A DNA stretch of 64,000 nucleotides from NCBI RefSeq assembly GCF_001418015.1, contig NZ_LIQG01000032.1:1-64000 (forward strand), read 5' to 3'. The notes below the pieces were generated by a model. It made no database searches and was not told the DNA's origin. It saw only the letters and a list, made by a program, of their open reading frames with translations. The DNA is from Lacinutrix mariniflava. Lineage in GTDB: Bacteria; Bacteroidota; Bacteroidia; Flavobacteriales; Flavobacteriaceae. The translations under genes were made by a program, and so were the position numbers. Below, one piece after another: positions 1 through 64,000 of the stretch (positions within the stretch are counted from its first letter, which is position 1; every line of letters begins with the position of its first letter).

Positions 1-23
1 TTTTTTTATTTAAGTATTTTCAA

Positions 24-1139
24 CTATTCCAATTCTATTGTAATATCAGAATTTAAGTAATTTGGTACAGAGACTCCATTTACCATTGTTGAAGGTACTA
101 CTAGAGTGTGTAATGTATACGTTCCATCTAGCTCCGCCTCGATACTAATAAAAATTTCATCTGCTGCTGCATTAGCTGTAAAATAAGCTTTGGCTTCTGC
201 TTTAGTCATGAATTGATTTGTACCATCATCCTCATATTCTTTTTGTTGAACTTCATCTCTAGTTAGCACACCATCACCATCGTCATCATTATCTATAAAG
301 TTTACTAATAAATCACCATCTATATTATCTTCTTCTCCTGTAATATCTCCATCCGGATGCTCTATGTGTGATGGTACTCCATCTAAATCATAATCCGTAT
401 TACTTCTCGAAATAACTCTTAAATTAAAAATTAAAGGGTTATATTGAGCTATAACAGTCGACGCTGGTGAAGCAAAATAACCTAAACCTGAAGGCATTAT
501 TACAGTACCAATACCATGCCCATTATAAACCAAAGAACCATCTCCATTTTCTGTGTATCCTGTAGATGTTTTAAACTCTATAATACCTTCCCTAAATCCA
601 GAAACTACTCCTCCCGCTGTCCCTACAGCTGTTAAACTAAAAGGTTGACCTACTCCTATTGAAACCTGACTATCAAACACTGTCCCATCAAGTATCATTC
701 CTTCATATAACACAGCTGCTAAATCTAAAGGATTAATAGAATCTCCATCTCCTTCTCTAATTTTTAATGTATATAAATTGTAATCTACATCATCACCTAT
801 ATCGACTACTTTAACTTCTAGTCTTGGATAAACACCATCTGCTTGATTAAAGTAATTAGAAATGGGTGTTTTATCCTGAGTACCGTTGATTGCTGATATT
901 GTATCTAAAACAATAATAAATTCGTCATTAGCAGGGTTTGAAGCATCTGCAAAGTCGAAATCTTCATAATTAAAAAAATGAGTATCTAAATATGTAAGAA
1001 TTTCTTCATCATTCTCATCTGAAACTTCTTGCGAATCTCTAATTTCAGCTACTAAAATATCACCATCATCATCATCTTTACAAGAGAAAGCGATAAAAAA
1101 CAACGATAAAATTGGGATTAAAAATTTTCTTAAATTCAT
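24..1139 (-). CDS. FKBP-type peptidyl-prolyl isomerase, lipoprotein
   Basis: A 371-residue exported lipoprotein: the N-terminus is a short hydrophobic stretch ending in IAFSC followed by KDDDD, a typical flavobacterial lipobox with an acidic patch after the lipidated Cys. The middle (about residues 115-245) looks like an FKBP prolyl-isomerase domain (VLYEGMILDGTVFDS, then VVSGFREGI, and later GIGTVIMPSGLGY). It is followed by an acidic Ca-binding-like linker (DYDLDGVPSHIE, then IDNDDDGDGV) and a C-terminal tail of unknown fold. The likely role is protein folding at the outer membrane or cell surface. It is transcribed away from the S4-domain gene with a 79-nt shared promoter region. Family assignment is fairly sure; substrate is unknown. 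Confidence 0.8.
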   Translation of the reverse strand: MNLRKFLIPILSLFFIAFSCKDDDDGDILVAEIRDSQEVSDENDEEILTYLDTHFFNYEDFDFADASNPANDEFIIVLDTISAINGTQDKTPISNYFNQADGVYPRLEVKVVDIGDDVDYNLYTLKIREGDGDSINPLDLAAVLYEGMILDGTVFDSQVSIGVGQPFSLTAVGTAGGVVSGFREGIIEFKTSTGYTENGDGSLVYNGHGIGTVIMPSGLGYFASPASTVIAQYNPLIFNLRVISRSNTDYDLDGVPSHIEHPDGDITGEEDNIDGDLLVNFIDNDDDGDGVLTRDEVQQKEYEDDGTNQFMTKAEAKAYFTANAAADEIFISIEAELDGTYTLHTLVVPSTMVNGVSVPNYLNSDITIELE

Positions 1140-1151
1140 TTTTGCTTATTT

Positions 1152-1183
1152 TTGGGTGCAAGATAAACTATATAATAACTTTG
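1152..1183 (+). promoter_or_regulatory. Bacteroidota-type promoter for the S4-domain gene
   Basis: TTG at 1152-1154 is followed after 21 nt by TAACTTTG at 1176-1183, which fits the Bacteroidota primary sigma consensus (TTG, 19-21 nt, TAnnTTTG). It lies 36 nt upstream of the start codon at 1219. Confidence 0.6.
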
Positions 1184-1218
1184 CACAATATCATTAACGT
1201 AGAATTAAGTTAAATTAT

Positions 1219-1599
1219 ATGCGGATTGACAAGTATTTATGGTGTGTTAGATATTTTAAAACAAGAAATATCGCTACAACAGCATGCAAAAAAGGACATA
1301 TTAAGGTTAATGGCCAAGTTGCCAAACCAAGTAGAGAGGTGTACCCAACGGATAAAGTTGAGTTAAGAAAAAATCAAATTAATTACACTATTTCTATTTT
1401 AGATGTACCACCAAACCGTGTAGGAGCTAAACTAGTTGACATTTACAGAGTGGATACAACTCCTAAGTCAGCCTTTGAATCTCAGGAATTACTTAAATAC
1501 GCAAAAGATTATTATAGAAAAAAAGGCACAGGAAGACCTACTAAGAAAGATCGAAGAAACATTGACGATGTTTACAGAGAAAATGAGGAAGAAGAATAA
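1219..1599 (+). CDS. S4-domain RNA-binding protein (Hsp15/HslR-like)
   Basis: 126 residues. The first ~60 are an S4 RNA-binding domain (MRIDKYLWCVRYFKTRNIAT, then KKGHIKVNGQVAKPSREV), the arrangement found in Hsp15/HslR, which in other bacteria binds stalled 50S subunits carrying nascent chains. The C-terminal half is basic and then acidic (KKGTGRPTKKDRR, ending NEEEE), as is common in this family. The ATG at 1219 begins directly at the S4 motif. The phosphoribosyltransferase gene starts 27 nt downstream on the same strand, so the two are probably cotranscribed. Function in this organism is inferred from the domain. Confidence 0.8.
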   Translation: MRIDKYLWCVRYFKTRNIATTACKKGHIKVNGQVAKPSREVYPTDKVELRKNQINYTISILDVPPNRVGAKLVDIYRVDTTPKSAFESQELLKYAKDYYRKKGTGRPTKKDRRNIDDVYRENEEEE

Positions 1600-1626
1600 T
1601 TACTCCTTTAAATTATATAAAAAATT

Positions 1627-2130
1627 ATGACTACTTTAAAAAACCGCATTCTTTCTCACGACGAGATAACTCATAAAATAAGAAGAATTGCATATCAAAT
1701 TTATGAAGTAAATAGTAATGAAACTGAAGTGATTTTAGCTGGAATAGATTCTAATGGCTACATTTTAGCAAAAAAACTAAAATCTGTTTTAAGTAAGATA
1801 TCACCATTGGAACCTATCTTATGTAAAGTAATTATTGACAAAAAAAATCCATTAGAAACTATAAGAACATCCATACCAAAGGAAGAATACAAAAATAAAT
1901 CGGTTATCCTTATTGATGATGTTCTAAACTCAGGCACTACACTTATTTATGGTGTAAAACACTTTTTAGATGTACCATTAAAGAATTTTAAAACAGCTGT
2001 ACTAGTTAATAGAAACCATAAAAAATATCCTGTTAAGGCCGATTTTAAAGGCATCTCTCTTTCGACATCTTTAAAGGAACATGTTGAAGTAATATTAGAA
2101 GGCAAAAAGTATGAAGTAAATTTAAAATAA
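1627..2130 (+). CDS. phosphoribosyltransferase family protein (PyrR-like)
   Basis: 167 residues with a type I phosphoribosyltransferase fold. The PRPP-binding loop is visible as VILIDDVLNSGTTLIYG, with the two acidic residues and the SGTT phosphate-binding turn. The overall length and the N-terminal region (ILSHDEITHKIRRIAYQIYE) resemble PyrR, the bifunctional uracil phosphoribosyltransferase and pyr attenuation regulator, but no pyr leader or pyr genes are adjacent, so regulation of pyrimidine genes cannot be claimed. Its last 9 nt overlap the convergent aroK gene. Substrate base is unresolved. Confidence 0.75.
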   Translation: MTTLKNRILSHDEITHKIRRIAYQIYEVNSNETEVILAGIDSNGYILAKKLKSVLSKISPLEPILCKVIIDKKNPLETIRTSIPKEEYKNKSVILIDDVLNSGTTLIYGVKHFLDVPLKNFKTAVLVNRNHKKYPVKADFKGISLSTSLKEHVEVILEGKKYEVNLK

Positions 2131-2640
2131 TTGGAGTATAAGATCTTCAACAATATCTTTCACTTTTCCATTGGCATTAATTTTAACTTCCGATTTATTA
2201 TAAAAAGAAGCTCTTTCGAAAAGATGTTTTCCAATAAACTCTGCTAATAAGTCATCTGTCTTTATATGAGATATTAATGGTCTTTTAGATTTTTCGTTAT
2301 TAAGTCTATTTACTAATACAGGAATACTAACATTTAGATATACTGTTTTTAAACTAGTATTAGCTAACAAACTATCCATGGTATCAAAATAACATGGCGT
2401 ACCACCTCCAAGCGAAATAACGGAGCTAGTAGAGTCCTTGATTAGAGATTCTAAATATTCTTTTTCTTTTTTTCTGAAATACAATTCACCAGAATCTCTA
2501 AAAATCTCACTTATACTCTTCTTTTCTCCTTTTTCGATTACATGATCTAAATCTTTGAAGGTGTAATTTAACTTTTTTGATAGCTCGATACCTATTTTAG
2601 ATTTTCCAGATGCCATGTATCCAATTAAAACAATATTCAT
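2122..2640 (-). CDS. aroK: shikimate kinase
   Basis: 172 residues when started at the ATG at 2638-2640, which opens directly on the beta-strand and P-loop (MNIVLIGYMASGKSKIG). A longer reading to 2715 would add 25 hydrophobic residues that the family lacks. The shikimate-binding Asp (DLDHVIE) and the ISLGGGTPC region, with the arginine-bearing lid (KSKRPLI), are all present. It phosphorylates shikimate in the chorismate pathway in the cytosol. It converges on and overlaps the phosphoribosyltransferase gene by 9 nt. Confidence 0.9.
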   Translation of the reverse strand: MNIVLIGYMASGKSKIGIELSKKLNYTFKDLDHVIEKGEKKSISEIFRDSGELYFRKKEKEYLESLIKDSTSSVISLGGGTPCYFDTMDSLLANTSLKTVYLNVSIPVLVNRLNNEKSKRPLISHIKTDDLLAEFIGKHLFERASFYNKSEVKINANGKVKDIVEDLILQLF

Positions 2641-2715
2641 TTTGGGTCTTATTATTTGATTATTAAATAAGTAGAATTTAAGAAGACAAAAAAACAAAAA
2701 AAAAATAGAATACAC

Positions 2716-2745
2716 TTGGAATACTAATAAAAGGTTCTATATTTG
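2716..2745 (+). promoter_or_regulatory. promoter of the tRNA-Lys genes
   Basis: TTG at 2716-2718, a 19-nt spacer and TATATTTG at 2738-2745 match the Bacteroidota promoter consensus. It ends 16 nt before the first tRNA-Lys. Confidence 0.65.
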
Positions 2746-2761
2746 CACCCGAATAACGAAT

Positions 2762-2834
2762 GACCTGGTAGCTCAGTTGGTAGAGCATCTCCCTTTTAAG
2801 GAGAGGGTCCTGGGTTCGAGCCCCAGCCCGGTCA
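2762..2834 (+). tRNA. tRNA-Lys (anticodon TTT), copy 1
   Basis: 73 nt that fold as a cloverleaf: D arm GCTC..GAGC, anticodon stem TCTCC/GGAGA with loop CTTTTAA, and T arm CTGGG-TTCGAGC-CCCAG. CCA is not encoded. The acceptor stem GACCTGG/CCCGGTC has a T-C mismatch at the fifth pair, shared with the second copy. Confidence 0.95.
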
Positions 2835-2841
2835 CTAAGAA

Positions 2842-2865
2842 GTTAAGCCTAGCTTAACTTTTTTT
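2842..2865 (+). terminator. terminator after tRNA-Lys copy 1
   Basis: Perfect 7-bp stem GTTAAGC/GCTTAAC with a 3-nt loop, followed by a run of seven T. A near-copy follows the second tRNA-Lys. Confidence 0.75.
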
Positions 2866-2939
2866 ATTATTTTTTTTAGTAAGCATACTTTATGCATATT
2901 ATAAAAAATGACTGAAAATAAACATTCGAATATTAAAAT

Positions 2940-3012
2940 GACCTGGTAGCTCAGTTGGTAGAGCATCTCCCTTTTAAGGAGAGGGTCCTGGGTTCGAGCC
3001 CCAGCCCGGTCA
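2940..3012 (+). tRNA. tRNA-Lys (anticodon TTT), copy 2
   Basis: Identical over all 73 nt to the tRNA at 2762-2834, including the acceptor-stem mismatch. Together with the similar hairpins downstream, this points to a recent local duplication of a tRNA-plus-terminator unit. Confidence 0.95.
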
Positions 3013-3022
3013 CTAAAAAAAA

Positions 3023-3049
3023 GTTAAGCTTCGCTTAACATTTTTTTTT
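3023..3049 (+). terminator. terminator after tRNA-Lys copy 2
   Basis: GTTAAGC/GCTTAAC stem with loop TTC and a run of nine T. It is the counterpart of the hairpin at 2842-2865. Confidence 0.7.
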
Positions 3050-3064
3050 ATTTAAATTTTAAAT

Positions 3065-3151
3065 GCGCACGTGGCGGAATTGGTAGACGTGCTGGCTTGA
3101 GGGGCCAGTGATCTATTAGATCGTGGAAGTTCGAGTCTTCTCGTGCGCACA
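3065..3151 (+). tRNA. tRNA-Leu (anticodon GAG)
   Basis: 87 nt with acceptor GCGCACG/CGTGCGC, anticodon stem CTGGC/GCCAG enclosing loop TTGAGGG (anticodon GAG), a long class II variable arm (TGATCTATTAGATCG) and T arm GGAAG-TTCGAGT-CTTCT. The long variable arm and the anticodon make it tRNA-Leu. Confidence 0.95.
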
Positions 3152-3260
3152 TTAAAAAGATCTTCTTAAATAAAAACACTTCTCTATTTTTAATTTAATA
3201 ATCAATAAATACTTTCATTAAGGTTATTATTTTGTTTTGTTTGACTATTTTAGCAATAAG

Positions 3261-4160
3261 ATGAACAAAATAAAAACAAAATTTAGTATTAAAGACCTAG
3301 AAAATCTATCTGGAGTCAAAGCGCACACTATTCGAATTTGGGAAAAGAGATACATGCTCCTTGAACCTAATAGATCTGATACTAATATTAGGAACTATAA
3401 CCTTGAAAGCCTTCAAAAGCTATTAAACATAACGTACCTCAATAATAATGGTATAAAAATATCGAAAATAGCTAAGCTTAATGCGGAAGATATATTAGAA
3501 AAAGTCAAAGAGATTGCGCTAATACAGAAAACTGAAGATAACGTAATAAACGATTTAAAGATTTCAATGTTAAATTTTGACCAAGTATTATTCAACAATA
3601 CTTACAATGACCAATTAGCTCTAAAACCTTTTAATACGCTTTTCTACTCTATTTTTATACCACTATTTAATGATATTGGTTTATTATGGCAAACTAATAC
3701 GATAATGCCAGCTCATGAGAATTTTATTTCCACTCTTATAAAGCAGAAAGTACTAATTAATATAGAAAAATTAGGAACTATTGAACCTGATAATGATACC
3801 AAAACATTTGTTTTATTCTTACCTGAGAATGAAATTCATGATATTGGTTTATTATTTGTTAATTACGAATTAAAAAGAAGAGGCTTCCATACCATATACT
3901 TAGGAGCAAGTGTTCCTATAGATAATTTAAGTAATCTTAAAACCCTATTTAAAGATATTACGTTTATAACTTACTTTACTGTTGAACCCGACAATAAAGA
4001 GATCTATTCTTATATAAATGATTTCAATGAAAAGATTACAAATAATAAAGGCGTAAGTCTTTCCATTTTAGGTTACAAAACACATATTATTGATAAAGAA
4101 AAGTTACCAGAGAACATTTCCAAATTCAACTCTATTGAACACTTATTAGAGTCAATTTAA
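3261..4160 (+). CDS. MerR-family regulator with B12-binding domain (CarH/LitR-like)
   Basis: 299 residues from the ATG at 3261; a TTG start at 3237 would add eight residues before the conserved part. Residues 5-75 are a MerR winged helix (FSIKDLENLSGVKAHTIRIW, then EKRYMLLEPNR). A helical region (about 90-175) and a cobalamin-binding Rossmann-like domain (180-299) follow, with the lower-ligand motif EIHDIG (His193). The CarH signature W-x9-EH is here W143-x9-E153-N154, and the residue after Trp is Gln. It sits 46 nt upstream of crtI and very probably controls the carotenoid operon. In related CarH proteins adenosylcobalamin and light relieve repression; whether this one senses light is doubtful. 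Confidence 0.85.
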   Translation: MNKIKTKFSIKDLENLSGVKAHTIRIWEKRYMLLEPNRSDTNIRNYNLESLQKLLNITYLNNNGIKISKIAKLNAEDILEKVKEIALIQKTEDNVINDLKISMLNFDQVLFNNTYNDQLALKPFNTLFYSIFIPLFNDIGLLWQTNTIMPAHENFISTLIKQKVLINIEKLGTIEPDNDTKTFVLFLPENEIHDIGLLFVNYELKRRGFHTIYLGASVPIDNLSNLKTLFKDITFITYFTVEPDNKEIYSYINDFNEKITNNKGVSLSILGYKTHIIDKEKLPENISKFNSIEHLLESI

Positions 4161-4163
4161 ATA

Positions 4164-4207
4164 AATAATTAATTATGTTTAATTATTCTGTATATTTGTT
4201 AAACAAA
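4164..4207 (+). promoter_or_regulatory. crt operon promoter/operator region
   Basis: Two inverted repeats lie in the 46-nt gap before crtI: AATAATTAA (4164-4172) with TTAATTATT (4179-4187), 6-nt spacer; and TTTGTTAAACAAA (4195-4207), centred on 4201. TATATTTG at 4191-4198 matches the -7 element, but no TTG lies at the usual upstream distance; the first repeat occupies that place. This suggests regulator-dependent transcription. The -7 element is only 9 nt before the ATG, so a transcript started here would be nearly leaderless. Confidence 0.5.
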
Positions 4208-5670
4208 TGAATAAAACTATACATATTATCGGTTCAGGATTCTCCTCATTATCTGCTGCATGCTATTTAGCACAATCAGGTAATAAAGTAACCCTATTTG
4301 AAAAAAACAAAACTATTGGAGGTCGTGCTAGACAGCTAAAGAGAGACGGATTCACTTTTGACATTGGACCAACATGGTATTGGATGCCTGATGTTTTTGA
4401 GCGCTTCTTTTCAGATTTCAATACCAAACCTTCAGATTTTTACACATTAGAAAAACTAAACCCTGCCTACAGCGTCTATTTTGGTAAAGATGATTACATA
4501 ACCATTGAAGATACAATAGAAAAAATATATTCAGCTTTTGAAAAAGAAGAACCAGGAAGTTCTAAAAAGCTAAAGAAACTTATTGATAATGCACAAAACA
4601 ACTATGATGTTGCTATTAAAGATTTAGTTTACAGGCCGGGAGTTTCGCCTTTAGAATTAGTGACTCCTGTAACTATAAAAAAGATAAGTCAGTTTTTAAG
4701 TACAATAAAACGAGACGTAAGGAAGGAATTTAAAAATGATCGATTAGCACAAATACTGGAATTCCCTGTTCTATTTCTAGGCGCTAAACCAAGTAAGACA
4801 CCTTCATTTTATAACTTTATGAACTATGCCGATTTTGGTATCGGGACGTTTCATCCTAAAAAAGGAATGTATCAGGTAGTACTTGCAATGGAGTCTTTAG
4901 CAAAATCATTAGGTGTCATTATTAAAACCGATAGCCCAATTGATAAAATTATTGTAGATAATGGAAAAGCTACTGGTATTATTTCAAACGGAGAAACACA
5001 TAATGCAGATATAATTTTAAGTGGTGCAGATTACCACCACAGTGAAACCTTACTTGATATAAAGTATAGGCAATACTCTGAAAAATATTGGAGTAAAAAA
5101 ACATTCGCTCCGTCTTCTCTATTATTTTATGTTGGTTTCAATAAAAAATTAAAAAACGTTAATCATCATACTTTGTTTTTCGATGTAGATTTCGATGTTC
5201 ATGCCCAAGATATTTACGACAATCCTAAATGGCCTGAGAACCCATTGTTTTATGCAAGTTTCCCGAGTATTACAGATGAAAGCTCTGCTCCTACAGATAA
5301 AGAAGCTGGAATATTTTTAATACCACTAGCTCCTGGGATTGAAGATACAGAAGCATTAAGAGCTCTCTATTTTGAAAAAATTCTAAAAAGATTTGAAAAT
5401 TTAACTTCACAAGATGTTAGAGAATCAATTATCTTTAAGGAATCATTTTGTGTAAATGATTTTTTAAAGGATTATAATTCTTACAAAGGTAATGCATATG
5501 GTATGGCCAACACCTTAATGCAAACTGCCTTTTTAAGACCTAATTTAAAGAGCAATAAAGTAGAGAATTTATATTTTACTGGACAATTAACAGTTCCTGG
5601 TCCCGGAGTTCCTCCAGCCCTAATATCTGGAAAATTAGTTGCAGGATTAATTAAAAAACACCATAATTAA
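4207..5670 (+). CDS. crtI: phytoene desaturase
   Basis: 487 residues. The N-terminus has a FAD-binding Rossmann motif (GSGFSSLSAACYLAQSG, then VTLFEKNKTIGGRAR) and the C-terminus has the CrtI-type FAD motif (LYFTGQLTVPGPGVPPALIS). It converts phytoene to lycopene by successive desaturations, using FAD, at the membrane. It is the first gene of a four-gene carotenoid operon and ends 3 nt before crtB. The length and both signature ends match the bacterial CrtI family. Confidence 0.93.
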   Translation: MNKTIHIIGSGFSSLSAACYLAQSGNKVTLFEKNKTIGGRARQLKRDGFTFDIGPTWYWMPDVFERFFSDFNTKPSDFYTLEKLNPAYSVYFGKDDYITIEDTIEKIYSAFEKEEPGSSKKLKKLIDNAQNNYDVAIKDLVYRPGVSPLELVTPVTIKKISQFLSTIKRDVRKEFKNDRLAQILEFPVLFLGAKPSKTPSFYNFMNYADFGIGTFHPKKGMYQVVLAMESLAKSLGVIIKTDSPIDKIIVDNGKATGIISNGETHNADIILSGADYHHSETLLDIKYRQYSEKYWSKKTFAPSSLLFYVGFNKKLKNVNHHTLFFDVDFDVHAQDIYDNPKWPENPLFYASFPSITDESSAPTDKEAGIFLIPLAPGIEDTEALRALYFEKILKRFENLTSQDVRESIIFKESFCVNDFLKDYNSYKGNAYGMANTLMQTAFLRPNLKSNKVENLYFTGQLTVPGPGVPPALISGKLVAGLIKKHHN

Positions 5671-5673
5671 TTT

Positions 5674-6513
5674 ATGAAGGCATTATTCGATACGGTTTCA
5701 AATAGCTGCAGTAAGATTGTTACGCAATCTTACAGTACCTCTTTTTCTATGGCCACCAAAATGCTTGCTACTTCTATAAGACAAGATATTTACAATATTT
5801 ACGGTTTTGTAAGATTTGCAGATGAGATTGTAGATTCGTTTCATGACTATGATAAAGACACATTATTTAAAAGATTTGAAGCCGATTTAGAAGCTTCTTT
5901 ATTAGATAAAATTAGCCTAAATCCTATTCTAAATGCTTTTCAACATACATATCATAAATATAATATAGAAAAACATATGGTCGATTCGTTCATGCAAAGT
6001 ATGAGACTTGACCTTTCTAAAACCACTTATTTAACGGAAAACGAATACAATGATTATATTTATGGCTCTGCAGATGTTGTTGGACTTATGTGCTTAAAAG
6101 TATTTGTTAATGGAGACAATGATAAATATAATGAATTAAAAGCATCTGCTATGTCCTTGGGATCTGCTTTTCAAAAAGTAAATTTTCTTAGAGATTTAAA
6201 AGCAGATTTTGATGTTCTTGAACGTACTTATTTTCCAAATACAGATTTAAATAACCTTGATGAAGGTGCTAAGGAGTTAATTATAAAAGATATTGAAAGC
6301 GATTTTTCAAAAGGATTAGAAGGTATTAAACTATTACCAATAGAAGCAAAATTTGGTGTTTTTATGGCTTATCGCTATTACAATCAATTATTAAAAAAAT
6401 TAAAAAAGACACCCGCTTTAGAAATAAAAAACACCCGTGTAAGAGTTCCAAACTATAAAAAAGTAGAGCTTTTAACTAGGAGTTATGTAAAATATCAATT
6501 AAATTTATTGTAA
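5674..6513 (+). CDS. crtB: phytoene synthase
   Basis: 279 residues. Both aspartate-rich motifs of squalene/phytoene synthases are visible: FADEIVDSF near residue 50 and VNFLRDLKADFDVLERTYFP near residue 170. It joins two geranylgeranyl diphosphate molecules into phytoene, the entry step of the pathway. Its stop codon overlaps the crtZ start (TAATG), implying translational coupling. Length fits the family. Confidence 0.93.
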   Translation: MKALFDTVSNSCSKIVTQSYSTSFSMATKMLATSIRQDIYNIYGFVRFADEIVDSFHDYDKDTLFKRFEADLEASLLDKISLNPILNAFQHTYHKYNIEKHMVDSFMQSMRLDLSKTTYLTENEYNDYIYGSADVVGLMCLKVFVNGDNDKYNELKASAMSLGSAFQKVNFLRDLKADFDVLERTYFPNTDLNNLDEGAKELIIKDIESDFSKGLEGIKLLPIEAKFGVFMAYRYYNQLLKKLKKTPALEIKNTRVRVPNYKKVELLTRSYVKYQLNLL

Positions 6514-6962
6514 TGCAAATTCTATTCTGGATACTCGTTTTTTTAGCTACATTTAGCGCCATGGAATTTATGGCGTGGTTTACACATAAGTATATAATGC
6601 ATGGATTTTTATGGTCTTTACATAAAGATCATCACCATAAAGAACATGATAGTTGGTTTGAACGTAATGATGCTTTTTTTATTTTTTACGCTATAGTTAG
6701 TATGACCTGTTTTTATCTTTGGAGCTATGAAGGCGTTTGGTATTGTCTACCAATAGCCTTAGGAATAATGGCTTATGGTGCTTCCTATTTTATTGTCCAT
6801 GATATTTTTATTCACCAACGTTTTAAATTATTAAGAAATTCTAATAACTGGTACGCCAAAGGCTTGAGACGTGCTCATAAAATGCATCACAAACATTTAG
6901 GAAAAGGTGATGGCGAATGTTTTGGAATGTTATTTGTTCCTTTTAAATATTTTAAGCGCTAA
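6513..6962 (+). CDS. crtZ: beta-carotene hydroxylase
   Basis: 149 residues with hydrophobic membrane segments and the histidine clusters of the non-haem di-iron fatty-acid hydroxylase family: HKYIMH, HKDHHHKEHDSWF, HDIFIHQRF and RAHKMHHK. It adds 3- and 3'-hydroxyls to beta-carotene, giving zeaxanthin. The start overlaps the crtB stop by one base, and crtY begins 5 nt after its stop. The hydroxylase assignment is strong from the His pattern and context. Confidence 0.92.
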   Translation: MQILFWILVFLATFSAMEFMAWFTHKYIMHGFLWSLHKDHHHKEHDSWFERNDAFFIFYAIVSMTCFYLWSYEGVWYCLPIALGIMAYGASYFIVHDIFIHQRFKLLRNSNNWYAKGLRRAHKMHHKHLGKGDGECFGMLFVPFKYFKR

Positions 6963-6967
6963 ACTAA

Positions 6968-8113
6968 ATGCCTAATAACAAGTCTTTTGATTATATTATT
7001 ATTGGTAACGGTCTTGCTGGTTTACAATTAGCTTTAGCATTAGCAAAAGATTCTTTTTTTGTTGGAAAACAGATTGCTTTAATAGATAAGTCTACTAAAT
7101 CTACAAACGATAAAACGTGGAGTTTTTGGGAGAAAGGCATCGGGAAATGGGATAATATCGTTGAAAAATCTTGGAATAAAGCCCTATTTTACTCTTCTAA
7201 AAAACAACTTACACTAAACCTAAGTCCTTATACTTACAAAACGGTACGTGCTTTAGATTTTTATTCTGAAGCTAAGCGAATACTTTCTAAAAACCCCAAT
7301 GTTCATTTTATTATAGACAATGTTATTTCGATTGAAGACTCTACGAAACCATTAATAAAAACAGAATCGAACTCCTACTCTGCGCATCATATTTTCGATA
7401 GTAGAATTACTGAAGACTACTCTTCAGAATTAAATAATTACACAAAAATTACTCAGCATTTTAAAGGTCTAATTATTGAAACAGAAAATCCGGTTTTTAA
7501 TCCGAAGCAATTTACTATGATGGATTATAGGCTTAAAGATGGAGAACAAACTACGTTTACTTATGTTTTGCCTTTCTCTAGGACTAAAGCACTTATAGAG
7601 TTTACGTATTTTACTCCTAATTTGGTAGATGAGGCAACCTACGACGCTTTTATAAAGAAATATGTAAATGATATTTTAAAAATTGAAAATTATAAAATAT
7701 TAGAAACTGAAAGCGGAAGTATCCCAATGACGAATTTTCCTTTCGAAAATTATTCGACTAAAACCATTACAAAAATTGGTACCGGTGGTGGTTGGATTAA
7801 AGGTTCTACAGGTTATTCGTTTAAAAACACAGAAAAGAAGGTCACCAAGATTATTGAGAATTTAAAGCAAAAGAAACAGCCATCTTATGGGTTATTTAAG
7901 AAAAAATATAAATTCTACGATAAAATATTTCTAAAAGTTTTACTTGACGAAAATGACAAAGGAGAGTGGATTTTCGAGCAGTTTTATGCTAAGAACTCAA
8001 TAGAAACTATGTTTCGGTTTTTAGATGAGGACTCTTCATTTTTAGAAGAATTTAAGATTATGAAGTCTTTATTCTCTTTAGCATTTATAAAAGCATTTTT
8101 TAAGACCTTGTAA
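6968..8113 (+). CDS. crtY: lycopene beta-cyclase
   Basis: 381 residues. An N-terminal dinucleotide-binding motif (YIIIGNGLAGLQLALAL), the DKTWSFW motif typical of CrtY and the C-terminal IGTGGGWIKGSTGYSF motif mark it as a FAD-dependent lycopene cyclase. It makes the beta-ionone rings that CrtZ hydroxylates. With crtI, crtB and crtZ the operon can supply zeaxanthin, the usual yellow pigment of marine flavobacteria; no ketolase is seen here. It ends 3 nt before the convergent TlpA-like gene. Confidence 0.9.
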   Translation: MPNNKSFDYIIIGNGLAGLQLALALAKDSFFVGKQIALIDKSTKSTNDKTWSFWEKGIGKWDNIVEKSWNKALFYSSKKQLTLNLSPYTYKTVRALDFYSEAKRILSKNPNVHFIIDNVISIEDSTKPLIKTESNSYSAHHIFDSRITEDYSSELNNYTKITQHFKGLIIETENPVFNPKQFTMMDYRLKDGEQTTFTYVLPFSRTKALIEFTYFTPNLVDEATYDAFIKKYVNDILKIENYKILETESGSIPMTNFPFENYSTKTITKIGTGGGWIKGSTGYSFKNTEKKVTKIIENLKQKKQPSYGLFKKKYKFYDKIFLKVLLDENDKGEWIFEQFYAKNSIETMFRFLDEDSSFLEEFKIMKSLFSLAFIKAFFKTL

Positions 8114-8116
8114 TTT

Positions 8117-8680
8117 TTAAATCTTTAGTAATTCATCTATAGTATTACGAACAGTTTCACTATTCCAATTCGCAGCACCAGACTCATCAATAATAATATT
8201 TCCGTCTCGATCTAGCAAAAAAGTTCTAGGGATACTTTTTACATTAAATGTTTCAGGAGCTTCTGTTAATGGCGAATACGTTTTTAAATTATAATTCTTT
8301 TCCTTAAAAAAAGCTTTTATAACTTTCTCCTCTTCATTAGATACTAAAACAAATTCAATTTTATCCTTATAATCGTTGTATAATGCTTGAAGTGAAGGCA
8401 TCTCGGCAATACAAGGAGGACACCATGTTGCCCACATATTCACGAGTGTTACTTTTCCTTTTGCTTGATCTAATTGAAAGCTATTTCCTTCTAAATCCTG
8501 TAATTGCCAATTATAGCTACTAACCTGTTCTAAATCATCTTCCTGCTCTACTTTAGGGCTCATTTTTGCCATTACAGTATGTAATGCTATTTGAATTTGC
8601 TGACGTGTTTGCGGAATAACTAACAGAGCTATAATTATTATAAAAATAATATTTTTAGTTGAAATTTTTCTTTTTGCCAT
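8117..8680 (-). CDS. TlpA-family membrane-anchored thioredoxin
   Basis: 187 residues: an N-terminal membrane anchor (IIFIIIIALLVIP), a short linker, then a thioredoxin-like domain from about residue 55 with the redox motif WATWCPPCIAEMPSL. The cis-Pro region is present (SIPRTFLLDRDG). It probably acts in the periplasm as a thiol reductant, for example in cytochrome maturation, as known for TlpA/ResA proteins. It converges on crtY and is not part of the pigment operon. Confidence 0.88.
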   Translation of the reverse strand: MAKRKISTKNIIFIIIIALLVIPQTRQQIQIALHTVMAKMSPKVEQEDDLEQVSSYNWQLQDLEGNSFQLDQAKGKVTLVNMWATWCPPCIAEMPSLQALYNDYKDKIEFVLVSNEEEKVIKAFFKEKNYNLKTYSPLTEAPETFNVKSIPRTFLLDRDGNIIIDESGAANWNSETVRNTIDELLKI

Positions 8681-8726
8681 AACCTATATCAATATTTAAT
8701 TTTACTTTAACTTTCCTTAAAATAAT

Positions 8727-8754
8727 GAAGCGCTAACCTTTCGATTAACGCTTC
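8727..8754 (-). terminator. hairpin downstream of the duplicated-domain lipoprotein
   Basis: Stem GAAGCG (8727-8732)/CGCTTC (8749-8754), extended imperfectly inside. On the minus strand it is followed by ATTATTTT, so it is only a weak intrinsic terminator candidate between two same-strand genes. Confidence 0.45.
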
Positions 8755-8832
8755 AAATCTAATAAAAACAAACTATACTATAGTACCTTATAAACTCTAT
8801 TTATAGAGGGAGATATAGTATTCTGAAATATT

Positions 8833-9720
8833 TTATCTCGTTACTGTTCCTGTTGGTAAAGAACTTAAATTTAGTCCTAAATCATGTGTTGTTGGTGCCG
8901 TTTCTGTTCCAGCTACTCCTAACAATGGCTTCATAGCAAATGGCGCAGGAGAATCGTCTGGAAAAGGCTCAATAGAAATTACAGCTGTGCGTCCTCTAAC
9001 ATCTAATGGAAAAGTAACACCTACTGGTGCGTTTAAGAAAAAATCTTCACCTGGAATTGGAGGTCCTACATTACTCTCTATTCCACTAAAATTATTAGAA
9101 TCATCTACTTCTGTTAAACCTGTAAACGTTCCTGTTGATATTGGACCAACTCCATCGACAACTACCCATCCTTCATATTTCCAACCTGGAGCTAATGTAG
9201 GTAAACCTAAACCTGCTGTTGGCGGAGCTCCTGGAGTTCCAAACCAAATACCATTTTCATCGTTTCCATTATTAGTTCCCGTCTCATCCGTAGGTGTTCT
9301 TAAAAAGAATCTTCCCCATGAGTCTGTAAACATATCTGCATTTACTGTTACTGGCGCAACCCAAACACTAGCAGAGTTGCCAGAGAAATCGCCTGCTAAT
9401 ACTTTAGTATCTGCTGGTGTAGGATCTGGATCTACTGCTGGTTCTATTGATAATACAAATTTTGTCGCTGCCTCTAATTGCACTGTATTTACTTGAAATG
9501 TTTGTGATTCTACAGAAGTAAACGTTCCTGTAGACACAGGAGAACCATCCACTATTATCCATCCTTCGTATACAAAATCGGCTCCTAATTCTTCTAAACC
9601 ATTAAACTCTACTGTTAAAGGTGAAGTTGTTGATACTGCCGTGGCAGCGTCGTCATCATTACTACAAGAGGTGGCAAAAAAACCTAATGCCAAGGCTCCT
9701 AAAATCATTTTTTTAATCAT
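8833..9720 (-). CDS. lipoprotein with two copies of one domain
   Basis: 295 residues with a clear lipobox (LGFFATSCSNDDD). The mature part is a tandem duplication: YEGWIIVDGSPVSTGTFTSV near residue 50 recurs as YEGWVVVDGVGPISTGTFTG near residue 185, and each copy continues to a SIEP-D-P motif (LSIEPAVDPDPTP, ISIEPFPDDSPAP). I do not recognise a named family; the repeats suggest a beta-rich domain exposed on the cell envelope. It is followed by a Crp/Fnr gene upstream on the same strand, but a terminator separates them. Confidence 0.75.
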   Translation of the reverse strand: MIKKMILGALALGFFATSCSNDDDAATAVSTTSPLTVEFNGLEELGADFVYEGWIIVDGSPVSTGTFTSVESQTFQVNTVQLEAATKFVLSIEPAVDPDPTPADTKVLAGDFSGNSASVWVAPVTVNADMFTDSWGRFFLRTPTDETGTNNGNDENGIWFGTPGAPPTAGLGLPTLAPGWKYEGWVVVDGVGPISTGTFTGLTEVDDSNNFSGIESNVGPPIPGEDFFLNAPVGVTFPLDVRGRTAVISIEPFPDDSPAPFAMKPLLGVAGTETAPTTHDLGLNLSSLPTGTVTR

Positions 9721-9840
9721 TGTTTTGTTTTTTAAGTTTGTATTTGTTAATACAAAATTAAGAGACTCACTTCTTATGAAATGTTAGCTAGCTAACATAA
9801 CTTGATTTTTATAAAAAAAATTATTCCTATGGATTAAAAT

Positions 9841-9867
9841 AAAAAAACCATAGTAAAGACTATGGTT
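9841..9867 (-). terminator. terminator of the Crp/Fnr gene
   Basis: Perfect 8-bp stem AACCATAG (9846-9853)/CTATGGTT (9860-9867) with a 6-nt loop; on the minus strand it is followed by a T run (complement of 9841-9847). It lies 43 nt after the stop codon. Confidence 0.75.
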
Positions 9868-9909
9868 AAAGTTTGCGCTCCTATATTTAAATAAATATAA
9901 TTAGTATGA

Positions 9910-10581
9910 CTAAGCTATTCGTTTGTACATTCTAATTTCATTTCTATTAAAATCTAAAATTTTATCCTCTTTAAGTTCATTAATTAAAATGTTTAAAGTT
10001 GGTCTAGAAGTACCAATTAAGGAAGCTATATCTTTTTGAGTATAAGGATGATTAACAACATGATCTCCAGTATTTGGGCAGTCGTATCCATAATCTGTAC
10101 ATAATTCGTCTAAAAAATCTAACAATCTTGTTTTAGTATCTTTAAACATTAAAAGCTGAAGACGTCTTTCTAGTTTTTTAAATTTAAACCCAATAAACTT
10201 ATAAACCTTAAAACTAAACGTTTGGTTATCTCTCATAAGCTCATGCATTGTATCAACACTTATTGGACAAATTGAAGTACTATTATCTATTGATTGTGCA
10301 AACTCATCTCGTTTTAACTCACCTAAAATCGCTTTTTCTCCAAACAATTGTCCTTTTGATAATATAGCTTTAACTACCTCTTTTCCATTTTCACTATAAT
10401 AGCCCACCTTAACTTTACCTTGTTCTATTAGGTAAACTTTATTCGCTGAATCTTCAGTAAAATAAATATAATCCTTCTTTTTATAAGCATCAAAATCGTG
10501 ATTTTTCTTGTATGCTTTAAACTTGTGAGGGCACAATACTTTAAAAAGATTAGTGTCTTCGAAAAACCAAAGTGAATTCAT
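9910..10581 (-). CDS. Crp/Fnr-family transcriptional regulator
   Basis: 223 residues: an N-terminal cyclic-nucleotide-binding-like jelly roll (YIYFTEDSANKVYLIEQGKV, then GQLFGEKAIL) and a C-terminal HTH (YTQKDIASLIGTSRPTLNIL). The N-terminus lacks the Cys cluster of a classical FNR iron-sulphur sensor. Targets are unknown. It is divergent from the 10817 gene, and the 235-nt shared region has an 11-bp direct repeat. A palindrome of the type such proteins bind is seen upstream of cydA, but no link between the two can be shown here. Confidence 0.85.
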   Translation of the reverse strand: MNSLWFFEDTNLFKVLCPHKFKAYKKNHDFDAYKKKDYIYFTEDSANKVYLIEQGKVKVGYYSENGKEVVKAILSKGQLFGEKAILGELKRDEFAQSIDNSTSICPISVDTMHELMRDNQTFSFKVYKFIGFKFKKLERRLQLLMFKDTKTRLLDFLDELCTDYGYDCPNTGDHVVNHPYTQKDIASLIGTSRPTLNILINELKEDKILDFNRNEIRMYKRIA

Positions 10582-10614
10582 TTTATATGAAGTTATTATT
10601 AATGAAATTTATTA

Positions 10615-10714
10615 GTCGAATAAATTATAATCTCCTTACTAAACTTTATAAATGAAAATGAGATGATTGAATATTGATAAAAACACTTACACAAATGTAT
10701 TTCGTCGAATAAAT
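10615..10714. promoter_or_regulatory. direct repeats in a divergent promoter region
   Basis: GTCGAATAAAT occurs at 10615-10625 and again at 10704-10714 in the region between the Crp/Fnr gene and the 10817 gene. Two exact 11-bp copies 89 bp apart in a short intergenic stretch suggest a regulator-binding pair. No function is established. Confidence 0.3.
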
Positions 10715-10816
10715 ATGGTTTTAAACTATTAATTAGTAATTATTATTATATTTACAATGCTATTTCCAATTAAGTTAATTGAAGTGTTGTTTTTTTCAAA
10801 AAAGAAACTAAACACC

Positions 10817-11479
10817 ATGAAGTTAACCATTTTATTATTTTCATTACTAAGTATTACTGCCTACTCACAAGTAGGAATCGGAACAGACACTCCAACCGCT
10901 ACGTTAGACGTAAATGGTAGCTTAAGAGTAAGATCTATTATTCACGAAACTAATGAAGACACAATTAGTGACTCAATATTAGTTATTTCAAACCTTGGTA
11001 CTATTAAAAGAGTTGAAGCTGCACAAATTATACATAGCGTAATTAAGTCTGCCGTTAAAGGAAAGTTCTCTTCCGCAAGTTTAGTTAATTTAACTTTAGT
11101 TTCAGGTTTGGCTACTATGCCTTTTGATAGTGAAGATTTTGATTTAAATGACGAATATGATACTACAACACATTCTTTTACTGCTAAGCAAGATGGCATC
11201 TATAGTTTGCATGCACAAATAAAAGCGAGCTCGGCTATTTCAGTTAGTACAGACTTCGGCATTTCTATTTACAAAAATAACGTATTAGAGTGCAAAAATA
11301 GTTTTGCCAATATTGGTATACTATCTATTAACGCAACACCTCCAATTAGATCGGTAAAAACTTTAGTTAGCTTAACCGCTGGAGATATAATTACATTTAA
11401 AGCTACTAGCTCGTTAGTAAATCTAAATATTATTGGAAATACTGCCGAAAGTTATTTTACAATACTACAAGTAAGATAA
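10817..11479 (+). CDS. exported protein with C1q/TNF-like C-terminal jelly roll
   Basis: 220 residues from the ATG at 10817, which opens a good signal peptide (MKLTILLFSLLSITAYSQ); the ATG at 10757 would put 20 extra residues in front of it. The mature N-terminus VGIGTDTPTATLDVNGSLRV is the motif seen at the start of many flavobacterial surface proteins and tail-fibre-like proteins. The C-terminal ~120 residues (HSFTAKQDGIYSLHAQIKA ... GDIITFKATSS) look like a C1q/TNF-type beta sandwich. Probably a cell-surface or secreted protein of unknown partner. Confidence 0.65.
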   Translation: MKLTILLFSLLSITAYSQVGIGTDTPTATLDVNGSLRVRSIIHETNEDTISDSILVISNLGTIKRVEAAQIIHSVIKSAVKGKFSSASLVNLTLVSGLATMPFDSEDFDLNDEYDTTTHSFTAKQDGIYSLHAQIKASSAISVSTDFGISIYKNNVLECKNSFANIGILSINATPPIRSVKTLVSLTAGDIITFKATSSLVNLNIIGNTAESYFTILQVR

Positions 11480-11615
11480 CTAGAATTACTACTCTCTTTT
11501 ATTTAGCTCCCAATCCTAATCATAGAAGTAAACACAATATTATTAATAATTGTTCAACTATAAATTCTGTTTCAAAATAATTTAACCTACTTATTAATCT
11601 CTAAATTTTAACACC

Positions 11616-12359
11616 ATGAAAAAACAATTACTACTTATCTTAACCTTGAGTATTAGCGTAGCCTACTCTCAAGATGGCAACTCGATTAGCAACCCTATTA
11701 TGATTGATGGTACAGACATGGCCACAAATGTACTAGACTACAATTCTGCAACGGCTTCGGGCTTAACACCGGCCTGCTCTACAAACGAAGACGTGTTTTA
11801 CAAACATATTGTAGCGCCTGGAAACAATAAAATGACTGTTGGTATGATTAGCGCTGGCACGTCGTTATTTACGAATGTACAATACCAGCTTTTTAAAGCT
11901 CCTAATGACGATATGAACTTATTGGAAGAAATGGTTTGTGACTCTTATCCTGTTATAATATTTGTTGGCGGAAATTTTGAATTGAAAATTAGTGAAGTAA
12001 ACTCTGCAGATACTTATTATCTAAGAGTATATAAAACTAATGGGCTGGGAGGAGCATTGACTAACTTACTAAATAATACAGCGGTAACTATGAGAAGTGA
12101 ATTTGACTCTACATTATCAACCATTAGTACTGATTTAAAAGATATTAAATATACTATTGATAGTGAGAACATTAAATTTATAAATCAGAATGAAGACTTA
12201 CACTACAAAATATACGGTATGGATGGTAAGCTAATAGAGACTAATAAAAGACCTACTAAAGTAGAATCTGTAGACATTTCAGCATTAAGCAATGGGATAT
12301 ATATTTTAACTCTATCAAATAATAACGCAAATGAATCTTTTAAATTTATTAAACATTAA
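11616..12359 (+). CDS. exported protein with type IX secretion sorting domain
   Basis: 247 residues with a signal peptide (MKKQLLLILTLSISVAYSQ) and a C-terminal ~75-residue type A sorting domain for the type IX system (IYGMDGKLIETNKRP, then VDISALSNGIYILTLSNN, ending FKFIKH). The central part has no family I recognise; it may be a small carbohydrate- or protein-binding beta domain. It is likely secreted or attached to the surface through T9SS. It is followed by a bidirectional terminator shared with acnA. Confidence 0.75.
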   Translation: MKKQLLLILTLSISVAYSQDGNSISNPIMIDGTDMATNVLDYNSATASGLTPACSTNEDVFYKHIVAPGNNKMTVGMISAGTSLFTNVQYQLFKAPNDDMNLLEEMVCDSYPVIIFVGGNFELKISEVNSADTYYLRVYKTNGLGGALTNLLNNTAVTMRSEFDSTLSTISTDLKDIKYTIDSENIKFINQNEDLHYKIYGMDGKLIETNKRPTKVESVDISALSNGIYILTLSNNNANESFKFIKH

Positions 12360-12385
12360 TACTATTTATTAATATTTTAAAACTA

Positions 12386-12419
12386 AAAAAACTCTAGATG
12401 ATATACTCAAGAGTTTTTT
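12386..12419. terminator. bidirectional terminator
   Basis: ACTCT (12391-12395)/AGAGT (12410-12414) with flanking A and T runs gives AAAAA-ACTCT ... AGAGT-TTTTT, 14-nt loop. It sits between the convergent 11616 gene and acnA and works in both directions on paper. Confidence 0.6.
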
Positions 12420-12442
12420 ATTATAAACGAGTAATGTAACAA

Positions 12443-14710
12443 TTACATGTTTTCTTTCTTTATTAAATTTAATGCAGAACCTTCGTTATACCAATCTATT
12501 TGAGGTTGGTTATACGTATGATTTAACATAATTACATCTTTACTTCCATCTGCATGAACAGCCTCTAAAGTTAATTGTTTTTCTGGTGCAAAATCGGCCA
12601 TATCAACAAAGTTAAAAGTATCATCTTCCTGAATTAAATCGTAATCACTTTCAGTTGCAAATGTTAAGCCTAACATACCTTGTTTTTTAAGGTTTGTTTC
12701 ATGGATACGTGCAAAAGATTTTACAATTACAGCTGCAACACCTAAATGTCTTGGCTCCATAGCTGCATGTTCTCTTGAAGAGCCTTCACCATAGTTATGA
12801 TCCCCAACAACAACAGTATTTATACCTGCTGCTTTATATGCACGCGCTGTATCTGGTACGCCTCCAAACTCTCCTGTTAATTGGTTTTTAACAAAGTTTG
12901 TTTTCTTACCGAAAGCGTTAACTGCACCAATTAAACAATTGTTTGATATATTATCTAAATGTCCACGGAAACGTAACCATGGTCCTGCCATAGAAATATG
13001 ATCTGTAGTACATTTACCAAACGCTTTTATAAGTAATTTAAGTCCGTTTAATTCATTACCTAAAGGTGTAAATGGCGTTAATAATTGTAAACGCTCTGAT
13101 GTTGGGCTAACAACAACTTCAACACCACTTCCATCTGCCATAGGTTCTAAGTAACCATTATCTTTAACTTCGAAACCTTTTGGAGGTAACTCCCATCCTG
13201 TAGGCTCATCGAACATGACTTCTTCTCCGTTTTCGTTAATTAACTTATCGGTTAACGGATTAAAATCTAATCGACCTGCAATTGCAATTGCAGCAGTTAT
13301 TTCTGGAGATGCTACAAAGGCGTGTGTGTTTGGATTACCATCGGCACGTTTAGCAAAGTTTCTATTAAAAGAGTGTACAATACTATTTTTAGGTGCGTTT
13401 TTAGGATCGCTATATCTTGCCCATTGCCCAATACATGGTCCACAAGCATTTGTAAATATTTTAGCGTCTAATTTTTCGAATATTCCAAGAATACCATCTC
13501 TATCGGCAGTATATCTTACTTTTTCTGAACCAGGATTAATTCCTAATTCTGATTTCATTTTTAAACCTTTGTCTATAGCTTGTTGTGCAATAGAAGAAGC
13601 ACGAGATAAATCTTCGTAAGAAGAGTTTGTACAAGACCCTATTAATCCCCATTCTACATTTATTGGCCAATCGTTTGCTTTTGCAGCCGCCCCCATATCT
13701 TTACCAATTTGAGTTGATAAATCTGGTGTAAAAGGTCCGTTTAGTAATGGTCCTAATTCTGATAAGTTAATTTCTATAACTTGATCGAAGTATTGTTCTG
13801 GATTAGCATAAACTTCAGCATCAGCAGTTAAATATGGTCTAATTTTATTTGCTTCATCTGCAACATCTGCTCTATCTGTGGCACGTAAATAACGTTCCAT
13901 TGAATCATCGTAACCAAAAGTGGACGTTGTTGCTCCTATTTCGGCTCCCATATTACAAATGGTTCCTTTTCCTGTACAAGACATAGAAATTGCGCCTTCT
14001 CCAAAGTACTCAACTATAGCTCCAGTTCCTCCTTTAGCAGATACAATTCCTGCTACTTTTAATATCACATCTTTTGGAGCTGTCCAACCAGATAATTTAC
14101 CTGTTAGCTTAACACCTATTAGTTTTGGAAATTTAAGTTCCCAGGCCATTCCTGCCATAACATCTACAGCATCTGCTCCACCAACACCAATTGCAACCAT
14201 TCCTAGTCCACCAGCATTAACGGTGTGCGAATCTGTTCCAATCATCATTCCTCCTGGAAATGCATAATTTTCTAAAACTACTTGGTGAATAATTCCTGCT
14301 CCTGGTTTCCAGAAACCTAAACCATATTTATTTGATACGGATTCTAAAAAATTAAAAACTTCACTAGACACATCGTTAGCATGTTTTAAATCTGTAGAAG
14401 CACCGTCTTTTGCTTGGATTAAGTGATCGCAATGTGCAGTCGTTGGCACAGCCACTTTGGTTTTTCCTGCTTGCATGAATTGCAATAAAGCCATTTGAGC
14501 AGTAGCATCTTGTAATGCAATACGATCTGGCGAAAAATCTACATAGTCTTTTCCTCTAGTAAAAGCTTTCGTTGCTTTACCATCCCAAAGGTGATTATAT
14601 AAAATTTTCTCTGAAAGTGTTAATGGTTTACCAACAACTTCACGAGCTGCATCAACGCGTTCTGCCATTTGGCTGTAAACCTTCTTAATCATGTCAATAT
14701 CGAATGCCAT
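12443..14710 (-). CDS. acnA: aconitate hydratase, mitochondrial-type subfamily
   Basis: 755 residues from the ATG at 14708-14710 ([20 protein letters not shown]); an upstream ATG at 14776 would add 22 residues not expected in the family. The three [4Fe-4S] cysteine ligands are seen in [11 protein letters not shown] and [10 protein letters not shown], and the swivel domain carries [19 protein letters not shown]. It interconverts citrate and isocitrate in the TCA cycle. The symbol is used loosely: by length and motifs it belongs with mitochondrial aconitases, not with the ~890-residue bacterial AcnA. acnB lies just upstream on the same strand. Confidence 0.9.
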
Positions 14711-15120
14711 ACTATTTATTTTTTTAAATTTTATTCTACTAATATACAAAATAGAGATTGGCTTTAAAAGCTGCAAAGCTATTATAGATTGATTCTAAAA
14801 TAGGTTTTTTCTATACCTGAATAACCTGAGGTTAAAAATGGTTTAATTAACGTTAATTGAATATAGTTTTGAAGCGTGTTGGACATTACTCACTTATTTT
14901 ATTAAATAGGTATTCGTGAGTGTTTCACAATTGTAGTGGCACCCTTTTTTCAGGAATAAAAGACACTAAATTATATTAAAAAAGGTATTTGAAAAGATGG
15001 ATTACCTCTTAGCCTTTTTTATGACGTTAAAAAAGATATAGCGAAGAACCCGACCCTTCTGCCAACGCCCAACTTCTCGATACATCCCAATTTAAATATG
15101 GACTACTAGAAGTGACATAT
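14711..15120 (-). other. intergenic region with a protein-like remnant
   Basis: No intact gene. On the minus strand a stretch at about 15033-15118 reads in one frame YVTSSSPYLNWDVSRSW followed by ALAEGSGSSLYLF and a stop, which looks protein-like and is more GC-rich than its surroundings, but has no start. At 14885-14925 CTCAC and GTGAG arms form a weak imperfect palindrome. The acnA promoter must lie in the part nearest 14710. Confidence 0.35.
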
Positions 15121-15149
15121 AAAAAAATCCCAAGCCTAAGGCTCGGGAT
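15121..15149 (-). terminator. terminator of acnB
   Basis: Stem ATCCCAAGCC (15127-15136)/GGCTCGGGAT (15140-15149), 3-nt loop, with one G-U wobble on the RNA; on the minus strand it ends in seven T (complement of 15121-15127). It lies 29 nt after the acnB stop. Confidence 0.8.
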
Positions 15150-15177
15150 TTTGAATTATTATAATGTAATCTATTTA

Positions 15178-17952
15178 TTATCTAACTAATTGCTTTGTAG
15201 AAGGTTTGAATTTTGTTAAAACAATACCATCTACTGCTGCTTCGTATTCTGCCATAGTAGGCGTTCTACCTAAAATTGTAGATAATACTACTACTGGTGT
15301 AGATGATAATAATGACTCCCCTTTTTTCTCACCAGAATCTTTTACAACTCTACCTTGGAATAAACGTGTTGAAGTCGCCATAACAGTATCTCCTGGTGCA
15401 GCTTTTTCTTGGTTACCCATACATAAGTTACAACCTGGACGCTCTAAGTATAACATGTTTTCGTATCCTGTACGTGCTTCTCCTTTAGGCGCATTGTCAT
15501 CGAACTCGAAACCTGAGTATCTTACTAAAACTTCCCAATCGCCTTCTGCTTTTAACTCATCTACAATATTGTATGTAGGAGGAGCAACTATTAAAGGTGC
15601 TTTAAATTCTACTTTACCATATTGAGCTTCTACGTTTTTCAACATTTGAGCTAATATTTTCATATCTCCTTTGTGAACCATACAAGATCCTACGAACCCT
15701 AAATCTACTTTTTTAGTTCCGCCGTAGTAAGATAATGGTCTAATATTATCGTGTGTGTAACGCTTAGAAACATCATCGTTATTTACATCTGGATCAGCAA
15801 TCATTGGTTCAACAATTTCATCTAAATCGATAATAACTTCTGCATGATATTTAGCGTTGGCATCTGGTCTTAAAGAAGGTTTCATACCTGTTTTAAGCTC
15901 TATAATTCTAGTTTCTGCTTTATCTACTAAACCTTTAAGCACTTGTTTAGCATTATCCATTCCTTTTTCAATCATGATTTGGATACGACCTTTTGCAATC
16001 TCTAAAGATTCAATTAGCGTATCGTCTTCAGAAATACAAATAGATGCTTTAGCTTTCATTTCTGCCGTCCAATCTGTAAATGTAAAGGCTTCATCTGCAG
16101 TAAGCGTACCAATGTGTACTTCGATAACACGACCTTGGAATACGTTTTCACCACCAAATTGCTTTAACATTTGAGATTGTGTTGCATGAACAACATCACG
16201 GAAATCCATATAAGCTTTCATTTGTCCTTTAAAGGTTACTTTAACCGATTCTGGAATTGGCATTGAAGCCTCACCTGTAGCAAGTGCTAATGCAACAGTT
16301 CCTGAATCTGCTCCAAAAGCAACACCTTTAGACATACGTGTGTGTGAATCTCCACCAATAATGATGTCCCAATCACCAACTGTAATATCGTTAAGTACTT
16401 TATGGATAACATCAGTCATTGGAAAGTAATTTCCTTTAGGATCACGACCAGTAATTAATCCAAAGTCGTTCATGAAGCTCATTAATCTTGGAATGTTAGC
16501 TTTAGACTTATCATCCCAAACTGAAGCTGTATGACAACCAGATTGGTATGCACCATCAACAATTGGAGAAATAACTGTAGCAGCCATCATCTCTAATTCT
16601 TGAGACGTCATTAATCCTGTAGTATCCTGAGAACCAACAATATTAACTTCTGCTCGCACATAAGAACCAGCATGTAAAATTGCTCCTGAAGTTCCAACAG
16701 CATTTTTATTAAATATTTTTTCTACAGCCGTTAAACCTTGTCCTTCAATAGTTATTTCTTTTGAAGTTGCATATACTTGAGGTGCTTCAACACCTAAAGC
16801 TTTAGCAGCAAATGTTTGTAGTTTTTTACCAAAAACAACTGCATAAGAACCACCGGCTTTCATAAACTCCATTTTTTGTGGCGTAAATGCTGCAGAGATA
16901 TCTTTAAGTTCTTTATCTCCGTTATATAATTTTTTCTCTTTTGTATTAATTGTAAGAATTGTACCTGTAGCTACAGAGTACGTTTCTTTTAATATTGGCT
17001 CTCCATCTTCATCTCTAACTGTATTTCCTTCAGCATCTTTTTGCTGTACCCAGTTTTTAAGATCTAAACCAATACCACCTGTTACACCAACTGTTGTTAA
17101 GAAAATTGGAGCAATACCATTAGTACCAGCAATTACTGGTGCAAAATTAATAAAAGGTACATATTTGCTAAAAGGAACACCTGTCCATAAAGCCACGTTA
17201 TTTACACCAGACATTCTAGAAGAACCAACTCCCATTGTTCCTTTTTCGGCAATTAGCATGACGCGCTTATCTGGATATTGTTTTTTTAAAGCTAATAATT
17301 CGTTTTGCATGTCTTTGTTATGCTCAAACATACATTGACCATGTAACTCACGATCCGACCTTGAATGCGCATCGCCACCTGGAGATAATAAATCTGTAGA
17401 AATATCACCAACTCCGGCAACATAAGTTACAACATCGATTTTTTCATCTATTTCAGGAAGCTTTGTAAAAAATTCTGCTTTCGCGTAACTTTCTATAATA
17501 TCTTTAGCGACGCTATTTCCGCTTTTAAGCGCTTCTTCTAAACGCGCTGTATCTGCTTCGTAAAGGAAGACTTGTGTTTTTAAAACATCTGATGCTGATT
17601 TTGCTAAATCTGCATCTGTACCTAAAGCGATATCTAGAAGAACTTCTACTGATGGTCCTCCTTTCATATGAGACAACTGTTCGAAAGCAAATGCAGGTGT
17701 AATTTCTTTTACTACTGATTCACCAAGAATAATTTCCTTTAAAAATTTTGCTTTAACACCTGCAGCACTAGTAGTACCAGGTAAAACATTATAGATAAAA
17801 AAGTTTAGAGACTCTTCTCTCTCTGTGTTATCTATATCTTTAATTTGCTCAATGATTTTGCTAAGTAATTCTGCACCATCAATTGGCTGTGGATGAAGCC
17901 CTTGTTCTTTTCGGTTCTCGATCTGCTTAAGGTAGTCGTTATAAATGTTCAT
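15178..17952 (-). CDS. acnB: bifunctional aconitate hydratase 2 / 2-methylisocitrate dehydratase
   Basis: 924 residues, the length of AcnB. The N-terminal HEAT-like domain (NIYNDYLKQIENRKEQGLHP) is followed by the swivel and the catalytic domains, with iron-sulphur ligands in SGCHTASVWDD, VGSCMVHKGDM and ERPGCNLCMGNQ. It can act in the TCA cycle and, in organisms with a methylcitrate cycle, on 2-methylisocitrate; no prp genes are visible here. It precedes the acnA-type gene but has its own terminator, so the two need not be one transcript. Confidence 0.93.
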   Translation of the reverse strand: MNIYNDYLKQIENRKEQGLHPQPIDGAELLSKIIEQIKDIDNTEREESLNFFIYNVLPGTTSAAGVKAKFLKEIILGESVVKEITPAFAFEQLSHMKGGPSVEVLLDIALGTDADLAKSASDVLKTQVFLYEADTARLEEALKSGNSVAKDIIESYAKAEFFTKLPEIDEKIDVVTYVAGVGDISTDLLSPGGDAHSRSDRELHGQCMFEHNKDMQNELLALKKQYPDKRVMLIAEKGTMGVGSSRMSGVNNVALWTGVPFSKYVPFINFAPVIAGTNGIAPIFLTTVGVTGGIGLDLKNWVQQKDAEGNTVRDEDGEPILKETYSVATGTILTINTKEKKLYNGDKELKDISAAFTPQKMEFMKAGGSYAVVFGKKLQTFAAKALGVEAPQVYATSKEITIEGQGLTAVEKIFNKNAVGTSGAILHAGSYVRAEVNIVGSQDTTGLMTSQELEMMAATVISPIVDGAYQSGCHTASVWDDKSKANIPRLMSFMNDFGLITGRDPKGNYFPMTDVIHKVLNDITVGDWDIIIGGDSHTRMSKGVAFGADSGTVALALATGEASMPIPESVKVTFKGQMKAYMDFRDVVHATQSQMLKQFGGENVFQGRVIEVHIGTLTADEAFTFTDWTAEMKAKASICISEDDTLIESLEIAKGRIQIMIEKGMDNAKQVLKGLVDKAETRIIELKTGMKPSLRPDANAKYHAEVIIDLDEIVEPMIADPDVNNDDVSKRYTHDNIRPLSYYGGTKKVDLGFVGSCMVHKGDMKILAQMLKNVEAQYGKVEFKAPLIVAPPTYNIVDELKAEGDWEVLVRYSGFEFDDNAPKGEARTGYENMLYLERPGCNLCMGNQEKAAPGDTVMATSTRLFQGRVVKDSGEKKGESLLSSTPVVVLSTILGRTPTMAEYEAAVDGIVLTKFKPSTKQLVR

Positions 17953-18030
17953 ATAATAGAATTAGTTCTGTTTTTATGCAGCTTTAAAGGCTGTGTTAGT
18001 AAGCTTTGGTGTTTTCCATATTCTAAATAT

Positions 18031-18055
18031 ATTTAATGTTTAAATAACATTAAAT
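18031..18055 (-). promoter_or_regulatory. palindrome upstream of acnB
   Basis: ATTTAATGTT (18031-18040) and AACATTAAAT (18046-18055) form a perfect 10-bp inverted repeat with a 5-nt spacer, 79 nt upstream of the acnB start. It lies in a 476-nt AT-rich region (17953-18428) in which no gene is seen. It may be an operator; the binding protein is unknown. Confidence 0.35.
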
Positions 18056-18428
18056 GTTTGATTAAAATTGGAACTCAAAAGTACGAAATATTGAAGAATT
18101 TAAAAATTTGTAACGCTTTTCAGAAATGTTTACGAATTATTTAATAAAATGAAATCATTAAGATAAATACATGTCAAAATGATATTTTTTTAGACAAAAA
18201 AAGAACAAATTAATAAGTGTGCACTAATTATTTCTTCAAGTAACAAAAGTCTAAAAGATAATATTTTGCTATTTGATAATAATAAATAGTTATTTTACAA
18301 TCAAAAGACAATTAAGCTATGCCTATTAAATGTGAAATATCTAATTGTTTTTAATTTTGAATCTAATTTATATTTCTATATTTTTACTAAGCTTTAAAAT
18401 TTTACTCAAAACATAAAAAAACCTTCTA

Positions 18429-19001
18429 TTGACAGTAAAACATACAAAAAAAAGATTCCCAATTGTATCTTATGAAGATGCGGATTCACGAGTAAAAGCT
18501 ATTTACGACGACTCGAAAAAAACATTTCAACTCCCGTATGTAATGAATTGGTTTAAATGTCAAGGTAATAATGCTATTTTATTAGAAGGTAATTGGGCAA
18601 AATTAAAGGCTACTTTAATACAAGGAAATATTCCGAATGTACTAAAGCAACTTATTATATATAATGTTTCTAAAGAAAGAGGCTGCGATTATTGCTCTGT
18701 AGCTCACGGTCTTTTTGCAGATAATATGAGTGAAATATTTTCAAAAAATGAAGGTTTTAAAGTCACAGAAAACTTAGATTCCACTCTTATTCCTGAAAGC
18801 TATAGAATTGCAATTAAAGTAGTAACAAAAGCTGCATTACATCATTCTGAAATAACTGATTTAGATTTTAAATCTTTAGAAGATGCTGGTTTTGATGATG
18901 CTGAAATACAAGAGTTAATGGCTCAAGCAGATTTAGTAAATATGCTTAATACTATTGCTGATATTTCTGGAATAACAATAGATAAAGAATTGATGGAGTA
19001 A
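18429..19001 (+). CDS. AhpD-like carboxymuconolactone decarboxylase family protein
   Basis: 190 residues. The central helix holds RGCDYCSVAHGLFADNMSE, the CxxC-x-x-H arrangement of AhpD-type peroxidase partners in the carboxymuconolactone decarboxylase superfamily. The start is inferred: TTG at 18429 is the only candidate that keeps the N-terminal helices, as the first in-frame ATG is near residue 40. It probably is a thiol-based peroxidase or related redox enzyme. The sensor-like gene begins 24 nt downstream, so all three genes to 20256 probably form an operon, linking redox state and signalling. Confidence 0.75.
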   Translation: MTVKHTKKRFPIVSYEDADSRVKAIYDDSKKTFQLPYVMNWFKCQGNNAILLEGNWAKLKATLIQGNIPNVLKQLIIYNVSKERGCDYCSVAHGLFADNMSEIFSKNEGFKVTENLDSTLIPESYRIAIKVVTKAALHHSEITDLDFKSLEDAGFDDAEIQELMAQADLVNMLNTIADISGITIDKELME

Positions 19002-19025
19002 GAAACTAATTAAAACATATAAATA

Positions 19026-19868
19026 TTGAATCTTTTAACAAGTAAATATCGAATTACATATGAAGCTTTTTCTAAATTATCAGGAAGCATTAGTAAAGCG
19101 TTTGATACTAAAGAATTGGTCTCTGTTACCAGTAAAAACTTAAAATATTTAATAGATTCTCGTCTTTTAAGAATATCAATTTTAATGAATGACGATTCGT
19201 ATTCGTTCACGTTTTCTTCTAATGGTGGCTCAAATATAGAGTCTAATAAACTATATGATTTTGAAACTAGACTTTTAGACGAGAAAGTGCCCATAATTAA
19301 TTCTGACATACCACAAGAACTCGACCAATACATAGACCTAAATGCATTAACAAACCCTCTTCATTGGGGATGGTTGTTTGAGCGTGCAAATATTAAAATT
19401 TGTGTTTCAATTTTATCTGATGACAAAAAATTATTTACAAAAACTGATATTAATATTCTACACTTACTTGTAGATAGTTTTACAACTAAATTTCAACAAT
19501 TACATTTATCGAATCTATTATTAGAAAAAAATAAAAACCTCGAAAATGCCTTGAAGTTAATTGCTAAAAAAAATAAAGAAATTGAGAAAATATTAGAGTA
19601 CCAACAGGATATTATTAGTAATAAAACTAAAGAGGTAAAATTAAAAAACAGTGAACTCCTTGAAATATCAAAAATAAACGCTCATGATTTAAGAGAACCC
19701 TTAACTAGGATTCTTGGTTTGATTGAGATTTCTCAATTTTATAAGCCGGAGCAATTAAATGATGCTATATTTGTGCATTTAAAAACCTCTGCTATGGATC
19801 TCGACCTCGTACTTAAACAAGTTGTTAAAGTAAGTACTAGCTCAATTAACGCTCCATTAAAAACATAA
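19026..19868 (+). CDS. GAF-like sensor with histidine phosphotransfer domain but no ATPase domain
   Basis: 280 residues with a TTG start at 19026. Residues ~15-160 look like a GAF-type sensor domain (ILMNDDSYSFTFSS, then ANIKICVSIL), then a coiled coil (165-215) and a dimerisation/phosphotransfer helix pair with the H-box AHDLREPLTRI (His220). The reading ends soon after the second helix, and no N, G1 or G2 boxes of a HATPase follow before the next gene 1 nt later. It cannot autophosphorylate alone; it may accept phosphate from another kinase or act as a dimeric phosphotransfer protein. No frame-shifted ATPase remnant is seen downstream. Confidence 0.7.
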   Translation: MNLLTSKYRITYEAFSKLSGSISKAFDTKELVSVTSKNLKYLIDSRLLRISILMNDDSYSFTFSSNGGSNIESNKLYDFETRLLDEKVPIINSDIPQELDQYIDLNALTNPLHWGWLFERANIKICVSILSDDKKLFTKTDINILHLLVDSFTTKFQQLHLSNLLLEKNKNLENALKLIAKKNKEIEKILEYQQDIISNKTKEVKLKNSELLEISKINAHDLREPLTRILGLIEISQFYKPEQLNDAIFVHLKTSAMDLDLVLKQVVKVSTSSINAPLKT

Positions 19869-19869
19869 G

Positions 19870-20256
19870 ATGGAGAAAAAGACATCACATATTAAAATTT
19901 TTTTAGTGGATGATCAAGCCATTACAAATTTAATATCTAAAAAACTTATTGAGGTTTCTGGGTTGAGTGATTGTGTTTACGACTTTATATGTCCTAAAAA
20001 GGCCCTTAACGCTATATCAGAATATCATCCAGATCTTATTCTTCTTGATTTAAACATGCCCGAAATTGATGGTTGGGAATTTATAAAGCGTTTAAATACC
20101 ATAACACATAAGTCTAAAATTGTTATAGTTACTTCAAGCACAAGTATTATGGATAAGCAAATGGCAAAAAAAGAGAAAAATGTTATAGATTTTTATAGTA
20201 AACCTTTAAATCTTAAAAGCATGAAAGAAATATTTAATAAATTAGCTTTAGACTAA
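19870..20256 (+). CDS. single-domain response regulator
   Basis: 128 residues that are only a receiver domain: acidic pair VDD (Asp14, Asp15), phosphoacceptor Asp60 in LILLDLNMPEIDGWE, Thr/Ser in VIVTSS and the conserved Lys in FYSKPLN. There is no output domain, so it acts by protein contact, like CheY. It starts 1 nt after the sensor-like gene and is surely translationally coupled to it; that protein's His220 is its likeliest phosphate partner. Confidence 0.88.
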   Translation: MEKKTSHIKIFLVDDQAITNLISKKLIEVSGLSDCVYDFICPKKALNAISEYHPDLILLDLNMPEIDGWEFIKRLNTITHKSKIVIVTSSTSIMDKQMAKKEKNVIDFYSKPLNLKSMKEIFNKLALD

Positions 20257-20308
20257 AGCTTTTAGATTAAATAATCCTTACTTGGGAGTCTACTTTATTG
20301 ATAAGAAT

Positions 20309-20500
20309 TTACTTCTTAAAAAAGTATTTTATTAAAATCACCATTAATACTACTAAACTAACAACTTCGATTAAGACACCTAAAGTTAGTAATTCTGGCG
20401 CAAAAGGCCAATGTTGAATTTTAAACAAAGCACCAAGTATATTAAATATCACTCCAAATATGAAAATAACTAATGGAAGAATAAACTGTTTAGCTTTCAT
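20309..20500 (-). CDS. small membrane protein with GldL-like motif
   Basis: 63 residues with two membrane helices. The core LGALFKIQHWPFAPELLTLG is very like the N-terminal membrane hairpin of GldL, the motor component of gliding and type IX secretion, but the cytoplasmic domain of GldL is missing. The start codon abuts the moxR stop codon with no gap, so it is cotranscribed with the ATPase. Role unknown; calling it gldL would be wrong. Confidence 0.65.
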   Translation of the reverse strand: MKAKQFILPLVIFIFGVIFNILGALFKIQHWPFAPELLTLGVLIEVVSLVVLMVILIKYFFKK

Positions 20501-21454
20501 TTAAAACAGACTTTTAATAATCTGTTCTTCGCTTACGCCTTCAGCTTCAGCTTTATAGTTCTTAATAATTCTATGTCTTAAAATGCTAGTTGCCACAGCT
20601 TGTACGTTTTCAATATCTGGAGAAAACTTACCATTAATCGCTGCATGCGTTTTTGCTGCTAAAATTAAGTTTTGAGAGGCTCTAGGTCCTGCTCCCCAAT
20701 CTATATACTGCTTTACTAAATCTGCAGCTGTATCTTTATTTGGTCGTGTTTTAGCAACCATTTTAACAGCATATTCTATAACATTATCTGCTACAGGAAT
20801 ACGACGAATTAATTGCTGAAAATCTATAATTTCTTGTGCATTAAACAATGCGTTTACAGTTGGTTTAGCATCGCTTGTTGTTGCTTTTACAACTTGTACT
20901 TCTTCATCAAACGTTGGGTAGTCTAAATTAATAGCAAACATAAAACGGTCTAATTGTGCTTCTGGTAAAGGATAAGTTCCTTCTTGCTCAATTGGGTTTT
21001 GAGTTGCTAAAACAAAGTATGGTAAATCTAATTTGTAATTATGTCCTGCAACCGTTACTGATCTTTCTTGCATGGCCTCTAATAAGGCTGCTTGCGTTTT
21101 AGGTGGTGTACGGTTTATTTCATCTGCTAAAATAATATTAGCGAATATTGGACCTTTAATAAATTTAAAGTTTCTGCTTTCGTCTAGAATTTCACTACCC
21201 AAAATATCACTAGGCATTAAATCTGGTGTAAATTGAATACGTTTAAAATCTAATCCTAAAGTTTGTGCAATGGTATTTACCATTAACGTTTTTGCTAAAC
21301 CTGGTACACCTATTAATAAGGCGTGACCTCCCGAAAAAATGGAAATTAATATTTGATTTACAACATCATCTTGACCTACAATTACTTTTGCAATCTCTTG
21401 TCTTAATCCGTTATACTTTTTTACTAATTGATTTATAGCTGCTACGTCTGACAT
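20501..21454 (-). CDS. MoxR-family AAA+ ATPase
   Basis: 317 residues. Walker A in LLIGVPGLAKTLMVN, Walker B in ANIILADEINRTPPKTQ, sensor 1 in VLATQNPIEQEGTYPLPEAQ and a C-terminal lid mark it as a MoxR ATPase. Such proteins often help fold or activate partners with von Willebrand A domains, which are not seen adjacent here. It follows three periplasmic foldase genes on the same strand, 14 nt after the last, so one transcript is likely. It ends at the start of the small GldL-like gene. Confidence 0.9.
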   Translation of the reverse strand: MSDVAAINQLVKKYNGLRQEIAKVIVGQDDVVNQILISIFSGGHALLIGVPGLAKTLMVNTIAQTLGLDFKRIQFTPDLMPSDILGSEILDESRNFKFIKGPIFANIILADEINRTPPKTQAALLEAMQERSVTVAGHNYKLDLPYFVLATQNPIEQEGTYPLPEAQLDRFMFAINLDYPTFDEEVQVVKATTSDAKPTVNALFNAQEIIDFQQLIRRIPVADNVIEYAVKMVAKTRPNKDTAADLVKQYIDWGAGPRASQNLILAAKTHAAINGKFSPDIENVQAVATSILRHRIIKNYKAEAEGVSEEQIIKSLF

Positions 21455-21468
21455 TCTTTTATTCTATA

Positions 21469-22920
21469 TTATTTTTTAAGCCAATTGTTAGTAAAATCAC
21501 AATCTCTATAATCTCCACTTATTTTAATGTAAGTATCTAATATTTTCTCTTCTTGCCATTTACCAATAGCATCTAAACGTTTTTCGTTAAGCGCTAATTC
21601 TTTTATTTTAAGATAATCACGAGAGTAATTTGCCTCATGTTCATCAATTCTATCTGTAACTGTTAATATCTTGAATTGTACATTTCCAATTTCATCTCTA
21701 TCTACAAGAACATCAGATACTGTATTGTTATCCAAATCCTGAATTTTAACATAGATTTCAGTATCTATTTTAGTTAATTCAAAATTATAATCTTGGGTTG
21801 CAGGATTAATTAATTGACCACCTTGAAACTTAGTTTCAATTTCGTCACTAACTTCTCTTGCTGCATCTGCGAAAGTAATACTACCCTCTTCAATGTTTTT
21901 CTTAGTCTCTTCAATTTTCTCCTTTGCTGCTTTTACAGAACTTTCTGCTACTTCTGGAATCATTAAAATGTGTCTTACATCATATTCTTGACCTCTAATT
22001 TTCTCAAGTAATATAATATGGTAACCATATTGTGTTTTAAAAGGTTCTGAAATCTCACCTTCCTGCAAAGAAAAAGCAACTTCTCTAAATTCTTTAACCA
22101 TTCTTGGTCTAGAGCGATTCATTGGAGGTAATGCACCTCCATTTTTCTTAGAACCTGGATCGTCTGAATTAAATAAAGCCTTAGATCTAAAATTGGCTCC
22201 ATTTTCTTCAACATCTCTCTTTATTGCTTTAAGCTTATCAAGTACATTATCTATTTCTATTTGTGTTGGCTCTGGCTTAAGTACTATTTGCGCAACTTTA
22301 AGTTCTGTACCAAAAGTTGGACGTTGATCTTTAGGAATTTTATTAAAGAACTGACGTACCTCTTCTGGAGTTACTTCAATCTCGTCAATAATTTTACGTT
22401 GCATTTCCGAACCTAATTTCTGAGACTTATTAATTTCGAACATTTCGTCTCTTAAACTCTCCTCATCTGCTTTCTTATAAAAGTCTAAAACATCTTGCAT
22501 GTTTCCACCAACCTGCTGCTTAATTTGCTCTAATTGCTGACTAACATAAGAACGAATTTCGGCATCATTAACAACAATACTATCTTGTATTGCATGGTGA
22601 GCATATAACTTATCTTCTAAAAGCTTTCCAAATAATTGACATCTAGAAATAGCAGATGGATCTCCACCTTGTGCTTTTAACTGTAGCAATGTTTTATCGA
22701 TATCAGATTCTAAAATAATATAATCTCCCACTACTGCAGACACACCATCTACTTTTATATTTGTTGTTGGTTTAATACTGTCTACAACTTTTTCAGCTTT
22801 AGGTGTTTCATCAATAATCTCTTGAGCTAATATTCCATTAGCTACAAAAAGTGTTAAGCAAACTGCTATTATGTGTTTCAAATTAATTGTAAATTTCAAA
22901 TTGTTTATTTTTAATTGCAT
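21469..22920 (-). CDS. SurA-like periplasmic peptidyl-prolyl isomerase
   Basis: 483 residues as read from the ATG at 22920; that start overlaps the upstream gene by 38 nt, and a TTG at 22879-22881 (residue 14), just after the upstream stop, would give a cleaner signal peptide beginning at LKHIIAV. The SurA N-terminal fold (SAVVGDYIILESDID) is followed by two PpiC parvulin domains (ELKVAQIVL, DVRHILMIPE) . It should assist outer-membrane protein folding in the periplasm. It is the last of three consecutive foldase genes. Confidence 0.85.
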   Translation of the reverse strand: MQLKINNLKFTINLKHIIAVCLTLFVANGILAQEIIDETPKAEKVVDSIKPTTNIKVDGVSAVVGDYIILESDIDKTLLQLKAQGGDPSAISRCQLFGKLLEDKLYAHHAIQDSIVVNDAEIRSYVSQQLEQIKQQVGGNMQDVLDFYKKADEESLRDEMFEINKSQKLGSEMQRKIIDEIEVTPEEVRQFFNKIPKDQRPTFGTELKVAQIVLKPEPTQIEIDNVLDKLKAIKRDVEENGANFRSKALFNSDDPGSKKNGGALPPMNRSRPRMVKEFREVAFSLQEGEISEPFKTQYGYHIILLEKIRGQEYDVRHILMIPEVAESSVKAAKEKIEETKKNIEEGSITFADAAREVSDEIETKFQGGQLINPATQDYNFELTKIDTEIYVKIQDLDNNTVSDVLVDRDEIGNVQFKILTVTDRIDEHEANYSRDYLKIKELALNEKRLDAIGKWQEEKILDTYIKISGDYRDCDFTNNWLKK

Positions 22921-23737
22921 CTTTTGTAATATCCTTTTCTAGTTGTCTTACCAGTTCTAACTTACGTTTATTTACTACTATCTGCTTAATTGTTGGTCGC
23001 ACATACTCTAAAGGAGCCTCTGCATTTCTAAGTAAGACGTCGTTAATTTGCATCAAATATAGTCCTAATGAATCTTTGCTTTGTATAAAATTAGATTTTT
23101 TTAACAGTTCATTTTTATTATCTGTAGTAACTGTTGGTATTTTTGTAATTACTTGATCTAATCTTATCCAAACTGAATCGTTTAATGAATAGGACTTAAA
23201 TTGAATTGCTATGGCATTTAACTCATGTTTATCCTTAGCATTAAAACGTTTAAACTTTTCCTTAACCTCACTAAAATCGAGTCTATTTTCATCTATATTA
23301 ATATATCTAAATTTCACCAGGTCTTCATTAAGTTTAAAAGCCTGCTTATTTTTTTCGTAATACTTAGTCGCCTCAATTGTTGAAACAACAGTATCTAAGT
23401 TTTTATACACTAAAGCCTCTAAATAAGCTTTACTATACAAATCGTTTTTGTATTGCTCTATTAAAAGCTTAAATTCTTCCTGAGTCCTATCTTCTAAATT
23501 TAAAGTAGCACCTTGAACTAATAATTGTTCTGTAGCCCAATTATTAATAAAATTATTAACTATAACAGTACTATCCTGTTTTGTATAGTTTTCTGGGAGT
23601 ATAGTTTTTATATCCTCTTTATACAAGTAAGTTTCATTTACTCTAGCAATTGCATCTTCAGTTTCAACTTGCCTAAAATATTCGCAAGAAGAAAAAGTAA
23701 AACCAATAATTACACAAAATACAATTCGCTTTAACAT
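22883..23737 (-). CDS. foldase-like lipoprotein without a parvulin domain
   Basis: 284 residues with lipobox GFTFSSCEYF. The N-terminal part (AIARVNETYLYKEDIKTIL, then NNFINNWATEQLLVQGA) resembles the SurA/PpiC N-terminal chaperone domain, but the parvulin motifs seen in its two neighbours are not recognisable. It probably is a chaperone partner in the same envelope pathway. The start is one base after the previous gene's stop, and its end overlaps the next gene, so the three foldase genes are coupled. Confidence 0.7.
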   Translation of the reverse strand: MLKRIVFCVIIGFTFSSCEYFRQVETEDAIARVNETYLYKEDIKTILPENYTKQDSTVIVNNFINNWATEQLLVQGATLNLEDRTQEEFKLLIEQYKNDLYSKAYLEALVYKNLDTVVSTIEATKYYEKNKQAFKLNEDLVKFRYINIDENRLDFSEVKEKFKRFNAKDKHELNAIAIQFKSYSLNDSVWIRLDQVITKIPTVTTDNKNELLKKSNFIQSKDSLGLYLMQINDVLLRNAEAPLEYVRPTIKQIVVNKRKLELVRQLEKDITKDAIKNKQFEIYN

Positions 23738-23738
23738 A

Positions 23739-25694
23739 TTAGTTTTTTAAAGTTTGTTTTATACTCTTTAGCACCTCTGGATTAACTTTTACCAAATATT
23801 TATCTTGCAACTCTTTAAGCCAGTTCTCTTCTTTAAAAATTTGGTAATCGCTTGTTACAAGTCCTTTAGCTTCTTCAAACGTTTTTGGTCTTTTAGGTAA
23901 AACCTTACTAACATTAACAACTACAAAAGCATCATTGTGCTTATAAACTTTAGAAACTCCTATTTTAAAGCTAAAATCTTCTGGTAACGCTTGATGCTTT
24001 TTATCCATTTCTCCTGAAGAAAAACTAACATTCACCTGACCTTTAGTATTTACTAAGTTTTTCATGCCTTCAATATCGACATCTTTCTCCATTAATTTTG
24101 CGATTTTTTTTACAATATTTTTTTTAACTGAAGAAGCCACTACTGCGTTTATACGCTCTGGAAAGAAATAACTACTTTCATGCGTACTATAGTAGTTCTC
24201 TAGTGCCACAGAATCGTTTTTGGCAACATTCCATATTTCGGTTTCCATTAAATCGAACAACAACAAACCGTCTCTATATTCACCAACAATTTGGGCATAG
24301 TCTATGTTTTCGATTATGAGATTATCTTCTTGATATTTTTGTAGTTCGTTTTCTAAGAAACTTTCATAAGCACTATCTACAACATTAGCTATTTCAGTGA
24401 TCTTATTATAATAATTGCGTTGGTTTTTGATTAAAAACTCTCCAAAATCATTATAAGTTAATATACGTTCTTGAATCTTAAAAAATGTTTTTTCTGCTTC
24501 AAATTTTAAAGGCAGGCTCCAGCTATTATTAAAATAGTCTTGACTTACAATCTCTTTAAAGTAGTTTAAATCATTAGTGTTTTCTGTTATTGTATATCTT
24601 TCTTTTAACCCTTTTATTCTAGAATCGTTAATTACTTTAGATCTTGAATCGCGTTTAATTTTTGATTCTAACTGTTGCTTCATTTCTTCAAAAGATGCAA
24701 TTCCTTTTTTTGCCTTCAGTTTAACTATATGCCATCCAAACTGAGTTTTAAAAGGCTTAGAAACATCATCAATATTTTCTAATCCGAATGCTACTTCCTC
24801 GAATTCCGAAGCACTAATCTCTCCGCTAGAAAACGGATTTAACATTCCTCCTTTACTTGAAGTACTTTTATCTTCAGATAATTGTTTCGCTAAAGCATCG
24901 AATGCTTCACCTTGTTGGATGCGTTTATAGATTTCTTTAATTTTAGTTTCACTTTCTTTATCATTCTTCTTATCTGTCTTAATCATAATATGTGCTACAG
25001 ACACTTCTCCTCTAGCTTCACGCTTATTAAAAACGTTTACTACGTGGTATCCAAAACGTGTTCTAAAAGGCTGAGACACTTCACCTACATTAGTATTAAA
25101 CGCCGCATTTTCGAAAGGGTAAACCATTTTAAATGCTGAAAAATAACCTAAATCTTCAGCAAAGATTGTTTTGCCATTATGTACCTCTTTTTGTACAGCC
25201 TTATAACCTTCATTTAAAACACGATCGCGTAATTTTAAAATTTGATTGTATGCTATTAAGGTATCTTTAGGACTCGCACTTGGCTCAATTCTTACTAGTA
25301 CATGACTTGCATTAACTTCCGTTTTTAATCTATTATGTGCTTCCTTAATCAAAGCATCCGTTACTTTATTATCTGTTAAATAATTTGCAGCTAATTGTTT
25401 TTTATAACTTTCAAATTCTCTTAAATAACTTGTTTTTTTATCTAATTCTAAACGCTTTGCTTCTTTTAGCTTTAGCTTATAATTTATAAAGAGTTTTAAA
25501 TAGCCATCAATATCTTTTTGAGATTCGTCCTTTACTAAATCTAGATTTTTATTATAAACCCTAATAAAATCCGAAGCATAAACCTGCTCATCATCAATTG
25601 TAAAAAGCACGTCTTGAGTTTGAGCTTGAGCTTGAACTAAGGAAATTGACGTGAAAATAAAAGTAAAAAAGAATGATAGGTATCTAATTTTCAT
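23739..25694 (-). CDS. PpiC-type periplasmic peptidyl-prolyl isomerase
   Basis: 651 residues with a signal peptide (MKIRYLSFFFTFIFTSISL...QAQ). Two parvulin domains lie between about residues 120 and 350: VNASHVLVRIEPSASP ... FRTRFGYHVVNVFNKREARG and VSVAHIMIKTDKK ... FKTQFGWHIVKLKAKKG. A long C-terminal helical part follows. Its place in the periplasm and its role in envelope protein folding are inferred from the signal peptide and domains. First gene of a run that goes through two more foldase genes to moxR. Confidence 0.88.
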   Translation of the reverse strand: MKIRYLSFFFTFIFTSISLVQAQAQTQDVLFTIDDEQVYASDFIRVYNKNLDLVKDESQKDIDGYLKLFINYKLKLKEAKRLELDKKTSYLREFESYKKQLAANYLTDNKVTDALIKEAHNRLKTEVNASHVLVRIEPSASPKDTLIAYNQILKLRDRVLNEGYKAVQKEVHNGKTIFAEDLGYFSAFKMVYPFENAAFNTNVGEVSQPFRTRFGYHVVNVFNKREARGEVSVAHIMIKTDKKNDKESETKIKEIYKRIQQGEAFDALAKQLSEDKSTSSKGGMLNPFSSGEISASEFEEVAFGLENIDDVSKPFKTQFGWHIVKLKAKKGIASFEEMKQQLESKIKRDSRSKVINDSRIKGLKERYTITENTNDLNYFKEIVSQDYFNNSWSLPLKFEAEKTFFKIQERILTYNDFGEFLIKNQRNYYNKITEIANVVDSAYESFLENELQKYQEDNLIIENIDYAQIVGEYRDGLLLFDLMETEIWNVAKNDSVALENYYSTHESSYFFPERINAVVASSVKKNIVKKIAKLMEKDVDIEGMKNLVNTKGQVNVSFSSGEMDKKHQALPEDFSFKIGVSKVYKHNDAFVVVNVSKVLPKRPKTFEEAKGLVTSDYQIFKEENWLKELQDKYLVKVNPEVLKSIKQTLKN

Positions 25695-25932
25695 AATTGT
25701 ATATAAATATTATAAAGTGATGCAAAAATAACAATATTAGCCTATAAAGCAAGCACAATACCAAACGATAGATGAAGAATATTTATTGTAGAAAAAATGT
25801 TTGTTTATTATGTAAATTACTTTAGATGCTAGTAAAGACGATCCTTTTAACGAATAAAAAAATCATTTAGCGACACTTTAATAACTGCTGCTATTAAATT
25901 GTATAATTTTGCTGTATTAACTTTTACATAAA

Positions 25933-26388
25933 ATGAAATACACTTCGCAGATAATTATAGAAGTTCCTCTTGAACACTTTATAAAAAAATTCGATAGTCA
26001 TGAAAACATGAAACATTGGCAACGTGGGTTAGAGAGTTTTGAACACGTTACTGGAGATCCTGGAGAAATTGGTGCAAAAATGAGGTTAAATTATAATTTT
26101 GGAAAGCGTAAAATAATACTGTTAGAAACCATTACCGAAAGCCAACTTCCTAAAAAGTTACACATGCACTACGACACAAAGGGCATGCACAACATACAAC
26201 AAAACTATTTTGAACAAACTCCTGAAGGTTTTACTAAGTGGGTGTGCAAAAGTGAATTTATACCTACAAATTTCTTCATGCATTTTATGATGGTATTAGC
26301 TCCAAATTCTTTAAAAAAACAATCTATTACCTACCTTAACGATTTTAAAAATTTTGCCGAAAAAGGCATTTCTGTAAAACATGCGTAA
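25933..26388 (+). CDS. SRPBCC (START-like) family protein
   Basis: 151 residues of the polyketide-cyclase/START-like fold: it begins YTSQIIIEVPLEHFIKKFDS, has the HWQRGLESFEHVTGDPGEIG segment and a long C-terminal helix (LKKQSITYLNDFKNFAEK). Such domains bind hydrophobic ligands. TAATTTTG at 25904-25911 is a possible -7 element. Its last 8 nt overlap the next gene, suggesting cotranscription and perhaps joint function. Ligand unknown. Confidence 0.75.
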   Translation: MKYTSQIIIEVPLEHFIKKFDSHENMKHWQRGLESFEHVTGDPGEIGAKMRLNYNFGKRKIILLETITESQLPKKLHMHYDTKGMHNIQQNYFEQTPEGFTKWVCKSEFIPTNFFMHFMMVLAPNSLKKQSITYLNDFKNFAEKGISVKHA

Positions 26389-26629
26389 ACTAAAATTAAT
26401 ATGGGATTTTAGAGGCCCTGATGGCTTAAAAATAGCCCAACATCACGAAATTCATTTAAAAGAATACATTTCTATTGAAAACCTGACTTTAAACGTTACT
26501 GGTTTTGAAATTATTAGTGATTTACACGCCATTGCTTTTATGGTAGTAAATGAAGATGAAATGAAACCCGTTAGAGATGCTTTAAAACCTCATCGCGGTC
26601 AAATTTATAATGCCGACTTATTACAATAG
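26381..26629 (+). CDS. small conserved-looking protein, function unknown
   Basis: 82 residues, soluble, no signal peptide. It starts inside the end of the SRPBCC gene (8-nt overlap). Readable features are KLIWDFRGPDGLKIAQHHEI near the start, with three His, and DEMKPVRDALKPHRGQIYN near the end. I do not recognise the family. The overlap and the tidy amphipathic composition argue that it is a real gene. Confidence 0.65.
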   Translation: MRKLKLIWDFRGPDGLKIAQHHEIHLKEYISIENLTLNVTGFEIISDLHAIAFMVVNEDEMKPVRDALKPHRGQIYNADLLQ

Positions 26630-26931
26630 AATACAATGATTAGAGTGCCATAAATATTTAGGTTTAAAATGGCTCCATGAAAACTCCTCTGTGCGGTAAC
26701 TCTAATTCAATTATTTTATATAAAATACTATATACTAAATAGTTAGAATACACTTTAACGAGAAACAATAAGCACTCATTCATATTTATCTTTTAATCTA
26801 TTAAAACTACTTTTTAACGAGTTTAAGTACTCTTAATAGAAAACATTCGCTTTTACATCCTTAATATTAGCGTTTTAACCGTGTTTAATGTATTTTTACC
26901 GAGCTATTCAAATATATTACACCTAAATCCT
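26630..26931. other. intergenic region with a palindromic element
   Basis: 302 nt with no gene. ATTAGAGT at 26639-26646 and ACTCTAAT at 26699-26706 form perfect arms, and inside them GCCAT/ATGGC can pair again, giving a bulged hairpin of about 70 nt. It has no T run, so it is not a plain terminator. The rest is AT-rich spacer. Confidence 0.35.
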
Positions 26932-27372
26932 ATGATAAAATTATCTACATTTTTGACGCTATTTTGTATCCTAAATCTTAATGCTACATCCACAACATTA
27001 GAAAATACATCCGCAAGTTTTGAAATTAACGACTCCACTAATAACCACACCAATCCTGTATTAGTTCACAATGCTAACGTTGGAATATTTCCTGGAGAAT
27101 CTAATAATGGAAGAAAATTTGTACCTAAAACAAGGTTTTTATCTCTAAATCAAGATGTTATTGTTTCAGGTATAAAAAAAGCTAGCCATGGTAAAAAAAT
27201 ATTAGTTGTTGCAACTAATGGCTCTATTACATTTTTACATAACAGTAGTGGCTCTTCCAATTCAAATAGAATTGCTTATAGTTCGAATATGACTATTGCA
27301 CAAGGAGATGCTTTTGAATTAACATATAATGCTAATATTGGTAAATGGGTCATCACAAATACAAACCCATAA
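26932..27372 (+). CDS. small exported protein, possible tail-fibre/collar-like beta domain
   Basis: 146 residues from the ATG at 26932, which opens a signal peptide (MIKLSTFLTLFCILNLNATS); a GTG at 26881 would only add residues before it. The mature part has an IVSGIKKASHGKKILVVATN stretch and ends SSNSNRIAYSSNMTIAQG ... GKWVITNTNP, a pattern seen in phage-tail and surface beta-rich domains (NRI, then a strand ending in a W). Function unknown. It is followed by a strong terminator. Confidence 0.55.
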   Translation: MIKLSTFLTLFCILNLNATSTTLENTSASFEINDSTNNHTNPVLVHNANVGIFPGESNNGRKFVPKTRFLSLNQDVIVSGIKKASHGKKILVVATNGSITFLHNSSGSSNSNRIAYSSNMTIAQGDAFELTYNANIGKWVITNTNP

Positions 27373-27394
27373 TACTAAAAAGCTTTACTAACAG

Positions 27395-27427
27395 AAAAAA
27401 CCAAGCCATATAGCTTGGTTTTTTTTT
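27395..27427 (+). terminator. terminator of the 26932 gene
   Basis: CCAAGC (27401-27406)/GCTTGG (27413-27418) flanked by A and T runs, 6-nt loop, T run to 27427. It lies 22 nt after the stop. Confidence 0.85.
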
Positions 27428-27655
27428 GTTTAATAGTCACTTTTCTAATCTCTTATCTAAACAGTTTATAAACACATCACTTTAACTGAAAACCTCCGCA
27501 AAATCAACACATTAAAGTCTCAGAATGTTTTTACTATAATTTTTACCTGAATTAAATTTAGAGATTATGATCTACACATTCTCCTTGATATTTTAAATAC
27601 AAATTTCTACGTAAGAAACTTTTACAAGAAATTATGAATCTCAATTAAGAAGTCT

Positions 27656-29872
27656 TTAAATATGTTTTAAAATAGTTTCTACGAAAACAACTTCGTCATA
27701 AGGTTTTATAATAATGTCACATATTGTCGAATTTTGAATGCTTTCTCGCATTTCTTCAATTTCCACTGCAGTAAGCGCAATAATAGGAACATTTTTATTG
27801 AAAGTCCTAATGGCCTCAGTAGCCTCTAGTCCGTCCATACCTGGCATGTTAATATCCATTAAAATAAGATCGACAGCTTTCTCTTTCACTAGTTTTATAG
27901 CTTCAATTCCGCCTTCTGCAACTAAAGGATTTGCCTTATATTTTTCAAGCATTTTTCTGGTAACGATTCTATTAATTCTATTATCGTCTACAACTAAAAT
28001 CGTTTTATTATTTATAGAAATTTTAGACTCCAACTTAATGTCCTGTTCCACCTCATAGCTTTCTTTAGCTATATCATAAGCAATTTCAAAACTAATCTCC
28101 GTGCCTTTGCCTTCCTCACTAATAAGATTTATTTCAGATTTATGTATCTCTAAAAGTTTCCTTACAATAGGAAGTCCTAATCCTGTTCCTTGGTATTCTC
28201 CTCCTTCATTTTTTACTTGAGCAAACTCATCGAATATTATTTGTTGTTTATTTTTAGCGATACCAATACCAGAATCTTTAATCTTAAAATTAAGATTAAC
28301 ACGCTCATTTTCTATTAAAACAGCTTCAACATCTAACACAATGGTTCCGTTTTCTGTAAATTTACAAGCGTTACCAATAACATTAATTAGTATCTGAGAT
28401 AACTTTACATCATCTCCTATTAAGATGCTAGGTATGTCTTCAGAAATCTTAACATTAAAGGTATTCATATTCTGAACTTTCAAAAATTCAAAAGATTTCA
28501 TTATCCCAAAAACAAGCTCCTTTAAGTTAAAAGCAACCTTGTTTAGACTGTTTTCCTGTTTAGAATCTAATTTGCTAATTTGTAATACGTCGTTAATTAA
28601 TGATAAAAGATAGTCTGCAGAAAATTTTAACGATTTAACATCTTCCTTATGTTTATCTAAAGCCTTATCATCCATTAAAATAGATGAAAGTCCTATAATT
28701 CCATAAAGCGGCGTTCTTAACTCGTGACTGATATTTGAAAAAAACAAACTTTTTGCATTTGCAAGTTCTTCACTTTTTTCTTTTGCCACTAGGTATTTAA
28801 CATTCTCTTCTTTAAGATCGTTAAGTAGTTTCTTTCTTTTATAATAGGAATATAATAACGATAATAACAACAGAAGTAATCCCGAAGACCCAACCGAAAC
28901 TCCTATCAATCTATTTTCATTTCTCTTTGCCTCTTGCTCAATTAGTCTATTTTCTAGTTCCTTCCTTTTTATGTCTTGCTTATATTGTTTTATATTAAAT
29001 TTCGCAGTGACTGTTTCTACTGCATTTATTTTATCCTTATTATATTTTTTTTCATTATAGAAATCTACCTGCTGCTGTAACTTATAAGCCTCCTCAAATT
29101 CGCCAAGATCTGCGCTAGCCAATGCATGATATTTAGAGCCTTTAATTAAAACTTCGGTATAATTTATTGGTTTTGAAATTTCAATCGCTTTTTTTAAGTG
29201 CTCGATTGCTTCCTTAGGTTTATTTTGAAGATATAATAACCTCCCAGCGTTTAACTGGTAACCTGCGTGATAATGAGCCGCCTTAAGTCCTTCTATATAT
29301 TTTTCTGTTTCGGATAAATAATAAACCGCATTAGCCTCTGATTTTTTATCTAGGTAAAGCTCTGAGATATTACAATTTAAAATAAATAAACGTATTGTAT
29401 CTTTAGATTTCTTTGCATAAGGTATTACAGACTTAAATGATGAAATTGCCTTATCGTTTTCTCCTTGATAAAAATAAATATTTGCTAAATCGATACTTGC
29501 TCCCAAAAAGTTAGCCGAATCTTTTCTTACTTCTGCTTGCTCTAACTGGTCCTTAATAATTTTTATTGCAGAAATAGTATCCTTTAACTGCATAAAAGTG
29601 TTTCCTAAAATACTAGAAACTGTATATTCACCAGTGGAATATTCGGACGCCACAGCTTGTTTTATTATCGCATTAGCATCATCAATTGTCTTTACGAAGT
29701 CTTTAGCATAGTAACGATCTCTCAAACCTTTAATTAAAGTATCTATATCTTTATGAGCTTGAGGCTTAACCTTCTTTTTATTAATAGACTGAGATGACTC
29801 TTTACTAGATTGAGCATTAATATTTACGAACTGAAAAAATAGCACCAGTATAAGTAAAACAGTTTTATTCAA
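27656..29872 (-). CDS. TPR hybrid histidine kinase with receiver domain
   Basis: 738 residues. Signal peptide, then about 250 residues of TPR-like helical repeats in the periplasm (EKYIEGLKAAHYHAGYQLNA, then HLKKAIEISKP), one membrane helix near 320-345 (LLLLLLSLLYSYY), a phosphoacceptor domain (FSNISHELRTPLYGI), a HATPase domain (N box NVIGNACKFTENG, G boxes DSGIGI and GTGLGLPIV) and a C-terminal receiver (ILVVDDNRINR, LILMDINMPGMDG, KPYD). It is a two-component system phosphorelay protein with an unknown signal. No partner regulator is adjacent. Confidence 0.92.
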   Translation of the reverse strand: MNKTVLLILVLFFQFVNINAQSSKESSQSINKKKVKPQAHKDIDTLIKGLRDRYYAKDFVKTIDDANAIIKQAVASEYSTGEYTVSSILGNTFMQLKDTISAIKIIKDQLEQAEVRKDSANFLGASIDLANIYFYQGENDKAISSFKSVIPYAKKSKDTIRLFILNCNISELYLDKKSEANAVYYLSETEKYIEGLKAAHYHAGYQLNAGRLLYLQNKPKEAIEHLKKAIEISKPINYTEVLIKGSKYHALASADLGEFEEAYKLQQQVDFYNEKKYNKDKINAVETVTAKFNIKQYKQDIKRKELENRLIEQEAKRNENRLIGVSVGSSGLLLLLLSLLYSYYKRKKLLNDLKEENVKYLVAKEKSEELANAKSLFFSNISHELRTPLYGIIGLSSILMDDKALDKHKEDVKSLKFSADYLLSLINDVLQISKLDSKQENSLNKVAFNLKELVFGIMKSFEFLKVQNMNTFNVKISEDIPSILIGDDVKLSQILINVIGNACKFTENGTIVLDVEAVLIENERVNLNFKIKDSGIGIAKNKQQIIFDEFAQVKNEGGEYQGTGLGLPIVRKLLEIHKSEINLISEEGKGTEISFEIAYDIAKESYEVEQDIKLESKISINNKTILVVDDNRINRIVTRKMLEKYKANPLVAEGGIEAIKLVKEKAVDLILMDINMPGMDGLEATEAIRTFNKNVPIIALTAVEIEEMRESIQNSTICDIIIKPYDEVVFVETILKHI

Positions 29873-30092
29873 GGTATAGACTTTATAAGTAGGTTGATTT
29901 TAGTATTACAATAATAATAAGATATTTTGAAACTAACTAAAATATAGATAGGTAAAATATCGTAAAAAAACTTTAGAACTTCAGTATTTAAAAGAAAAAG
30001 AGCAACATCTAATTCCCTTTTAATGTTAAAGTATTTAGCTTAAAAGTTAAATGGTTTGCTATTGTATTATTATCTATTATCTTAAAAGTAAG

Positions 30093-30698
30093 ATGAAATT
30101 TAAACTAATTATTTTACTATTAATGACTAACACTCTCTACGCACAATCAACTATACCCGAATCTATAAAGGAAGAAATTGAAATCGCGCTGTCTTATTAC
30201 CCAGATTTAAAAAACACTCCAATAAATTTTGAATTTAAAAAGAAGATTAAAAAATCTACAATGCAAGCGCAACCTTCAATTGGTAGCTTTTTTAGAAAAA
30301 AGGGAAACCGTTCTTATAATATTTATATAAGTGAAACTGTTAATATTTCTGGAGAAGTACTCTTTACTAAAAACATGCCAAGAGACGTTTTAATTGGCTG
30401 GATTGGTCATGAACTTGGCCATGTAATGGACTATCGAAATAGGAGCAATTTAAACCTAATATGGTTTGGATTTAAGTACTTATTGTCAGACAACCATATT
30501 GCTGAAGCAGAACGATCTGCAGATACTTTTGCCGTAAAATCAGGAATGGAAAAGTATATTTTAATAACGAAAGACTTTATTTTAAGCCAAGCGAACATCG
30601 ACAAAAAATATATTGCTCGTATTAAAAAGTACTACTTATCTCCAGAGGAAATTATGGATATTATAAATAAAAGAGATTCAGAATTATCTAAGTCTTAA
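30093..30698 (+). CDS. putative secreted zinc metalloprotease
   Basis: 201 residues from the ATG at 30093, which starts the signal peptide (MKFKLIILLLMTNTLYAQ); the ATG at 30051 adds 14 residues before it. A zincin motif is seen: GWIGHELGHVMDYRNRS, with HExxH and a possible third ligand in EAERSADTFAVKSG (Glu/Asp in a second helix). It probably hydrolyses peptides in the periplasm or outside the cell; the family is not one I can name. It overlaps the convergent GH3-like gene by 4 nt. Confidence 0.6.
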   Translation: MKFKLIILLLMTNTLYAQSTIPESIKEEIEIALSYYPDLKNTPINFEFKKKIKKSTMQAQPSIGSFFRKKGNRSYNIYISETVNISGEVLFTKNMPRDVLIGWIGHELGHVMDYRNRSNLNLIWFGFKYLLSDNHIAEAERSADTFAVKSGMEKYILITKDFILSQANIDKKYIARIKKYYLSPEEIMDIINKRDSELSKS

Positions 30699-32218
30699 TG
30701 GGCGTTTGCAAAAGCTTCCCATTCCTTAAATTTATCTTCTCCCATAACGCGTTCCATTTTAACTTGACCGCCTTTCTTCTTGCTAGCACCACTCCAGTCT
30801 GTAAAAACATCAGGCGCTGTAACCTCAACCTTTACACCTTCTAAAGCTTTACCTCTGGCAACATTATAGTTTTTGTTGGCATTTTTTAAGAAATTATCTA
30901 AAGCATCCACAATAGTTTTATTATCTTCTTTTAAACCTGTAGAACCTAAATACCAACTGTGGTAAAAACCATCATCAAATCGTTTTGCACACAATGTGTA
31001 TTCTGGAATTGTAGTATTAAATTTCTCTTCCAAATGACTTATAGCATCATCTAATTTATTAACCGATAATTGAGAACCAACAGTGTTTAAAAAGAACTTA
31101 GTACGACCGGTTATTTTTATTTCTGCTCTTTCAATATCTGTAAACTCAATAGTATCACCTATTAAATAACGCCAAGTACCACTAACAGTACTTATAATTA
31201 AAACATAATCTTGATTTAGCTCAACATCTTTTAATGTCATGCTTGGCGCATTATCTTTTAAAGAACCATCTTCATTAATGTACTCTGGTTTAAATGGTAC
31301 AAATTCGAAATAAATACCACCATCTGTCACCAATTGCATAGCATCAGTTTCTGGCCTTGCTTGAAACGCTACGAATCCTTCGGAAGCTAAATACGTATCG
31401 ATAACTGTAACAGGTTTACCTAGCAAGGCATTAAAACTCTTCTTATAAGGCCCAAAAGCCACACCTCCAGAAGTAAACACTTGTAAGTTTGGCCAGACAT
31501 CGTGTATATTTTCTACATTATGGTATGCTATAACTTCCTTTAGCATTAACTCCATCCACGATGGTATGCCGCTTAGTGCTCCAATATCCCATTGTTTTGC
31601 TCGTTTTGCAATTGTTGCTACACGTTTATCCCAATCATCTATTTTAGCAATATCTTCTCCCGGCTTATAAAAACCTTTAAACCATGATGGAATGTTGCTA
31701 GCTGTAATACCGCTAATCTCGCCTTCTAAATGATCATCCTTTTCAATTAAATCTGTAGAGCTACCTAACATCATTGCTTCTTTACTAAAGAAATCTGCAG
31801 GCAAGTTAAAGTTGCTTAATGCGGTAACTTGATCTATTCCTGCTTGTTTTATAGCGTCTAACATTGCATCTGTTACAGGAATTCGCTTACTAGTCTTTCC
31901 GGTTGTACCAGAGCTTAATGCAAAGTAAGACGGATTTCCTGGCCAAGTTACATTCTCTTCTCCAGCGTGTAGTTTACTCCACCATTTAGCGTTGATTTCG
32001 TTATAGTCGAAATAAGGAATATTTTTAGAAAATAAAACAGAAGGATTTTCGGCTTTCAAAATAGCTTCAAAATTATAATGTTTACCAAACAACGTGTCTT
32101 TAGCCGTTTCTAACAAGCTATTTAGGACTTTTTCTTGTGCTTCAATTGGTTTAATTTCTGGTGTTAAAGCATCTTTTAAGTTAATAGCTCCTTTTATAAT
32201 ATTTCCTATAATTTCCAT
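30695..32218 (-). CDS. GH3-family acyl-adenylating enzyme
   Basis: 507 residues of the GH3 auxin-responsive-promoter-like superfamily, which forms acyl-AMP and often acyl-amides. Motifs: YFALSSGTTGKTSKRIPVT (phosphate-binding loop), an EGFVAFQARPE region and VSGTWRYLIGDTIEF, LKITGRTKFFLN-like ITGRTKFFLNTVG near the C-terminal hinge. Bacterial members of this family are common in Bacteroidota and their substrates are mostly unknown. The sequence just upstream of its start (32228-32468) is the region duplicated in the first repeat array. Confidence 0.85.
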   Translation of the reverse strand: MEIIGNIIKGAINLKDALTPEIKPIEAQEKVLNSLLETAKDTLFGKHYNFEAILKAENPSVLFSKNIPYFDYNEINAKWWSKLHAGEENVTWPGNPSYFALSSGTTGKTSKRIPVTDAMLDAIKQAGIDQVTALSNFNLPADFFSKEAMMLGSSTDLIEKDDHLEGEISGITASNIPSWFKGFYKPGEDIAKIDDWDKRVATIAKRAKQWDIGALSGIPSWMELMLKEVIAYHNVENIHDVWPNLQVFTSGGVAFGPYKKSFNALLGKPVTVIDTYLASEGFVAFQARPETDAMQLVTDGGIYFEFVPFKPEYINEDGSLKDNAPSMTLKDVELNQDYVLIISTVSGTWRYLIGDTIEFTDIERAEIKITGRTKFFLNTVGSQLSVNKLDDAISHLEEKFNTTIPEYTLCAKRFDDGFYHSWYLGSTGLKEDNKTIVDALDNFLKNANKNYNVARGKALEGVKVEVTAPDVFTDWSGASKKKGGQVKMERVMGEDKFKEWEAFANAH

Positions 32219-32227
32219 GTAATTTGG

Positions 32228-32468
32228 TTTTGATGTTTTTCTGAATTAGTAATTAAAAGTTATTACGTTTTAAAATAACCAATAGCTCCAATTTAATTCT
32301 TGGTTTAAAATAAAAAAAAATCATAAGTATTTTGGACTCTTTAGAATAATATTAACACTCTTTACATAAGGAAACTTAGACTTGACTTTGTAAAAAAAAT
32401 CTGCTAACTTCGAAAATAATATAACGTTGAATATAATTCATTGAAACGGAATCATATTCTAGTGACAT
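32228..32468 (+). repeat. array 1 leader repeat, copy A
   Basis: Two blocks (32228-32260 and 32326-32468) recur with few changes at 33372-33544, where they are joined. The block holds a promoter-like pair, the 19-nt motif TTCGAAAATAATATAACGT (32409-32427) and ends GTGACAT. The left part is the natural upstream flank of the GH3-like gene, so the chromosome flank itself was copied. Confidence 0.85.
32382..32412 (+). promoter_or_regulatory. array 1 candidate promoter (copy A)
   Basis: TTG at 32382-32384, 20-nt spacer, then TAACTTCG at 32405-32412 (one change from TAnnTTTG). Copy B has the same pair at 33458-33460 and 33481-33488. In the second array the same TTGACTTT start is followed after 20 nt by GAACTTCG. 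Confidence 0.55.
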
Positions 32469-32479
32469 TACAAATAATA

Positions 32480-32716
32480 CAAACCAAAATATAGAAAAAT
32501 AAGTTTATTCTTAATTATAAAACTAATAAGTGCTTTTTCCATCAGTTATGACAGCGATCTTTGCGATGATGAATATACTCAACTAGATAATGGAATACGG
32601 CCTCCTGATTCTGTTGTTGAAATAGAAAAGAGTACTAACCTAGTAAGTGTTTTTACCATTCTGAATATGGTGCTATTACATACAAAAATGATAATTGGTA
32701 TGATGAAAACAATTAA
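32480..32716 (+). pseudogene. decayed exported-protein gene in array 1
   Basis: No start is visible, but one frame reads LFLIIKLISAFSISYDSDL, then CDDEYTQLDNGIRPPDSVVE up to about 32630, and a second frame then continues as YHSEYGAITYKNDNWYDENN followed by a stop at 32714-32716. The hydrophobic start and the change of frame suggest a frameshifted remnant of a small exported protein. It lies directly after leader copy A, where the array would place a gene. Confidence 0.5.
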
Positions 32717-32744
32717 TGATTGAAAATATAAAGAACTAGATATT

Positions 32745-33290
32745 ATGAAGAATATTTTTTTAATTATTATAATCTTTTCGTGTTCATTAGCTAATGCACA
32801 ATTCAACAAGGGAACTGTTTTTTTTAAAGACTCTACTGATCAAAAAGGTCTAGTCCGAATTAAAATATTTGGTGGAATTAAGTTTAAGACTGAAAAAGAT
32901 TCTAAATCTACATTTTATGATTACAACAAAATTATTGGATTTGATACTGATGGCAACAAATATAGATATGTAAAAAATCAAGACGGATTTCCACCCAAAT
33001 TATTTAAGGAAAATATAAAAGGGAAGATTTCTTTATATAGTAAGGAAGTATCTAATCCCGGAGTCCCAAACGGTTTTGGAGGAGGCGGAATGACTTTTGG
33101 TGGTGGTTCTGCAACAATTTATTATATTCTTGTAAAAGACAAACTTATAAGGGTTGGAACTAGAATAAAAAAGAAACATTTAAAGATTTTAAAAAATTGT
33201 ACAACCTTAATTGAGAAAATTAAAAGAAAAGATTTTAAAAAAAGAGATGTGTTTGACATCATCAATTATTACAATAATAGTTGCGATTAA
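32745..33290 (+). CDS. small exported protein of array 1, function unknown
   Basis: 181 residues with a signal peptide (MKNIFLIIIIFSCSLANAQ). The body is basic and beta-rich (GTVFFKDSTDQKGLVRIKIF, then YNKIIGFDTDGNKYRYVKNQ), with a glycine-rich loop (NGFGGGGMTFGGGSATIYY) and a lysine-rich C-terminal helix. I do not recognise the family; similar short exported proteins are common in flavobacterial accessory regions. It has no leader of its own, lying behind the decayed gene, and ends just before the attC-like element at 33306. Confidence 0.7.
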   Translation: MKNIFLIIIIFSCSLANAQFNKGTVFFKDSTDQKGLVRIKIFGGIKFKTEKDSKSTFYDYNKIIGFDTDGNKYRYVKNQDGFPPKLFKENIKGKISLYSKEVSNPGVPNGFGGGGMTFGGGSATIYYILVKDKLIRVGTRIKKKHLKILKNCTTLIEKIKRKDFKKRDVFDIINYYNNSCD

Positions 33291-33305
33291 TAAAATAGTA
33301 TTTTT

Positions 33306-33371
33306 AATACCGTATATAATTTATTGCTTGTTCTCACCTACTTATGAAAATCCGTGAGAATTTCCTATTCG
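33306..33371 (+). repeat. array 1 attC-like element
   Basis: Begins 16 nt after a stop codon. ACCGTATATAATTTATTG followed by CTTGTTCTCACCTACTTATG matches elements after the genes of array 2 (ACCGTGTATAATTAATGGCT..., GCATATAACTTATTGCTAG...). TTCTCAC and GTGAGAA pair as an internal stem. It runs straight into leader copy B. Confidence 0.65.
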
Positions 33372-33544
33372 TTTTGACGTTTTTCTGAATTAGTAATTAA
33401 AAGTATTTTAGACTCTTTATAATAACATTAACACGCTTTACATAAGGAAACTTAAACTTGACTTTTAAAAAAAAATCTGCTAACTTCGAAAATAATATAA
33501 CGTTGAATATAATGCATTGATACGGAACCATATGCGAGTGACAT
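33372..33544 (+). repeat. array 1 leader repeat, copy B
   Basis: Near-copy of 32228-32260 plus 32326-32468 with 65 nt between them missing. Contains the promoter-like pair TTG (33458-33460)/TAACTTCG (33481-33488) and the 19-mer TTCGAAAATAATATAACGT at 33485-33503. It lies 64 nt before the BspA-like gene and presumably drives it. Confidence 0.85.
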
Positions 33545-33608
33545 CAACTATAATAATGAAAAACTGTTCTGAATTCAATAACTTAACACAATAATTTATT
33601 TCCCTTCT

Positions 33609-35540
33609 ATGACACACATGCCAAAATTTATCTCAGTTCTAATATTACTATATTGCCTTACAAATCCAAGTCAAATTGTATCGCAAAACGAATTCATTAC
33701 CACATGGAAAACTGATAATTCAGGAACTTCAAGCGATGTTCAAATAACAATCCCAACTTTTGGTGAAGGGTATAATTACGACATAGATTGGGAAAATGAT
33801 GGAGTATTTGATGATTTTAGTGTTACGGGAAACATAACACACACTTATGCCAGTGCTGGAACATACACAGTAGCTATACAAGGTGATTTTCCTTTTATTC
33901 ACTTTAATGATGAGGGAGACAAAGATAAAATACTAAGCATAGACCAATGGGGAATGCAACAATGGCTTAGCATGAGAGATAGTTTTAAAGGCTGTAGTAA
34001 TCTACTAATTAATGCAACTGACGTACCGAATTTATCAATAGTTACTACAATGAGTCATATGTTTCATAATGCGGTAAATTTTAATGGAGATATTAGCACT
34101 TGGGATGTGAGTAATGTAAGTGATATGAGTTGGATGTTTGACAATGCAAATGGCTTTAACCAAGATATAAGCTCTTGGGATGTGAGCAATGTAACTGATA
34201 TGAGATTTATGTTTCATGACGCTTGGTCCTTTAACCAACCTATTGGAGTTTGGAACGTTAGTAGTGTAATCAATATGGAATCAACGTTTAATCGTGCTTG
34301 GGCTTTTAACCAACCTATTGAAGCTTGGAATGTCAGTAATGTAACTAATATGGAATCCATGTTCGGAACTACAGGCTTTTTTAATCAACCTATTGAAGCT
34401 TGGGATGTAAGCAATGTAACTAATATGCATGAAATGTTTACAGCTTCTTATGCTTTTAATCAACCTATTGGAGGTTGGGATGTAAGTAGTGTAACAGATA
34501 TGTCCTTTATGTTTGCATCGCAAGTATTTAATCAACCTATTGGTGATTGGGATGTTAGCAGTGTTACAAATATGACTCAAATGTTTAGTGGAGCTATAAT
34601 GTTTAATCAACCTATTGGCAGTTGGGATGTAAGTAGTGTTACAGAAATGCACGGAATGTTTAGTGGTGCAAAAATATTTGATCAACCTATCGGAAATTGG
34701 GATGTTGGCAATGTAACTACAATGGTCTTTATGTTTGATGGTGCAAAAATATTTAACCAAGATATAGGGAATTGGGATGTGAGCAATGTTATTAATATGA
34801 ATGGCATGTTTTTACGTACAGATAATTTTAATCAGGACATTGGCAATTGGGATGTAAGCAATGTTTTTTACTTAGGCGTAATGTTTTATAAAGCTAATGT
34901 ATTTAATCAAGATATTGGTTCTTGGGACGTTAGTAGTGCAATTAATACAAAGTACATGTTTCGTGAGGCACCAAATTTCAATCAAGACATAGGATCTTGG
35001 GACGTGAGTAACGTAGCAAACATGGAATTTATGTTCACAGATGCTACCTCATTTAATCAAGATTTAGGTAATTGGAATGTTAGCAACGTCACAACAATGG
35101 AAGAAATGTTTAACGGGGCTGCATTATCTATTGAAAATTATGATAGTTTATTAATTAATTGGTCTGCTTTACCATTAAACAGTAATATCAATTTTCATGC
35201 TGGCAATAGTAACTATTGCAATGGAGAAGATGAAAAGCAGATTATAATAAATAATTTTAATTGGACCATAACAGACAATGGGTTAGACTGCTCAACGCTT
35301 AGTAATTCTTCAAATAGTATACAAGATAAAATAGTTTATCCAAACCCAACTACTGGAAAGATTACTATTCAAGGATTAGATGGTGTGAATTCAAGTATTA
35401 AAATATTAAATATACATGGTCAGGAGATCAAAGAAATAAGCGATTATATTAATGGAACTTATATTGATTTGACGAACTTTAGTAACGGAATGTATTTTAT
35501 TAAAATCAACTCAAAGCATTCAATTACAACAAAAAAATAG
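33609..35540 (+). CDS. BspA/DUF285-repeat surface protein with PKD-like and T9SS domains
   Basis: 643 residues: signal peptide, a PKD-like domain (about 30-100; DIDWENDGVFDDFSVTGNIT, then HTYASAGTYTVAI), then fourteen tandem 25-residue repeats of the form FNQPIGxWDVSSVTxMxxMF (about residues 155-505), a Cys-bearing linker and a type IX sorting domain (KIVYPNPTTGKITIQGLDG ... GMYFIKINS). The repeats are DUF285/BspA-type, found in adhesins of diverse bacteria. It is likely a large surface protein secreted by the type IX system. The repeat unit is also conserved at DNA level, so copy-number change is likely. Confidence 0.85.
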   Translation: MTHMPKFISVLILLYCLTNPSQIVSQNEFITTWKTDNSGTSSDVQITIPTFGEGYNYDIDWENDGVFDDFSVTGNITHTYASAGTYTVAIQGDFPFIHFNDEGDKDKILSIDQWGMQQWLSMRDSFKGCSNLLINATDVPNLSIVTTMSHMFHNAVNFNGDISTWDVSNVSDMSWMFDNANGFNQDISSWDVSNVTDMRFMFHDAWSFNQPIGVWNVSSVINMESTFNRAWAFNQPIEAWNVSNVTNMESMFGTTGFFNQPIEAWDVSNVTNMHEMFTASYAFNQPIGGWDVSSVTDMSFMFASQVFNQPIGDWDVSSVTNMTQMFSGAIMFNQPIGSWDVSSVTEMHGMFSGAKIFDQPIGNWDVGNVTTMVFMFDGAKIFNQDIGNWDVSNVINMNGMFLRTDNFNQDIGNWDVSNVFYLGVMFYKANVFNQDIGSWDVSSAINTKYMFREAPNFNQDIGSWDVSNVANMEFMFTDATSFNQDLGNWNVSNVTTMEEMFNGAALSIENYDSLLINWSALPLNSNINFHAGNSNYCNGEDEKQIIINNFNWTITDNGLDCSTLSNSSNSIQDKIVYPNPTTGKITIQGLDGVNSSIKILNIHGQEIKEISDYINGTYIDLTNFSNGMYFIKINSKHSITTKK

Positions 35541-35634
35541 TTAAGATTAATTAGTTTTTCTTACTAAACCTTACTAAAGTCAGCAGTAAGTGATTACTCA
35601 AGTATAAAAAAAATTTGTATCATTCTTTGACTTA

Positions 35635-35859
35635 TGATGATGTTCTAAATACACGTTCACCATTTTATCTGAATGTGCAGGTTGTAAAAACTGAAAAGAA
35701 GAATTCTCAAAATTTATAGCGGTATTTAAGCCATCTGATTTTCTGATTATTGATGATGACAAATCTCAAAACGGTTTGGAAAGTGGAATAAAAGAAAAAC
35801 TAATTCTAACTGATTTAATAAAAGGCCTTGACTTAGAAAAGCTAAGTGGATTAAATTAA
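35635..35859 (+). pseudogene. decayed gene in array 1 (in-frame TGA)
   Basis: One frame reads YTFTILSECAGCKN, a TGA at 35692-35694, then KEEFSKFIAVFKPSDFLIID and continues DDKSQNGLESGIKEKLILT to a stop at 35857-35859. A Trp codon changed to TGA by one transition would restore it. No start or signal peptide is visible upstream, so only the C-terminal part remains. The ECAGC motif may be a cysteine pair. The stretch before it (35541-35634) holds nothing else I can support. Confidence 0.5.
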
Positions 35860-35872
35860 AAACTAAATAATC

Positions 35873-36328
35873 ATGAAAAAAATTATATGTTTTTTATTGA
35901 TATTAACAATATCAAGTTGTGTTAAAGAACTTGAAATATATTCTACACAATATATTGTTTAAAACGAGACTGAAACTCCAATAAAACTAAAGTTTTATCT
36001 AACGTCTACTAATGAATTAGTAGATGTTTAAACAAAAAATAATACTCTACAAGGAAAATTATTTAGAAGAGGCTCTACATCTCCTTTAGATTATTCAGAT
36101 GATAGTTTCGCGAGAAGCGAATTTAGTGTTGGAGATTCTTTAGTAGTTATCTTGAATAACGAAAAACAAATGACAATGCAAGTAGGTTCTAATGGTTATT
36201 CTGAACCTAATAATAGAAATATATACAGATATGGAAGCTATAATTATATTGGAAATGATCAATTCCTTTACACATTTAGTAAAGAAGACTACAATAACGC
36301 AGAAGATTGTAATGGAGGTTGTGAATAA
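35873..36328 (+). pseudogene. lipoprotein gene with two in-frame TAA codons
   Basis: One frame from ATG 35873 to TAA 36326-36328 (151 codons) reads a complete small lipoprotein: MKKIICFLLILTISSCVKEL (lipobox SSC) through RRGSTSPLDYSDDSFARSEF and YRYGSYNYIGNDQFLYTFSK to NGGCE. It is broken only by TAA at 35960-35962 and at 36029-36031. Both fit Gln codons (CAA) changed by one C-to-T transition each, and the frame is kept throughout, which suggests recent loss. It could be a readthrough case, but no sign of that is seen. Family unknown. Confidence 0.75.
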
Positions 36329-36336
36329 ACACAATT

Positions 36337-36374
36337 GCCAACCACGTATATAAAAACGTTATATTATTTTCGAA
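36337..36374 (+). repeat. array 1 right end: shortened attC-like element with inverted 19-mer
   Basis: GCCAACCACGTATATAA is joined to ACGTTATATTATTTTCGAA (36356-36374), which is the exact reverse complement of the 19-mer in leaders A (32409-32427) and B (33485-33503). It starts 8 nt after the decayed lipoprotein gene. Confidence 0.75.
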
Positions 36375-36381
36375 AACATAA

Positions 36382-36410
36382 AAAAAGCACAACCAATGGT
36401 TGTGCTTTTT
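36382..36410. terminator. terminator of guaB (bidirectional)
   Basis: Perfect 13-bp stem AAAAAGCACAACC/GGTTGTGCTTTTT with loop AAT. It ends guaB on the minus strand and closes array 1 on the plus strand. Confidence 0.9.
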
Positions 36411-36433
36411 CAATATTATATAAACCTATAATT

Positions 36434-37903
36434 CTATCTAGAATAATTAGGAGATTCTTTAGTAATAGTAACATCATGTGGATGACTTTCATTAATTCCA
36501 GAAGCTGTAATTTTTACAAATCTTCCAGTTTCTTTTAGTGTTGCTACATCTTTAGCACCACAATAACCCATTCCTGCTCTTAAGCCTCCAATAAATTGGT
36601 GGATACTTTCATCTAAATCACCTTTATATGGTACACGACCAACAATACCTTCTGGTACTAATTTTTTAATATCATCTTCTACATCTTGGAAATAACGGTC
36701 TTTACTACCTTGTTTCATAGCTTCTACAGAACCCATTCCACGGTAAGACTTAAATTTACGTCCTTCGTAAATAATTGTTTCTCCTGGAGATTCTTTTGTT
36801 CCTGCTAATAAAGAACCTAACATTACTGTATCTGCTCCTGCTGCAATTGCTTTAGGTATATCTCCTGTGTATCTAATACCTCCATCTGCAATTACTGGAA
36901 CTCCAGAGCCTTTAATAGCTGCTGCAACTTCTAATACTGCCGAAAACTGAGGAAAACCAACACCTGCAACTACACGAGTTGTACAAATAGAACCTGGACC
37001 AATACCAACTTTTACAGCATCTGCTCCTGCTGCTACTAAATATTTTGCTGCTTCTGCTGTTGCTATATTACCAACAACAACATCTAAATCTGGAAATTTA
37101 GCTTTTACTTCTTTTAAAACGTTAACCACACCTTTTGTGTGACCGTGCGCTGTATCTATAATTATAGCATCTACTCCTGCATTTACTAAAGCTTCTGCTC
37201 TATCTACTGCATCTCCTGTTACTCCAATTGCTGCTGCAACACGTAATCTACCGTAAGTATCTTTATTTGCGATTGGCTTCTGAGTTACTTTAGTTATATC
37301 TCTAAACGTAATTAAACCAACAAGAATTTCATCTTTAACTATTAAAAGTTTTTCGATTTTATTTTTCTGAAGAATAGTCTCTGCACCTTTTAAACTTGTT
37401 CCTTCTGGAGCAGTTATTAGGTTTTCACTTGTCATTACCTCAACAATAGGTCTATTGTTTTCATGTTCGAAACGTAAATCTCTATTGGTAACAATTCCCT
37501 TTAATTTACCATTATCATCTACAATTGGAATACCTCCAATACTATGCTCACGCATGGCATTTTTAGCATCTGAAACCACAGCCGTAAGTGGTAATGTAAC
37601 AGGATCGATAATCATACCGCTTTCTGCACGTTTTACTTTACGCACTTTCGCCGCTTGCTCTTCGATAGTCATGTTTTTATGCAAAACACCTATTCCGCCT
37701 TCGCGAGCCATAGCAATTGCCATTCTACTTTCTGTAACTGTATCCATCGCTGCAGATACAATAGGAACGTTAATGGTAATGTTACGTGTAAATTTTGTTT
37801 GAATATTGACTTCTCTTGGAAGAACTTCAGAAAAAGCTGGGACTAATAATACGTCATCGTAAGTTAAACCTTCACCTACTATTTTATTTTCGTGTGCTGT
37901 CAT
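36434..37903 (-). CDS. guaB: IMP dehydrogenase
   Basis: 489 residues. TIM-barrel start [20 protein letters not shown], two CBS domains (about 95-205; [20 protein letters not shown]), the catalytic Cys loop [18 protein letters not shown] and the flap region with GRVPYKGD. It oxidises IMP to XMP with NAD, the first committed step to GMP. It stands alone on the minus strand with its own terminator; array 1 lies beyond that. Confidence 0.97.
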
Positions 37904-38071
37904 TGCAATTGGAATTAATTGCGAGTAAAGATATATATAATTATATAATAAATACTGTTTTTCAATTTAGAATGTAAAATAAATAGTATATAATTAGATT
38001 ACTTTAACACTTAGCGTTTAAATATGAATGCAACGTTAAAAAATTACTTGTCATTATTAAAACTAGAAAAC

Positions 38072-38096
38072 AAAAAAGACCACTTAAAAAGTGGTC
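38072..38096 (-). terminator. terminator of the Cys-rich gene
   Basis: Perfect 8-bp stem GACCACTT (38078-38085)/AAGTGGTC (38089-38096), 3-nt loop; on the minus strand it is followed by six T. It lies 26 nt after the stop. Confidence 0.85.
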
Positions 38097-38122
38097 ATTT
38101 TTTATTTAAACTATTATTAAAA

Positions 38123-38371
38123 TTAAGCTTGAGCATTTTGTGGAGCCCATTGCGAACATAACATTCCTGGTGCTGCTTTTTGTGGGTTTGCACAGTTTGA
38201 AGATTCAAAACGTGCACAAGAACTACAATTAGGATCATTTTTTAAAGAAGCCTTCATTTCAAAACTATCACAAGTATAATTATCACTTACTTTTACGGCA
38301 TGTACTTTACAAACTTCGTTAGCAGTTAAACTCTGACAATTAACACAACTATTTCCTATTCTTATCGACAT
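38123..38371 (-). CDS. small cysteine-rich protein
   Basis: 82 residues with eight Cys and no signal peptide: SCVNCQSL near the N-terminus, isolated Cys in EVCKV and YTCDS, then NCSSCARFESSNC and MLCSQWAP near the end. The second half (CxxC, Cys, Cys-x-x-Trp) recalls high-potential iron-sulphur proteins, and the whole looks like two Cys clusters. It is likely a metal or Fe-S binding protein of the cytosol. It has a dedicated terminator and stands alone, so it is a real gene; function unknown. Confidence 0.65.
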   Translation of the reverse strand: MSIRIGNSCVNCQSLTANEVCKVHAVKVSDNYTCDSFEMKASLKNDPNCSSCARFESSNCANPQKAAPGMLCSQWAPQNAQA

Positions 38372-38489
38372 AATTTCTTGTTTTAAAGGTTAATACTTCT
38401 TAAATATAAGAAAATCACATCTCAAAAACACTTAAAACACACTGAAAGTCAATAGTTTGTATTTAGACTGTTTTAAAATAAGCTCGGTT

Positions 38490-40916
38490 TTAGAATTTAA
38501 TCTCTAACGTTGTATAAAAGTTTCTGTTAGCTGATGGTATAATTCCTGGTCCTGGATATCCTGTTGCACGTCTAGTAAAATACGCAGTGTCTAAAAGGTT
38601 GTTTACACCTGCTTCTAGCTTAAACTTCTTGTATTTATAAGATAGTGATACATCTAGAATATTGTAAGCAGGAATCTCTCCAATAACTCCGCTTAAATTA
38701 CCTTCGACAGCATTTGTGGCATCTGTAAATTGAGACGACAAGTATGTATATTGAATATTAGATAAGAAGTCTTTATAACCAAGTCTTATTCCTGTTTTTA
38801 TGTTATAATTAGGTATAAATTCTACTTTATTACCTTCTACTCCATTCTCATCAGACTTAGTGTATTCTGAGTCTACAAAAGAGGCATTAACAAAGTAATT
38901 AAAGATATAATCTTTATTATTAAGGAATAAACTTTCTAAATTAAATTCTACTAAACTCTCTACACCATATAAAACAGCATCACCAACATTACCACGTTCG
39001 CTCTTTACACTTGTATCTGAACCTACACGTTGTACAAATCCAATTCTATCGTTATAAAAAAGACTAAAGGCACTAACATCATAAGATATTTTATTGTTTA
39101 ACTTTCCTCTAATCCCGGCATCTAAGGTTAAACCATTTTCATCATCAATATCTGGATTAATGGTAAATGCAGGATTAACAATACTAATATCGGAAAACGT
39201 AACAGAACGGTAGTTTTGAGACACGTTTCCGTATAACTCAAAATTAGTTCCTGGTTTGTAACTTAGTCCTAAACCTAATAACACAAAAGAACGCTCTCTA
39301 GTTAATGCATCTTCATTTTTTTCATTTAAAATAACATTACCAGCTGCATCTGTATTTATTTGTCTAAAAAAACCATCACTTTGCGTGTTTATATATTCAA
39401 ATCTAAAACCTGGTGTAACCGATAATTTATCGTTTAAATAGATAATATTCTCACCAAAAACAGCAACATTTAAATTAGGATACGTAAAGTCTGACTGATT
39501 ACTATAGTTCGGAAACGTATCGTATTGAAAATCGAAATTAGGATCTGAGCCAGCACTTCCCGGACCTTGTTCCGATGTGTTTTCTGCCTTGTAAAACTTA
39601 GCACCAATTAATCCAATTGACTTTTTATTAAAAAGACTGTAATTGGTTAGTAATCGTGTTTCGAATCCATAATTATTAAACTCTCCTTTTATTAAATCTC
39701 TTACACCATTAGCATCTGGTTGGTCTACACGGTTACTTCTAAAACCTAAAGCATTTCTAGAGGCATTCAATCCGAAGGCATTAAAAGTAAAATTAGTATC
39801 CTCAGAGAATTGGTGAGATAATTTTAAATTATACAACAACCAATCTACTTGAAACCAGTTACGTTCTCTGTTACTTTGGTAGGGATCTTCTTCAAATTGA
39901 GAATCGTTTAATCCTCCACCTTGTTTTGCTAAATATCTTAAATAAGAAACTTCACCTTCTACCTTAGTTTTATCATTAAACTGATAGCCTAAATGTGCAA
40001 ATACATTTTTAGATTCGAAGTTAGAATTATCTCTAAATCCATCTCCTTTTTTGTAATTAAAATAAGTGTAATAACTAAACTTTCCTTTTGTGCCACTCGC
40101 ACTAGTAAAGTTAGTATACAAGCCATTACTACCAATAGTATTTCTTGTAATTACCTCTAAAGGCTTTTTAGTATTTGGTGTTTTTGTTTTAAAATTAACC
40201 AAACCTCCAAACTGTGTTCCGTATTGCAAAGAAGCCGCACCTCTAACAATTTGAATTTCTTGTAAAGCTTCCGCTGGTGGAGAATAATAACTCTCTGGGT
40301 ATCCTAAAACATCGGCACTAATATCGTAACCATTTTGGCGTGTATTAAAATTAGCTGTTCTATTAGGATCTAAACCACGACCACCAATATTTAACTGCAA
40401 ACCAGCATCGTCGTTTTGGTAAATATTTAAACCTGCTACTTGGCTGTATAATTGTCTTGCATTGTTTGTACCTAAACTGGCCATAGACTGGTCTATTAAA
40501 ACCACCTCTGTTTTTTTACCAGCATAAATAGCAGTCTCTTCTACATCTTTTAAGCGTTTTAAACTAAATGCTTGTGCTTTTCTAGAGGTTAATTCTACTT
40601 CAGATAGTGTTGTTTCAGCAAAAGGCAATAACGTGATTTTTACATTCTTATTTTCGCCAACATTAATGGTTTGCTCAAGTACATTGTATTCATATGTAAA
40701 AAAAGTTAAAACAATGCTTTCTTCTTCTGTTTCAACTTTAAAAAATCCATTAGCATCAGACTTTGCTAAAAGGCCTAAGTTTTTACTGTAAACCTCAACG
40801 TCTTTAAGTTTCTCTCCTTGCTCATTTACTATCACACCTGTAATTTGCTCTTGAGCAAGTGTTACAAAAGTGATAAGTAATGTTATAATTAGTAAGCTAT
40901 AGTCCTTTAATTTCAT
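38490..40916 (-). CDS. TonB-dependent outer-membrane receptor (FecA-like)
   Basis: 808 residues: signal peptide ending TLAQ, a carboxypeptidase-regulatory-like N-terminal domain (GVIVNEQGEKLKDVEVYSKN), a plug domain (TEVVLIDQSMASLGTNNARQ ... IQIVRGAASLQYGTQFGG) and a 22-strand type beta barrel ending TLEIKF. It imports an iron complex or another large ligand across the outer membrane. It is the last gene of an operon with the HTTM protein, imelysin and DUF4856 proteins and overlaps the HTTM gene by 20 nt, so the products probably work together. Substrate is not readable from sequence. Confidence 0.9.
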   Translation of the reverse strand: MKLKDYSLLIITLLITFVTLAQEQITGVIVNEQGEKLKDVEVYSKNLGLLAKSDANGFFKVETEEESIVLTFFTYEYNVLEQTINVGENKNVKITLLPFAETTLSEVELTSRKAQAFSLKRLKDVEETAIYAGKKTEVVLIDQSMASLGTNNARQLYSQVAGLNIYQNDDAGLQLNIGGRGLDPNRTANFNTRQNGYDISADVLGYPESYYSPPAEALQEIQIVRGAASLQYGTQFGGLVNFKTKTPNTKKPLEVITRNTIGSNGLYTNFTSASGTKGKFSYYTYFNYKKGDGFRDNSNFESKNVFAHLGYQFNDKTKVEGEVSYLRYLAKQGGGLNDSQFEEDPYQSNRERNWFQVDWLLYNLKLSHQFSEDTNFTFNAFGLNASRNALGFRSNRVDQPDANGVRDLIKGEFNNYGFETRLLTNYSLFNKKSIGLIGAKFYKAENTSEQGPGSAGSDPNFDFQYDTFPNYSNQSDFTYPNLNVAVFGENIIYLNDKLSVTPGFRFEYINTQSDGFFRQINTDAAGNVILNEKNEDALTRERSFVLLGLGLSYKPGTNFELYGNVSQNYRSVTFSDISIVNPAFTINPDIDDENGLTLDAGIRGKLNNKISYDVSAFSLFYNDRIGFVQRVGSDTSVKSERGNVGDAVLYGVESLVEFNLESLFLNNKDYIFNYFVNASFVDSEYTKSDENGVEGNKVEFIPNYNIKTGIRLGYKDFLSNIQYTYLSSQFTDATNAVEGNLSGVIGEIPAYNILDVSLSYKYKKFKLEAGVNNLLDTAYFTRRATGYPGPGIIPSANRNFYTTLEIKF

Positions 40917-42261
40917 CTGTAAATGGTAAAATCCAATGTTTATGTTTAAACGATTCTTTTTCTTGGTACAAATCTACGCTTTCATCAATAAATAATTGAC
41001 TTAATCTGCCGTTTAAAGCCACATAACTTTTAGCATATACTTCTACGCCTTTGTGACCTTGTTTGGTAAAATGATTGCCTAAATAATGTGCATACTCTAA
41101 AATAAAATCAGGTTGAAAACTCATTTGTTTTTCCTGTAAAGGCGTTAAAAAATCTGAGTTATTAACTAGAAACGCGTTGCCTTCTTCATCTTTTATTTTA
41201 AAAGTAGTGTTACCCATTTTCTCCATTAGCATTACACGCCAAGACAAACGGTAACCTTCTTCTGTCCAAAACAATTCGCCAGGATATAACAGGTATCTAA
41301 ACGGAAACACCAATTGCACCACAAAAAACAATCCTAGCATTGGTAGCAATAACTTGCTATACCTTACTTTGTAAACGGTTTTATAGTCTATTTTTTTCGC
41401 TTTCGCGGAAGTAAATGCCAGTAACGACTTGATTTTGCTTAATATTTTATGATGAAATGAAGCATCAAAAAAGATTAATGCACTAACAATCATTACAAAC
41501 GGAAACATCCCGATTGGAAACAATATTCGTGTAAACACATGAAAAAAGATAACCATTACAAAGGCTGCAACTCTAGTACGTTTATACAATAAGAAAAACG
41601 GAATCAATAAATCATACAACATACCTGTCCAACTCATAGCATAATAAAACCATTCTTGTTGCATTAGCGTATCGCCTATAAGTGGTAAATCGTATTTAGA
41701 AGGCAACCATATTTTTAAAGGCTGTGCTTTTAGTAACCAATCGCTATTTATCTTAGCTAATCCTGCGTAAAAATAAACGATGCCTAAAAGTAGTTTTATA
41801 CCATCAATAGTCCATCTCGGAATAGTTTTATAACTAATCTTTGAAGTATAATTGTCTAGTGAGAAAGTGGCATTCGCTGGTAAAAAAATCATTAAAAAGC
41901 TAAGTATGCTTATAAAGTAATAATGATTTAAATACGTGGTTTTATCCATGAGCTCTATATACGTAAAGCTGATGAAAAAGGTAATAATTGCTAATCTATA
42001 TTTATAACCTATAGCTACAAAGAAAGCAGACAAGCCACAGATTAAAAACAGCAAATAAGTATAATCGCCTAAGGTTTTAACCCATTCGAATCCGTAGTAT
42101 TTAAAATGAAATTTTGGTTGAATGTAAATGGTGTCAATCCATCCTTTTAACCAATAACGAATCATGCCGTAACACATCATTAATCCAAAACCAATCCTGA
42201 ACACAGCTAAAGGCGCTGCATCTGTAGTTTTATTTAAATATGTTTTTATGCTAAAATCCAT
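40897..42261 (-). CDS. HTTM-domain membrane protein (vitamin K-dependent carboxylase-like)
   Basis: 454 residues with about ten hydrophobic segments in the first two thirds, the horizontally transferred transmembrane domain related to vitamin K-dependent gamma-carboxylase (TTDAAPLAVFRIGFGLMMCY, then YFYAGLAKINSDWLLKAQPL). Bacterial members are common but mostly uncharacterised. A strong hairpin with eight T ends 2 nt before its start, and its end overlaps the TonB receptor gene. Its repeated place next to imelysin and a TonB receptor in flavobacteria supports a role in iron acquisition, but this is inference. Confidence 0.8.
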   Translation of the reverse strand: MDFSIKTYLNKTTDAAPLAVFRIGFGLMMCYGMIRYWLKGWIDTIYIQPKFHFKYYGFEWVKTLGDYTYLLFLICGLSAFFVAIGYKYRLAIITFFISFTYIELMDKTTYLNHYYFISILSFLMIFLPANATFSLDNYTSKISYKTIPRWTIDGIKLLLGIVYFYAGLAKINSDWLLKAQPLKIWLPSKYDLPLIGDTLMQQEWFYYAMSWTGMLYDLLIPFFLLYKRTRVAAFVMVIFFHVFTRILFPIGMFPFVMIVSALIFFDASFHHKILSKIKSLLAFTSAKAKKIDYKTVYKVRYSKLLLPMLGLFFVVQLVFPFRYLLYPGELFWTEEGYRLSWRVMLMEKMGNTTFKIKDEEGNAFLVNNSDFLTPLQEKQMSFQPDFILEYAHYLGNHFTKQGHKGVEVYAKSYVALNGRLSQLFIDESVDLYQEKESFKHKHWILPFTDEIKGL

Positions 42262-42263
42262 AA

Positions 42264-42298
42264 TGCAAAAAAAAGGTTGATTTATAAAATCAACCTTT
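42264..42298 (-). terminator. intra-operon hairpin before the HTTM gene
   Basis: Perfect 12-bp stem AAAGGTTGATTT (42272-42283)/AAATCAACCTTT (42287-42298), 3-nt loop, and a T run on the minus strand just before the ATG at 42261. It has the form of a strong intrinsic terminator placed between two genes of one operon, so only part of the transcript may reach the HTTM and receptor genes. Confidence 0.75.
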
Positions 42299-42321
42299 AA
42301 TAAAATTAGTGTTCCTTAAAA

Positions 42322-43419
42322 TTAATCTCCATCAGCATCTACGTAATCTACGCTTACATTAAATGCTTGTAGCATATCTACCTTAAAAGATATTACTACT
42401 AGTTGTAATGCATCGTAAGCTTCAGTCATTTTTGTATTATCTGTTTCAACCTGCGTTTTTAAATCTGCATTTAAAACTTGTATTTTTTGTCTAGCATTAT
42501 TAATTCTTGTATTAATTAATGTTGCTAAATCTGCTCTATCCAATTCAATTAAATAGTTATAAAAACCTTCTCCTGTTGGAGACGTACTTGTTGCTTTACC
42601 ATTAAAGATATTTTGCACATTATCCAATGCTATAATAGATAAATCTCTAGAGATTGTTCCGTTATAAACAGCTTCAGCTTTATCTGCTAAAGGATTTGTA
42701 GAAAACACACCTGCAGGAATACCGAATTTATTCGCTCTTAATCCTTTTTCGTAATAAAAAATATAATCGTTTATAAACTTATTTACTGCGCTAGATACAG
42801 TATTACTTGTACTGCTAATAAAAACAGCTCTGTAATTAGTTGTCCAATCTGTTAACACAGTTTGTGTTAAGCTATTCATTTGTGCAATTAAATCTGTTAA
42901 GTAAGCTGCGTAATTTGAAGTTGCATACTTATTTAAGATTTCAGTATCTGTAGCAGCGATACCGTGTAACATATAATCTACAGCAGGAAAACCTACAGCA
43001 TCATTATTACCTACTGCTGTTAAATCGTAAGTACCATTAGCAATATTTGCTTCAATGTCTGCAGTAGTTGTAGGATACACATTCATTTGAAAACTGTATT
43101 GTAGCACTTCGGCTTGACCGATATTAAAAGGCTCTACTAATTGCCAATCTTTATATGCATTAACAAAAGCAGCTCTTAAATTATCTAAATTAGTTTGGTT
43201 TGGTGTTGCTGTAAAAGTATCACCAAGAGTAGCTAAAGTTTCTAATCCAGTTTTTAAATCTTGATATCTTGGAATAATTATATTATCTGCCAAGTTAGTT
43301 TGCATAGCAGCTCTATTGTAATTATCCGGAGTACTGCCACTGCCATTGTCAGAATCATCAGACCCAGAACAAGCCGCAACTATTAGCATTAAAGTAAAAA
43401 TGTAAGCTAACTTTTTCAT
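42322..43419 (-). CDS. imelysin-family lipoprotein
   Basis: 365 residues with lipobox LIVAACSGSDD. The imelysin/IrpA peptidase-like family is marked by AFVNAYKDWQLVEPFNIGQA (helix with W-Q-x-x-E), the conserved YPTTTADIEANIANGTYDLT region and the GxHxxE-like motif, here FPAVDYMLHGIAATDTEI. Known members bind iron or haem at the cell surface. It follows the DUF4856 gene with an 85-nt gap containing a hairpin, and precedes the HTTM gene. Confidence 0.85.
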   Translation of the reverse strand: MKKLAYIFTLMLIVAACSGSDDSDNGSGSTPDNYNRAAMQTNLADNIIIPRYQDLKTGLETLATLGDTFTATPNQTNLDNLRAAFVNAYKDWQLVEPFNIGQAEVLQYSFQMNVYPTTTADIEANIANGTYDLTAVGNNDAVGFPAVDYMLHGIAATDTEILNKYATSNYAAYLTDLIAQMNSLTQTVLTDWTTNYRAVFISSTSNTVSSAVNKFINDYIFYYEKGLRANKFGIPAGVFSTNPLADKAEAVYNGTISRDLSIIALDNVQNIFNGKATSTSPTGEGFYNYLIELDRADLATLINTRINNARQKIQVLNADLKTQVETDNTKMTEAYDALQLVVISFKVDMLQAFNVSVDYVDADGD

Positions 43420-43454
43420 AAATATTTTTTTCTTTTTCAGTGTGCAAAAATAAG

Positions 43455-43487
43455 AATAGTAGACGTTTATAACAAACGTCTACTATT
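43455..43487 (-). terminator. intra-operon hairpin after the DUF4856 gene
   Basis: Perfect 14-bp stem AATAGTAGACGTTT (43455-43468)/AAACGTCTACTATT (43474-43487), 5-nt loop, followed on the minus strand by TCTTATTTTT. It separates DUF4856 from imelysin and is either a partial terminator or an mRNA-stabilising 3' end. Confidence 0.7.
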
Positions 43488-43504
43488 TTAAAACTTATAA
43501 GTTA

Positions 43505-44713
43505 TTAACTACCAGCTTGTGCTGTAGTAAAACTAAACTCTGCAGAAATTGTATCTGAGATTGTATCTAATGTCGCTGGTGTAATATCCCAGAAACCATT
43601 TCCTGTCATTAACTGGTCTGTTAATAATAGTACTTCGTCTTTTGTTAAGTAAGGCTCTGTAGTACCAGGCTTTCTTGTAAACTGTAAGCTATAAACAAAA
43701 CCGTAAGCTTCAGATAATGCATGAAATGCTGATGCCATATCTGTACCTAAATTCGCTTTACCTTGTTGTAAATAGTAAATACCTCTTACAGCTATTACTT
43801 GAGAAATTTTAGCTCTAATAATTTCAGCTTGAGCATCACGTACATCATAATCTTTAGCTACAATTGCAGCACGACCTAATTTAAAAGCATTGAAAACATC
43901 TAAAGCAATACCTGAAAAATCATCATCTCCATCTACTTTTGCTAAGTATTCACTTAAAAACTTATCTGCTTCTAATACAGGAACAGCAGGATTATCTTCG
44001 TTACCATATAAGTAACCAAAAGCCTCATCCCATTTGTGCTCCATAGTTGTGTAATTATTAGTACCATCTAAAACGTCTGCATTGTTATTTGCAACGTTAT
44101 CTCCTGCATCTAAAACAGCAGTACTTAAGTAGTTGTTTAAAATTTGATCAACCATTAAGGCTCCTATTAAACTTTTAGCAAATGCTTGGTTATACTCTAA
44201 ACCTTTTGCATTTACATAACGTGTAGAACCTCCACCTGCTTGTTGTATTTGTCCTGCAACACCAGAAGTTGCTGTAGTTGCCCAATTTGGGAATACATTA
44301 TTTACTTGATCTTGTATGTATAAATCGAATGTTGATTTAATAACACTAGCGTCTGTAGTATTAGCTGCAAAATAATCTGTTGATGCTGCTACTTTACTTC
44401 TTACACTTTTATCTGAAGCATTAAGAGCTGCATCACTAAAATCGTTAGCGTTTTCAACGTGAGCAAACATATTATCTAAAGTTAACTCCGTGTTCGCAGT
44501 ATTAACTAATCCTGAAACAATTTCTTGAGCCATTTGGATACGTGTTGTTTGTCCTCCAAAACTAACTGTACTTGCTGCATCTCTTTCAAACACATAAGTA
44601 TCTGGAGCTGTTACATTGTTTGTTACTACAGGTGTTCCTCCATCGTCGTCACTGTTACAAGATGTGAATCCTAATGTTGCTAAAGTGGCTAATCCTAATA
44701 CGAATTTCTTCAT
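43505..44713 (-). CDS. DUF4856-domain lipoprotein
   Basis: 402 residues with lipobox LGFTSCNSDDDGG. The mature protein starts NVTAPDTYVFERDAASTVSF, the hallmark of DUF4856, and continues as an all-helical, imelysin-like fold (EHKWDEAFGYLYGNEDNP, then RAAIVAKDYD). It is the first gene of the iron-uptake operon, next to a receptor, an imelysin and an HTTM protein. It probably is a surface iron- or haem-binding protein; this is from family context. A promoter with a candidate operator precedes it. Confidence 0.85.
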   Translation of the reverse strand: MKKFVLGLATLATLGFTSCNSDDDGGTPVVTNNVTAPDTYVFERDAASTVSFGGQTTRIQMAQEIVSGLVNTANTELTLDNMFAHVENANDFSDAALNASDKSVRSKVAASTDYFAANTTDASVIKSTFDLYIQDQVNNVFPNWATTATSGVAGQIQQAGGGSTRYVNAKGLEYNQAFAKSLIGALMVDQILNNYLSTAVLDAGDNVANNNADVLDGTNNYTTMEHKWDEAFGYLYGNEDNPAVPVLEADKFLSEYLAKVDGDDDFSGIALDVFNAFKLGRAAIVAKDYDVRDAQAEIIRAKISQVIAVRGIYYLQQGKANLGTDMASAFHALSEAYGFVYSLQFTRKPGTTEPYLTKDEVLLLTDQLMTGNGFWDITPATLDTISDTISAEFSFTTAQAGS

Positions 44714-44729
44714 TTTAATTTCTTTATTA

Positions 44730-44816
44730 TTATTTAGACTAATTACAAATAGACTTGTAATTCGACTGCAAAAATAAAAATGAAAAGTAATTTAAACAAG
44801 TTTATTTAGACTAAAT
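44730..44816 (-). promoter_or_regulatory. promoter and candidate iron-responsive operators of the uptake operon
   Basis: On the minus strand TTG (complement of 44797-44799) and TATTTTTG (complement of 44769-44776) are separated by 20 nt, an excellent Bacteroidota promoter. The plus-strand sequence TTATTTAGACTAAAT at 44802-44816, with the palindrome ATTTAG-A-CTAAAT, touches its upstream side, and TTATTTAGACTAATT recurs at 44730-44744 in the 5' leader. Two such sites flanking a promoter look like repressor operators; a Fur- or DtxR-type iron regulator is the obvious guess. Confidence 0.6.
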
Positions 44817-44878
44817 TTAAATAAAAAATGAAATAAATTTTAACGGACTATTGCACAAGTAGTTACGCGCATTGTTTT

Positions 44879-45742
44879 TTAATGATATTTAGTAAAAATC
44901 TTTGTCGCTTCATTATAAGAGCTCTCAAATGACATTGCATTTAAGTTTGAAGCCTTCTTTGTCGTTAGGTAAGACAGTACTTTTTCTGTAGGCATATTAC
45001 CCGTTAAATCATCTTTTGCCATTGGGCAACCACCAAAACCTTGGATGGCTCCATCGAATCTTCGGCATCCTGCATTATAAGCAGCATCTACCTTCTCAAA
45101 CCATGTAGTTGGCGTAGTATGTAAATGTGCACCAAATTCTATATCCTTATATGCAGGAATTAAATTAGAGAAGAGATAATCTATATTTTCTGGGTCCGAA
45201 GTACCAACAGTATCGCTTAAACTCAAAATCTTAACACCCATTTTACTTAAGCGCTCTGTCCACTCTCCTACTATTTCTACACTCCATGGATCTCCATAAG
45301 GATTACCAAAGCCCATAGAAATATAAACCACAACCTCTTTATTTACTTGGTCTGCTCGGTTTAAAATCTCTTGTAACGTTACTACAGACTGCGCTATCGT
45401 TTTGTGCGTATTACGCATTTGAAAATTCTCTGATATAGAAAACGGATAACCCAAATAATCTATTTCTGGGTGTTTACAAGCATCTTCTGCTCCACGAGTA
45501 TTAGCAATAATAGCTAGTAGTTTACTCGTTGTTTTACTTAAATCTAATTGAGATAACACCTCTCTTGTATCTACCATTTGCGGTATTGCCTTTGGAGATA
45601 CAAAGCTTCCAAAGTCGATAGTATCGAAACCTACGCGAAGTAAAGATTGAATGTATTGTACCTTCTTTTCCGTGGGAATAAAAGTTTTTATGCCTTGCAT
45701 GGCATCTCTTGGACATTCTATAACTTTAACGTGGTCTTTCAT
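44879..45742 (-). CDS. hydroxymethylglutaryl-CoA lyase
   Basis: 287 residues, a TIM barrel of the HMGL-like family: start VIECPRDAMQGIKTFIPTEK, metal-binding HLHTT (GAHLHTTPTTW) and the signature FGGCPMAKDDLTGNMPTE with its catalytic Cys. It cleaves HMG-CoA to acetoacetate and acetyl-CoA in leucine breakdown. It is transcribed alone, away from the LysE gene by 139 nt on the same strand. Other members of the family (for example homocitrate synthases) lack the GCPMA pattern. Confidence 0.9.
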   Translation of the reverse strand: MKDHVKVIECPRDAMQGIKTFIPTEKKVQYIQSLLRVGFDTIDFGSFVSPKAIPQMVDTREVLSQLDLSKTTSKLLAIIANTRGAEDACKHPEIDYLGYPFSISENFQMRNTHKTIAQSVVTLQEILNRADQVNKEVVVYISMGFGNPYGDPWSVEIVGEWTERLSKMGVKILSLSDTVGTSDPENIDYLFSNLIPAYKDIEFGAHLHTTPTTWFEKVDAAYNAGCRRFDGAIQGFGGCPMAKDDLTGNMPTEKVLSYLTTKKASNLNAMSFESSYNEATKIFTKYH

Positions 45743-45881
45743 ATTAAATTCAAAGATAAAAAAGATTAGTCGTTTACAAATCTTTATTCTTTATAGATTA
45801 TGGTAAAATTAACGCGCCTAAAAAGCCAAACCAAATAGAAAACACTAAATTAGAGACTATTAACCCATAAATTATAAGACT

Positions 45882-46508
45882 CTATTTTTCCGAAAATAAA
45901 ATAAAAACTGCAATCCCTACAAACACAATTATTTGTAACCATTTTAAAACAACGCCTATGTTTTTATGAGATTTTAAATATGAAGAGATTGAACCTGCTA
46001 AGATTGCTATTATTGAAAAAATTATAAATGACGTTGCCATAAACAATAAGCCTAAAACATAAAACTGTTTTACAGAACTTGTAGTTTCAGAATATAAAAA
46101 ACCTGGAAAAAAAGCCAAAAAGAAAATGGAAACTTTAGGGTTAAGCACATTCATAATTACACCTTGCTTAAACAATTGCAACATGCTTTTTTTGGGCACT
46201 GCATCACTATTTAAATCAACTTTGGCATCACTTTTATATACCTTATAGGCTAAGTATAACAAGTAACCAGCGCCAAAAGCTTTAATAATAAAAAACAAGG
46301 TATCGTTTTCTTTTAATATTGCAGACACTCCAAAGGCTACTAAAGTGGTATGAAACAAACATCCAAAAATAAGTCCGCAAACAGTTGCTAGACCATACTT
46401 AGTTCCGTTTACAATGCTTTGCATTAAAACATAAATATTATCTGGTCCTGGCGATAATGATAATACGGAAGTTGCTATTATAAACGCTATGAGTGTATCG
46501 TAATTCAC
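45882..46508 (-). CDS. LysE/RhtB-family exporter
   Basis: 208 residues with six hydrophobic segments. The N-terminal SLSPGPDNIYVLMQSIVNGT carries the PGP motif of the LysE/RhtB amino-acid exporters, and the C-terminal ILAGSISSYLKSHKNIGVVL region with a last helix fits the family. It sits in the inner membrane and exports amino acids or related metabolites; the substrate cannot be told. Confidence 0.88.
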   Translation of the reverse strand: MNYDTLIAFIIATSVLSLSPGPDNIYVLMQSIVNGTKYGLATVCGLIFGCLFHTTLVAFGVSAILKENDTLFFIIKAFGAGYLLYLAYKVYKSDAKVDLNSDAVPKKSMLQLFKQGVIMNVLNPKVSIFFLAFFPGFLYSETTSSVKQFYVLGLLFMATSFIIFSIIAILAGSISSYLKSHKNIGVVLKWLQIIVFVGIAVFILFSEK

Positions 46509-46606
46509 TTAATAAATTTTGATAAAAATAGCTTTTTATTGATGTATAATAATATTATGTAAGTTTTATTTTTCTTTACGACCAACTAAATATTAATCAA
46601 TGACAT

Positions 46607-47530
46607 ATGAAAAAAACTACTCTATTAACATATTTAGCATTCAGTCTTGTTATACTTTTTAGTATTAACAGTCATTCACAAAGTTCTGCTATCTACGATG
46701 TTACTTTTAATAGTACTTGGAATGCTAGCGAACACACTTCTATTCCAGCAAACGATCACTATTCTAATTTGGTTGGAGCGACACATAAAAATGAAAATGA
46801 ATATTTAGAGCTAGGTCAAAATGCCTCTACAGGTATTAAAAACATGGCTGAGTTAGGAAATAATGGTACTTTTATGAATGAGGTACAGAGTTCTACAAAC
46901 ACAAAAGAATGGCTTGATAGTGCTTTCTCTCCAAACAATGCTGAAAACGGAAGTGCCACAATTACTAATATTGAAGTAACTGAAGAACACCATTTATTAA
47001 CTTTGGTCTCTATGATTGCACCAAGTCCAGATTGGTTTATAGCCATAAATAGTTTAGATCTTAGAAATGATTTAAATACAGACTGGAAACCATCTTTTAC
47101 ACTAGATGTTTTCGTGTATGATTCTGGTACAGATAGTGGAAGCAACTATAATTCTGCCAATGCACCAACAAATCCAGCAGTAGCTATTTCCATGATTACT
47201 GCCGCACCATTTAATAGCAATAAGGTTGGCGAATTGGTTATAACTTTTAAATCTTCGACTTTAAGTACTCCAGAATTTGAAAGCGTAGAAAAACTAAAAT
47301 TATTTCCTAATCCGTCTTACGGTAACGTTAGTATTTTAGGCAGCTCAATTGCTAAATTAAAATCTGTAGAAATCTATAATATTCTTGGGAGTAAAGTTAA
47401 AGACATCTCTATTTCTACTTCTAATAATCGTTTTGAACTGAATACCTCAGACTTAAATAAAGGTGTTTATTTAGTTAAAATGAATGATAATAAAGGAAAC
47501 TCTAAAACTCAGAAATTAGTCTTACAATAA
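46607..47530 (+). CDS. spondin-domain exported protein with type IX sorting domain
   Basis: 307 residues: signal peptide, then a Spondin_N domain ([40 protein letters not shown], then [14 protein letters not shown]), and a type IX sorting domain ([19 protein letters not shown] ... [14 protein letters not shown]). Spondin N domains mediate extracellular adhesion in animals and are also found in bacterial surface proteins. It is likely secreted to the cell surface. Its last 9 nt overlap the convergent pyrD gene. Confidence 0.8.
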
Positions 47531-48547
47531 GGCCTTATTAATGCGTTTTACAAGCGAAGGTCCTTCGTATATAAAACCTGTATAAATTTGTACTAAATCT
47601 GCACCTGCTTCAATTTTTGCTAAGGCATCTTCTGCAGAGTGTATGCCTCCTACTCCAATAATTGGAAAGGATTTTTTACTCTTATCAGATAAATATTTAA
47701 TAACCTGTGTAGACTTTTCTAAAACTGGTTGTCCGCTTAAACCTCCGTTTCCTATTTCAGTAAGTCTTTCTTCAGATGCTTTTAAACCTGATCTATCGTT
47801 AGAAGTGTTACTGGCAATTACACCATCAAGACTTGTCTCGGCAACTAATTCTATAATTTCATCTAACTGTCCGTTATTTAAATCTGGAGCGATTTTTAAA
47901 AGTATTGGTCTTTGTTTATCGAATGTTTTATTCGCAGCTTGCACTGCACCAATCAATTCTAACAAATAATCTTTATCATTTAATTTTGCATGACTCCCAA
48001 CATTTGGGCAACTTACATTCAATACAAAGTAATCTACGTACGGATGTAAAGCGTTAAAACACTCTAGGTAATCTTTAGTATAATCTTCTGGTTTTGTCTG
48101 CGTGTTTTTACCAATGTTTCCACCAATAATTAGCTTGCCTTTATTATTTTTAAGTTGTGTTATAGCAGCTTGGAGTCCTTCATTGTTAAAACCCATTCTA
48201 TTAATAATCCCTTTATCGTCTTTAAGTCTAAACAAACGCTTTTTAGGATTCCCTGCTTGTCCTTTTGGTGTTACTGTACCTATTTCTATAAAACCGAAAC
48301 CAAAGTTTGCTAATTCGTTATACAAAACCGCATTTTTATCGAAACCTGCTGCTAATCCTACTGGGTTTTTAAAGGTTAAACCGAAGAGTTTACGTTCTAG
48401 TTTAGCATCTTCAATAAGAAACATGCTTCTATACAAAGCTGCTACTCCAGGAATTTTTGAAGTGAATTTTATTAAAGAAAAAGTAAAATAATGAACCTTC
48501 TCGGGATCGAAAAGAAAAAATAATGGGCGTAGTAATAATTTGTACAT
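47522..48547 (-). CDS. pyrD: dihydroorotate dehydrogenase (quinone), class 2
   Basis: 341 residues. An N-terminal amphipathic region for membrane contact ([20 protein letters not shown]), then the FMN-binding barrel with [32 protein letters not shown] (Asn and the catalytic Ser class 2 region), [20 protein letters not shown] and the final [12 protein letters not shown]. It oxidises dihydroorotate, reducing menaquinone, in pyrimidine synthesis. Convergent with the spondin-domain gene. Confidence 0.94.
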
Positions 48548-48686
48548 CTAATAATGTTTGCACAAAAGTACTTCTAAAAAAAAAGATGAACAATTCAAAA
48601 GCCAAAAAACTTAATATTTGTAACTTTGAAACTTAGAGGATTATTAAGTTTACTCACTCGAATTCATAAAATAAAACATTGATAAA

Positions 48687-49925
48687 ATGATTTCAAAACA
48701 AGATATAATAAAACGCTTTGTAGGTTACGTAACAGTTGATACAGAATCGGATCCAGAAAGCGACACAACACCAAGTACTGCAAAACAATGGGATTTAGCA
48801 AACATATTAGTAGACGAGCTAAAGGCTATTGGCATGAGCGATGTAACCATAGACGAGAACGCTTATATTATGGCAACTTTACCTAGTAATGTTGACCACG
48901 ACACACCAACTATTGGTTTTATTTCGCATTTTGATACAACTCCCGATTTTACAGGAGCCAACGTAAAACCTCAAATTATTGAGAGTTACGATGGTAAGGA
49001 CATTATGCTTAACGAAGCTGAAAACATTGTGTTGTCTCCAGACTATTTTGACGATTTATTATTATACAAAGGTCAGACCCTAATTACTACGGACGGTACT
49101 ACGCTTTTAGGAGCAGATGATAAAGCTGGAATTACAGAGATTATTTCTGCAATGGAATATCTTATTGCTAATCCGCAAATAAAACATGGAGACGTTAAAG
49201 TTGGCTTTACACCAGACGAAGAAATTGGTCGTGGTGCACATAAATTTGATGTTAAGAAATTTGGTGCAGATTGGGCTTACACAATGGATGGTAGCCAAAT
49301 TGGAGAACTAGAATACGAAAACTTTAATGCTGCAGGAGCTGTTGTTACAGTAAAAGGTAAAATAGTACATCCTGGTTACGCTAAAGGTAAAATGGTAAAC
49401 TCTATGTACATTGCTACAGAGTTTATAAACTCTTTACCACGCATGGAAACACCAGAACATACAGAAGGTTACGAAGGTTTCTTTCACTTATATTCTATTA
49501 AAGGAGAAGTTGAAGACACTAAATTAGAATACATTATTCGTGATCATGATCTAGGACATTTTGAAGCACGAAAGGAAGTGATGCAAAAATTAACTAATGA
49601 ATTAAATACGCAATACGGCAGAGAGGTTATTGAAATAGAGATTAAAGATCAATATTTTAATATGAAAGAAAAAGTAGAGCCTGTAATGCATATTGTTGAT
49701 ATTGCCGAAGAAGCCATGAAACAAGTAGGTATTAAGCCATTAATTAAAGCCATTCGTGGTGGAACAGATGGTTCTCAATTAAGTTATATGGGTTTACCTT
49801 GTCCTAATATTTTTGCTGGCGGACATAATTTTCATGGACGTTACGAGTACGTTCCAGTAGAAAGTATGATTAAAGCGACCGAAGTTATTTGCAAAATTTG
49901 TGAGCTTACTGCAGAGAAAAAATAA
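48687..49925 (+). CDS. pepT: peptidase T (tripeptidase)
   Basis: 412 residues of the M20 family. The metal ligands are seen in SHFDTTPDF (HxD), [24 protein letters not shown] and [11 protein letters not shown]. It removes the N-terminal residue of tripeptides, using two zinc ions. TAACTTTG at 48621-48628 is a possible -7 element. The second accessory array begins with its terminator. Confidence 0.95.
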
Positions 49926-49950
49926 ACAGAATTTTATTACTATAAATTTA

Positions 49951-49990
49951 ACAGCCAAGACATATTTTGTTTTGGCTGTTTTTGGTTTTT
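49951..49990 (+). terminator. terminator of pepT, copied into array 2
   Basis: ACAGCCAA (49951-49958)/TTGGCTGT (49972-49979), 13-nt loop, then a T-rich tail. The same hairpin form recurs in each leader of array 2 (e.g. AGCCAAA/TTTGGCT at 50141-50165), each followed by the same promoter-like block. Confidence 0.75.
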
Positions 49991-50084
49991 ACGAACTTGA
50001 CTTTGTAAAATAAATAGTCGAACTTCGTTTAACGTACGATATAAAACATTGAAACGCTTTTATATTAGAGAGACATTAAACGAA
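49961..50084 (+). repeat. array 2 leader, copy 1 (empty unit)
   Basis: Right part of the pepT terminator, then TTG (49997-49999), 20 nt, GAACTTCG (50020-50027), 12-mer TTCGTTTAACGT (50024-50035), a hairpin-like GATATAAAA...TTTTATAT and, with no gene between, ACATTAAACGAA at 50073-50084, one base from the complement of the 12-mer. Confidence 0.8.
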
Positions 50085-50260
50085 CCTCTTCAAAAATTAT
50101 AAAACATTAATTCTGAAGAAAAAAAGTAAAACCAAACAATAGCCAAAGCATATTTTGTTTTGGCTGTTTTGGTTTTACGAACTTGACTTTGTAAAAGAAA
50201 TAGTCGAACTTCGTTTAACGTATGATTTAAAACAATGAAATGCTTTTATATCAACGAGAC
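50085..50260 (+). repeat. array 2 leader, copy 2
   Basis: Begins ACCTCTTCAAAAATTATAAA, then a terminator-like hairpin (50128-50176), TTG (50183-50185), 20 nt, GAACTTCG (50206-50213), 12-mer at 50210-50221 and leader hairpin arms. It precedes the hydrolase gene by 11 nt. Confidence 0.85.
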
Positions 50261-50271
50261 TTTGCAACAAT

Positions 50272-51111
50272 ATGAGAACAGTACTTATTTTAATGTTTAT
50301 TTTAAGCTTCAACGTAGGTTTCGGTCAAGAAATTTTTGATTTTGAAAAAGAAATTGATTCATTAGAAAATTATCATTCTCAAGAGATTAATTTTCTTGAT
50401 ACAAAAGAAAATATTAAATTAAGTGGAACCTTAATAACTCCTAAAACAAATTTCTCTAAAATAGTAATTATAGCACCAGGAAGTGGAAAAGATACAAGAC
50501 ATTCGCATTACGTTATGGCTGAGAGATTTTTGAAAAACGGAATTGCTGTATATAGATATGATGATAGAGGAATTGGGAAATCTGAAGGTAAATATAAACG
50601 AAACATAAAACAGAATATTTCCGATTTATATTATGCATTCAGAAAGCTAAGGCAAGTTGATTCTTTATCTAACAAAACTATTGGGATACTTGGTCATAGT
50701 AATGGTGGTTATGCAAGTGTAAATGCTTTGCAAAAAGGATTGAAAATTGACTTTTTAATTTTAATGTCAACACCAATTGAAAAAAAAGGAGAATTTTTAA
50801 ATCATAAATTTAAAACTAAAAAAGGAAAAACAACTTTTAAAGAAGTTTATGAAAGTTTAAAAATTCCTGTTTTATTTATTACAGGAACTAATGATACAGT
50901 AGTTAATAGTGTAAACACATACAAACTTTTAAAAGAATTAAACAATCCGAAAATTGAAATACAAATTTTGGAAGGCTTAAATCATTTTTTAAGAATTGGA
51001 ATTGATAACTTTTATAAAACTAAAGATTATAATTCACTTTATGAAATTGATGAAAATGCTTTGAATATTATAATCAAATGGACAACAAATACTGTTGCCA
51101 ACACTGTATAA
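50272..51111 (+). CDS. exported alpha/beta hydrolase (array 2 cargo)
   Basis: 279 residues with a signal peptide (MRTVLILMFILSFNVGFGQ). The alpha/beta hydrolase fold is clear: oxyanion turn IIAPGSGKDTRHSHYV, YRYDDRGIGKSEGKYK, nucleophile in ILGHSNGGYAS, acid in ITGTNDTVV and His in LEGLNHFLRIG. It is likely an esterase or peptidase in the periplasm. Its last codons (about ANTV plus stop) are made by the attC-like element that begins at 51097, as in integron-type cassettes. Confidence 0.85.
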   Translation: MRTVLILMFILSFNVGFGQEIFDFEKEIDSLENYHSQEINFLDTKENIKLSGTLITPKTNFSKIVIIAPGSGKDTRHSHYVMAERFLKNGIAVYRYDDRGIGKSEGKYKRNIKQNISDLYYAFRKLRQVDSLSNKTIGILGHSNGGYASVNALQKGLKIDFLILMSTPIEKKGEFLNHKFKTKKGKTTFKEVYESLKIPVLFITGTNDTVVNSVNTYKLLKELNNPKIEIQILEGLNHFLRIGIDNFYKTKDYNSLYEIDENALNIIIKWTTNTVANTV

Positions 51112-51230
51112 AAATAATGCTTAAATTAGTGCTTAATTAAAGGTTAGTGCTCTTTTGTTACGTCTGATTTTCCTTCGGAAAATCCTCGCACACAAAACCG
51201 CACTATTCTTATACAACAACGTAAAACGAA
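51097..51230 (+). repeat. array 2 attC-like element 1
   Basis: 134 nt. GCCAACACTGTATAAAAATA at the left pairs imperfectly with GCACTATTCTTATACAACAA at the right; an inner hairpin GATTTTCC-TTC-GGAAAATC is perfect. It ends ACGTAAAACGAA (51219-51230), near-complement of the leader 12-mer. Confidence 0.7.
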
Positions 51231-51410
51231 TCTCTTCAAAAATTATAAAACATTAATTCTGAAGAAAAAAAATAAAACCAAACAATAGCCAAAGCATATT
51301 TTGTTTTGGCTGTTTTGGTTTTACGAACTTGACTTTGTAAAATAAATAGTCGAACTTCGTTTAACGTATGATATAAAACATTGAAACGCTTTTATATCAG
51401 CGAGACATTA
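51231..51410 (+). repeat. array 2 leader, copy 3
   Basis: Same blocks as copy 2: terminator-like hairpin, TTG (51329-51331), 20 nt, GAACTTCG (51352-51359), 12-mer TTCGTTTAACGT (51356-51367), then GATATAAAA and TTTTATATC arms, a perfect 9-bp hairpin here. It precedes the MORN-like gene by 17 nt. Confidence 0.85.
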
Positions 51411-51427
51411 AAAACGAAAATCTACAA

Positions 51428-52081
51428 ATGAAACGTACACTATTCTTTTTATTATTGTTTTTTATAATGAATACTTTGAGCGCTCAAATTCAAAAGACAT
51501 ATTACGAAAATGGTCAAATAAAGCAAGTTGGAGAATATTTAAATGGAAAACAAGTAGGGATTTGGAAAGCTTATTCTGACAATGGAAAACTAAATGTATT
51601 CGCTCAATTTGAAAATGGCAAACCAACAAACGAATGGAAGTTCTATCATTATAATGGAGCATTAAAAGAAATTGGAAAATTCCATAACGGATTGAAAATT
51701 GGAGAATGGAAAAGCTTTTATGATAATGGCAAACTAAAAGAAATCGGAAAATTTAAAGATGGAAAGTTTCAAGATAAATGGAAAGTATTTTATAAAAATA
51801 GTATTTTAAAAGAAGTTGGGAATTATAAAAATGGTGAACCAATTGGCAAATGGAAAGAATATCATACTAATGGAAAAATAAAAAGTGTAGGGGAATTTAT
51901 AAACGGTAAAACTTCAGGTGAATGGAAAGGTTATTACGATAATGGAAAATTGTCTTCAATTGGAAAATATGATAATGGAAATAGAAATGGAAAGTGGGTA
52001 TTATATTATGAAAATGGAAAAATAAAGGAGACTGCAACATTTGAAAATGGCACAATGATAGAAAGCTCTGAAAACAACTAA
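51428..52081 (+). CDS. MORN-like (YwqK-family) repeat protein (array 2 cargo)
   Basis: 217 residues: signal peptide (MKRTLFFLLLFFIMNTLSAQ) and then about eight repeats of 23 residues of the type YYENGQIKQVGEYLNGKQVG, each with a W or F at the turn (GIWKAY, GEWKSF, GKWKEY, GEWKGY). This is the MORN-like repeat of the toxin-antitoxin YwqK antitoxin family, but here it is exported and no toxin gene is adjacent. Probably binds a partner or lipid on the surface. It ends just before the attC-like element at 52087. Confidence 0.85.
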   Translation: MKRTLFFLLLFFIMNTLSAQIQKTYYENGQIKQVGEYLNGKQVGIWKAYSDNGKLNVFAQFENGKPTNEWKFYHYNGALKEIGKFHNGLKIGEWKSFYDNGKLKEIGKFKDGKFQDKWKVFYKNSILKEVGNYKNGEPIGKWKEYHTNGKIKSVGEFINGKTSGEWKGYYDNGKLSSIGKYDNGNRNGKWVLYYENGKIKETATFENGTMIESSENN

Positions 52082-52086
52082 CGTTT

Positions 52087-52170
52087 GCTAACAAAGCATA
52101 TAACTTATTGCTAGTTCTACCTTGCTTACGAAAATCCTCGCAATTAACCATAAACTAAACGTTAAACGAA
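52087..52170 (+). repeat. array 2 attC-like element 2 (short)
   Basis: 84 nt, GCTAACAAAGCATATAACTT at the left, matching the left ends of the elements at 33306 and 53194, and ACGTTAAACGAA at 52159-52170, the exact complement of the leader 12-mer. The middle is shortened. Confidence 0.7.
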
Positions 52171-52351
52171 CCTCTTCAAAAATTTTAAAACATTAATTCT
52201 GAAGAAAAAAAGGAATCCCAAACAATAGCCAGAATACATTTTGTTTTGGCTGTTTTGGTTTTTAGAAACTTGACTTTGTAAGATAAATAGTCGAACTTCG
52301 TTTAACGTATGATATAGAATATTGAAACGCTTTTATACCAACGAAACATTA
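52171..52351 (+). repeat. array 2 leader, copy 4
   Basis: Same blocks as copies 2 and 3, with more changes: TTG (52270-52272), 20 nt, GAACTTCG (52293-52300), 12-mer at 52297-52308, and a leader stem that is now imperfect. It precedes the NTR-like gene by 8 nt. Confidence 0.82.
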
Positions 52352-52359
52352 GCACAAAT

Positions 52360-53184
52360 ATGAAAAAACGCATCCTGACAATATTAACTTTTCTGATTTC
52401 AGCTATAACTTTTGCTTGTAGTTGCGATATACCAAAGCCGATTCTTGAATTTGAATCTGCTGAATATGTTTTTGAAGGTAAAGTTGTCTCTAAAGTTTAT
52501 GCGATTGACTCTTTGACTTACACCGTTACTTTTGAAATTTCAAAGCACTATAAAGAAAGTGATAAGCCAAAAATAATGGAATTCACTTTCAAATCTGAAG
52601 GAAAATATACTGGCGAATGGACTTCGTGTGATTGGAGTGTAAATCAAGACGAAAACTGGCTTGTGTATGCAAACTATTGGAATGAAAAACTGACTTTTGG
52701 CTACAATTGTTCAAATTCAAAACCTTTATGCAGAAGAACTATTTCAAAAAGTGAGCAGAAAATTTTAGACAATGGAAATTCTTTCAAATTGGAAAATTAC
52801 ATTTATCAATTTGAACACGATTTTAATTACACAAAACCGATTTCTAATATTGATTCTATATTAAAAACTGGAAAAATTAAAGATTACGAAAGACCTTTTA
52901 CTTGGTTAAAATTATTTGTTGATAAAAACGGTAATCTAAATTCGGTAACTACACACATTGGTTATCAACTTAAAACAGATTCAATATTCAACCTTCCAAC
53001 TGAATTTAAAATAAAGTTAAGAAAACCACTAACTGAATTTGAGAAAGACGCAATTGAATTAGTGAAAAAAATCCCGAAATGGGAAATAAAAAAGCATAAA
53101 AAAACGAATGTTCCTGTTCCTTATATTCGACATTTAGCGATTGAATTTAATAAAGAAAAAAAGGAATGGAAATACGAATTATAA
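52360..53184 (+). CDS. exported protein with TIMP/NTR-like N-terminal domain (array 2 cargo)
   Basis: 274 residues. The signal peptide ends in FACSCDIPKPILEFESAEYV: a CxC at the mature start followed by the VFEGKVVSKV strand is the pattern of NTR/TIMP-type OB-fold domains, whose first Cys often chelates a protease metal. Cys pairs later (WTSCDW, YNCSNSKPLCRR) would close disulphides. The second half (residues ~150-270) is charged, with no family recognised. A role as a secreted inhibitor or binding protein is only a guess. Flanked by leader copy 4 and attC-like element 3. Confidence 0.65.
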   Translation: MKKRILTILTFLISAITFACSCDIPKPILEFESAEYVFEGKVVSKVYAIDSLTYTVTFEISKHYKESDKPKIMEFTFKSEGKYTGEWTSCDWSVNQDENWLVYANYWNEKLTFGYNCSNSKPLCRRTISKSEQKILDNGNSFKLENYIYQFEHDFNYTKPISNIDSILKTGKIKDYERPFTWLKLFVDKNGNLNSVTTHIGYQLKTDSIFNLPTEFKIKLRKPLTEFEKDAIELVKKIPKWEIKKHKKTNVPVPYIRHLAIEFNKEKKEWKYEL

Positions 53185-53193
53185 AATACTTGT

Positions 53194-53329
53194 GCTAACA
53201 CCGTGTATAATTAATGGCTTGTTTTAAGCCTACTTACGAACATTCCTGCGGAATATTCTATCTGTGATTTATTTGCTAACTTAGTTGCCTAAATCACGCA
53301 ACCAATCATACACAACAACGTTAAACGAA
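53194..53329 (+). repeat. array 2 attC-like element 3 (right end)
   Basis: 136 nt. GCTAACACCGTGTATAATTA (left) can pair with CAATCATACACAACAACGTT (right), and three inner hairpins are perfect: GGCTT/AAGCC, ATTCC/GGAAT and GTGATTTA/TAAATCAC. It ends ACGTTAAACGAA (53318-53329). No leader follows, so this closes the array; 53330-53424 holds nothing else. Confidence 0.72.
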
Positions 53330-53424
53330 CCTTTCCAAAATCAAAGAAAACATACGAAACTCAAATCAATAACCTTAAAGGTTTTTATTGAAAACTACAA
53401 TCCCAAAAAGAACAGTTTTAATGC

Positions 53425-53475
53425 AACATTTGTAATAAATGTTACAATAAAATCGCTCTATCTGTCGTATTTTTA
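53425..53475 (+). promoter_or_regulatory. cydA promoter with Crp/Fnr-like palindrome
   Basis: TTGTAA (53430-53435) and TTACAA (53442-53447) form a perfect inverted repeat with a 6-nt spacer, inside a wider AACATTT/AAATGTT pair. TATTTTTA at 53468-53475 could be the -7 element, so the palindrome would be centred about 43 nt before the start of transcription, the usual place of a Crp/Fnr activator site. Confidence 0.5.
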
Positions 53476-53492
53476 TAGTCTAAATCAAGGCT

Positions 53493-54824
53493 ATGGAAGA
53501 CATGCTCTTTTACGATAGATTGCAATTCGCATTTACTATCACTTTTCATTATATATTTCCACAATTAACCATGGGATTATCTTTATTGATAGTCTATTTT
53601 AAATGGAAATACCTTAGAAATAACCTTGAAAAATATAACAACGCTGCAAAATTTTTCATGAAAATTTTTGCTATCAATTTTACAATGGGCGTTGTAACAG
53701 GTATTCCTATGGAATTTCAGTTCGGTACTAATTGGGCTAAATTTTCTGAATTAACCGGTGGTATTATTGGCCAGACTCTAGCTATGGAAGGCATGTTCTC
53801 TTTCTTTTTAGAATCTTCTTTTTTAGCACTCTTTATTTTTGGTGAAAAACTAATGGGACAAAAACTACATTTTTTAACCGGATTTTTAGTCTTTTTAGGC
53901 TCTTGGGCAAGTGGATGGTTTATTCTAGCAACCAATGCTTGGATGCAACATCCAGTAGGTTACGAAATTTTAGACAATGGTAAATTTGTATTACAAAACT
54001 TTTCGGCATTATTTACAAACCCGTGGCTTTTGCCAGCTTTTCTGCATAACCAACTAGCCTCTGTTGTAACGTCTTCTTTTGTAGTAGCTAGTATAGGTGC
54101 TTTTTATGTTTTAAGAAATAAACAAACAGAATACGGACAATTATTTTTAAAAACCGGAGTTGTTTTTGGATTAGTTTCTAGTATTTTATTAGCTTTTCCG
54201 ACGGGAGATTGGAATGCTAAAAATGTAGCAAAGTACCAACCTGCATCTTTTGCAGCTATGGAAGGAATTTTTGAAACCGAGGACGCAGGAGCCGAAATTG
54301 TATTGGTTGGGCAGCCAAATATGGTAGAAAAGAAGCTTGATAATAAAATTGCTGTACCTAATGTATTAAGTTTTTTAACGCACCAAGAATGGGATAAACA
54401 AATTCCAGGAATGGATCAATTTAAAGAAGACGAATTACCAGACAATATTCCTGCGCTTTATTACTCCTATCATATTATGGTTGGTTTAGGCACTATATTT
54501 ATTGGCGTAATGGCACTAGCACTTTTCTTTTTATGGCGAAAAAAACTCTATAGTTCTAAAACGCTCCTATGGACTATTATGTTTTTGGTTCCGTTTCCAT
54601 ACATCGCCAATATTACTGGTTGGTATGTTGCAGAATTAGGTAGACAGCCTTATTTAGTTTATGGCTTATTAAGAACAAGCGACGGTATTTCTCCAACAGT
54701 TTCTTCTGGTAACACCTTATTTACATTACTTGGCTTTGTTGCTTTATACATGTTACTAGGCTTATTATTTTTAGTCTTGGTTGGTAAAACTATTAACCAA
54801 GGTCCTAAACCTCAAACACATTAA
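53493..54824 (+). CDS. cydA: cytochrome bd oxidase subunit I
   Basis: 443 residues with about nine membrane helices. Start MEDMLFYDRLQFAFTITFHY gives the first haem-ligand His; ATG 53502 (residue 4) is a possible alternative. The quinol-binding region and the conserved GRQPYLVYGLLRT at the end of the long loop are present. It oxidises menaquinol and reduces oxygen at low oxygen tension. cydB follows after 3 nt. A palindrome like a Crp/Fnr site lies upstream. Confidence 0.95.
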   Translation: MEDMLFYDRLQFAFTITFHYIFPQLTMGLSLLIVYFKWKYLRNNLEKYNNAAKFFMKIFAINFTMGVVTGIPMEFQFGTNWAKFSELTGGIIGQTLAMEGMFSFFLESSFLALFIFGEKLMGQKLHFLTGFLVFLGSWASGWFILATNAWMQHPVGYEILDNGKFVLQNFSALFTNPWLLPAFLHNQLASVVTSSFVVASIGAFYVLRNKQTEYGQLFLKTGVVFGLVSSILLAFPTGDWNAKNVAKYQPASFAAMEGIFETEDAGAEIVLVGQPNMVEKKLDNKIAVPNVLSFLTHQEWDKQIPGMDQFKEDELPDNIPALYYSYHIMVGLGTIFIGVMALALFFLWRKKLYSSKTLLWTIMFLVPFPYIANITGWYVAELGRQPYLVYGLLRTSDGISPTVSSGNTLFTLLGFVALYMLLGLLFLVLVGKTINQGPKPQTH

Positions 54825-54827
54825 ATC

Positions 54828-55901
54828 ATGGAAGTATTTTGGTACATAATAATCGCAACTGTTTTAGCCATGTTTTTTATTCTAGATGGCTACGATTTTG
54901 GAACAGGAATTATTCATTTATTCTTTGCCAAAAAAGAAGAAGACAAAGAAGTTATTGCAAAATCCGCAGGTTTGTTTTGGGATTCTAACGAAGTATGGCT
55001 AGTGGCTGCCGGAGGAATGCTATTTATGGCTTTCCCTACGTTTTATGCCTCCGTTTTTAGTGGTTTTTACCTGCCACTAATAATAGTATTGTGGCTAATT
55101 ATTTTTAGAGCTATTGGCTTAGAATTTAGAGGTCAGTTTCATTATCAAATGTGGAAAGATATTTGGGACAAATCCTTTGGAGTAGCAAGTTTATTATTAG
55201 CCTTATTTTTTGGTATTGCATTAGGCAACATTGTTAGAGGTGTAAATTTAGGTGGTGTAGAAAACGGAGTCTCTGTTTACGAAGGTCATTATTTTTTCCT
55301 ACCCTTATGGGATAGTACATTTAGTCCATTAAGCAAAACTCCTGGGATTATAGATTGGTTCACAATTATTATAGGCTTAATATCTGTTGTAACTTTAGCA
55401 ATACATGGTGCTAACTGGATTATATTAAAAACAAATTCCTCTATAAACAACAAACTTAAAGGTGTTATTTTTAAACTAAACATTGTTTTAGTTATACTCA
55501 CACTATTTTCTATAATTGTATGGCAGATAGTGAACCCAAATGCCTTAGATAATTTTATTAATAGACCTTATTTAATCATTTTTCCGATTATTTATATTAC
55601 TGGATTAGTTGGGTTGTTTTTTATTAAGAAACTTAAAAAAGATATTTATGGTTTTACCTTCTCAACCTTATTAGTGTTAGGTGGTATAACCTCCTCTTTG
55701 GCTTCATTATTTCCAGTAATTTTACCATCAATTAATAATATTAATGAGTCTTTAACTATATATAATACTTCGGCGTCAGAATATGGTTTATCGGTAGCCC
55801 TAAATTGGGGAATTATAGGTTTTATTCTTCTTTTTGTCTACATGATTATTCAAAAAAGATTAATGGGTGGAAAAGTAGATAAAATGGATTATGGACATTA
55901 G
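54828..55901 (+). CDS. cydB: cytochrome bd oxidase subunit II
   Basis: 357 residues with about eight hydrophobic helices, starting YIIIATVLAMFFILDGYDFG, the CydB signature with the conserved DGYDFG. SNEVWLVAAGGMLFMAFPTF follows. It forms the heterodimer with CydA in the inner membrane. The third gene begins 15 nt after its stop. Confidence 0.94.
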   Translation: MEVFWYIIIATVLAMFFILDGYDFGTGIIHLFFAKKEEDKEVIAKSAGLFWDSNEVWLVAAGGMLFMAFPTFYASVFSGFYLPLIIVLWLIIFRAIGLEFRGQFHYQMWKDIWDKSFGVASLLLALFFGIALGNIVRGVNLGGVENGVSVYEGHYFFLPLWDSTFSPLSKTPGIIDWFTIIIGLISVVTLAIHGANWIILKTNSSINNKLKGVIFKLNIVLVILTLFSIIVWQIVNPNALDNFINRPYLIIFPIIYITGLVGLFFIKKLKKDIYGFTFSTLLVLGGITSSLASLFPVILPSINNINESLTIYNTSASEYGLSVALNWGIIGFILLFVYMIIQKRLMGGKVDKMDYGH

Positions 55902-55916
55902 TAAAAAGATACTGTT

Positions 55917-56225
55917 ATGACAGATACTTTAATTTCTCTAATTAGCATTCTTATAGGTATAATTGGCTCTAATAGTGCTGGTTATATTCTAAAAAAATAT
56001 TCCTTTGGTTTAATCGGTAATACAATTGCTGGTGTTTTTGGGAGCATATTCTTAATTAAGACCTTAGGAAGGTTCGGTTTTAATCCGTTCTCTATAATGG
56101 CAGATGGAATGTTTCATGTTTGGCTATTTATTATCAATTGTATTGTCTCTCTTTTAGGAGGTGCTTTAGCTGTTATTCTTATAAAAAAGTTAAAGAATAA
56201 AATGAATAACAATAATAAAGTGTAA
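55917..56225 (+). CDS. small membrane protein downstream of cydAB
   Basis: 102 residues with three hydrophobic segments: LISILIGIIGSNSAGYIL, LIGNTIAGVFGSIFLIKTLG and VWLFIINCIVSLLGGALAVI, then a lysine-rich tail. Its position 15 nt after cydB suggests cotranscription, so it may help assembly of the oxidase, but small subunits of the CydX type are shorter and have one helix. Family not recognised. Confidence 0.65.
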   Translation: MTDTLISLISILIGIIGSNSAGYILKKYSFGLIGNTIAGVFGSIFLIKTLGRFGFNPFSIMADGMFHVWLFIINCIVSLLGGALAVILIKKLKNKMNNNNKV

Positions 56226-56272
56226 ATTTAAATTCTATTAGTTAACCTATTCTATTATATAAGACCTTAAAC

Positions 56273-56719
56273 TTGAAAGCACCAAATTCTGAAAACACCT
56301 ATATAGAAACCAACACCATTGAAGCTTCTGAAGAAGACTATCTCTACATTAAGCTTTCGCAAATACAAAATGCGGGTAACGGATTATATACTGCCATAAA
56401 TATTTATAAAAACGAAGTAATAACTATATTTAAAGGAGAAATTTTAAATGCTAAAGAAGCAGAAGAAAGGACGCAACAAAATAACGACAAGTATTTTATT
56501 AATCTATTAGATGGCACCATTTTGGACAGCATGCATATAGATTGTTTTGCAAAATATGCGAACGATACTAAAGGCTTAAGTGATAGTCCTTTTAAAAATA
56601 ATGCAAAAATAACTCTAGACGATGATAATAATGTTTGCATAAAAGCAACTAAAAAAATTAAATCTAGAGAAGAAATATTTTGTGGTTATGGTAAAGCGTA
56701 TTGGAAAAGGCATGGCTAA
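56273..56719 (+). CDS. SET-domain protein
   Basis: 148 residues with a TTG start at 56273 (MKAPNSENTYIETNTIEASE). A SET fold is seen: NAGNGLYTAINIYKNEVITI, IDCFAKYANDTKGLSDSPF and REEIFCGYGKAYWKRHG, with the final YG-x-x-YW motif. SET domains methylate lysines; in bacteria the targets are mostly unknown. The usual NH of the cofactor motif is ND here (YANDTKG). It stands between the cyd genes and a LacI gene and is transcribed on the cyd strand. Confidence 0.75.
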   Translation: MKAPNSENTYIETNTIEASEEDYLYIKLSQIQNAGNGLYTAINIYKNEVITIFKGEILNAKEAEERTQQNNDKYFINLLDGTILDSMHIDCFAKYANDTKGLSDSPFKNNAKITLDDDNNVCIKATKKIKSREEIFCGYGKAYWKRHG

Positions 56720-56834
56720 TAATTAACGAAAATATTAAGAGGTAAAAATAATTATAATGTAAATTTTACCTAAAGCTGCTCTATAAAATATATCTATTTA
56801 TTACAAATTATTGGCAATAACAACTCCTTATAGA

Positions 56835-57842
56835 CTAGAGAGTTGTTTCTCTTAAATTTAAAGAAAAATCTATTGTTCGAATAACCGTATCTGTAGGTTC
56901 TTTAGACTCTAAACGGTTCACTAATATTTGTACAGAAGCTTCGCCTATAGCATCACTATGTTGTGCCACTGTAGACAATTTAGGACTTGTAAAAGGCAAC
57001 ACATTATCATCACTAAAACCAATGATAGACATCTCTTTAGGAATAATGTAACCTTTCTTTTTAGCCGAATTTAAAGCAACAACACCAGATATATTGTCGA
57101 TTGCTACAATTCCATCTATTGTTTTATGAGTATTTAAAAATGCTTCAATTTCAGCTTCTAAACATGAAATTTTAGCTATTTTCATTTCAATTAAACTACT
57201 GTCATAATGTTTAGCATCTTCTATAGCTTTATAACAACCTTTAGCTCTAAGTTTTCCTACACTAAGTCCATCTATATTATTTATCAAAAGAATATTTTTC
57301 CGCCCTTCTTTTATAAGCTGCATTGTTGCATCATAAGCAACTTGAAAGTCATTCATAATAACTTTATCACAATCAATTTCATCTGCAACACGATCGAACA
57401 TTAGAATAGGAATTTTTTGGTCTAGAATATCCTTGAAATGATCGGTTTTCTTTTTAATTTGGGTTTCTTCAGCAATAGACATAATAAAACCGTCTACACT
57501 ACCATTAGCTAAAAGCTCAAGACTATTTGCTTCTTTTTCATATAACTCATTAGAGAGGCATGTAATTATATTATAACCTTGCTTTGCAGATTCCTTTTCA
57601 ATACCATATAGGACTTTAGCAAAATAGTGATTTAAGATATCTGGAATAATTACACCAATAGTTTTTGTCTTACTATTTTTAAGACTTAAAGCCACACGAT
57701 TAGGCTTATAATTATACATTTTAGCTGTTTCCTTAACGCGTGCTACTGTTGCTTCACCAATTTCATTACTTCCGTTTAAGGCTTTTGAAACTGTTGAGAT
57801 AGAAACATTTAGTTTTTCGGCTAATTCTTTTAGTGTAATCAT
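56835..57842 (-). CDS. LacI-family transcriptional regulator
   Basis: 335 residues from the ATG at 57840-57842 (MITLKELAEKLNVSISTVSK), nine residues shorter than the longest reading. The N-terminal HTH with hinge helix (ALSLKNSKTKTIGVIIPDIL) and the periplasmic-binding-protein-like ligand domain (about 60-330) are intact. It probably regulates a sugar or sugar-acid pathway; its only neighbour with such a function is the decayed SMP-30 gene just upstream. Confidence 0.9.
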   Translation of the reverse strand: MITLKELAEKLNVSISTVSKALNGSNEIGEATVARVKETAKMYNYKPNRVALSLKNSKTKTIGVIIPDILNHYFAKVLYGIEKESAKQGYNIITCLSNELYEKEANSLELLANGSVDGFIMSIAEETQIKKKTDHFKDILDQKIPILMFDRVADEIDCDKVIMNDFQVAYDATMQLIKEGRKNILLINNIDGLSVGKLRAKGCYKAIEDAKHYDSSLIEMKIAKISCLEAEIEAFLNTHKTIDGIVAIDNISGVVALNSAKKKGYIIPKEMSIIGFSDDNVLPFTSPKLSTVAQHSDAIGEASVQILVNRLESKEPTDTVIRTIDFSLNLRETTL

Positions 57843-57924
57843 ATTGCGTATGAATGATAAGTAGAACAAGATAGAAAATATACTTATTAAAGTATAATAG
57901 AATGCTTATTTCCTTTTAAAATGA

Positions 57925-58685
57925 AGTAAATTCTCAAGATTCCACGTTAAACACCATCAAATGCATATTTTGATACGTTATGCGCTCACACTTCTATTTT
58001 AGATAATAGTTTTCCTGTTTTAGGATATAAATCTTACTACACTATTACCATTCCATAAATCAACACAAAGCATATCTTCTTCCTCTATTGAAAAACCATC
58101 GCCAAATCCCATACTATTAGATATTTCTACTGCTACGCGTTCGTTACTTATTCTTGCATTACTATTATCGAAATCGAAAGCCTTAATTTTTCCTGTTAGT
58201 GTATCTATATAATACATGGTAGATTTATCTTTAGCCCAAACAATACCATTAAAAAGACTAATACCATCTAACCTTTATTTTACATTACCTGCTTTATCTA
58301 TTTTATATAAACTATCCTTGTTCTTTTTTTTGATTAAGATGCATAGAGCCAACCCAAAGATTTCCTAATGGATCGCATTTACCATCGTTAAATCTATTTT
58401 CTATAAGTTTTGATTCGACATTAGATAATACCGAAAAAATACTTGCTGTTAAATCTAATTTACAGACATCATGTTCTAATGCTACAACAACTTCTTCTTT
58501 TGTAAAAGGCTCTACCATAACAATCTACGATGGTGTTTGAAATGCAATTTTAGTTTTTGTTTTTGACTCCTAAATTAGGAAAGACTTTTCCTATAATATC
58601 AATCAAAAAAACTCATATATTTTATAATTCCAAAGTGCACCTTCCACAAGTGCCAGTCCAGCTCAATATTCCAATTTAGCAACAT
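57925..58685 (-). pseudogene. SMP-30/gluconolactonase remnant
   Basis: Parts in several frames rebuild an SMP-30/regucalcin-like enzyme: GLALVEGALWNYK near 58650, then ENRFNDGKCDPLGNLWVGSM at about 58340-58390, then RLDGISLFNGIVWAKDKSTM, the FDFDNSNARISNERVAVEIS to VDLWNGNSVVRF part and AHNVSKYAFDGV near 57960. It is broken by at least two frame changes (one in an A run near 58325) and several stops, including TAA before RLDG. The C-terminus is missing. It once probably hydrolysed a sugar lactone. The LacI gene downstream is intact. From 58686 to 58896 nothing is seen. Confidence 0.8.
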
Positions 58686-58896
58686 GAGGATTATTACTTA
58701 CTTATTTATTTAGTAGTCACTCTTTTTGAAGACTCTTGAGCTGCTAGTTTTCCGTTAAATTAAATACAAAGTCATAGTATTAGGTTACTAGCAACAATTA
58801 GGCGGTTTTAAGCACATAGCCCTCTATATTTAGAATTGATGGTAAAATATAGTGGGTTAAAAATAAAAAAAACAATACTATAAGTTAGAGCAAAAA

Positions 58897-58924
58897 AAAA
58901 CCTCAAGCATAAGCTTGAGGTTTT
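58897..58924 (-). terminator. terminator of the yajC operon
   Basis: CCTCAAGC (58901-58908)/GCTTGAGG (58913-58920) with AAAA/TTTT ends, 4-nt loop, and a long T run on the minus strand. It lies 21 nt after the yajC stop. Confidence 0.88.
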
Positions 58925-58944
58925 AAATATGTAATTAAATAGAA

Positions 58945-59238
58945 TTACTTTTTTATTTTTGCTGGTGCATTTAATGCTCTACTGCTTTCCATTGAAATGG
59001 CAGCACGATCGAACTTTAGCTTTCCAGACATAGTTTCTATAATGCAACTACTATCTTTTTCGTTAAGCTCTGCAATTTTACCATGCATACCGCTTTTAGT
59101 AATTACTTTATCTCCTCGTTTTAATTCTGAAGCGAACTTTTTTTCATTTTTAGCACGTTTCATCTGCGGTGCAATCATAAAGAAATACACTACAGCAAAC
59201 ATCGCTACTATAGGTAGCATACTCATAAGATCTCCCAT
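58945..59238 (-). CDS. yajC: preprotein translocase subunit YajC
   Basis: 97 residues: one N-terminal membrane helix (PIVAMFAVVYFFMIAPQMKR), then a small cytoplasmic domain with FASELKRGDKVITKSGMHGK, the YajC signature. It associates with SecDF in the translocase. Its start codon overlaps the stop of the DUF1573 gene by one base, and a terminator follows. Length is normal. Confidence 0.93.
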   Translation of the reverse strand: MGDLMSMLPIVAMFAVVYFFMIAPQMKRAKNEKKFASELKRGDKVITKSGMHGKIAELNEKDSSCIIETMSGKLKFDRAAISMESSRALNAPAKIKK

Positions 59239-59729
59239 TACTTAATAACTGGAGATAATGGAGTTGCTTTTGCTGGTGCGTTAGGATCTGGCTTAATAAA
59301 AGCAGAAATTTTAACAACTTCTCTACCTTTTTCTGTGTTAGCAGTTACTGTAATTGCTTTAGATATCTTGTTGTTTCCTTTACCATTAAATTTAACTGTA
59401 AACTTTCCTTCTGCTCCAGGAGCTAAAGGTTCTCTAGACCAATCTTTAGGAATAGTACAACCACAAGAACTCTTTACATCTGTAATTACTAATGGAGACT
59501 CTCCTGTATTTTTGTATGTAAATACTGTTTCAACTGGAGTACCGTTAATAATTTCACCAAAATCGTGCTCTGGTCTATCAAATTGAATTACAGGAAATTT
59601 AGATGCCGCTTGATCTCTTACTGCTGCTGCTGCAACCTTTGTATCGTCTACTGCGTTTGTTGCATCTTCTTTACATGAAGTTAATGCTATCATGCATAAT
59701 GCGCTGAATAATAATACTACTTTTTTCAT
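59238..59729 (-). CDS. DUF1573 lipoprotein
   Basis: 163 residues with lipobox LCMIALTSCKEDATN. The DUF1573 immunoglobulin-like domain is visible as FDRPEHDFGEIINGTPVETV, FTYKNTGESPLVITDVKSSC (continuing GCTIP) and PGAEGKFTVKFNGKGNN. Such proteins are common in Bacteroidota and have no known biochemical role. It lies between nusB and yajC on the same strand, 56 nt after nusB, and overlaps yajC by one base. Confidence 0.88.
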   Translation of the reverse strand: MKKVVLLFSALCMIALTSCKEDATNAVDDTKVAAAAVRDQAASKFPVIQFDRPEHDFGEIINGTPVETVFTYKNTGESPLVITDVKSSCGCTIPKDWSREPLAPGAEGKFTVKFNGKGNNKISKAITVTANTEKGREVVKISAFIKPDPNAPAKATPLSPVIK

Positions 59730-59785
59730 AATTTAATTTTTTAAATATTTTGGTATTTCAATGCAAAAATAAGAATATTTTTGAA

Positions 59786-60730
59786 CTACATCAAGCCACG
59801 ACCAATTTTATTTAGTTTTCCTTCAGTTTGATATTCTTTAACAAGTTTATCTAAAATACCGTTAATAAAAACGCTACTTTTTGGTGTTGAATATTCTTTA
59901 GAAACTTCTAAATATTCGTTAATAGTTACTTTTGTAGGTATCGATGGAAAACTTTGAATCTCACAAATTCCCATTTTAAGCAACATAAGATCTATACTTG
60001 CAATACGATCACTATCCCAATTGGTAGTTTTCTTAGAAATCTCTTCGGTTAAAGCAGTTTGATTTAACAACGTTTTTTTAAACAACTTAATTGCAAACTC
60101 TTTATCCTCTATATCCTTATACAATTTTGGTAAAAAATGAAACGCACTAGAATCTTTCTTAACTTTACGTAATAACTTAAGTATAGTCGTGTTAACGGTA
60201 GGCAAATCGTCTAACCAAGTTAAATGTTTGTCTTCTAAATAATTATAAAGTTTGTCGTTAGGTGCAACTATTTCTTTAAATACATCTACAATAAAATTAC
60301 GATCTGTATTAAAAGTTGTTGTTGTTGTTTCTAGATATTCTTTATAAATATCGCTAGCTAACAATTCTTTAAAAATAACATCTACGTACTCTGTATCAAG
60401 CTCCCAATTATTAATATGGTTCGCTTCAAATTTTGCCTGCAATTGCTCATTGTTTTTAAGCATTGCGAGTACTTCGTTATTTACAAATTTACGATTTGGA
60501 TTTTTTTCTTCCGCTGTAGCTAAATGCTTTTGCGTAGTTTTCTCTAAATGACTTTCGGCACGTTTTTGTACCTCTATCATTAAAGAGAGCATTAGTAAAT
60601 ATAGATTGTACATATTATCTATACTATTTAACAAAAATCTTTGATCTTTTGAAAAATCATCACTTTCACTACCACTAAAGGCATAAAGTACTTGCATTAC
60701 TTTTATTCTAATGTGTCTTCTACTTAGCAT
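59786..60730 (-). CDS. nusB: transcription antitermination factor NusB
   Basis: 314 residues from the ATG at 60728-60730 (MLSRRHIRIKVMQVLYAFSG); a longer frame to 60787 would add 19 residues of unlikely sequence. The usual NusB (about 140 residues) is the C-terminal half here (ASDIYKEYLE ... NEYLEVSKEYSTPKSSVFIN); the N-terminal ~170 residues are an extension typical for Bacteroidota. It joins NusE in the rrn antitermination complex. First gene of the nusB-DUF1573-yajC set. Confidence 0.88.
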   Translation of the reverse strand: MLSRRHIRIKVMQVLYAFSGSESDDFSKDQRFLLNSIDNMYNLYLLMLSLMIEVQKRAESHLEKTTQKHLATAEEKNPNRKFVNNEVLAMLKNNEQLQAKFEANHINNWELDTEYVDVIFKELLASDIYKEYLETTTTTFNTDRNFIVDVFKEIVAPNDKLYNYLEDKHLTWLDDLPTVNTTILKLLRKVKKDSSAFHFLPKLYKDIEDKEFAIKLFKKTLLNQTALTEEISKKTTNWDSDRIASIDLMLLKMGICEIQSFPSIPTKVTINEYLEVSKEYSTPKSSVFINGILDKLVKEYQTEGKLNKIGRGLM

Positions 60731-60831
60731 CTTTACAAAGAACTTAAAAAAATTAGAGCGAAAGTGATGGTCACTTTCGCTCTGCAAAAATAGTATATTT
60801 TATGAATACTAATACCAATTATTAATTAATA

Positions 60832-61938
60832 TTAATTGCTAGAATTTTCTTTTTTTCTTGCATCAATTCTTCCTTGTGCAATATTTAATGCTGCTTGATG
60901 TGTTGTAAGGTTATTTAAATCAGCATTATTTAATATTTCTAAAGTGGTATTATAGATATTTTCGGTTTTACGCATAATTTCAGTTTTGCCATAATTCTCT
61001 AATTCTGCGTAAACATTAATAATTCCGCCGGCATTAATTAAGAAATCTGGAGCATAAACAATACCATTACCTTGCAGTATTTTACCATGAATATTTTCGT
61101 TTTCCAATTGGTTGTTTGCAGCTCCTGCTATTATTTTTGCTCGTATTTTATTAACAGTTTGATCATTAATAGTCGCTCCTAATGCACAAGGTGCATAAAT
61201 ATCTACATCTTCAGAATAAATATCGTTTCCTCTATAAATTTGTGCTCCATATTTTGAGCTTACCTCGTTAAGGCGTTCTTCATTTATATCTGTAATAATA
61301 ACTTTTGCTCCTTCATTTGTTAAATGCTCTACAAGTGTTTCGCCAACATGTCCAATACCTTGAACGATTACGCTTCTATCTTCTAAAACATCCGTTCCAA
61401 ACTTATACTTTGCGGCAGCTTTCATTCCCATAAAAACACCATAAGCAGTAATTGGAGAAGGATTTCCTGCTCCTCCTTTACTTTCCGATATTCCTGTAAC
61501 ATAAGGTGTAACCTCACGAACTAGATCCATATCGCTCGTTTCCATACCTACATCCTCTGCAGTAATGTATTTTCCGCTTAAGGAATGAACAAATTCACCA
61601 AAACGCCTCATTAATTCTGGCGTTTTTTGGGTTTTAGCATCACCAATAATTACAGCTTTTCCGCCTCCAAGGTTTAATCCTGTAATGGCTGCTTTAAAAC
61701 TCATACCACGAGAGAGACGCAGGACATCGTTTAATGCTTCCCATTCGTTATTATATTGCCACATTCTTGTTCCTCCCAAGGCAGGACCTAATACAGTATT
61801 ATGTATACCAATTATTGCTTTTAATCCACTATCTTTGTCGTTGCAAAAAACTATTTGTTCGTGATTATCGAATGATAATTGTCCAAATACTGGATCGATT
61901 TTATGTAATTCGTTTGTGTTTAAAACTTCTGAAACCAT
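60832..61938 (-). CDS. Glu/Leu/Phe/Val dehydrogenase
   Basis: 368 residues, the length of leucine dehydrogenases. The catalytic Lys lies in GLNLGGGKAVIIGDAKTQKT, with TAEDVGMETSDMDLVRE, and the NAD-binding motif is SVIVQGIGHVGETLVEHL. It deaminates a branched-chain or related amino acid with NAD. Leucine dehydrogenase is the best guess, because the glycine-rich N-terminal region and the length fit it better than glutamate dehydrogenase. It is transcribed alone. Confidence 0.88.
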   Translation of the reverse strand: MVSEVLNTNELHKIDPVFGQLSFDNHEQIVFCNDKDSGLKAIIGIHNTVLGPALGGTRMWQYNNEWEALNDVLRLSRGMSFKAAITGLNLGGGKAVIIGDAKTQKTPELMRRFGEFVHSLSGKYITAEDVGMETSDMDLVREVTPYVTGISESKGGAGNPSPITAYGVFMGMKAAAKYKFGTDVLEDRSVIVQGIGHVGETLVEHLTNEGAKVIITDINEERLNEVSSKYGAQIYRGNDIYSEDVDIYAPCALGATINDQTVNKIRAKIIAGAANNQLENENIHGKILQGNGIVYAPDFLINAGGIINVYAELENYGKTEIMRKTENIYNTTLEILNNADLNNLTTHQAALNIAQGRIDARKKENSSN

Positions 61939-62082
61939 AGATTATTCGTTTAATTAATTTAGGTTACATTTTACAGATTCCATAAAATGAACACGCTAAA
62001 ATAACAAATATTGATATTATTGCAAAAATAAAGCGATTAAATTATGTATTTCATAATTGAACTTATAACACCAAAACTGTAA

Positions 62083-63840
62083 ATGAAAGAATTACAGCAT
62101 CTTAATAAATATTTCTTAAAATATAAAACGCAATTATTAATTGGAATTGCAATTACAATTATCTCAATTCTCTTTAAGGTATATGTGCCAAAACTAATTG
62201 GGTCTATTATAGACATTGTAAATAACCAATTACAACATCCTGAAAATTCGCTTGTAGATTTCAAGAGCCAGTTACTAAATAATATTTTGCTTATTATAGG
62301 TACTGCAATTATAGCAGGCGTATTAACTTTTTTTATGCGCCAATACATTATAAATGTATCGCGTTATATAGAGTTTGATTTAAAGAATGAAATCTACCAA
62401 CAATATCAAAAACTCTCTCTAAACTTCTACAAAAAAAATAGAACTGGAGATTTAATGAATAGAATTAGTGAAGATGTTGGGCAAGTAAGAATGTATGCAG
62501 GACCAGCAATTATGTATAGTATAAATACCATTACTTTATTTGTTGTTGCTTTAGTTTTTATGTTTAAACAAGCTCCAATACTTACGCTTTATACTATTAT
62601 TCCATTACCTATTTTATCTGTTTTAATCTATTTAATTAGTAAAGAAATCCACAAACGTAGCACAGTTGTACAAGAATATTTATCTAAACTTTCAACCTTT
62701 ACTCAAGAAGCGTTTAGTGGTATTTCTGTTATTAAAGCTTATGGTATTGAACCACAAACACAAGCCGATTTTAATACACTAGCCAAGACCAGTAAAGAGA
62801 AACAATTAAGTTTGGTTCGTGTGCAGTCGTTCTTTTTTCCAATGATGTTGCTACTTATTGGTATTAGTAACATTATAGTTATCTATATTGGAGGTAAACA
62901 ATATATTAATGGTGAAATCTCCCTTGGAAACATTATTGAATTTATAATTTATGTAAATATGCTAACTTGGCCGGTAGCAACTGTAGGCTGGGTAACATCT
63001 ATTGTTCAGCGCGCTGAAGCATCCCAGAAACGTATAAACGAGTTTCTAAAAATTGAACCTGAAATAAAAAACAATAGTCCTGAGCCCTCTCTAATAACAG
63101 GTAACATTGAGTTTAAAGATGTCCATTTTACTTACGACGACACTAATATTAAAGCCTTACAAGGCGTTAGTTTTAAAGTGAATTCTGGTGAAACACTTGC
63201 TATAATCGGTAAGACCGGTTCTGGAAAATCGACTGTACTAGATCTAATTGGAAGACTTTACGATATTGATAAAGGTGAATTATTAATCGATAATAAACCA
63301 ATCGATAAACTTAACCTTACAAGCTTAAGAGATGCTATTGGTTATGTGCCGCAAGATGCCTTTTTATTTAGTGACACTATAAACAATAATATAAAATTTG
63401 GTAAAGAAAATGCGTCTAACGACGAGGTGATTGCTGCTGCAAAAAATGCACAAGTCCATAAAAATATTGCAAAATTCACTAATGGTTACGAAACCATTTT
63501 AGGAGAACGTGGTATTACTTTATCTGGCGGACAAAAACAACGTGTTTCTATCGCTAGAGCAATTATTAAAGAACCAAAAATACTATTATTTGATGATTGC
63601 CTTTCAGCTGTAGATACAGAAACCGAAGAAAAAATTCTAAACAATCTTAAAAATATATCGACTGGAAAAACGAGTATAATTGTAAGTCACAGAATCTCTT
63701 CAGCTAAAAATGCAGACCATATTATAGTATTAGACGATGGCAAAATTGTACAGAACGGAACACATAACCAACTTATTGACAGCGATGGCTACTATAAAGA
63801 CCTTTACTTAAAGCAATTGAGTGAAAGCGCTTCTATTTAG
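62083..63840 (+). CDS. ABC transporter, fused membrane and ATPase domains
   Basis: 585 residues: six membrane helices (about 15-300), then the nucleotide-binding domain with Walker A IIGKTGSGKSTVLDL, Q-loop GYVPQDAFLFS, signature TLSGGQKQRVSIARAI, Walker B ILLFDDCLSAVD and the switch His in IIVSHRISS. This is an exporter half-transporter of the MsbA/LmrA type and would act as a homodimer. Substrate (lipid, peptide or drug) unknown. Faces the PUR gene downstream. Confidence 0.92.
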   Translation: MKELQHLNKYFLKYKTQLLIGIAITIISILFKVYVPKLIGSIIDIVNNQLQHPENSLVDFKSQLLNNILLIIGTAIIAGVLTFFMRQYIINVSRYIEFDLKNEIYQQYQKLSLNFYKKNRTGDLMNRISEDVGQVRMYAGPAIMYSINTITLFVVALVFMFKQAPILTLYTIIPLPILSVLIYLISKEIHKRSTVVQEYLSKLSTFTQEAFSGISVIKAYGIEPQTQADFNTLAKTSKEKQLSLVRVQSFFFPMMLLLIGISNIIVIYIGGKQYINGEISLGNIIEFIIYVNMLTWPVATVGWVTSIVQRAEASQKRINEFLKIEPEIKNNSPEPSLITGNIEFKDVHFTYDDTNIKALQGVSFKVNSGETLAIIGKTGSGKSTVLDLIGRLYDIDKGELLIDNKPIDKLNLTSLRDAIGYVPQDAFLFSDTINNNIKFGKENASNDEVIAAAKNAQVHKNIAKFTNGYETILGERGITLSGGQKQRVSIARAIIKEPKILLFDDCLSAVDTETEEKILNNLKNISTGKTSIIVSHRISSAKNADHIIVLDDGKIVQNGTHNQLIDSDGYYKDLYLKQLSESASI

Positions 63841-63874
63841 GTAATAAATCTATTAAAAGAAAAACCTTAAAATG

Positions 63875-63904
63875 TTGCGTGGTTTTATTTTTTTTATATT
63901 TTTG
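63875..63904 (+). promoter_or_regulatory. promoter of the PUR-family gene
   Basis: TTG at 63875-63877, 19-nt spacer, TATTTTTG at 63897-63904: a full match to the Bacteroidota consensus. It lies 26 nt before the start codon. Confidence 0.7.
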
Positions 63905-63930
63905 AAACACAATAACAACAAACTACAATT

Positions 63931-64000
63931 ATGCATAATAACGAGATGATGGAGAAAGAGGAGATTTACTCTAAGGTTTTAAGAGCTGGAAGGCGTACTT
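63931..64000 (+). CDS. PUR-family (DUF3276) DNA/RNA-binding protein, partial
   Basis: Only the first 23 codons are inside the window: MHNNEMMEKEEIYSKVLRAG followed by RRT. The stretch IYSKVLRAGRRT is the first strand of the PUR-alpha-like DUF3276 family, which is found in nearly all Bacteroidota and binds single-stranded nucleic acids. The gene runs past the right edge. Confidence 0.75.
   Translation, partial: MHNNEMMEKEEIYSKVLRAGRRT

Follow-up and report, generated by a model that had tools for sequence, protein, structure and literature searches.

How do genes of different kinds come to stand one after another between pepT and cydA of Lacinutrix mariniflava, each behind a copy of the same leader? 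The window, by which we mean the whole stretch of 64,000 nucleotides that was analyzed, had been described in an initial annotation as carrying this leader four times, once without a gene, and the description holds. Within 49951-53329 the leader matches at 49993-50074, 50179-50260, 51325-51406 and 52266-52347, and the gene is absent from the first copy, where ...GAGACA is joined directly to TTAAACGAACC. The locus consists of four tandem copies of a platform, i.e., a promoter-like pair, a 5′ hairpin and two inverted-repeat arms; one copy is empty, and the other three each contain a gene with an attC-like element at its end.

49950..49992, + strand, pepT terminator hairpin (AACAGCC...GGCTGTT plus T tract), also in the duplicated platform unit
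49993..50084, + strand, platform 1, empty: promoter-like pair, left arm TTCGTTTAACGT, hairpin loop ATTGAAACG, insertion point between ACA and TT, right arm TTAAACGAA
50179..50260, + strand, platform 2: promoter-like pair, left arm, hairpin (101 bits)
50272..51111, + strand, cassette 1 ORF, alpha/beta hydrolase, 279 aa (Pfam Hydrolase_4, 7.6e-20; signal-peptide-like N-terminus by eye)
51094..51221, + strand, cassette 1 attC, 116 bits; R'' GTTGCCAA against cassette left end TTTGCAAC, 7/8, one base off the usual register
51220..51230, + strand, platform 2 right arm CGTAAAACGAA, one mismatch
51325..51406, + strand, platform 3: promoter-like pair, left arm, hairpin (108 bits)
51428..52081, + strand, cassette 2 ORF, MORN_2-repeat protein, 217 aa (Pfam 2.6e-32; signal-peptide-like N-terminus by eye)
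52084..52161, + strand, cassette 2 attC-like element, short and weak (39.8 bits, E 9.6e-6)
52160..52170, + strand, platform 3 right arm CGTTAAACGAA, exact
52266..52347, + strand, platform 4: promoter-like pair, left arm, hairpin (99 bits)
52360..53184, + strand, cassette 3 ORF, 274 aa (lipoprotein-like N-terminus by eye; no Pfam match at 1e-3)
53191..53320, + strand, cassette 3 attC, 109 bits; R'' TGTGCTAA exactly complementary to cassette left end TTAGCACA
53319..53329, + strand, platform 4 right arm CGTTAAACGAA, exact; end of the array

Compared without gaps to a reference copy, the 191-nt unit is 63%, 100%, 95% and 65% identical at the four places. Each leader carries, as had been claimed, the TTG-N20-GAACTTCG pair and a hairpin, the loop of which is ATTGAAACG; the empty platform folds into a single hairpin. 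CATTGAAACG occurs three times in the window with 0.08 expected, while TTGACTTTGTAAAA (at most two mismatches) is not by itself beyond chance (7 vs. 3.97 expected; 10 of 100 shuffles had as many). We take the TTG-N20-GAACTTCG pair to be similar to the flavobacterial -33/-7 consensus; there are no transcription data, and that the pair drives the cargo is inferred. The hairpin AACAGCC...GGCTGTT 3′ of pepT (DNA fold z -7.1) is present again in each copy. The initial annotation took this for a copied pepT terminator, whereas the 186-nt spacing is better read as tandem duplication of a platform with its upstream flank. Across the larger leader set described below, a terminator-like hairpin follows 33 of 78 right arms, vs. 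23 of 400 random windows. Transcriptional insulation between units is plausible but untested.

The cargo assignments stood in part. Pfam supports the alpha/beta hydrolase and the MORN_2 protein; an "NTR-like" third protein is unsupported, because the 274-aa product has no Pfam match at 1e-3. Judged by eye from their N-termini, all three proteins are exported. An attC-like palindrome does follow each of the three genes; the one at 52084-52161, however, is short and weak. A second locus in the window, array 1 (32378-36374), was said to be of the same design, and it does share the plan with a different arm sequence:

32378..32466, + strand, array 1 platform 1, arm TTCGAAAATAATATAACGTT
32745..33290, + strand, cargo ORF, 181 aa
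33300..33406, + strand, degenerate attC-like element (31 bits, E 0.00075)
33454..33542, + strand, array 1 platform 2
33609..35540, + strand, repeat-rich cargo ORF, 643 aa
36355..36374, + strand, right arm AACGTTATATTATTTTCGAA, complementary to the array 1 left arm and ~2.8 kb past platform 2

A PADLOC search with five cargo proteins gave no match at 0.01.

The cassettes themselves carry the hallmarks of integron cassettes. Crossover is before TT, the longest ORF lies on the promoter strand in all 54 cassettes with an ORF of at least 60 aa, and 6 of 60 bounded cassettes lack such an ORF. Forty attC candidates of 115-200 nt with an AAC start were kept and the others dropped. Their R' and R'' are complementary at 4.4 of 6 variable bases vs. 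2.04 when permuted, a value not reached in any of 10,000 permutations, and 27 of the 40 match at 5/6 or better in a fixed register. After five attCs with an R match below 7/8 had been left out, the bottom strand folded better in 34 of the remaining 35 (mean 3.8 kcal/mol), two of which were clipped at an inner CG. Rfam contains no family matching either the platform or the attC elements.

The explanation we consider very likely is a flavobacterial integron made up of a storage array and dozens of dispersed slots that would each express a single cassette, with recombination and transcription both inferred. The platform would be a resident attI-like site of the chromosome that comprises a promoter, a 5′ hairpin and left and right arms that are complementary to each other. 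Cassettes, each a circle of gene and attC, are predicted to enter between hairpin and right arm, at the junction of A or G with TT, so that the inserted gene reads away from the promoter. The same cassette pool would fill the platforms as well as a large array elsewhere in the genome, at the start of which lies an integron-type tyrosine recombinase; the platforms are most likely its targets in trans. Sequence comparison shows how the platform is built, where cassettes begin and end, that cargo is exchanged at fixed sites, that the attC hallmarks are present, that array and platforms share cassettes, and that the array adjoins the recombinase.

The array holds 47 attCs in 50 kb, starting ~450 nt from the tyrosine recombinase; that its cassettes are mostly silent is inferred. 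Four comparisons tie cassettes to several sites. The array and a platform within one genome share a 558-bp cassette at 100% identity, and a platform of our genome matches the array of G005 over 1995 nt at 97.7%; in both cases identity ends at the crossovers, with the TT common to both sides. Two species have platforms that match over 847 nt at 98.9%, beginning a few bases inside the left crossover, and a fourth pair, between platform and array (85.8%, 633 nt), starts at the crossover and ends inside the attC. The boundary test is thus exact in two cases, within a few bases in one and off at the right end in one.

The initial annotation called for a search for the acting enzyme, and the recombinase beside the 47-attC array, a protein of 278 aa, is probably that enzyme, although recombination by it is inferred. 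Recombinases of this type also stand no more than 2 kb from attCs at eight other loci in six genomes, giving nine loci in seven genomes. No protein of the own genome exceeds the cut-off of the integron-integrase model: the recombinase scores 180.7 bits against a TIGR02249 cut-off of 265, and 206.8 against 220 for NF040815. It lacks the IntI-specific insertion near patch III (58-59 residues between patches in 11 of 11 sequences vs. 100 in the three IntI rows where the motif was found) and is 43 residues shorter than IntI4 2a3v. In a tree that left out L270-L273 and L275 (no usable ORF), L280 (too short) and L112 (not picked up), three groups were obtained: IntI (6 rows, 100/100), Xer (5 rows, 100/99) and the flavobacterial recombinases (11 rows, 85/85), the last closer to IntI than to Xer when midpoint rooting is applied. 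Four relatives of the recombinase on viral contigs share 26-32% identity. Canonical IntI is no rarity across the phylum as a whole, being above cut-off in 57 of 198 sampled genomes, none of the 57 in Flavobacteriaceae. No platform was found in the 355 kb around and within arrays that were searched, and therefore the platform differs from the main attI.

It remains possible, although we think it unlikely, that XerC/XerD or another recombinase serves the platforms instead of the array-adjacent enzyme. Xer-like proteins are widespread among the searched genomes, and G003 (89% complete) has 10 leader matches with only an Xer-like recombinase match. Recombinase and platforms do not strictly co-occur: in G008 attCs are present with a broken recombinase and no leader match, and several Flavobacteriaceae have attCs with no platform found. 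The nine array-type loci close to attCs, one of them broken, and the cassettes common to arrays and platforms nevertheless point away from Xer.

Returning to the proposed integron, its platforms extend far beyond the window. Locating them by covariance model (an earlier regular expression found 11) gave 48 leader matches in the own genome at E ≤ 0.01 and 53 at E ≤ 1, so that the genome-wide search for further arrays that had been suggested was productive. Leader matches occur in 48 of 249 sampled Flavobacteriaceae genomes, in many genera (45 of 235 sampled) and in 11 of 12 other members of the genus. A set of 119 leaders (50 from the own genome, 25 from G012, 21 from G005, 14 from G002 and 9 from G007) includes 17 empty platforms and 60 bounded cassettes; the right arm is unidentified for 41 and one is short. 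Arm counts leave out five leaders without a recognizable arm. Among the 68 platforms with non-consensus arms, the downstream right arm is exact in 15 and within one mismatch in 36, whereas swapped pairs gave 15 exact and 550 within one mismatch of 4338; 21 of the 68 have the consensus arm at no more than one mismatch. An arm of 11 nt is short: 70 of 114 platforms match downstream within one mismatch and 30 also upstream, partly owing to neighboring platforms. These counts replace an earlier 18-nt arm search that missed the GAACTTCG leaders and was little above its upstream control.

The hairpin bears on another reading, in which the leader is mainly a cis-regulatory RNA, the hairpin being read as RNA and cassette exchange being secondary. 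All 11 pairs show two-sided changes among the 119 leaders, with 0 of 500 shuffles as high by any of five measures, though this alignment was fitted to the covariance model itself and one pair is broken in 75 of 112 sequences. The conserved loop, the covarying stem, the position downstream of the promoter-like pair and the lack of a preference for the bottom strand (favored in 41 of 114 leaders, the top strand in 65) fit such an RNA. Cargo that varies from site to site, arms that covary with a partner beyond the gene, and hairpin structure retained in empty platforms do not, and we regard a mainly regulatory RNA role, with cassette exchange secondary, as quite improbable. An RNA function may be an extra role and not an alternative.

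Whether platforms are resident, as the integron explanation requires, or travel with their cargo was addressed by comparing species, and the platforms hold their chromosomal site while the cargo varies. In five species, using fetched stretches only and not every platform per genome, we defined 19 orthologous site groups, 12 of which include an empty platform; cargo is common to 2 of 68 directly linked occupied pairs. The comparison that the initial annotation had proposed for strains was made here between species and indicates exchange at conserved sites and not plain duplication. A composite mobile unit, in which promoter, hairpin, gene and attC insert together with no resident platform, could account for the spread of own-genome platforms across at least 12 contigs, a dispersal because of which platforms must have moved at some time, and for the 420 nt after pepT in G006, G007, G009 and G011, platform-free by eye (pepT was not matched in G003). 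It is contradicted by the 17 empty platforms, by differing cargo on orthologous platforms and by array/platform cassette identity that begins after the hairpin, and we hold it to be very improbable. The attC is part of the gene cassette, and promoter and hairpin are the resident platform; hence promoter, hairpin and attC are not one unit. Scarcely credible is promoter-region tandem duplication with later, separate gene gain by homologous recombination and no cassette mechanism: the local terminator flank is included in the repeat, and such duplication plausibly multiplied platforms at the window locus and at C32:150-162 kb, but the finding of one cassette at unrelated sites speaks against it, as do the crossover boundaries, the strand asymmetry of the attCs and the complementarity of R' and R''.

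The suggestion of one mechanism at several sites is therefore upheld by the 48 own-genome leaders, by cargo exchange at conserved sites and by integron-type attCs. The outcome named in advance as refuting it, namely only two loci and plain tandem duplication in relatives, was looked for and not met.

In the portions of the literature available, integrons figure as devices confined to one locus, where a single attI stands beside intI (PMC9668308, PMC8618304), and the extra domain of IntI as necessary for integron recombination (PMC9668308). IntegronFinder 2.0, in the accessible part of its report, gives a single complete integron for Bacteroidetes, from Salinibacter, and otherwise only elements that have an integrase but no cassette (PMC9024848). 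We found no paper that places integron cassettes in platforms of Flavobacteriaceae, in a search that left out most subscription papers as well as preprints. We lean, with some reserve, toward a separate flavobacterial integron lineage whose recombinase lacks the IntI domain and which in many genera is distributed over the genome: a single store, its cassettes mostly silent, and dozens of scattered slots, each with a promoter and a folded attI-like site, at which cassettes are swapped and expressed singly. If true, expression would no longer be confined largely to the first cassettes, as it classically is, and integrons would be in wide use in a marine family whose genomes each offer many expression sites and whose enzyme falls outside the IntI definition that was tested. 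This would open two questions: whether the IntI-specific domain is needed for attC recombination, and how one bacterium expresses many cassettes simultaneously. The platforms are also fixed addresses that mark genes swapped between related species.

CALINs, clusters of attC lacking integrase, are proposed to be degraded integrons and reported with at least two attCs, as far as the available text states (PMC9024848). They resemble the platforms in placing attC cassettes distant from the integrase gene; unlike them, a platform usually has one cassette, and 17 of 119 are empty. Cassette insertion at non-classical genomic attG sites, degenerate chance sites, has reportedly been described by Loot et al. 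in 2024. These too place integron cassettes outside the integron; a platform, unlike attG, is conserved from species to species as a device in which matching arms accompany a promoter-like pair and a hairpin. A further comparison is the sedentary chromosomal integron (intI, attI, Pc and attC array), which likewise has a recombinase adjoining a one-direction cassette array, R''/R' complementarity, pairing L''/L', bottom-strand preference and crossover before TT. It differs in that the flavobacterial recombinase has no IntI-specific insertion and forms its own tree group, and in that ~50 promoter-bearing insertion sites lie outside the flavobacterial array.

Between pepT and cydA (49951-53329), four copies of a 191-nt unit are found that share 63-100% identity with the reference copy. 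Every copy includes a terminator hairpin, TTGACTTTG...GAACTTCG as a promoter-like pair, and a further hairpin whose loop reads ATTGAAACG, or in one of the four copies AATGAAATG. Copy 1 lacks a gene and reads on as ...GAGACA|TTAAACGAACCTCTTC, and the stretch recurs 3′ of all three genes, behind an attC-like element, as TTAAACGAACC and once as TAAAACGAATC. Since the stretch that is continuous in the empty copy is split around the genes, the genes appear to interrupt a site that is otherwise unbroken. Array 1 (32378-36374) follows the same plan with different arm letters (TTCGAAAATAATATAACGTT left, AACGTTATATTATTTTCGAA right). We call such an attI-like site (a leader made up of promoter-like pair, left arm and 5′ hairpin, then a complementary right arm) a platform, and the gene with its attC-like element a cassette. 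The cargo of array 1 includes a 643-aa protein (33609-35540) with many FNQPIG.WDVS.VT.M..MF-type repeats.

Platform anatomy was compared in 119 leaders from five species (G000, the L. mariniflava genome itself, and the genus members G002, G005, G007 and G012). The hairpin has two-sided changes in 11/11 pairs, above 500/500 shuffles in an alignment fitted to the model, with the innermost pair failing in 75/112 sequences. The right arm lies directly behind the hairpin if the platform is empty and beyond the cassette if it is occupied. Among platforms with non-consensus arms (n=68) it is exact in 15 and has at most one mismatch in 36, compared with 15/4338 and 550/4338 for swapped pairs. For all platforms with an arm (n=114), a right arm with at most one mismatch was found downstream in 70 and upstream in 30, the upstream matches including neighboring platforms and chance. 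The leaders sort into 60 bounded cassettes, 17 empty platforms, most of which fold as one long hairpin, 1 short leader and 41 leaders for which no right arm was identified. An insert of ~23 nt (CTTGTGCTGAACTTGATTCAGTA type) was observed within the conserved hairpin loop of several platforms (analysed stretches L071:4770, L065:7410, L065:13306 and L067:3238).

Cassettes mostly begin with TTnnnnnn and end with a 127-130-nt element, nnnnnnAAC-ACC-GTRTATAATTAATTGC...GCAACTAAYCATAYAC-AACAA-CG|TT, with end elements that are shorter in some cassettes and ~190 nt in others. The six variable left-end bases are complementary to the attC start at a mean of 4.4/6 positions, a value reached by 0/10000 permutations (2.04/6 in this control). 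When R′ was restored from the left end of the same cassette, the attC bottom strand was the better folder in 34/35, by a mean of 3.8 kcal/mol; for random 136-mers the difference between strands is 1.3 kcal/mol, with either strand favored. In 6/60 cassettes no ORF reaches 60 aa; in the others the longest ORF is always on the promoter strand (54/54). Judged by these sequence features, the platform cargo is integron cassettes. A second, longer attC-like class of ~190 nt with other inner sequence was seen at L177:5317-5513 and L077:1293-1483. On an IMG/VR contig classed as viral, L255:8990-9115 matches the 23-nt attC-start pattern and has, by eye, an attC-like right end.

A covariance model of the leader gave 53 matches at E<=1 in the L. 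mariniflava genome (48 at E<=0.01), dispersed over at least 12 contigs. The leader is present in 11/12 other genomes of the genus, in 1/12 sampled other genera of the family (first covariance model) and, weakly (E 0.005), in 1/15 genomes of other families. No leader match was found in G008 (84% complete) despite its attCs. With a second model at E<=1e-4, 48/249 genomes and 45/235 genera of the family were positive, own genome counted; per-genome counts are lower bounds because strict filters were used and at most 18 candidates were scored per genome. Winogradskyella is among the leader-positive genera besides Lacinutrix. Nine loci of other genera were inspected. An empty platform is present at one of them, in four the attC is immediately followed by a right arm (0-1 mismatch), and no clear right arm was seen within 1.5 kb in the remaining four. 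In the L. mariniflava genome, C32:150-162 kb (L065) holds a larger cluster of 7 leader matches in 12 kb, several with differing cassettes.

Platform sites stay while their cargo changes. Comparison of flanks (>=400 nt, >=75% identity) defined 19 orthologous site groups, some of which merge neighboring or tandem platforms, and 12/19 contain at least one empty platform. Cargo was common to only 2/68 directly linked cross-species occupied pairs, with unbounded cargo compared only over its first 1000 nt. At pepT, L. mariniflava has four platforms, G012 one empty platform and further degenerate copies, and G005 a different cassette. Judged by eye from the 420 nt 3′ of pepT, the site is degenerate in G002 and a variant in G001 and G010, no platform was seen there in G006, G007, G009 and G011, and no clear call could be made for G004 and G008.

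A model of the cassette-type attC element found long runs of it in the genomes searched. The L. mariniflava genome has 47 attCs on a single strand over 50 kb (C20:21886-72264), with one attC split between two loci, and the following gene lies beside this run:

C20:20599-21432, divergent to the array, tyrosine recombinase of 278 aa, ~450 nt from the first attCs

Eight further recombinase loci lie no more than 2 kb from attCs: two each in G002 and G005 and one each in G007, G008, G009 and G011. Two integrase types occur, one of ~278 aa that points away from the array and one of ~376-384 aa in the same direction as the array. The comparison of types sets G005 (contigs C45 and C37) and G002 (184.8 kb and 2.54 Mb) against G000, G007, G009 and G011. 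In G008 (C1, 834574-835381) the recombinase adjoining a long attC run is broken by several stops. A search of 355 kb covering these arrays and their surroundings found no platform. In the L. mariniflava array (L235:15434-15620 and 17014-17200), a near-identical palindrome-rich stretch of ~190 nt was seen by eye after the crossover of two attCs, and related sequence occurs in the cargo of a G012 platform (L156).

With the integron-integrase model the recombinase reaches 180.7 bits, below the cut-off of 265. Between its catalytic patches the insertion is missing (58-59 residues in 11/11, compared with 100 in three IntI rows; 43 residues short of IntI4), and in the tree it appears as a separate group next to IntI. 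It therefore occupies the place of IntI without being IntI by the tested definition. Canonical IntI exceeded the cut-off in 57/198 sampled genomes of the phylum, 0/57 belonging to Flavobacteriaceae. That the array-adjacent recombinase performs the cassette reaction is inferred from its position.

Array and platforms have cassettes in common. A 558-bp cassette is 100% identical between the L. mariniflava array and a platform of the same genome at C32:150309; at both places the identity runs from |TTGTATGC to ACG|TT, and the sequence outside differs. A 1995-nt match (97.7%) between an L. mariniflava platform and the G005 array has ends of the same kind. These two pairs give the clearest indication of site-specific movement. 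An 847-nt match (98.9%) links a G000 platform to a G005 platform of another arm type and starts ~4 bases inside the left crossover, and a fourth pair, in G002 (85.8%), starts at the crossover and ends inside the attC.

A cassette would probably leave the array by excision, or come from outside, and its attC would then join the platform at (A/G)|TT. The platform promoter would probably read the inserted cassette, and the cassette may later be replaced. New slots probably arise when a platform is duplicated in tandem together with the terminator 5′ of it (spacing of 186 nt at pepT-cydA). Terminator-like hairpins occur 3′ of the right arm in 33/78 and 5′ of the promoter in 36/119, compared with 23/400 random windows, and these counts fit a subset of the platform sites being transcribed as separate units.

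Published work describes very few integrons in Bacteroidetes (PMC9024848) and one attI per integron, adjoining intI (PMC9668308; PMC8618304). In the open-licence papers searched, no description of dispersed promoter-bearing platforms was found. Cassette insertion away from the integron, at attG sites, has reportedly been observed before. Whereas the classical integron has a single attI beside intI, the platforms described here, with their promoter-like pairs, are dispersed over the genome.
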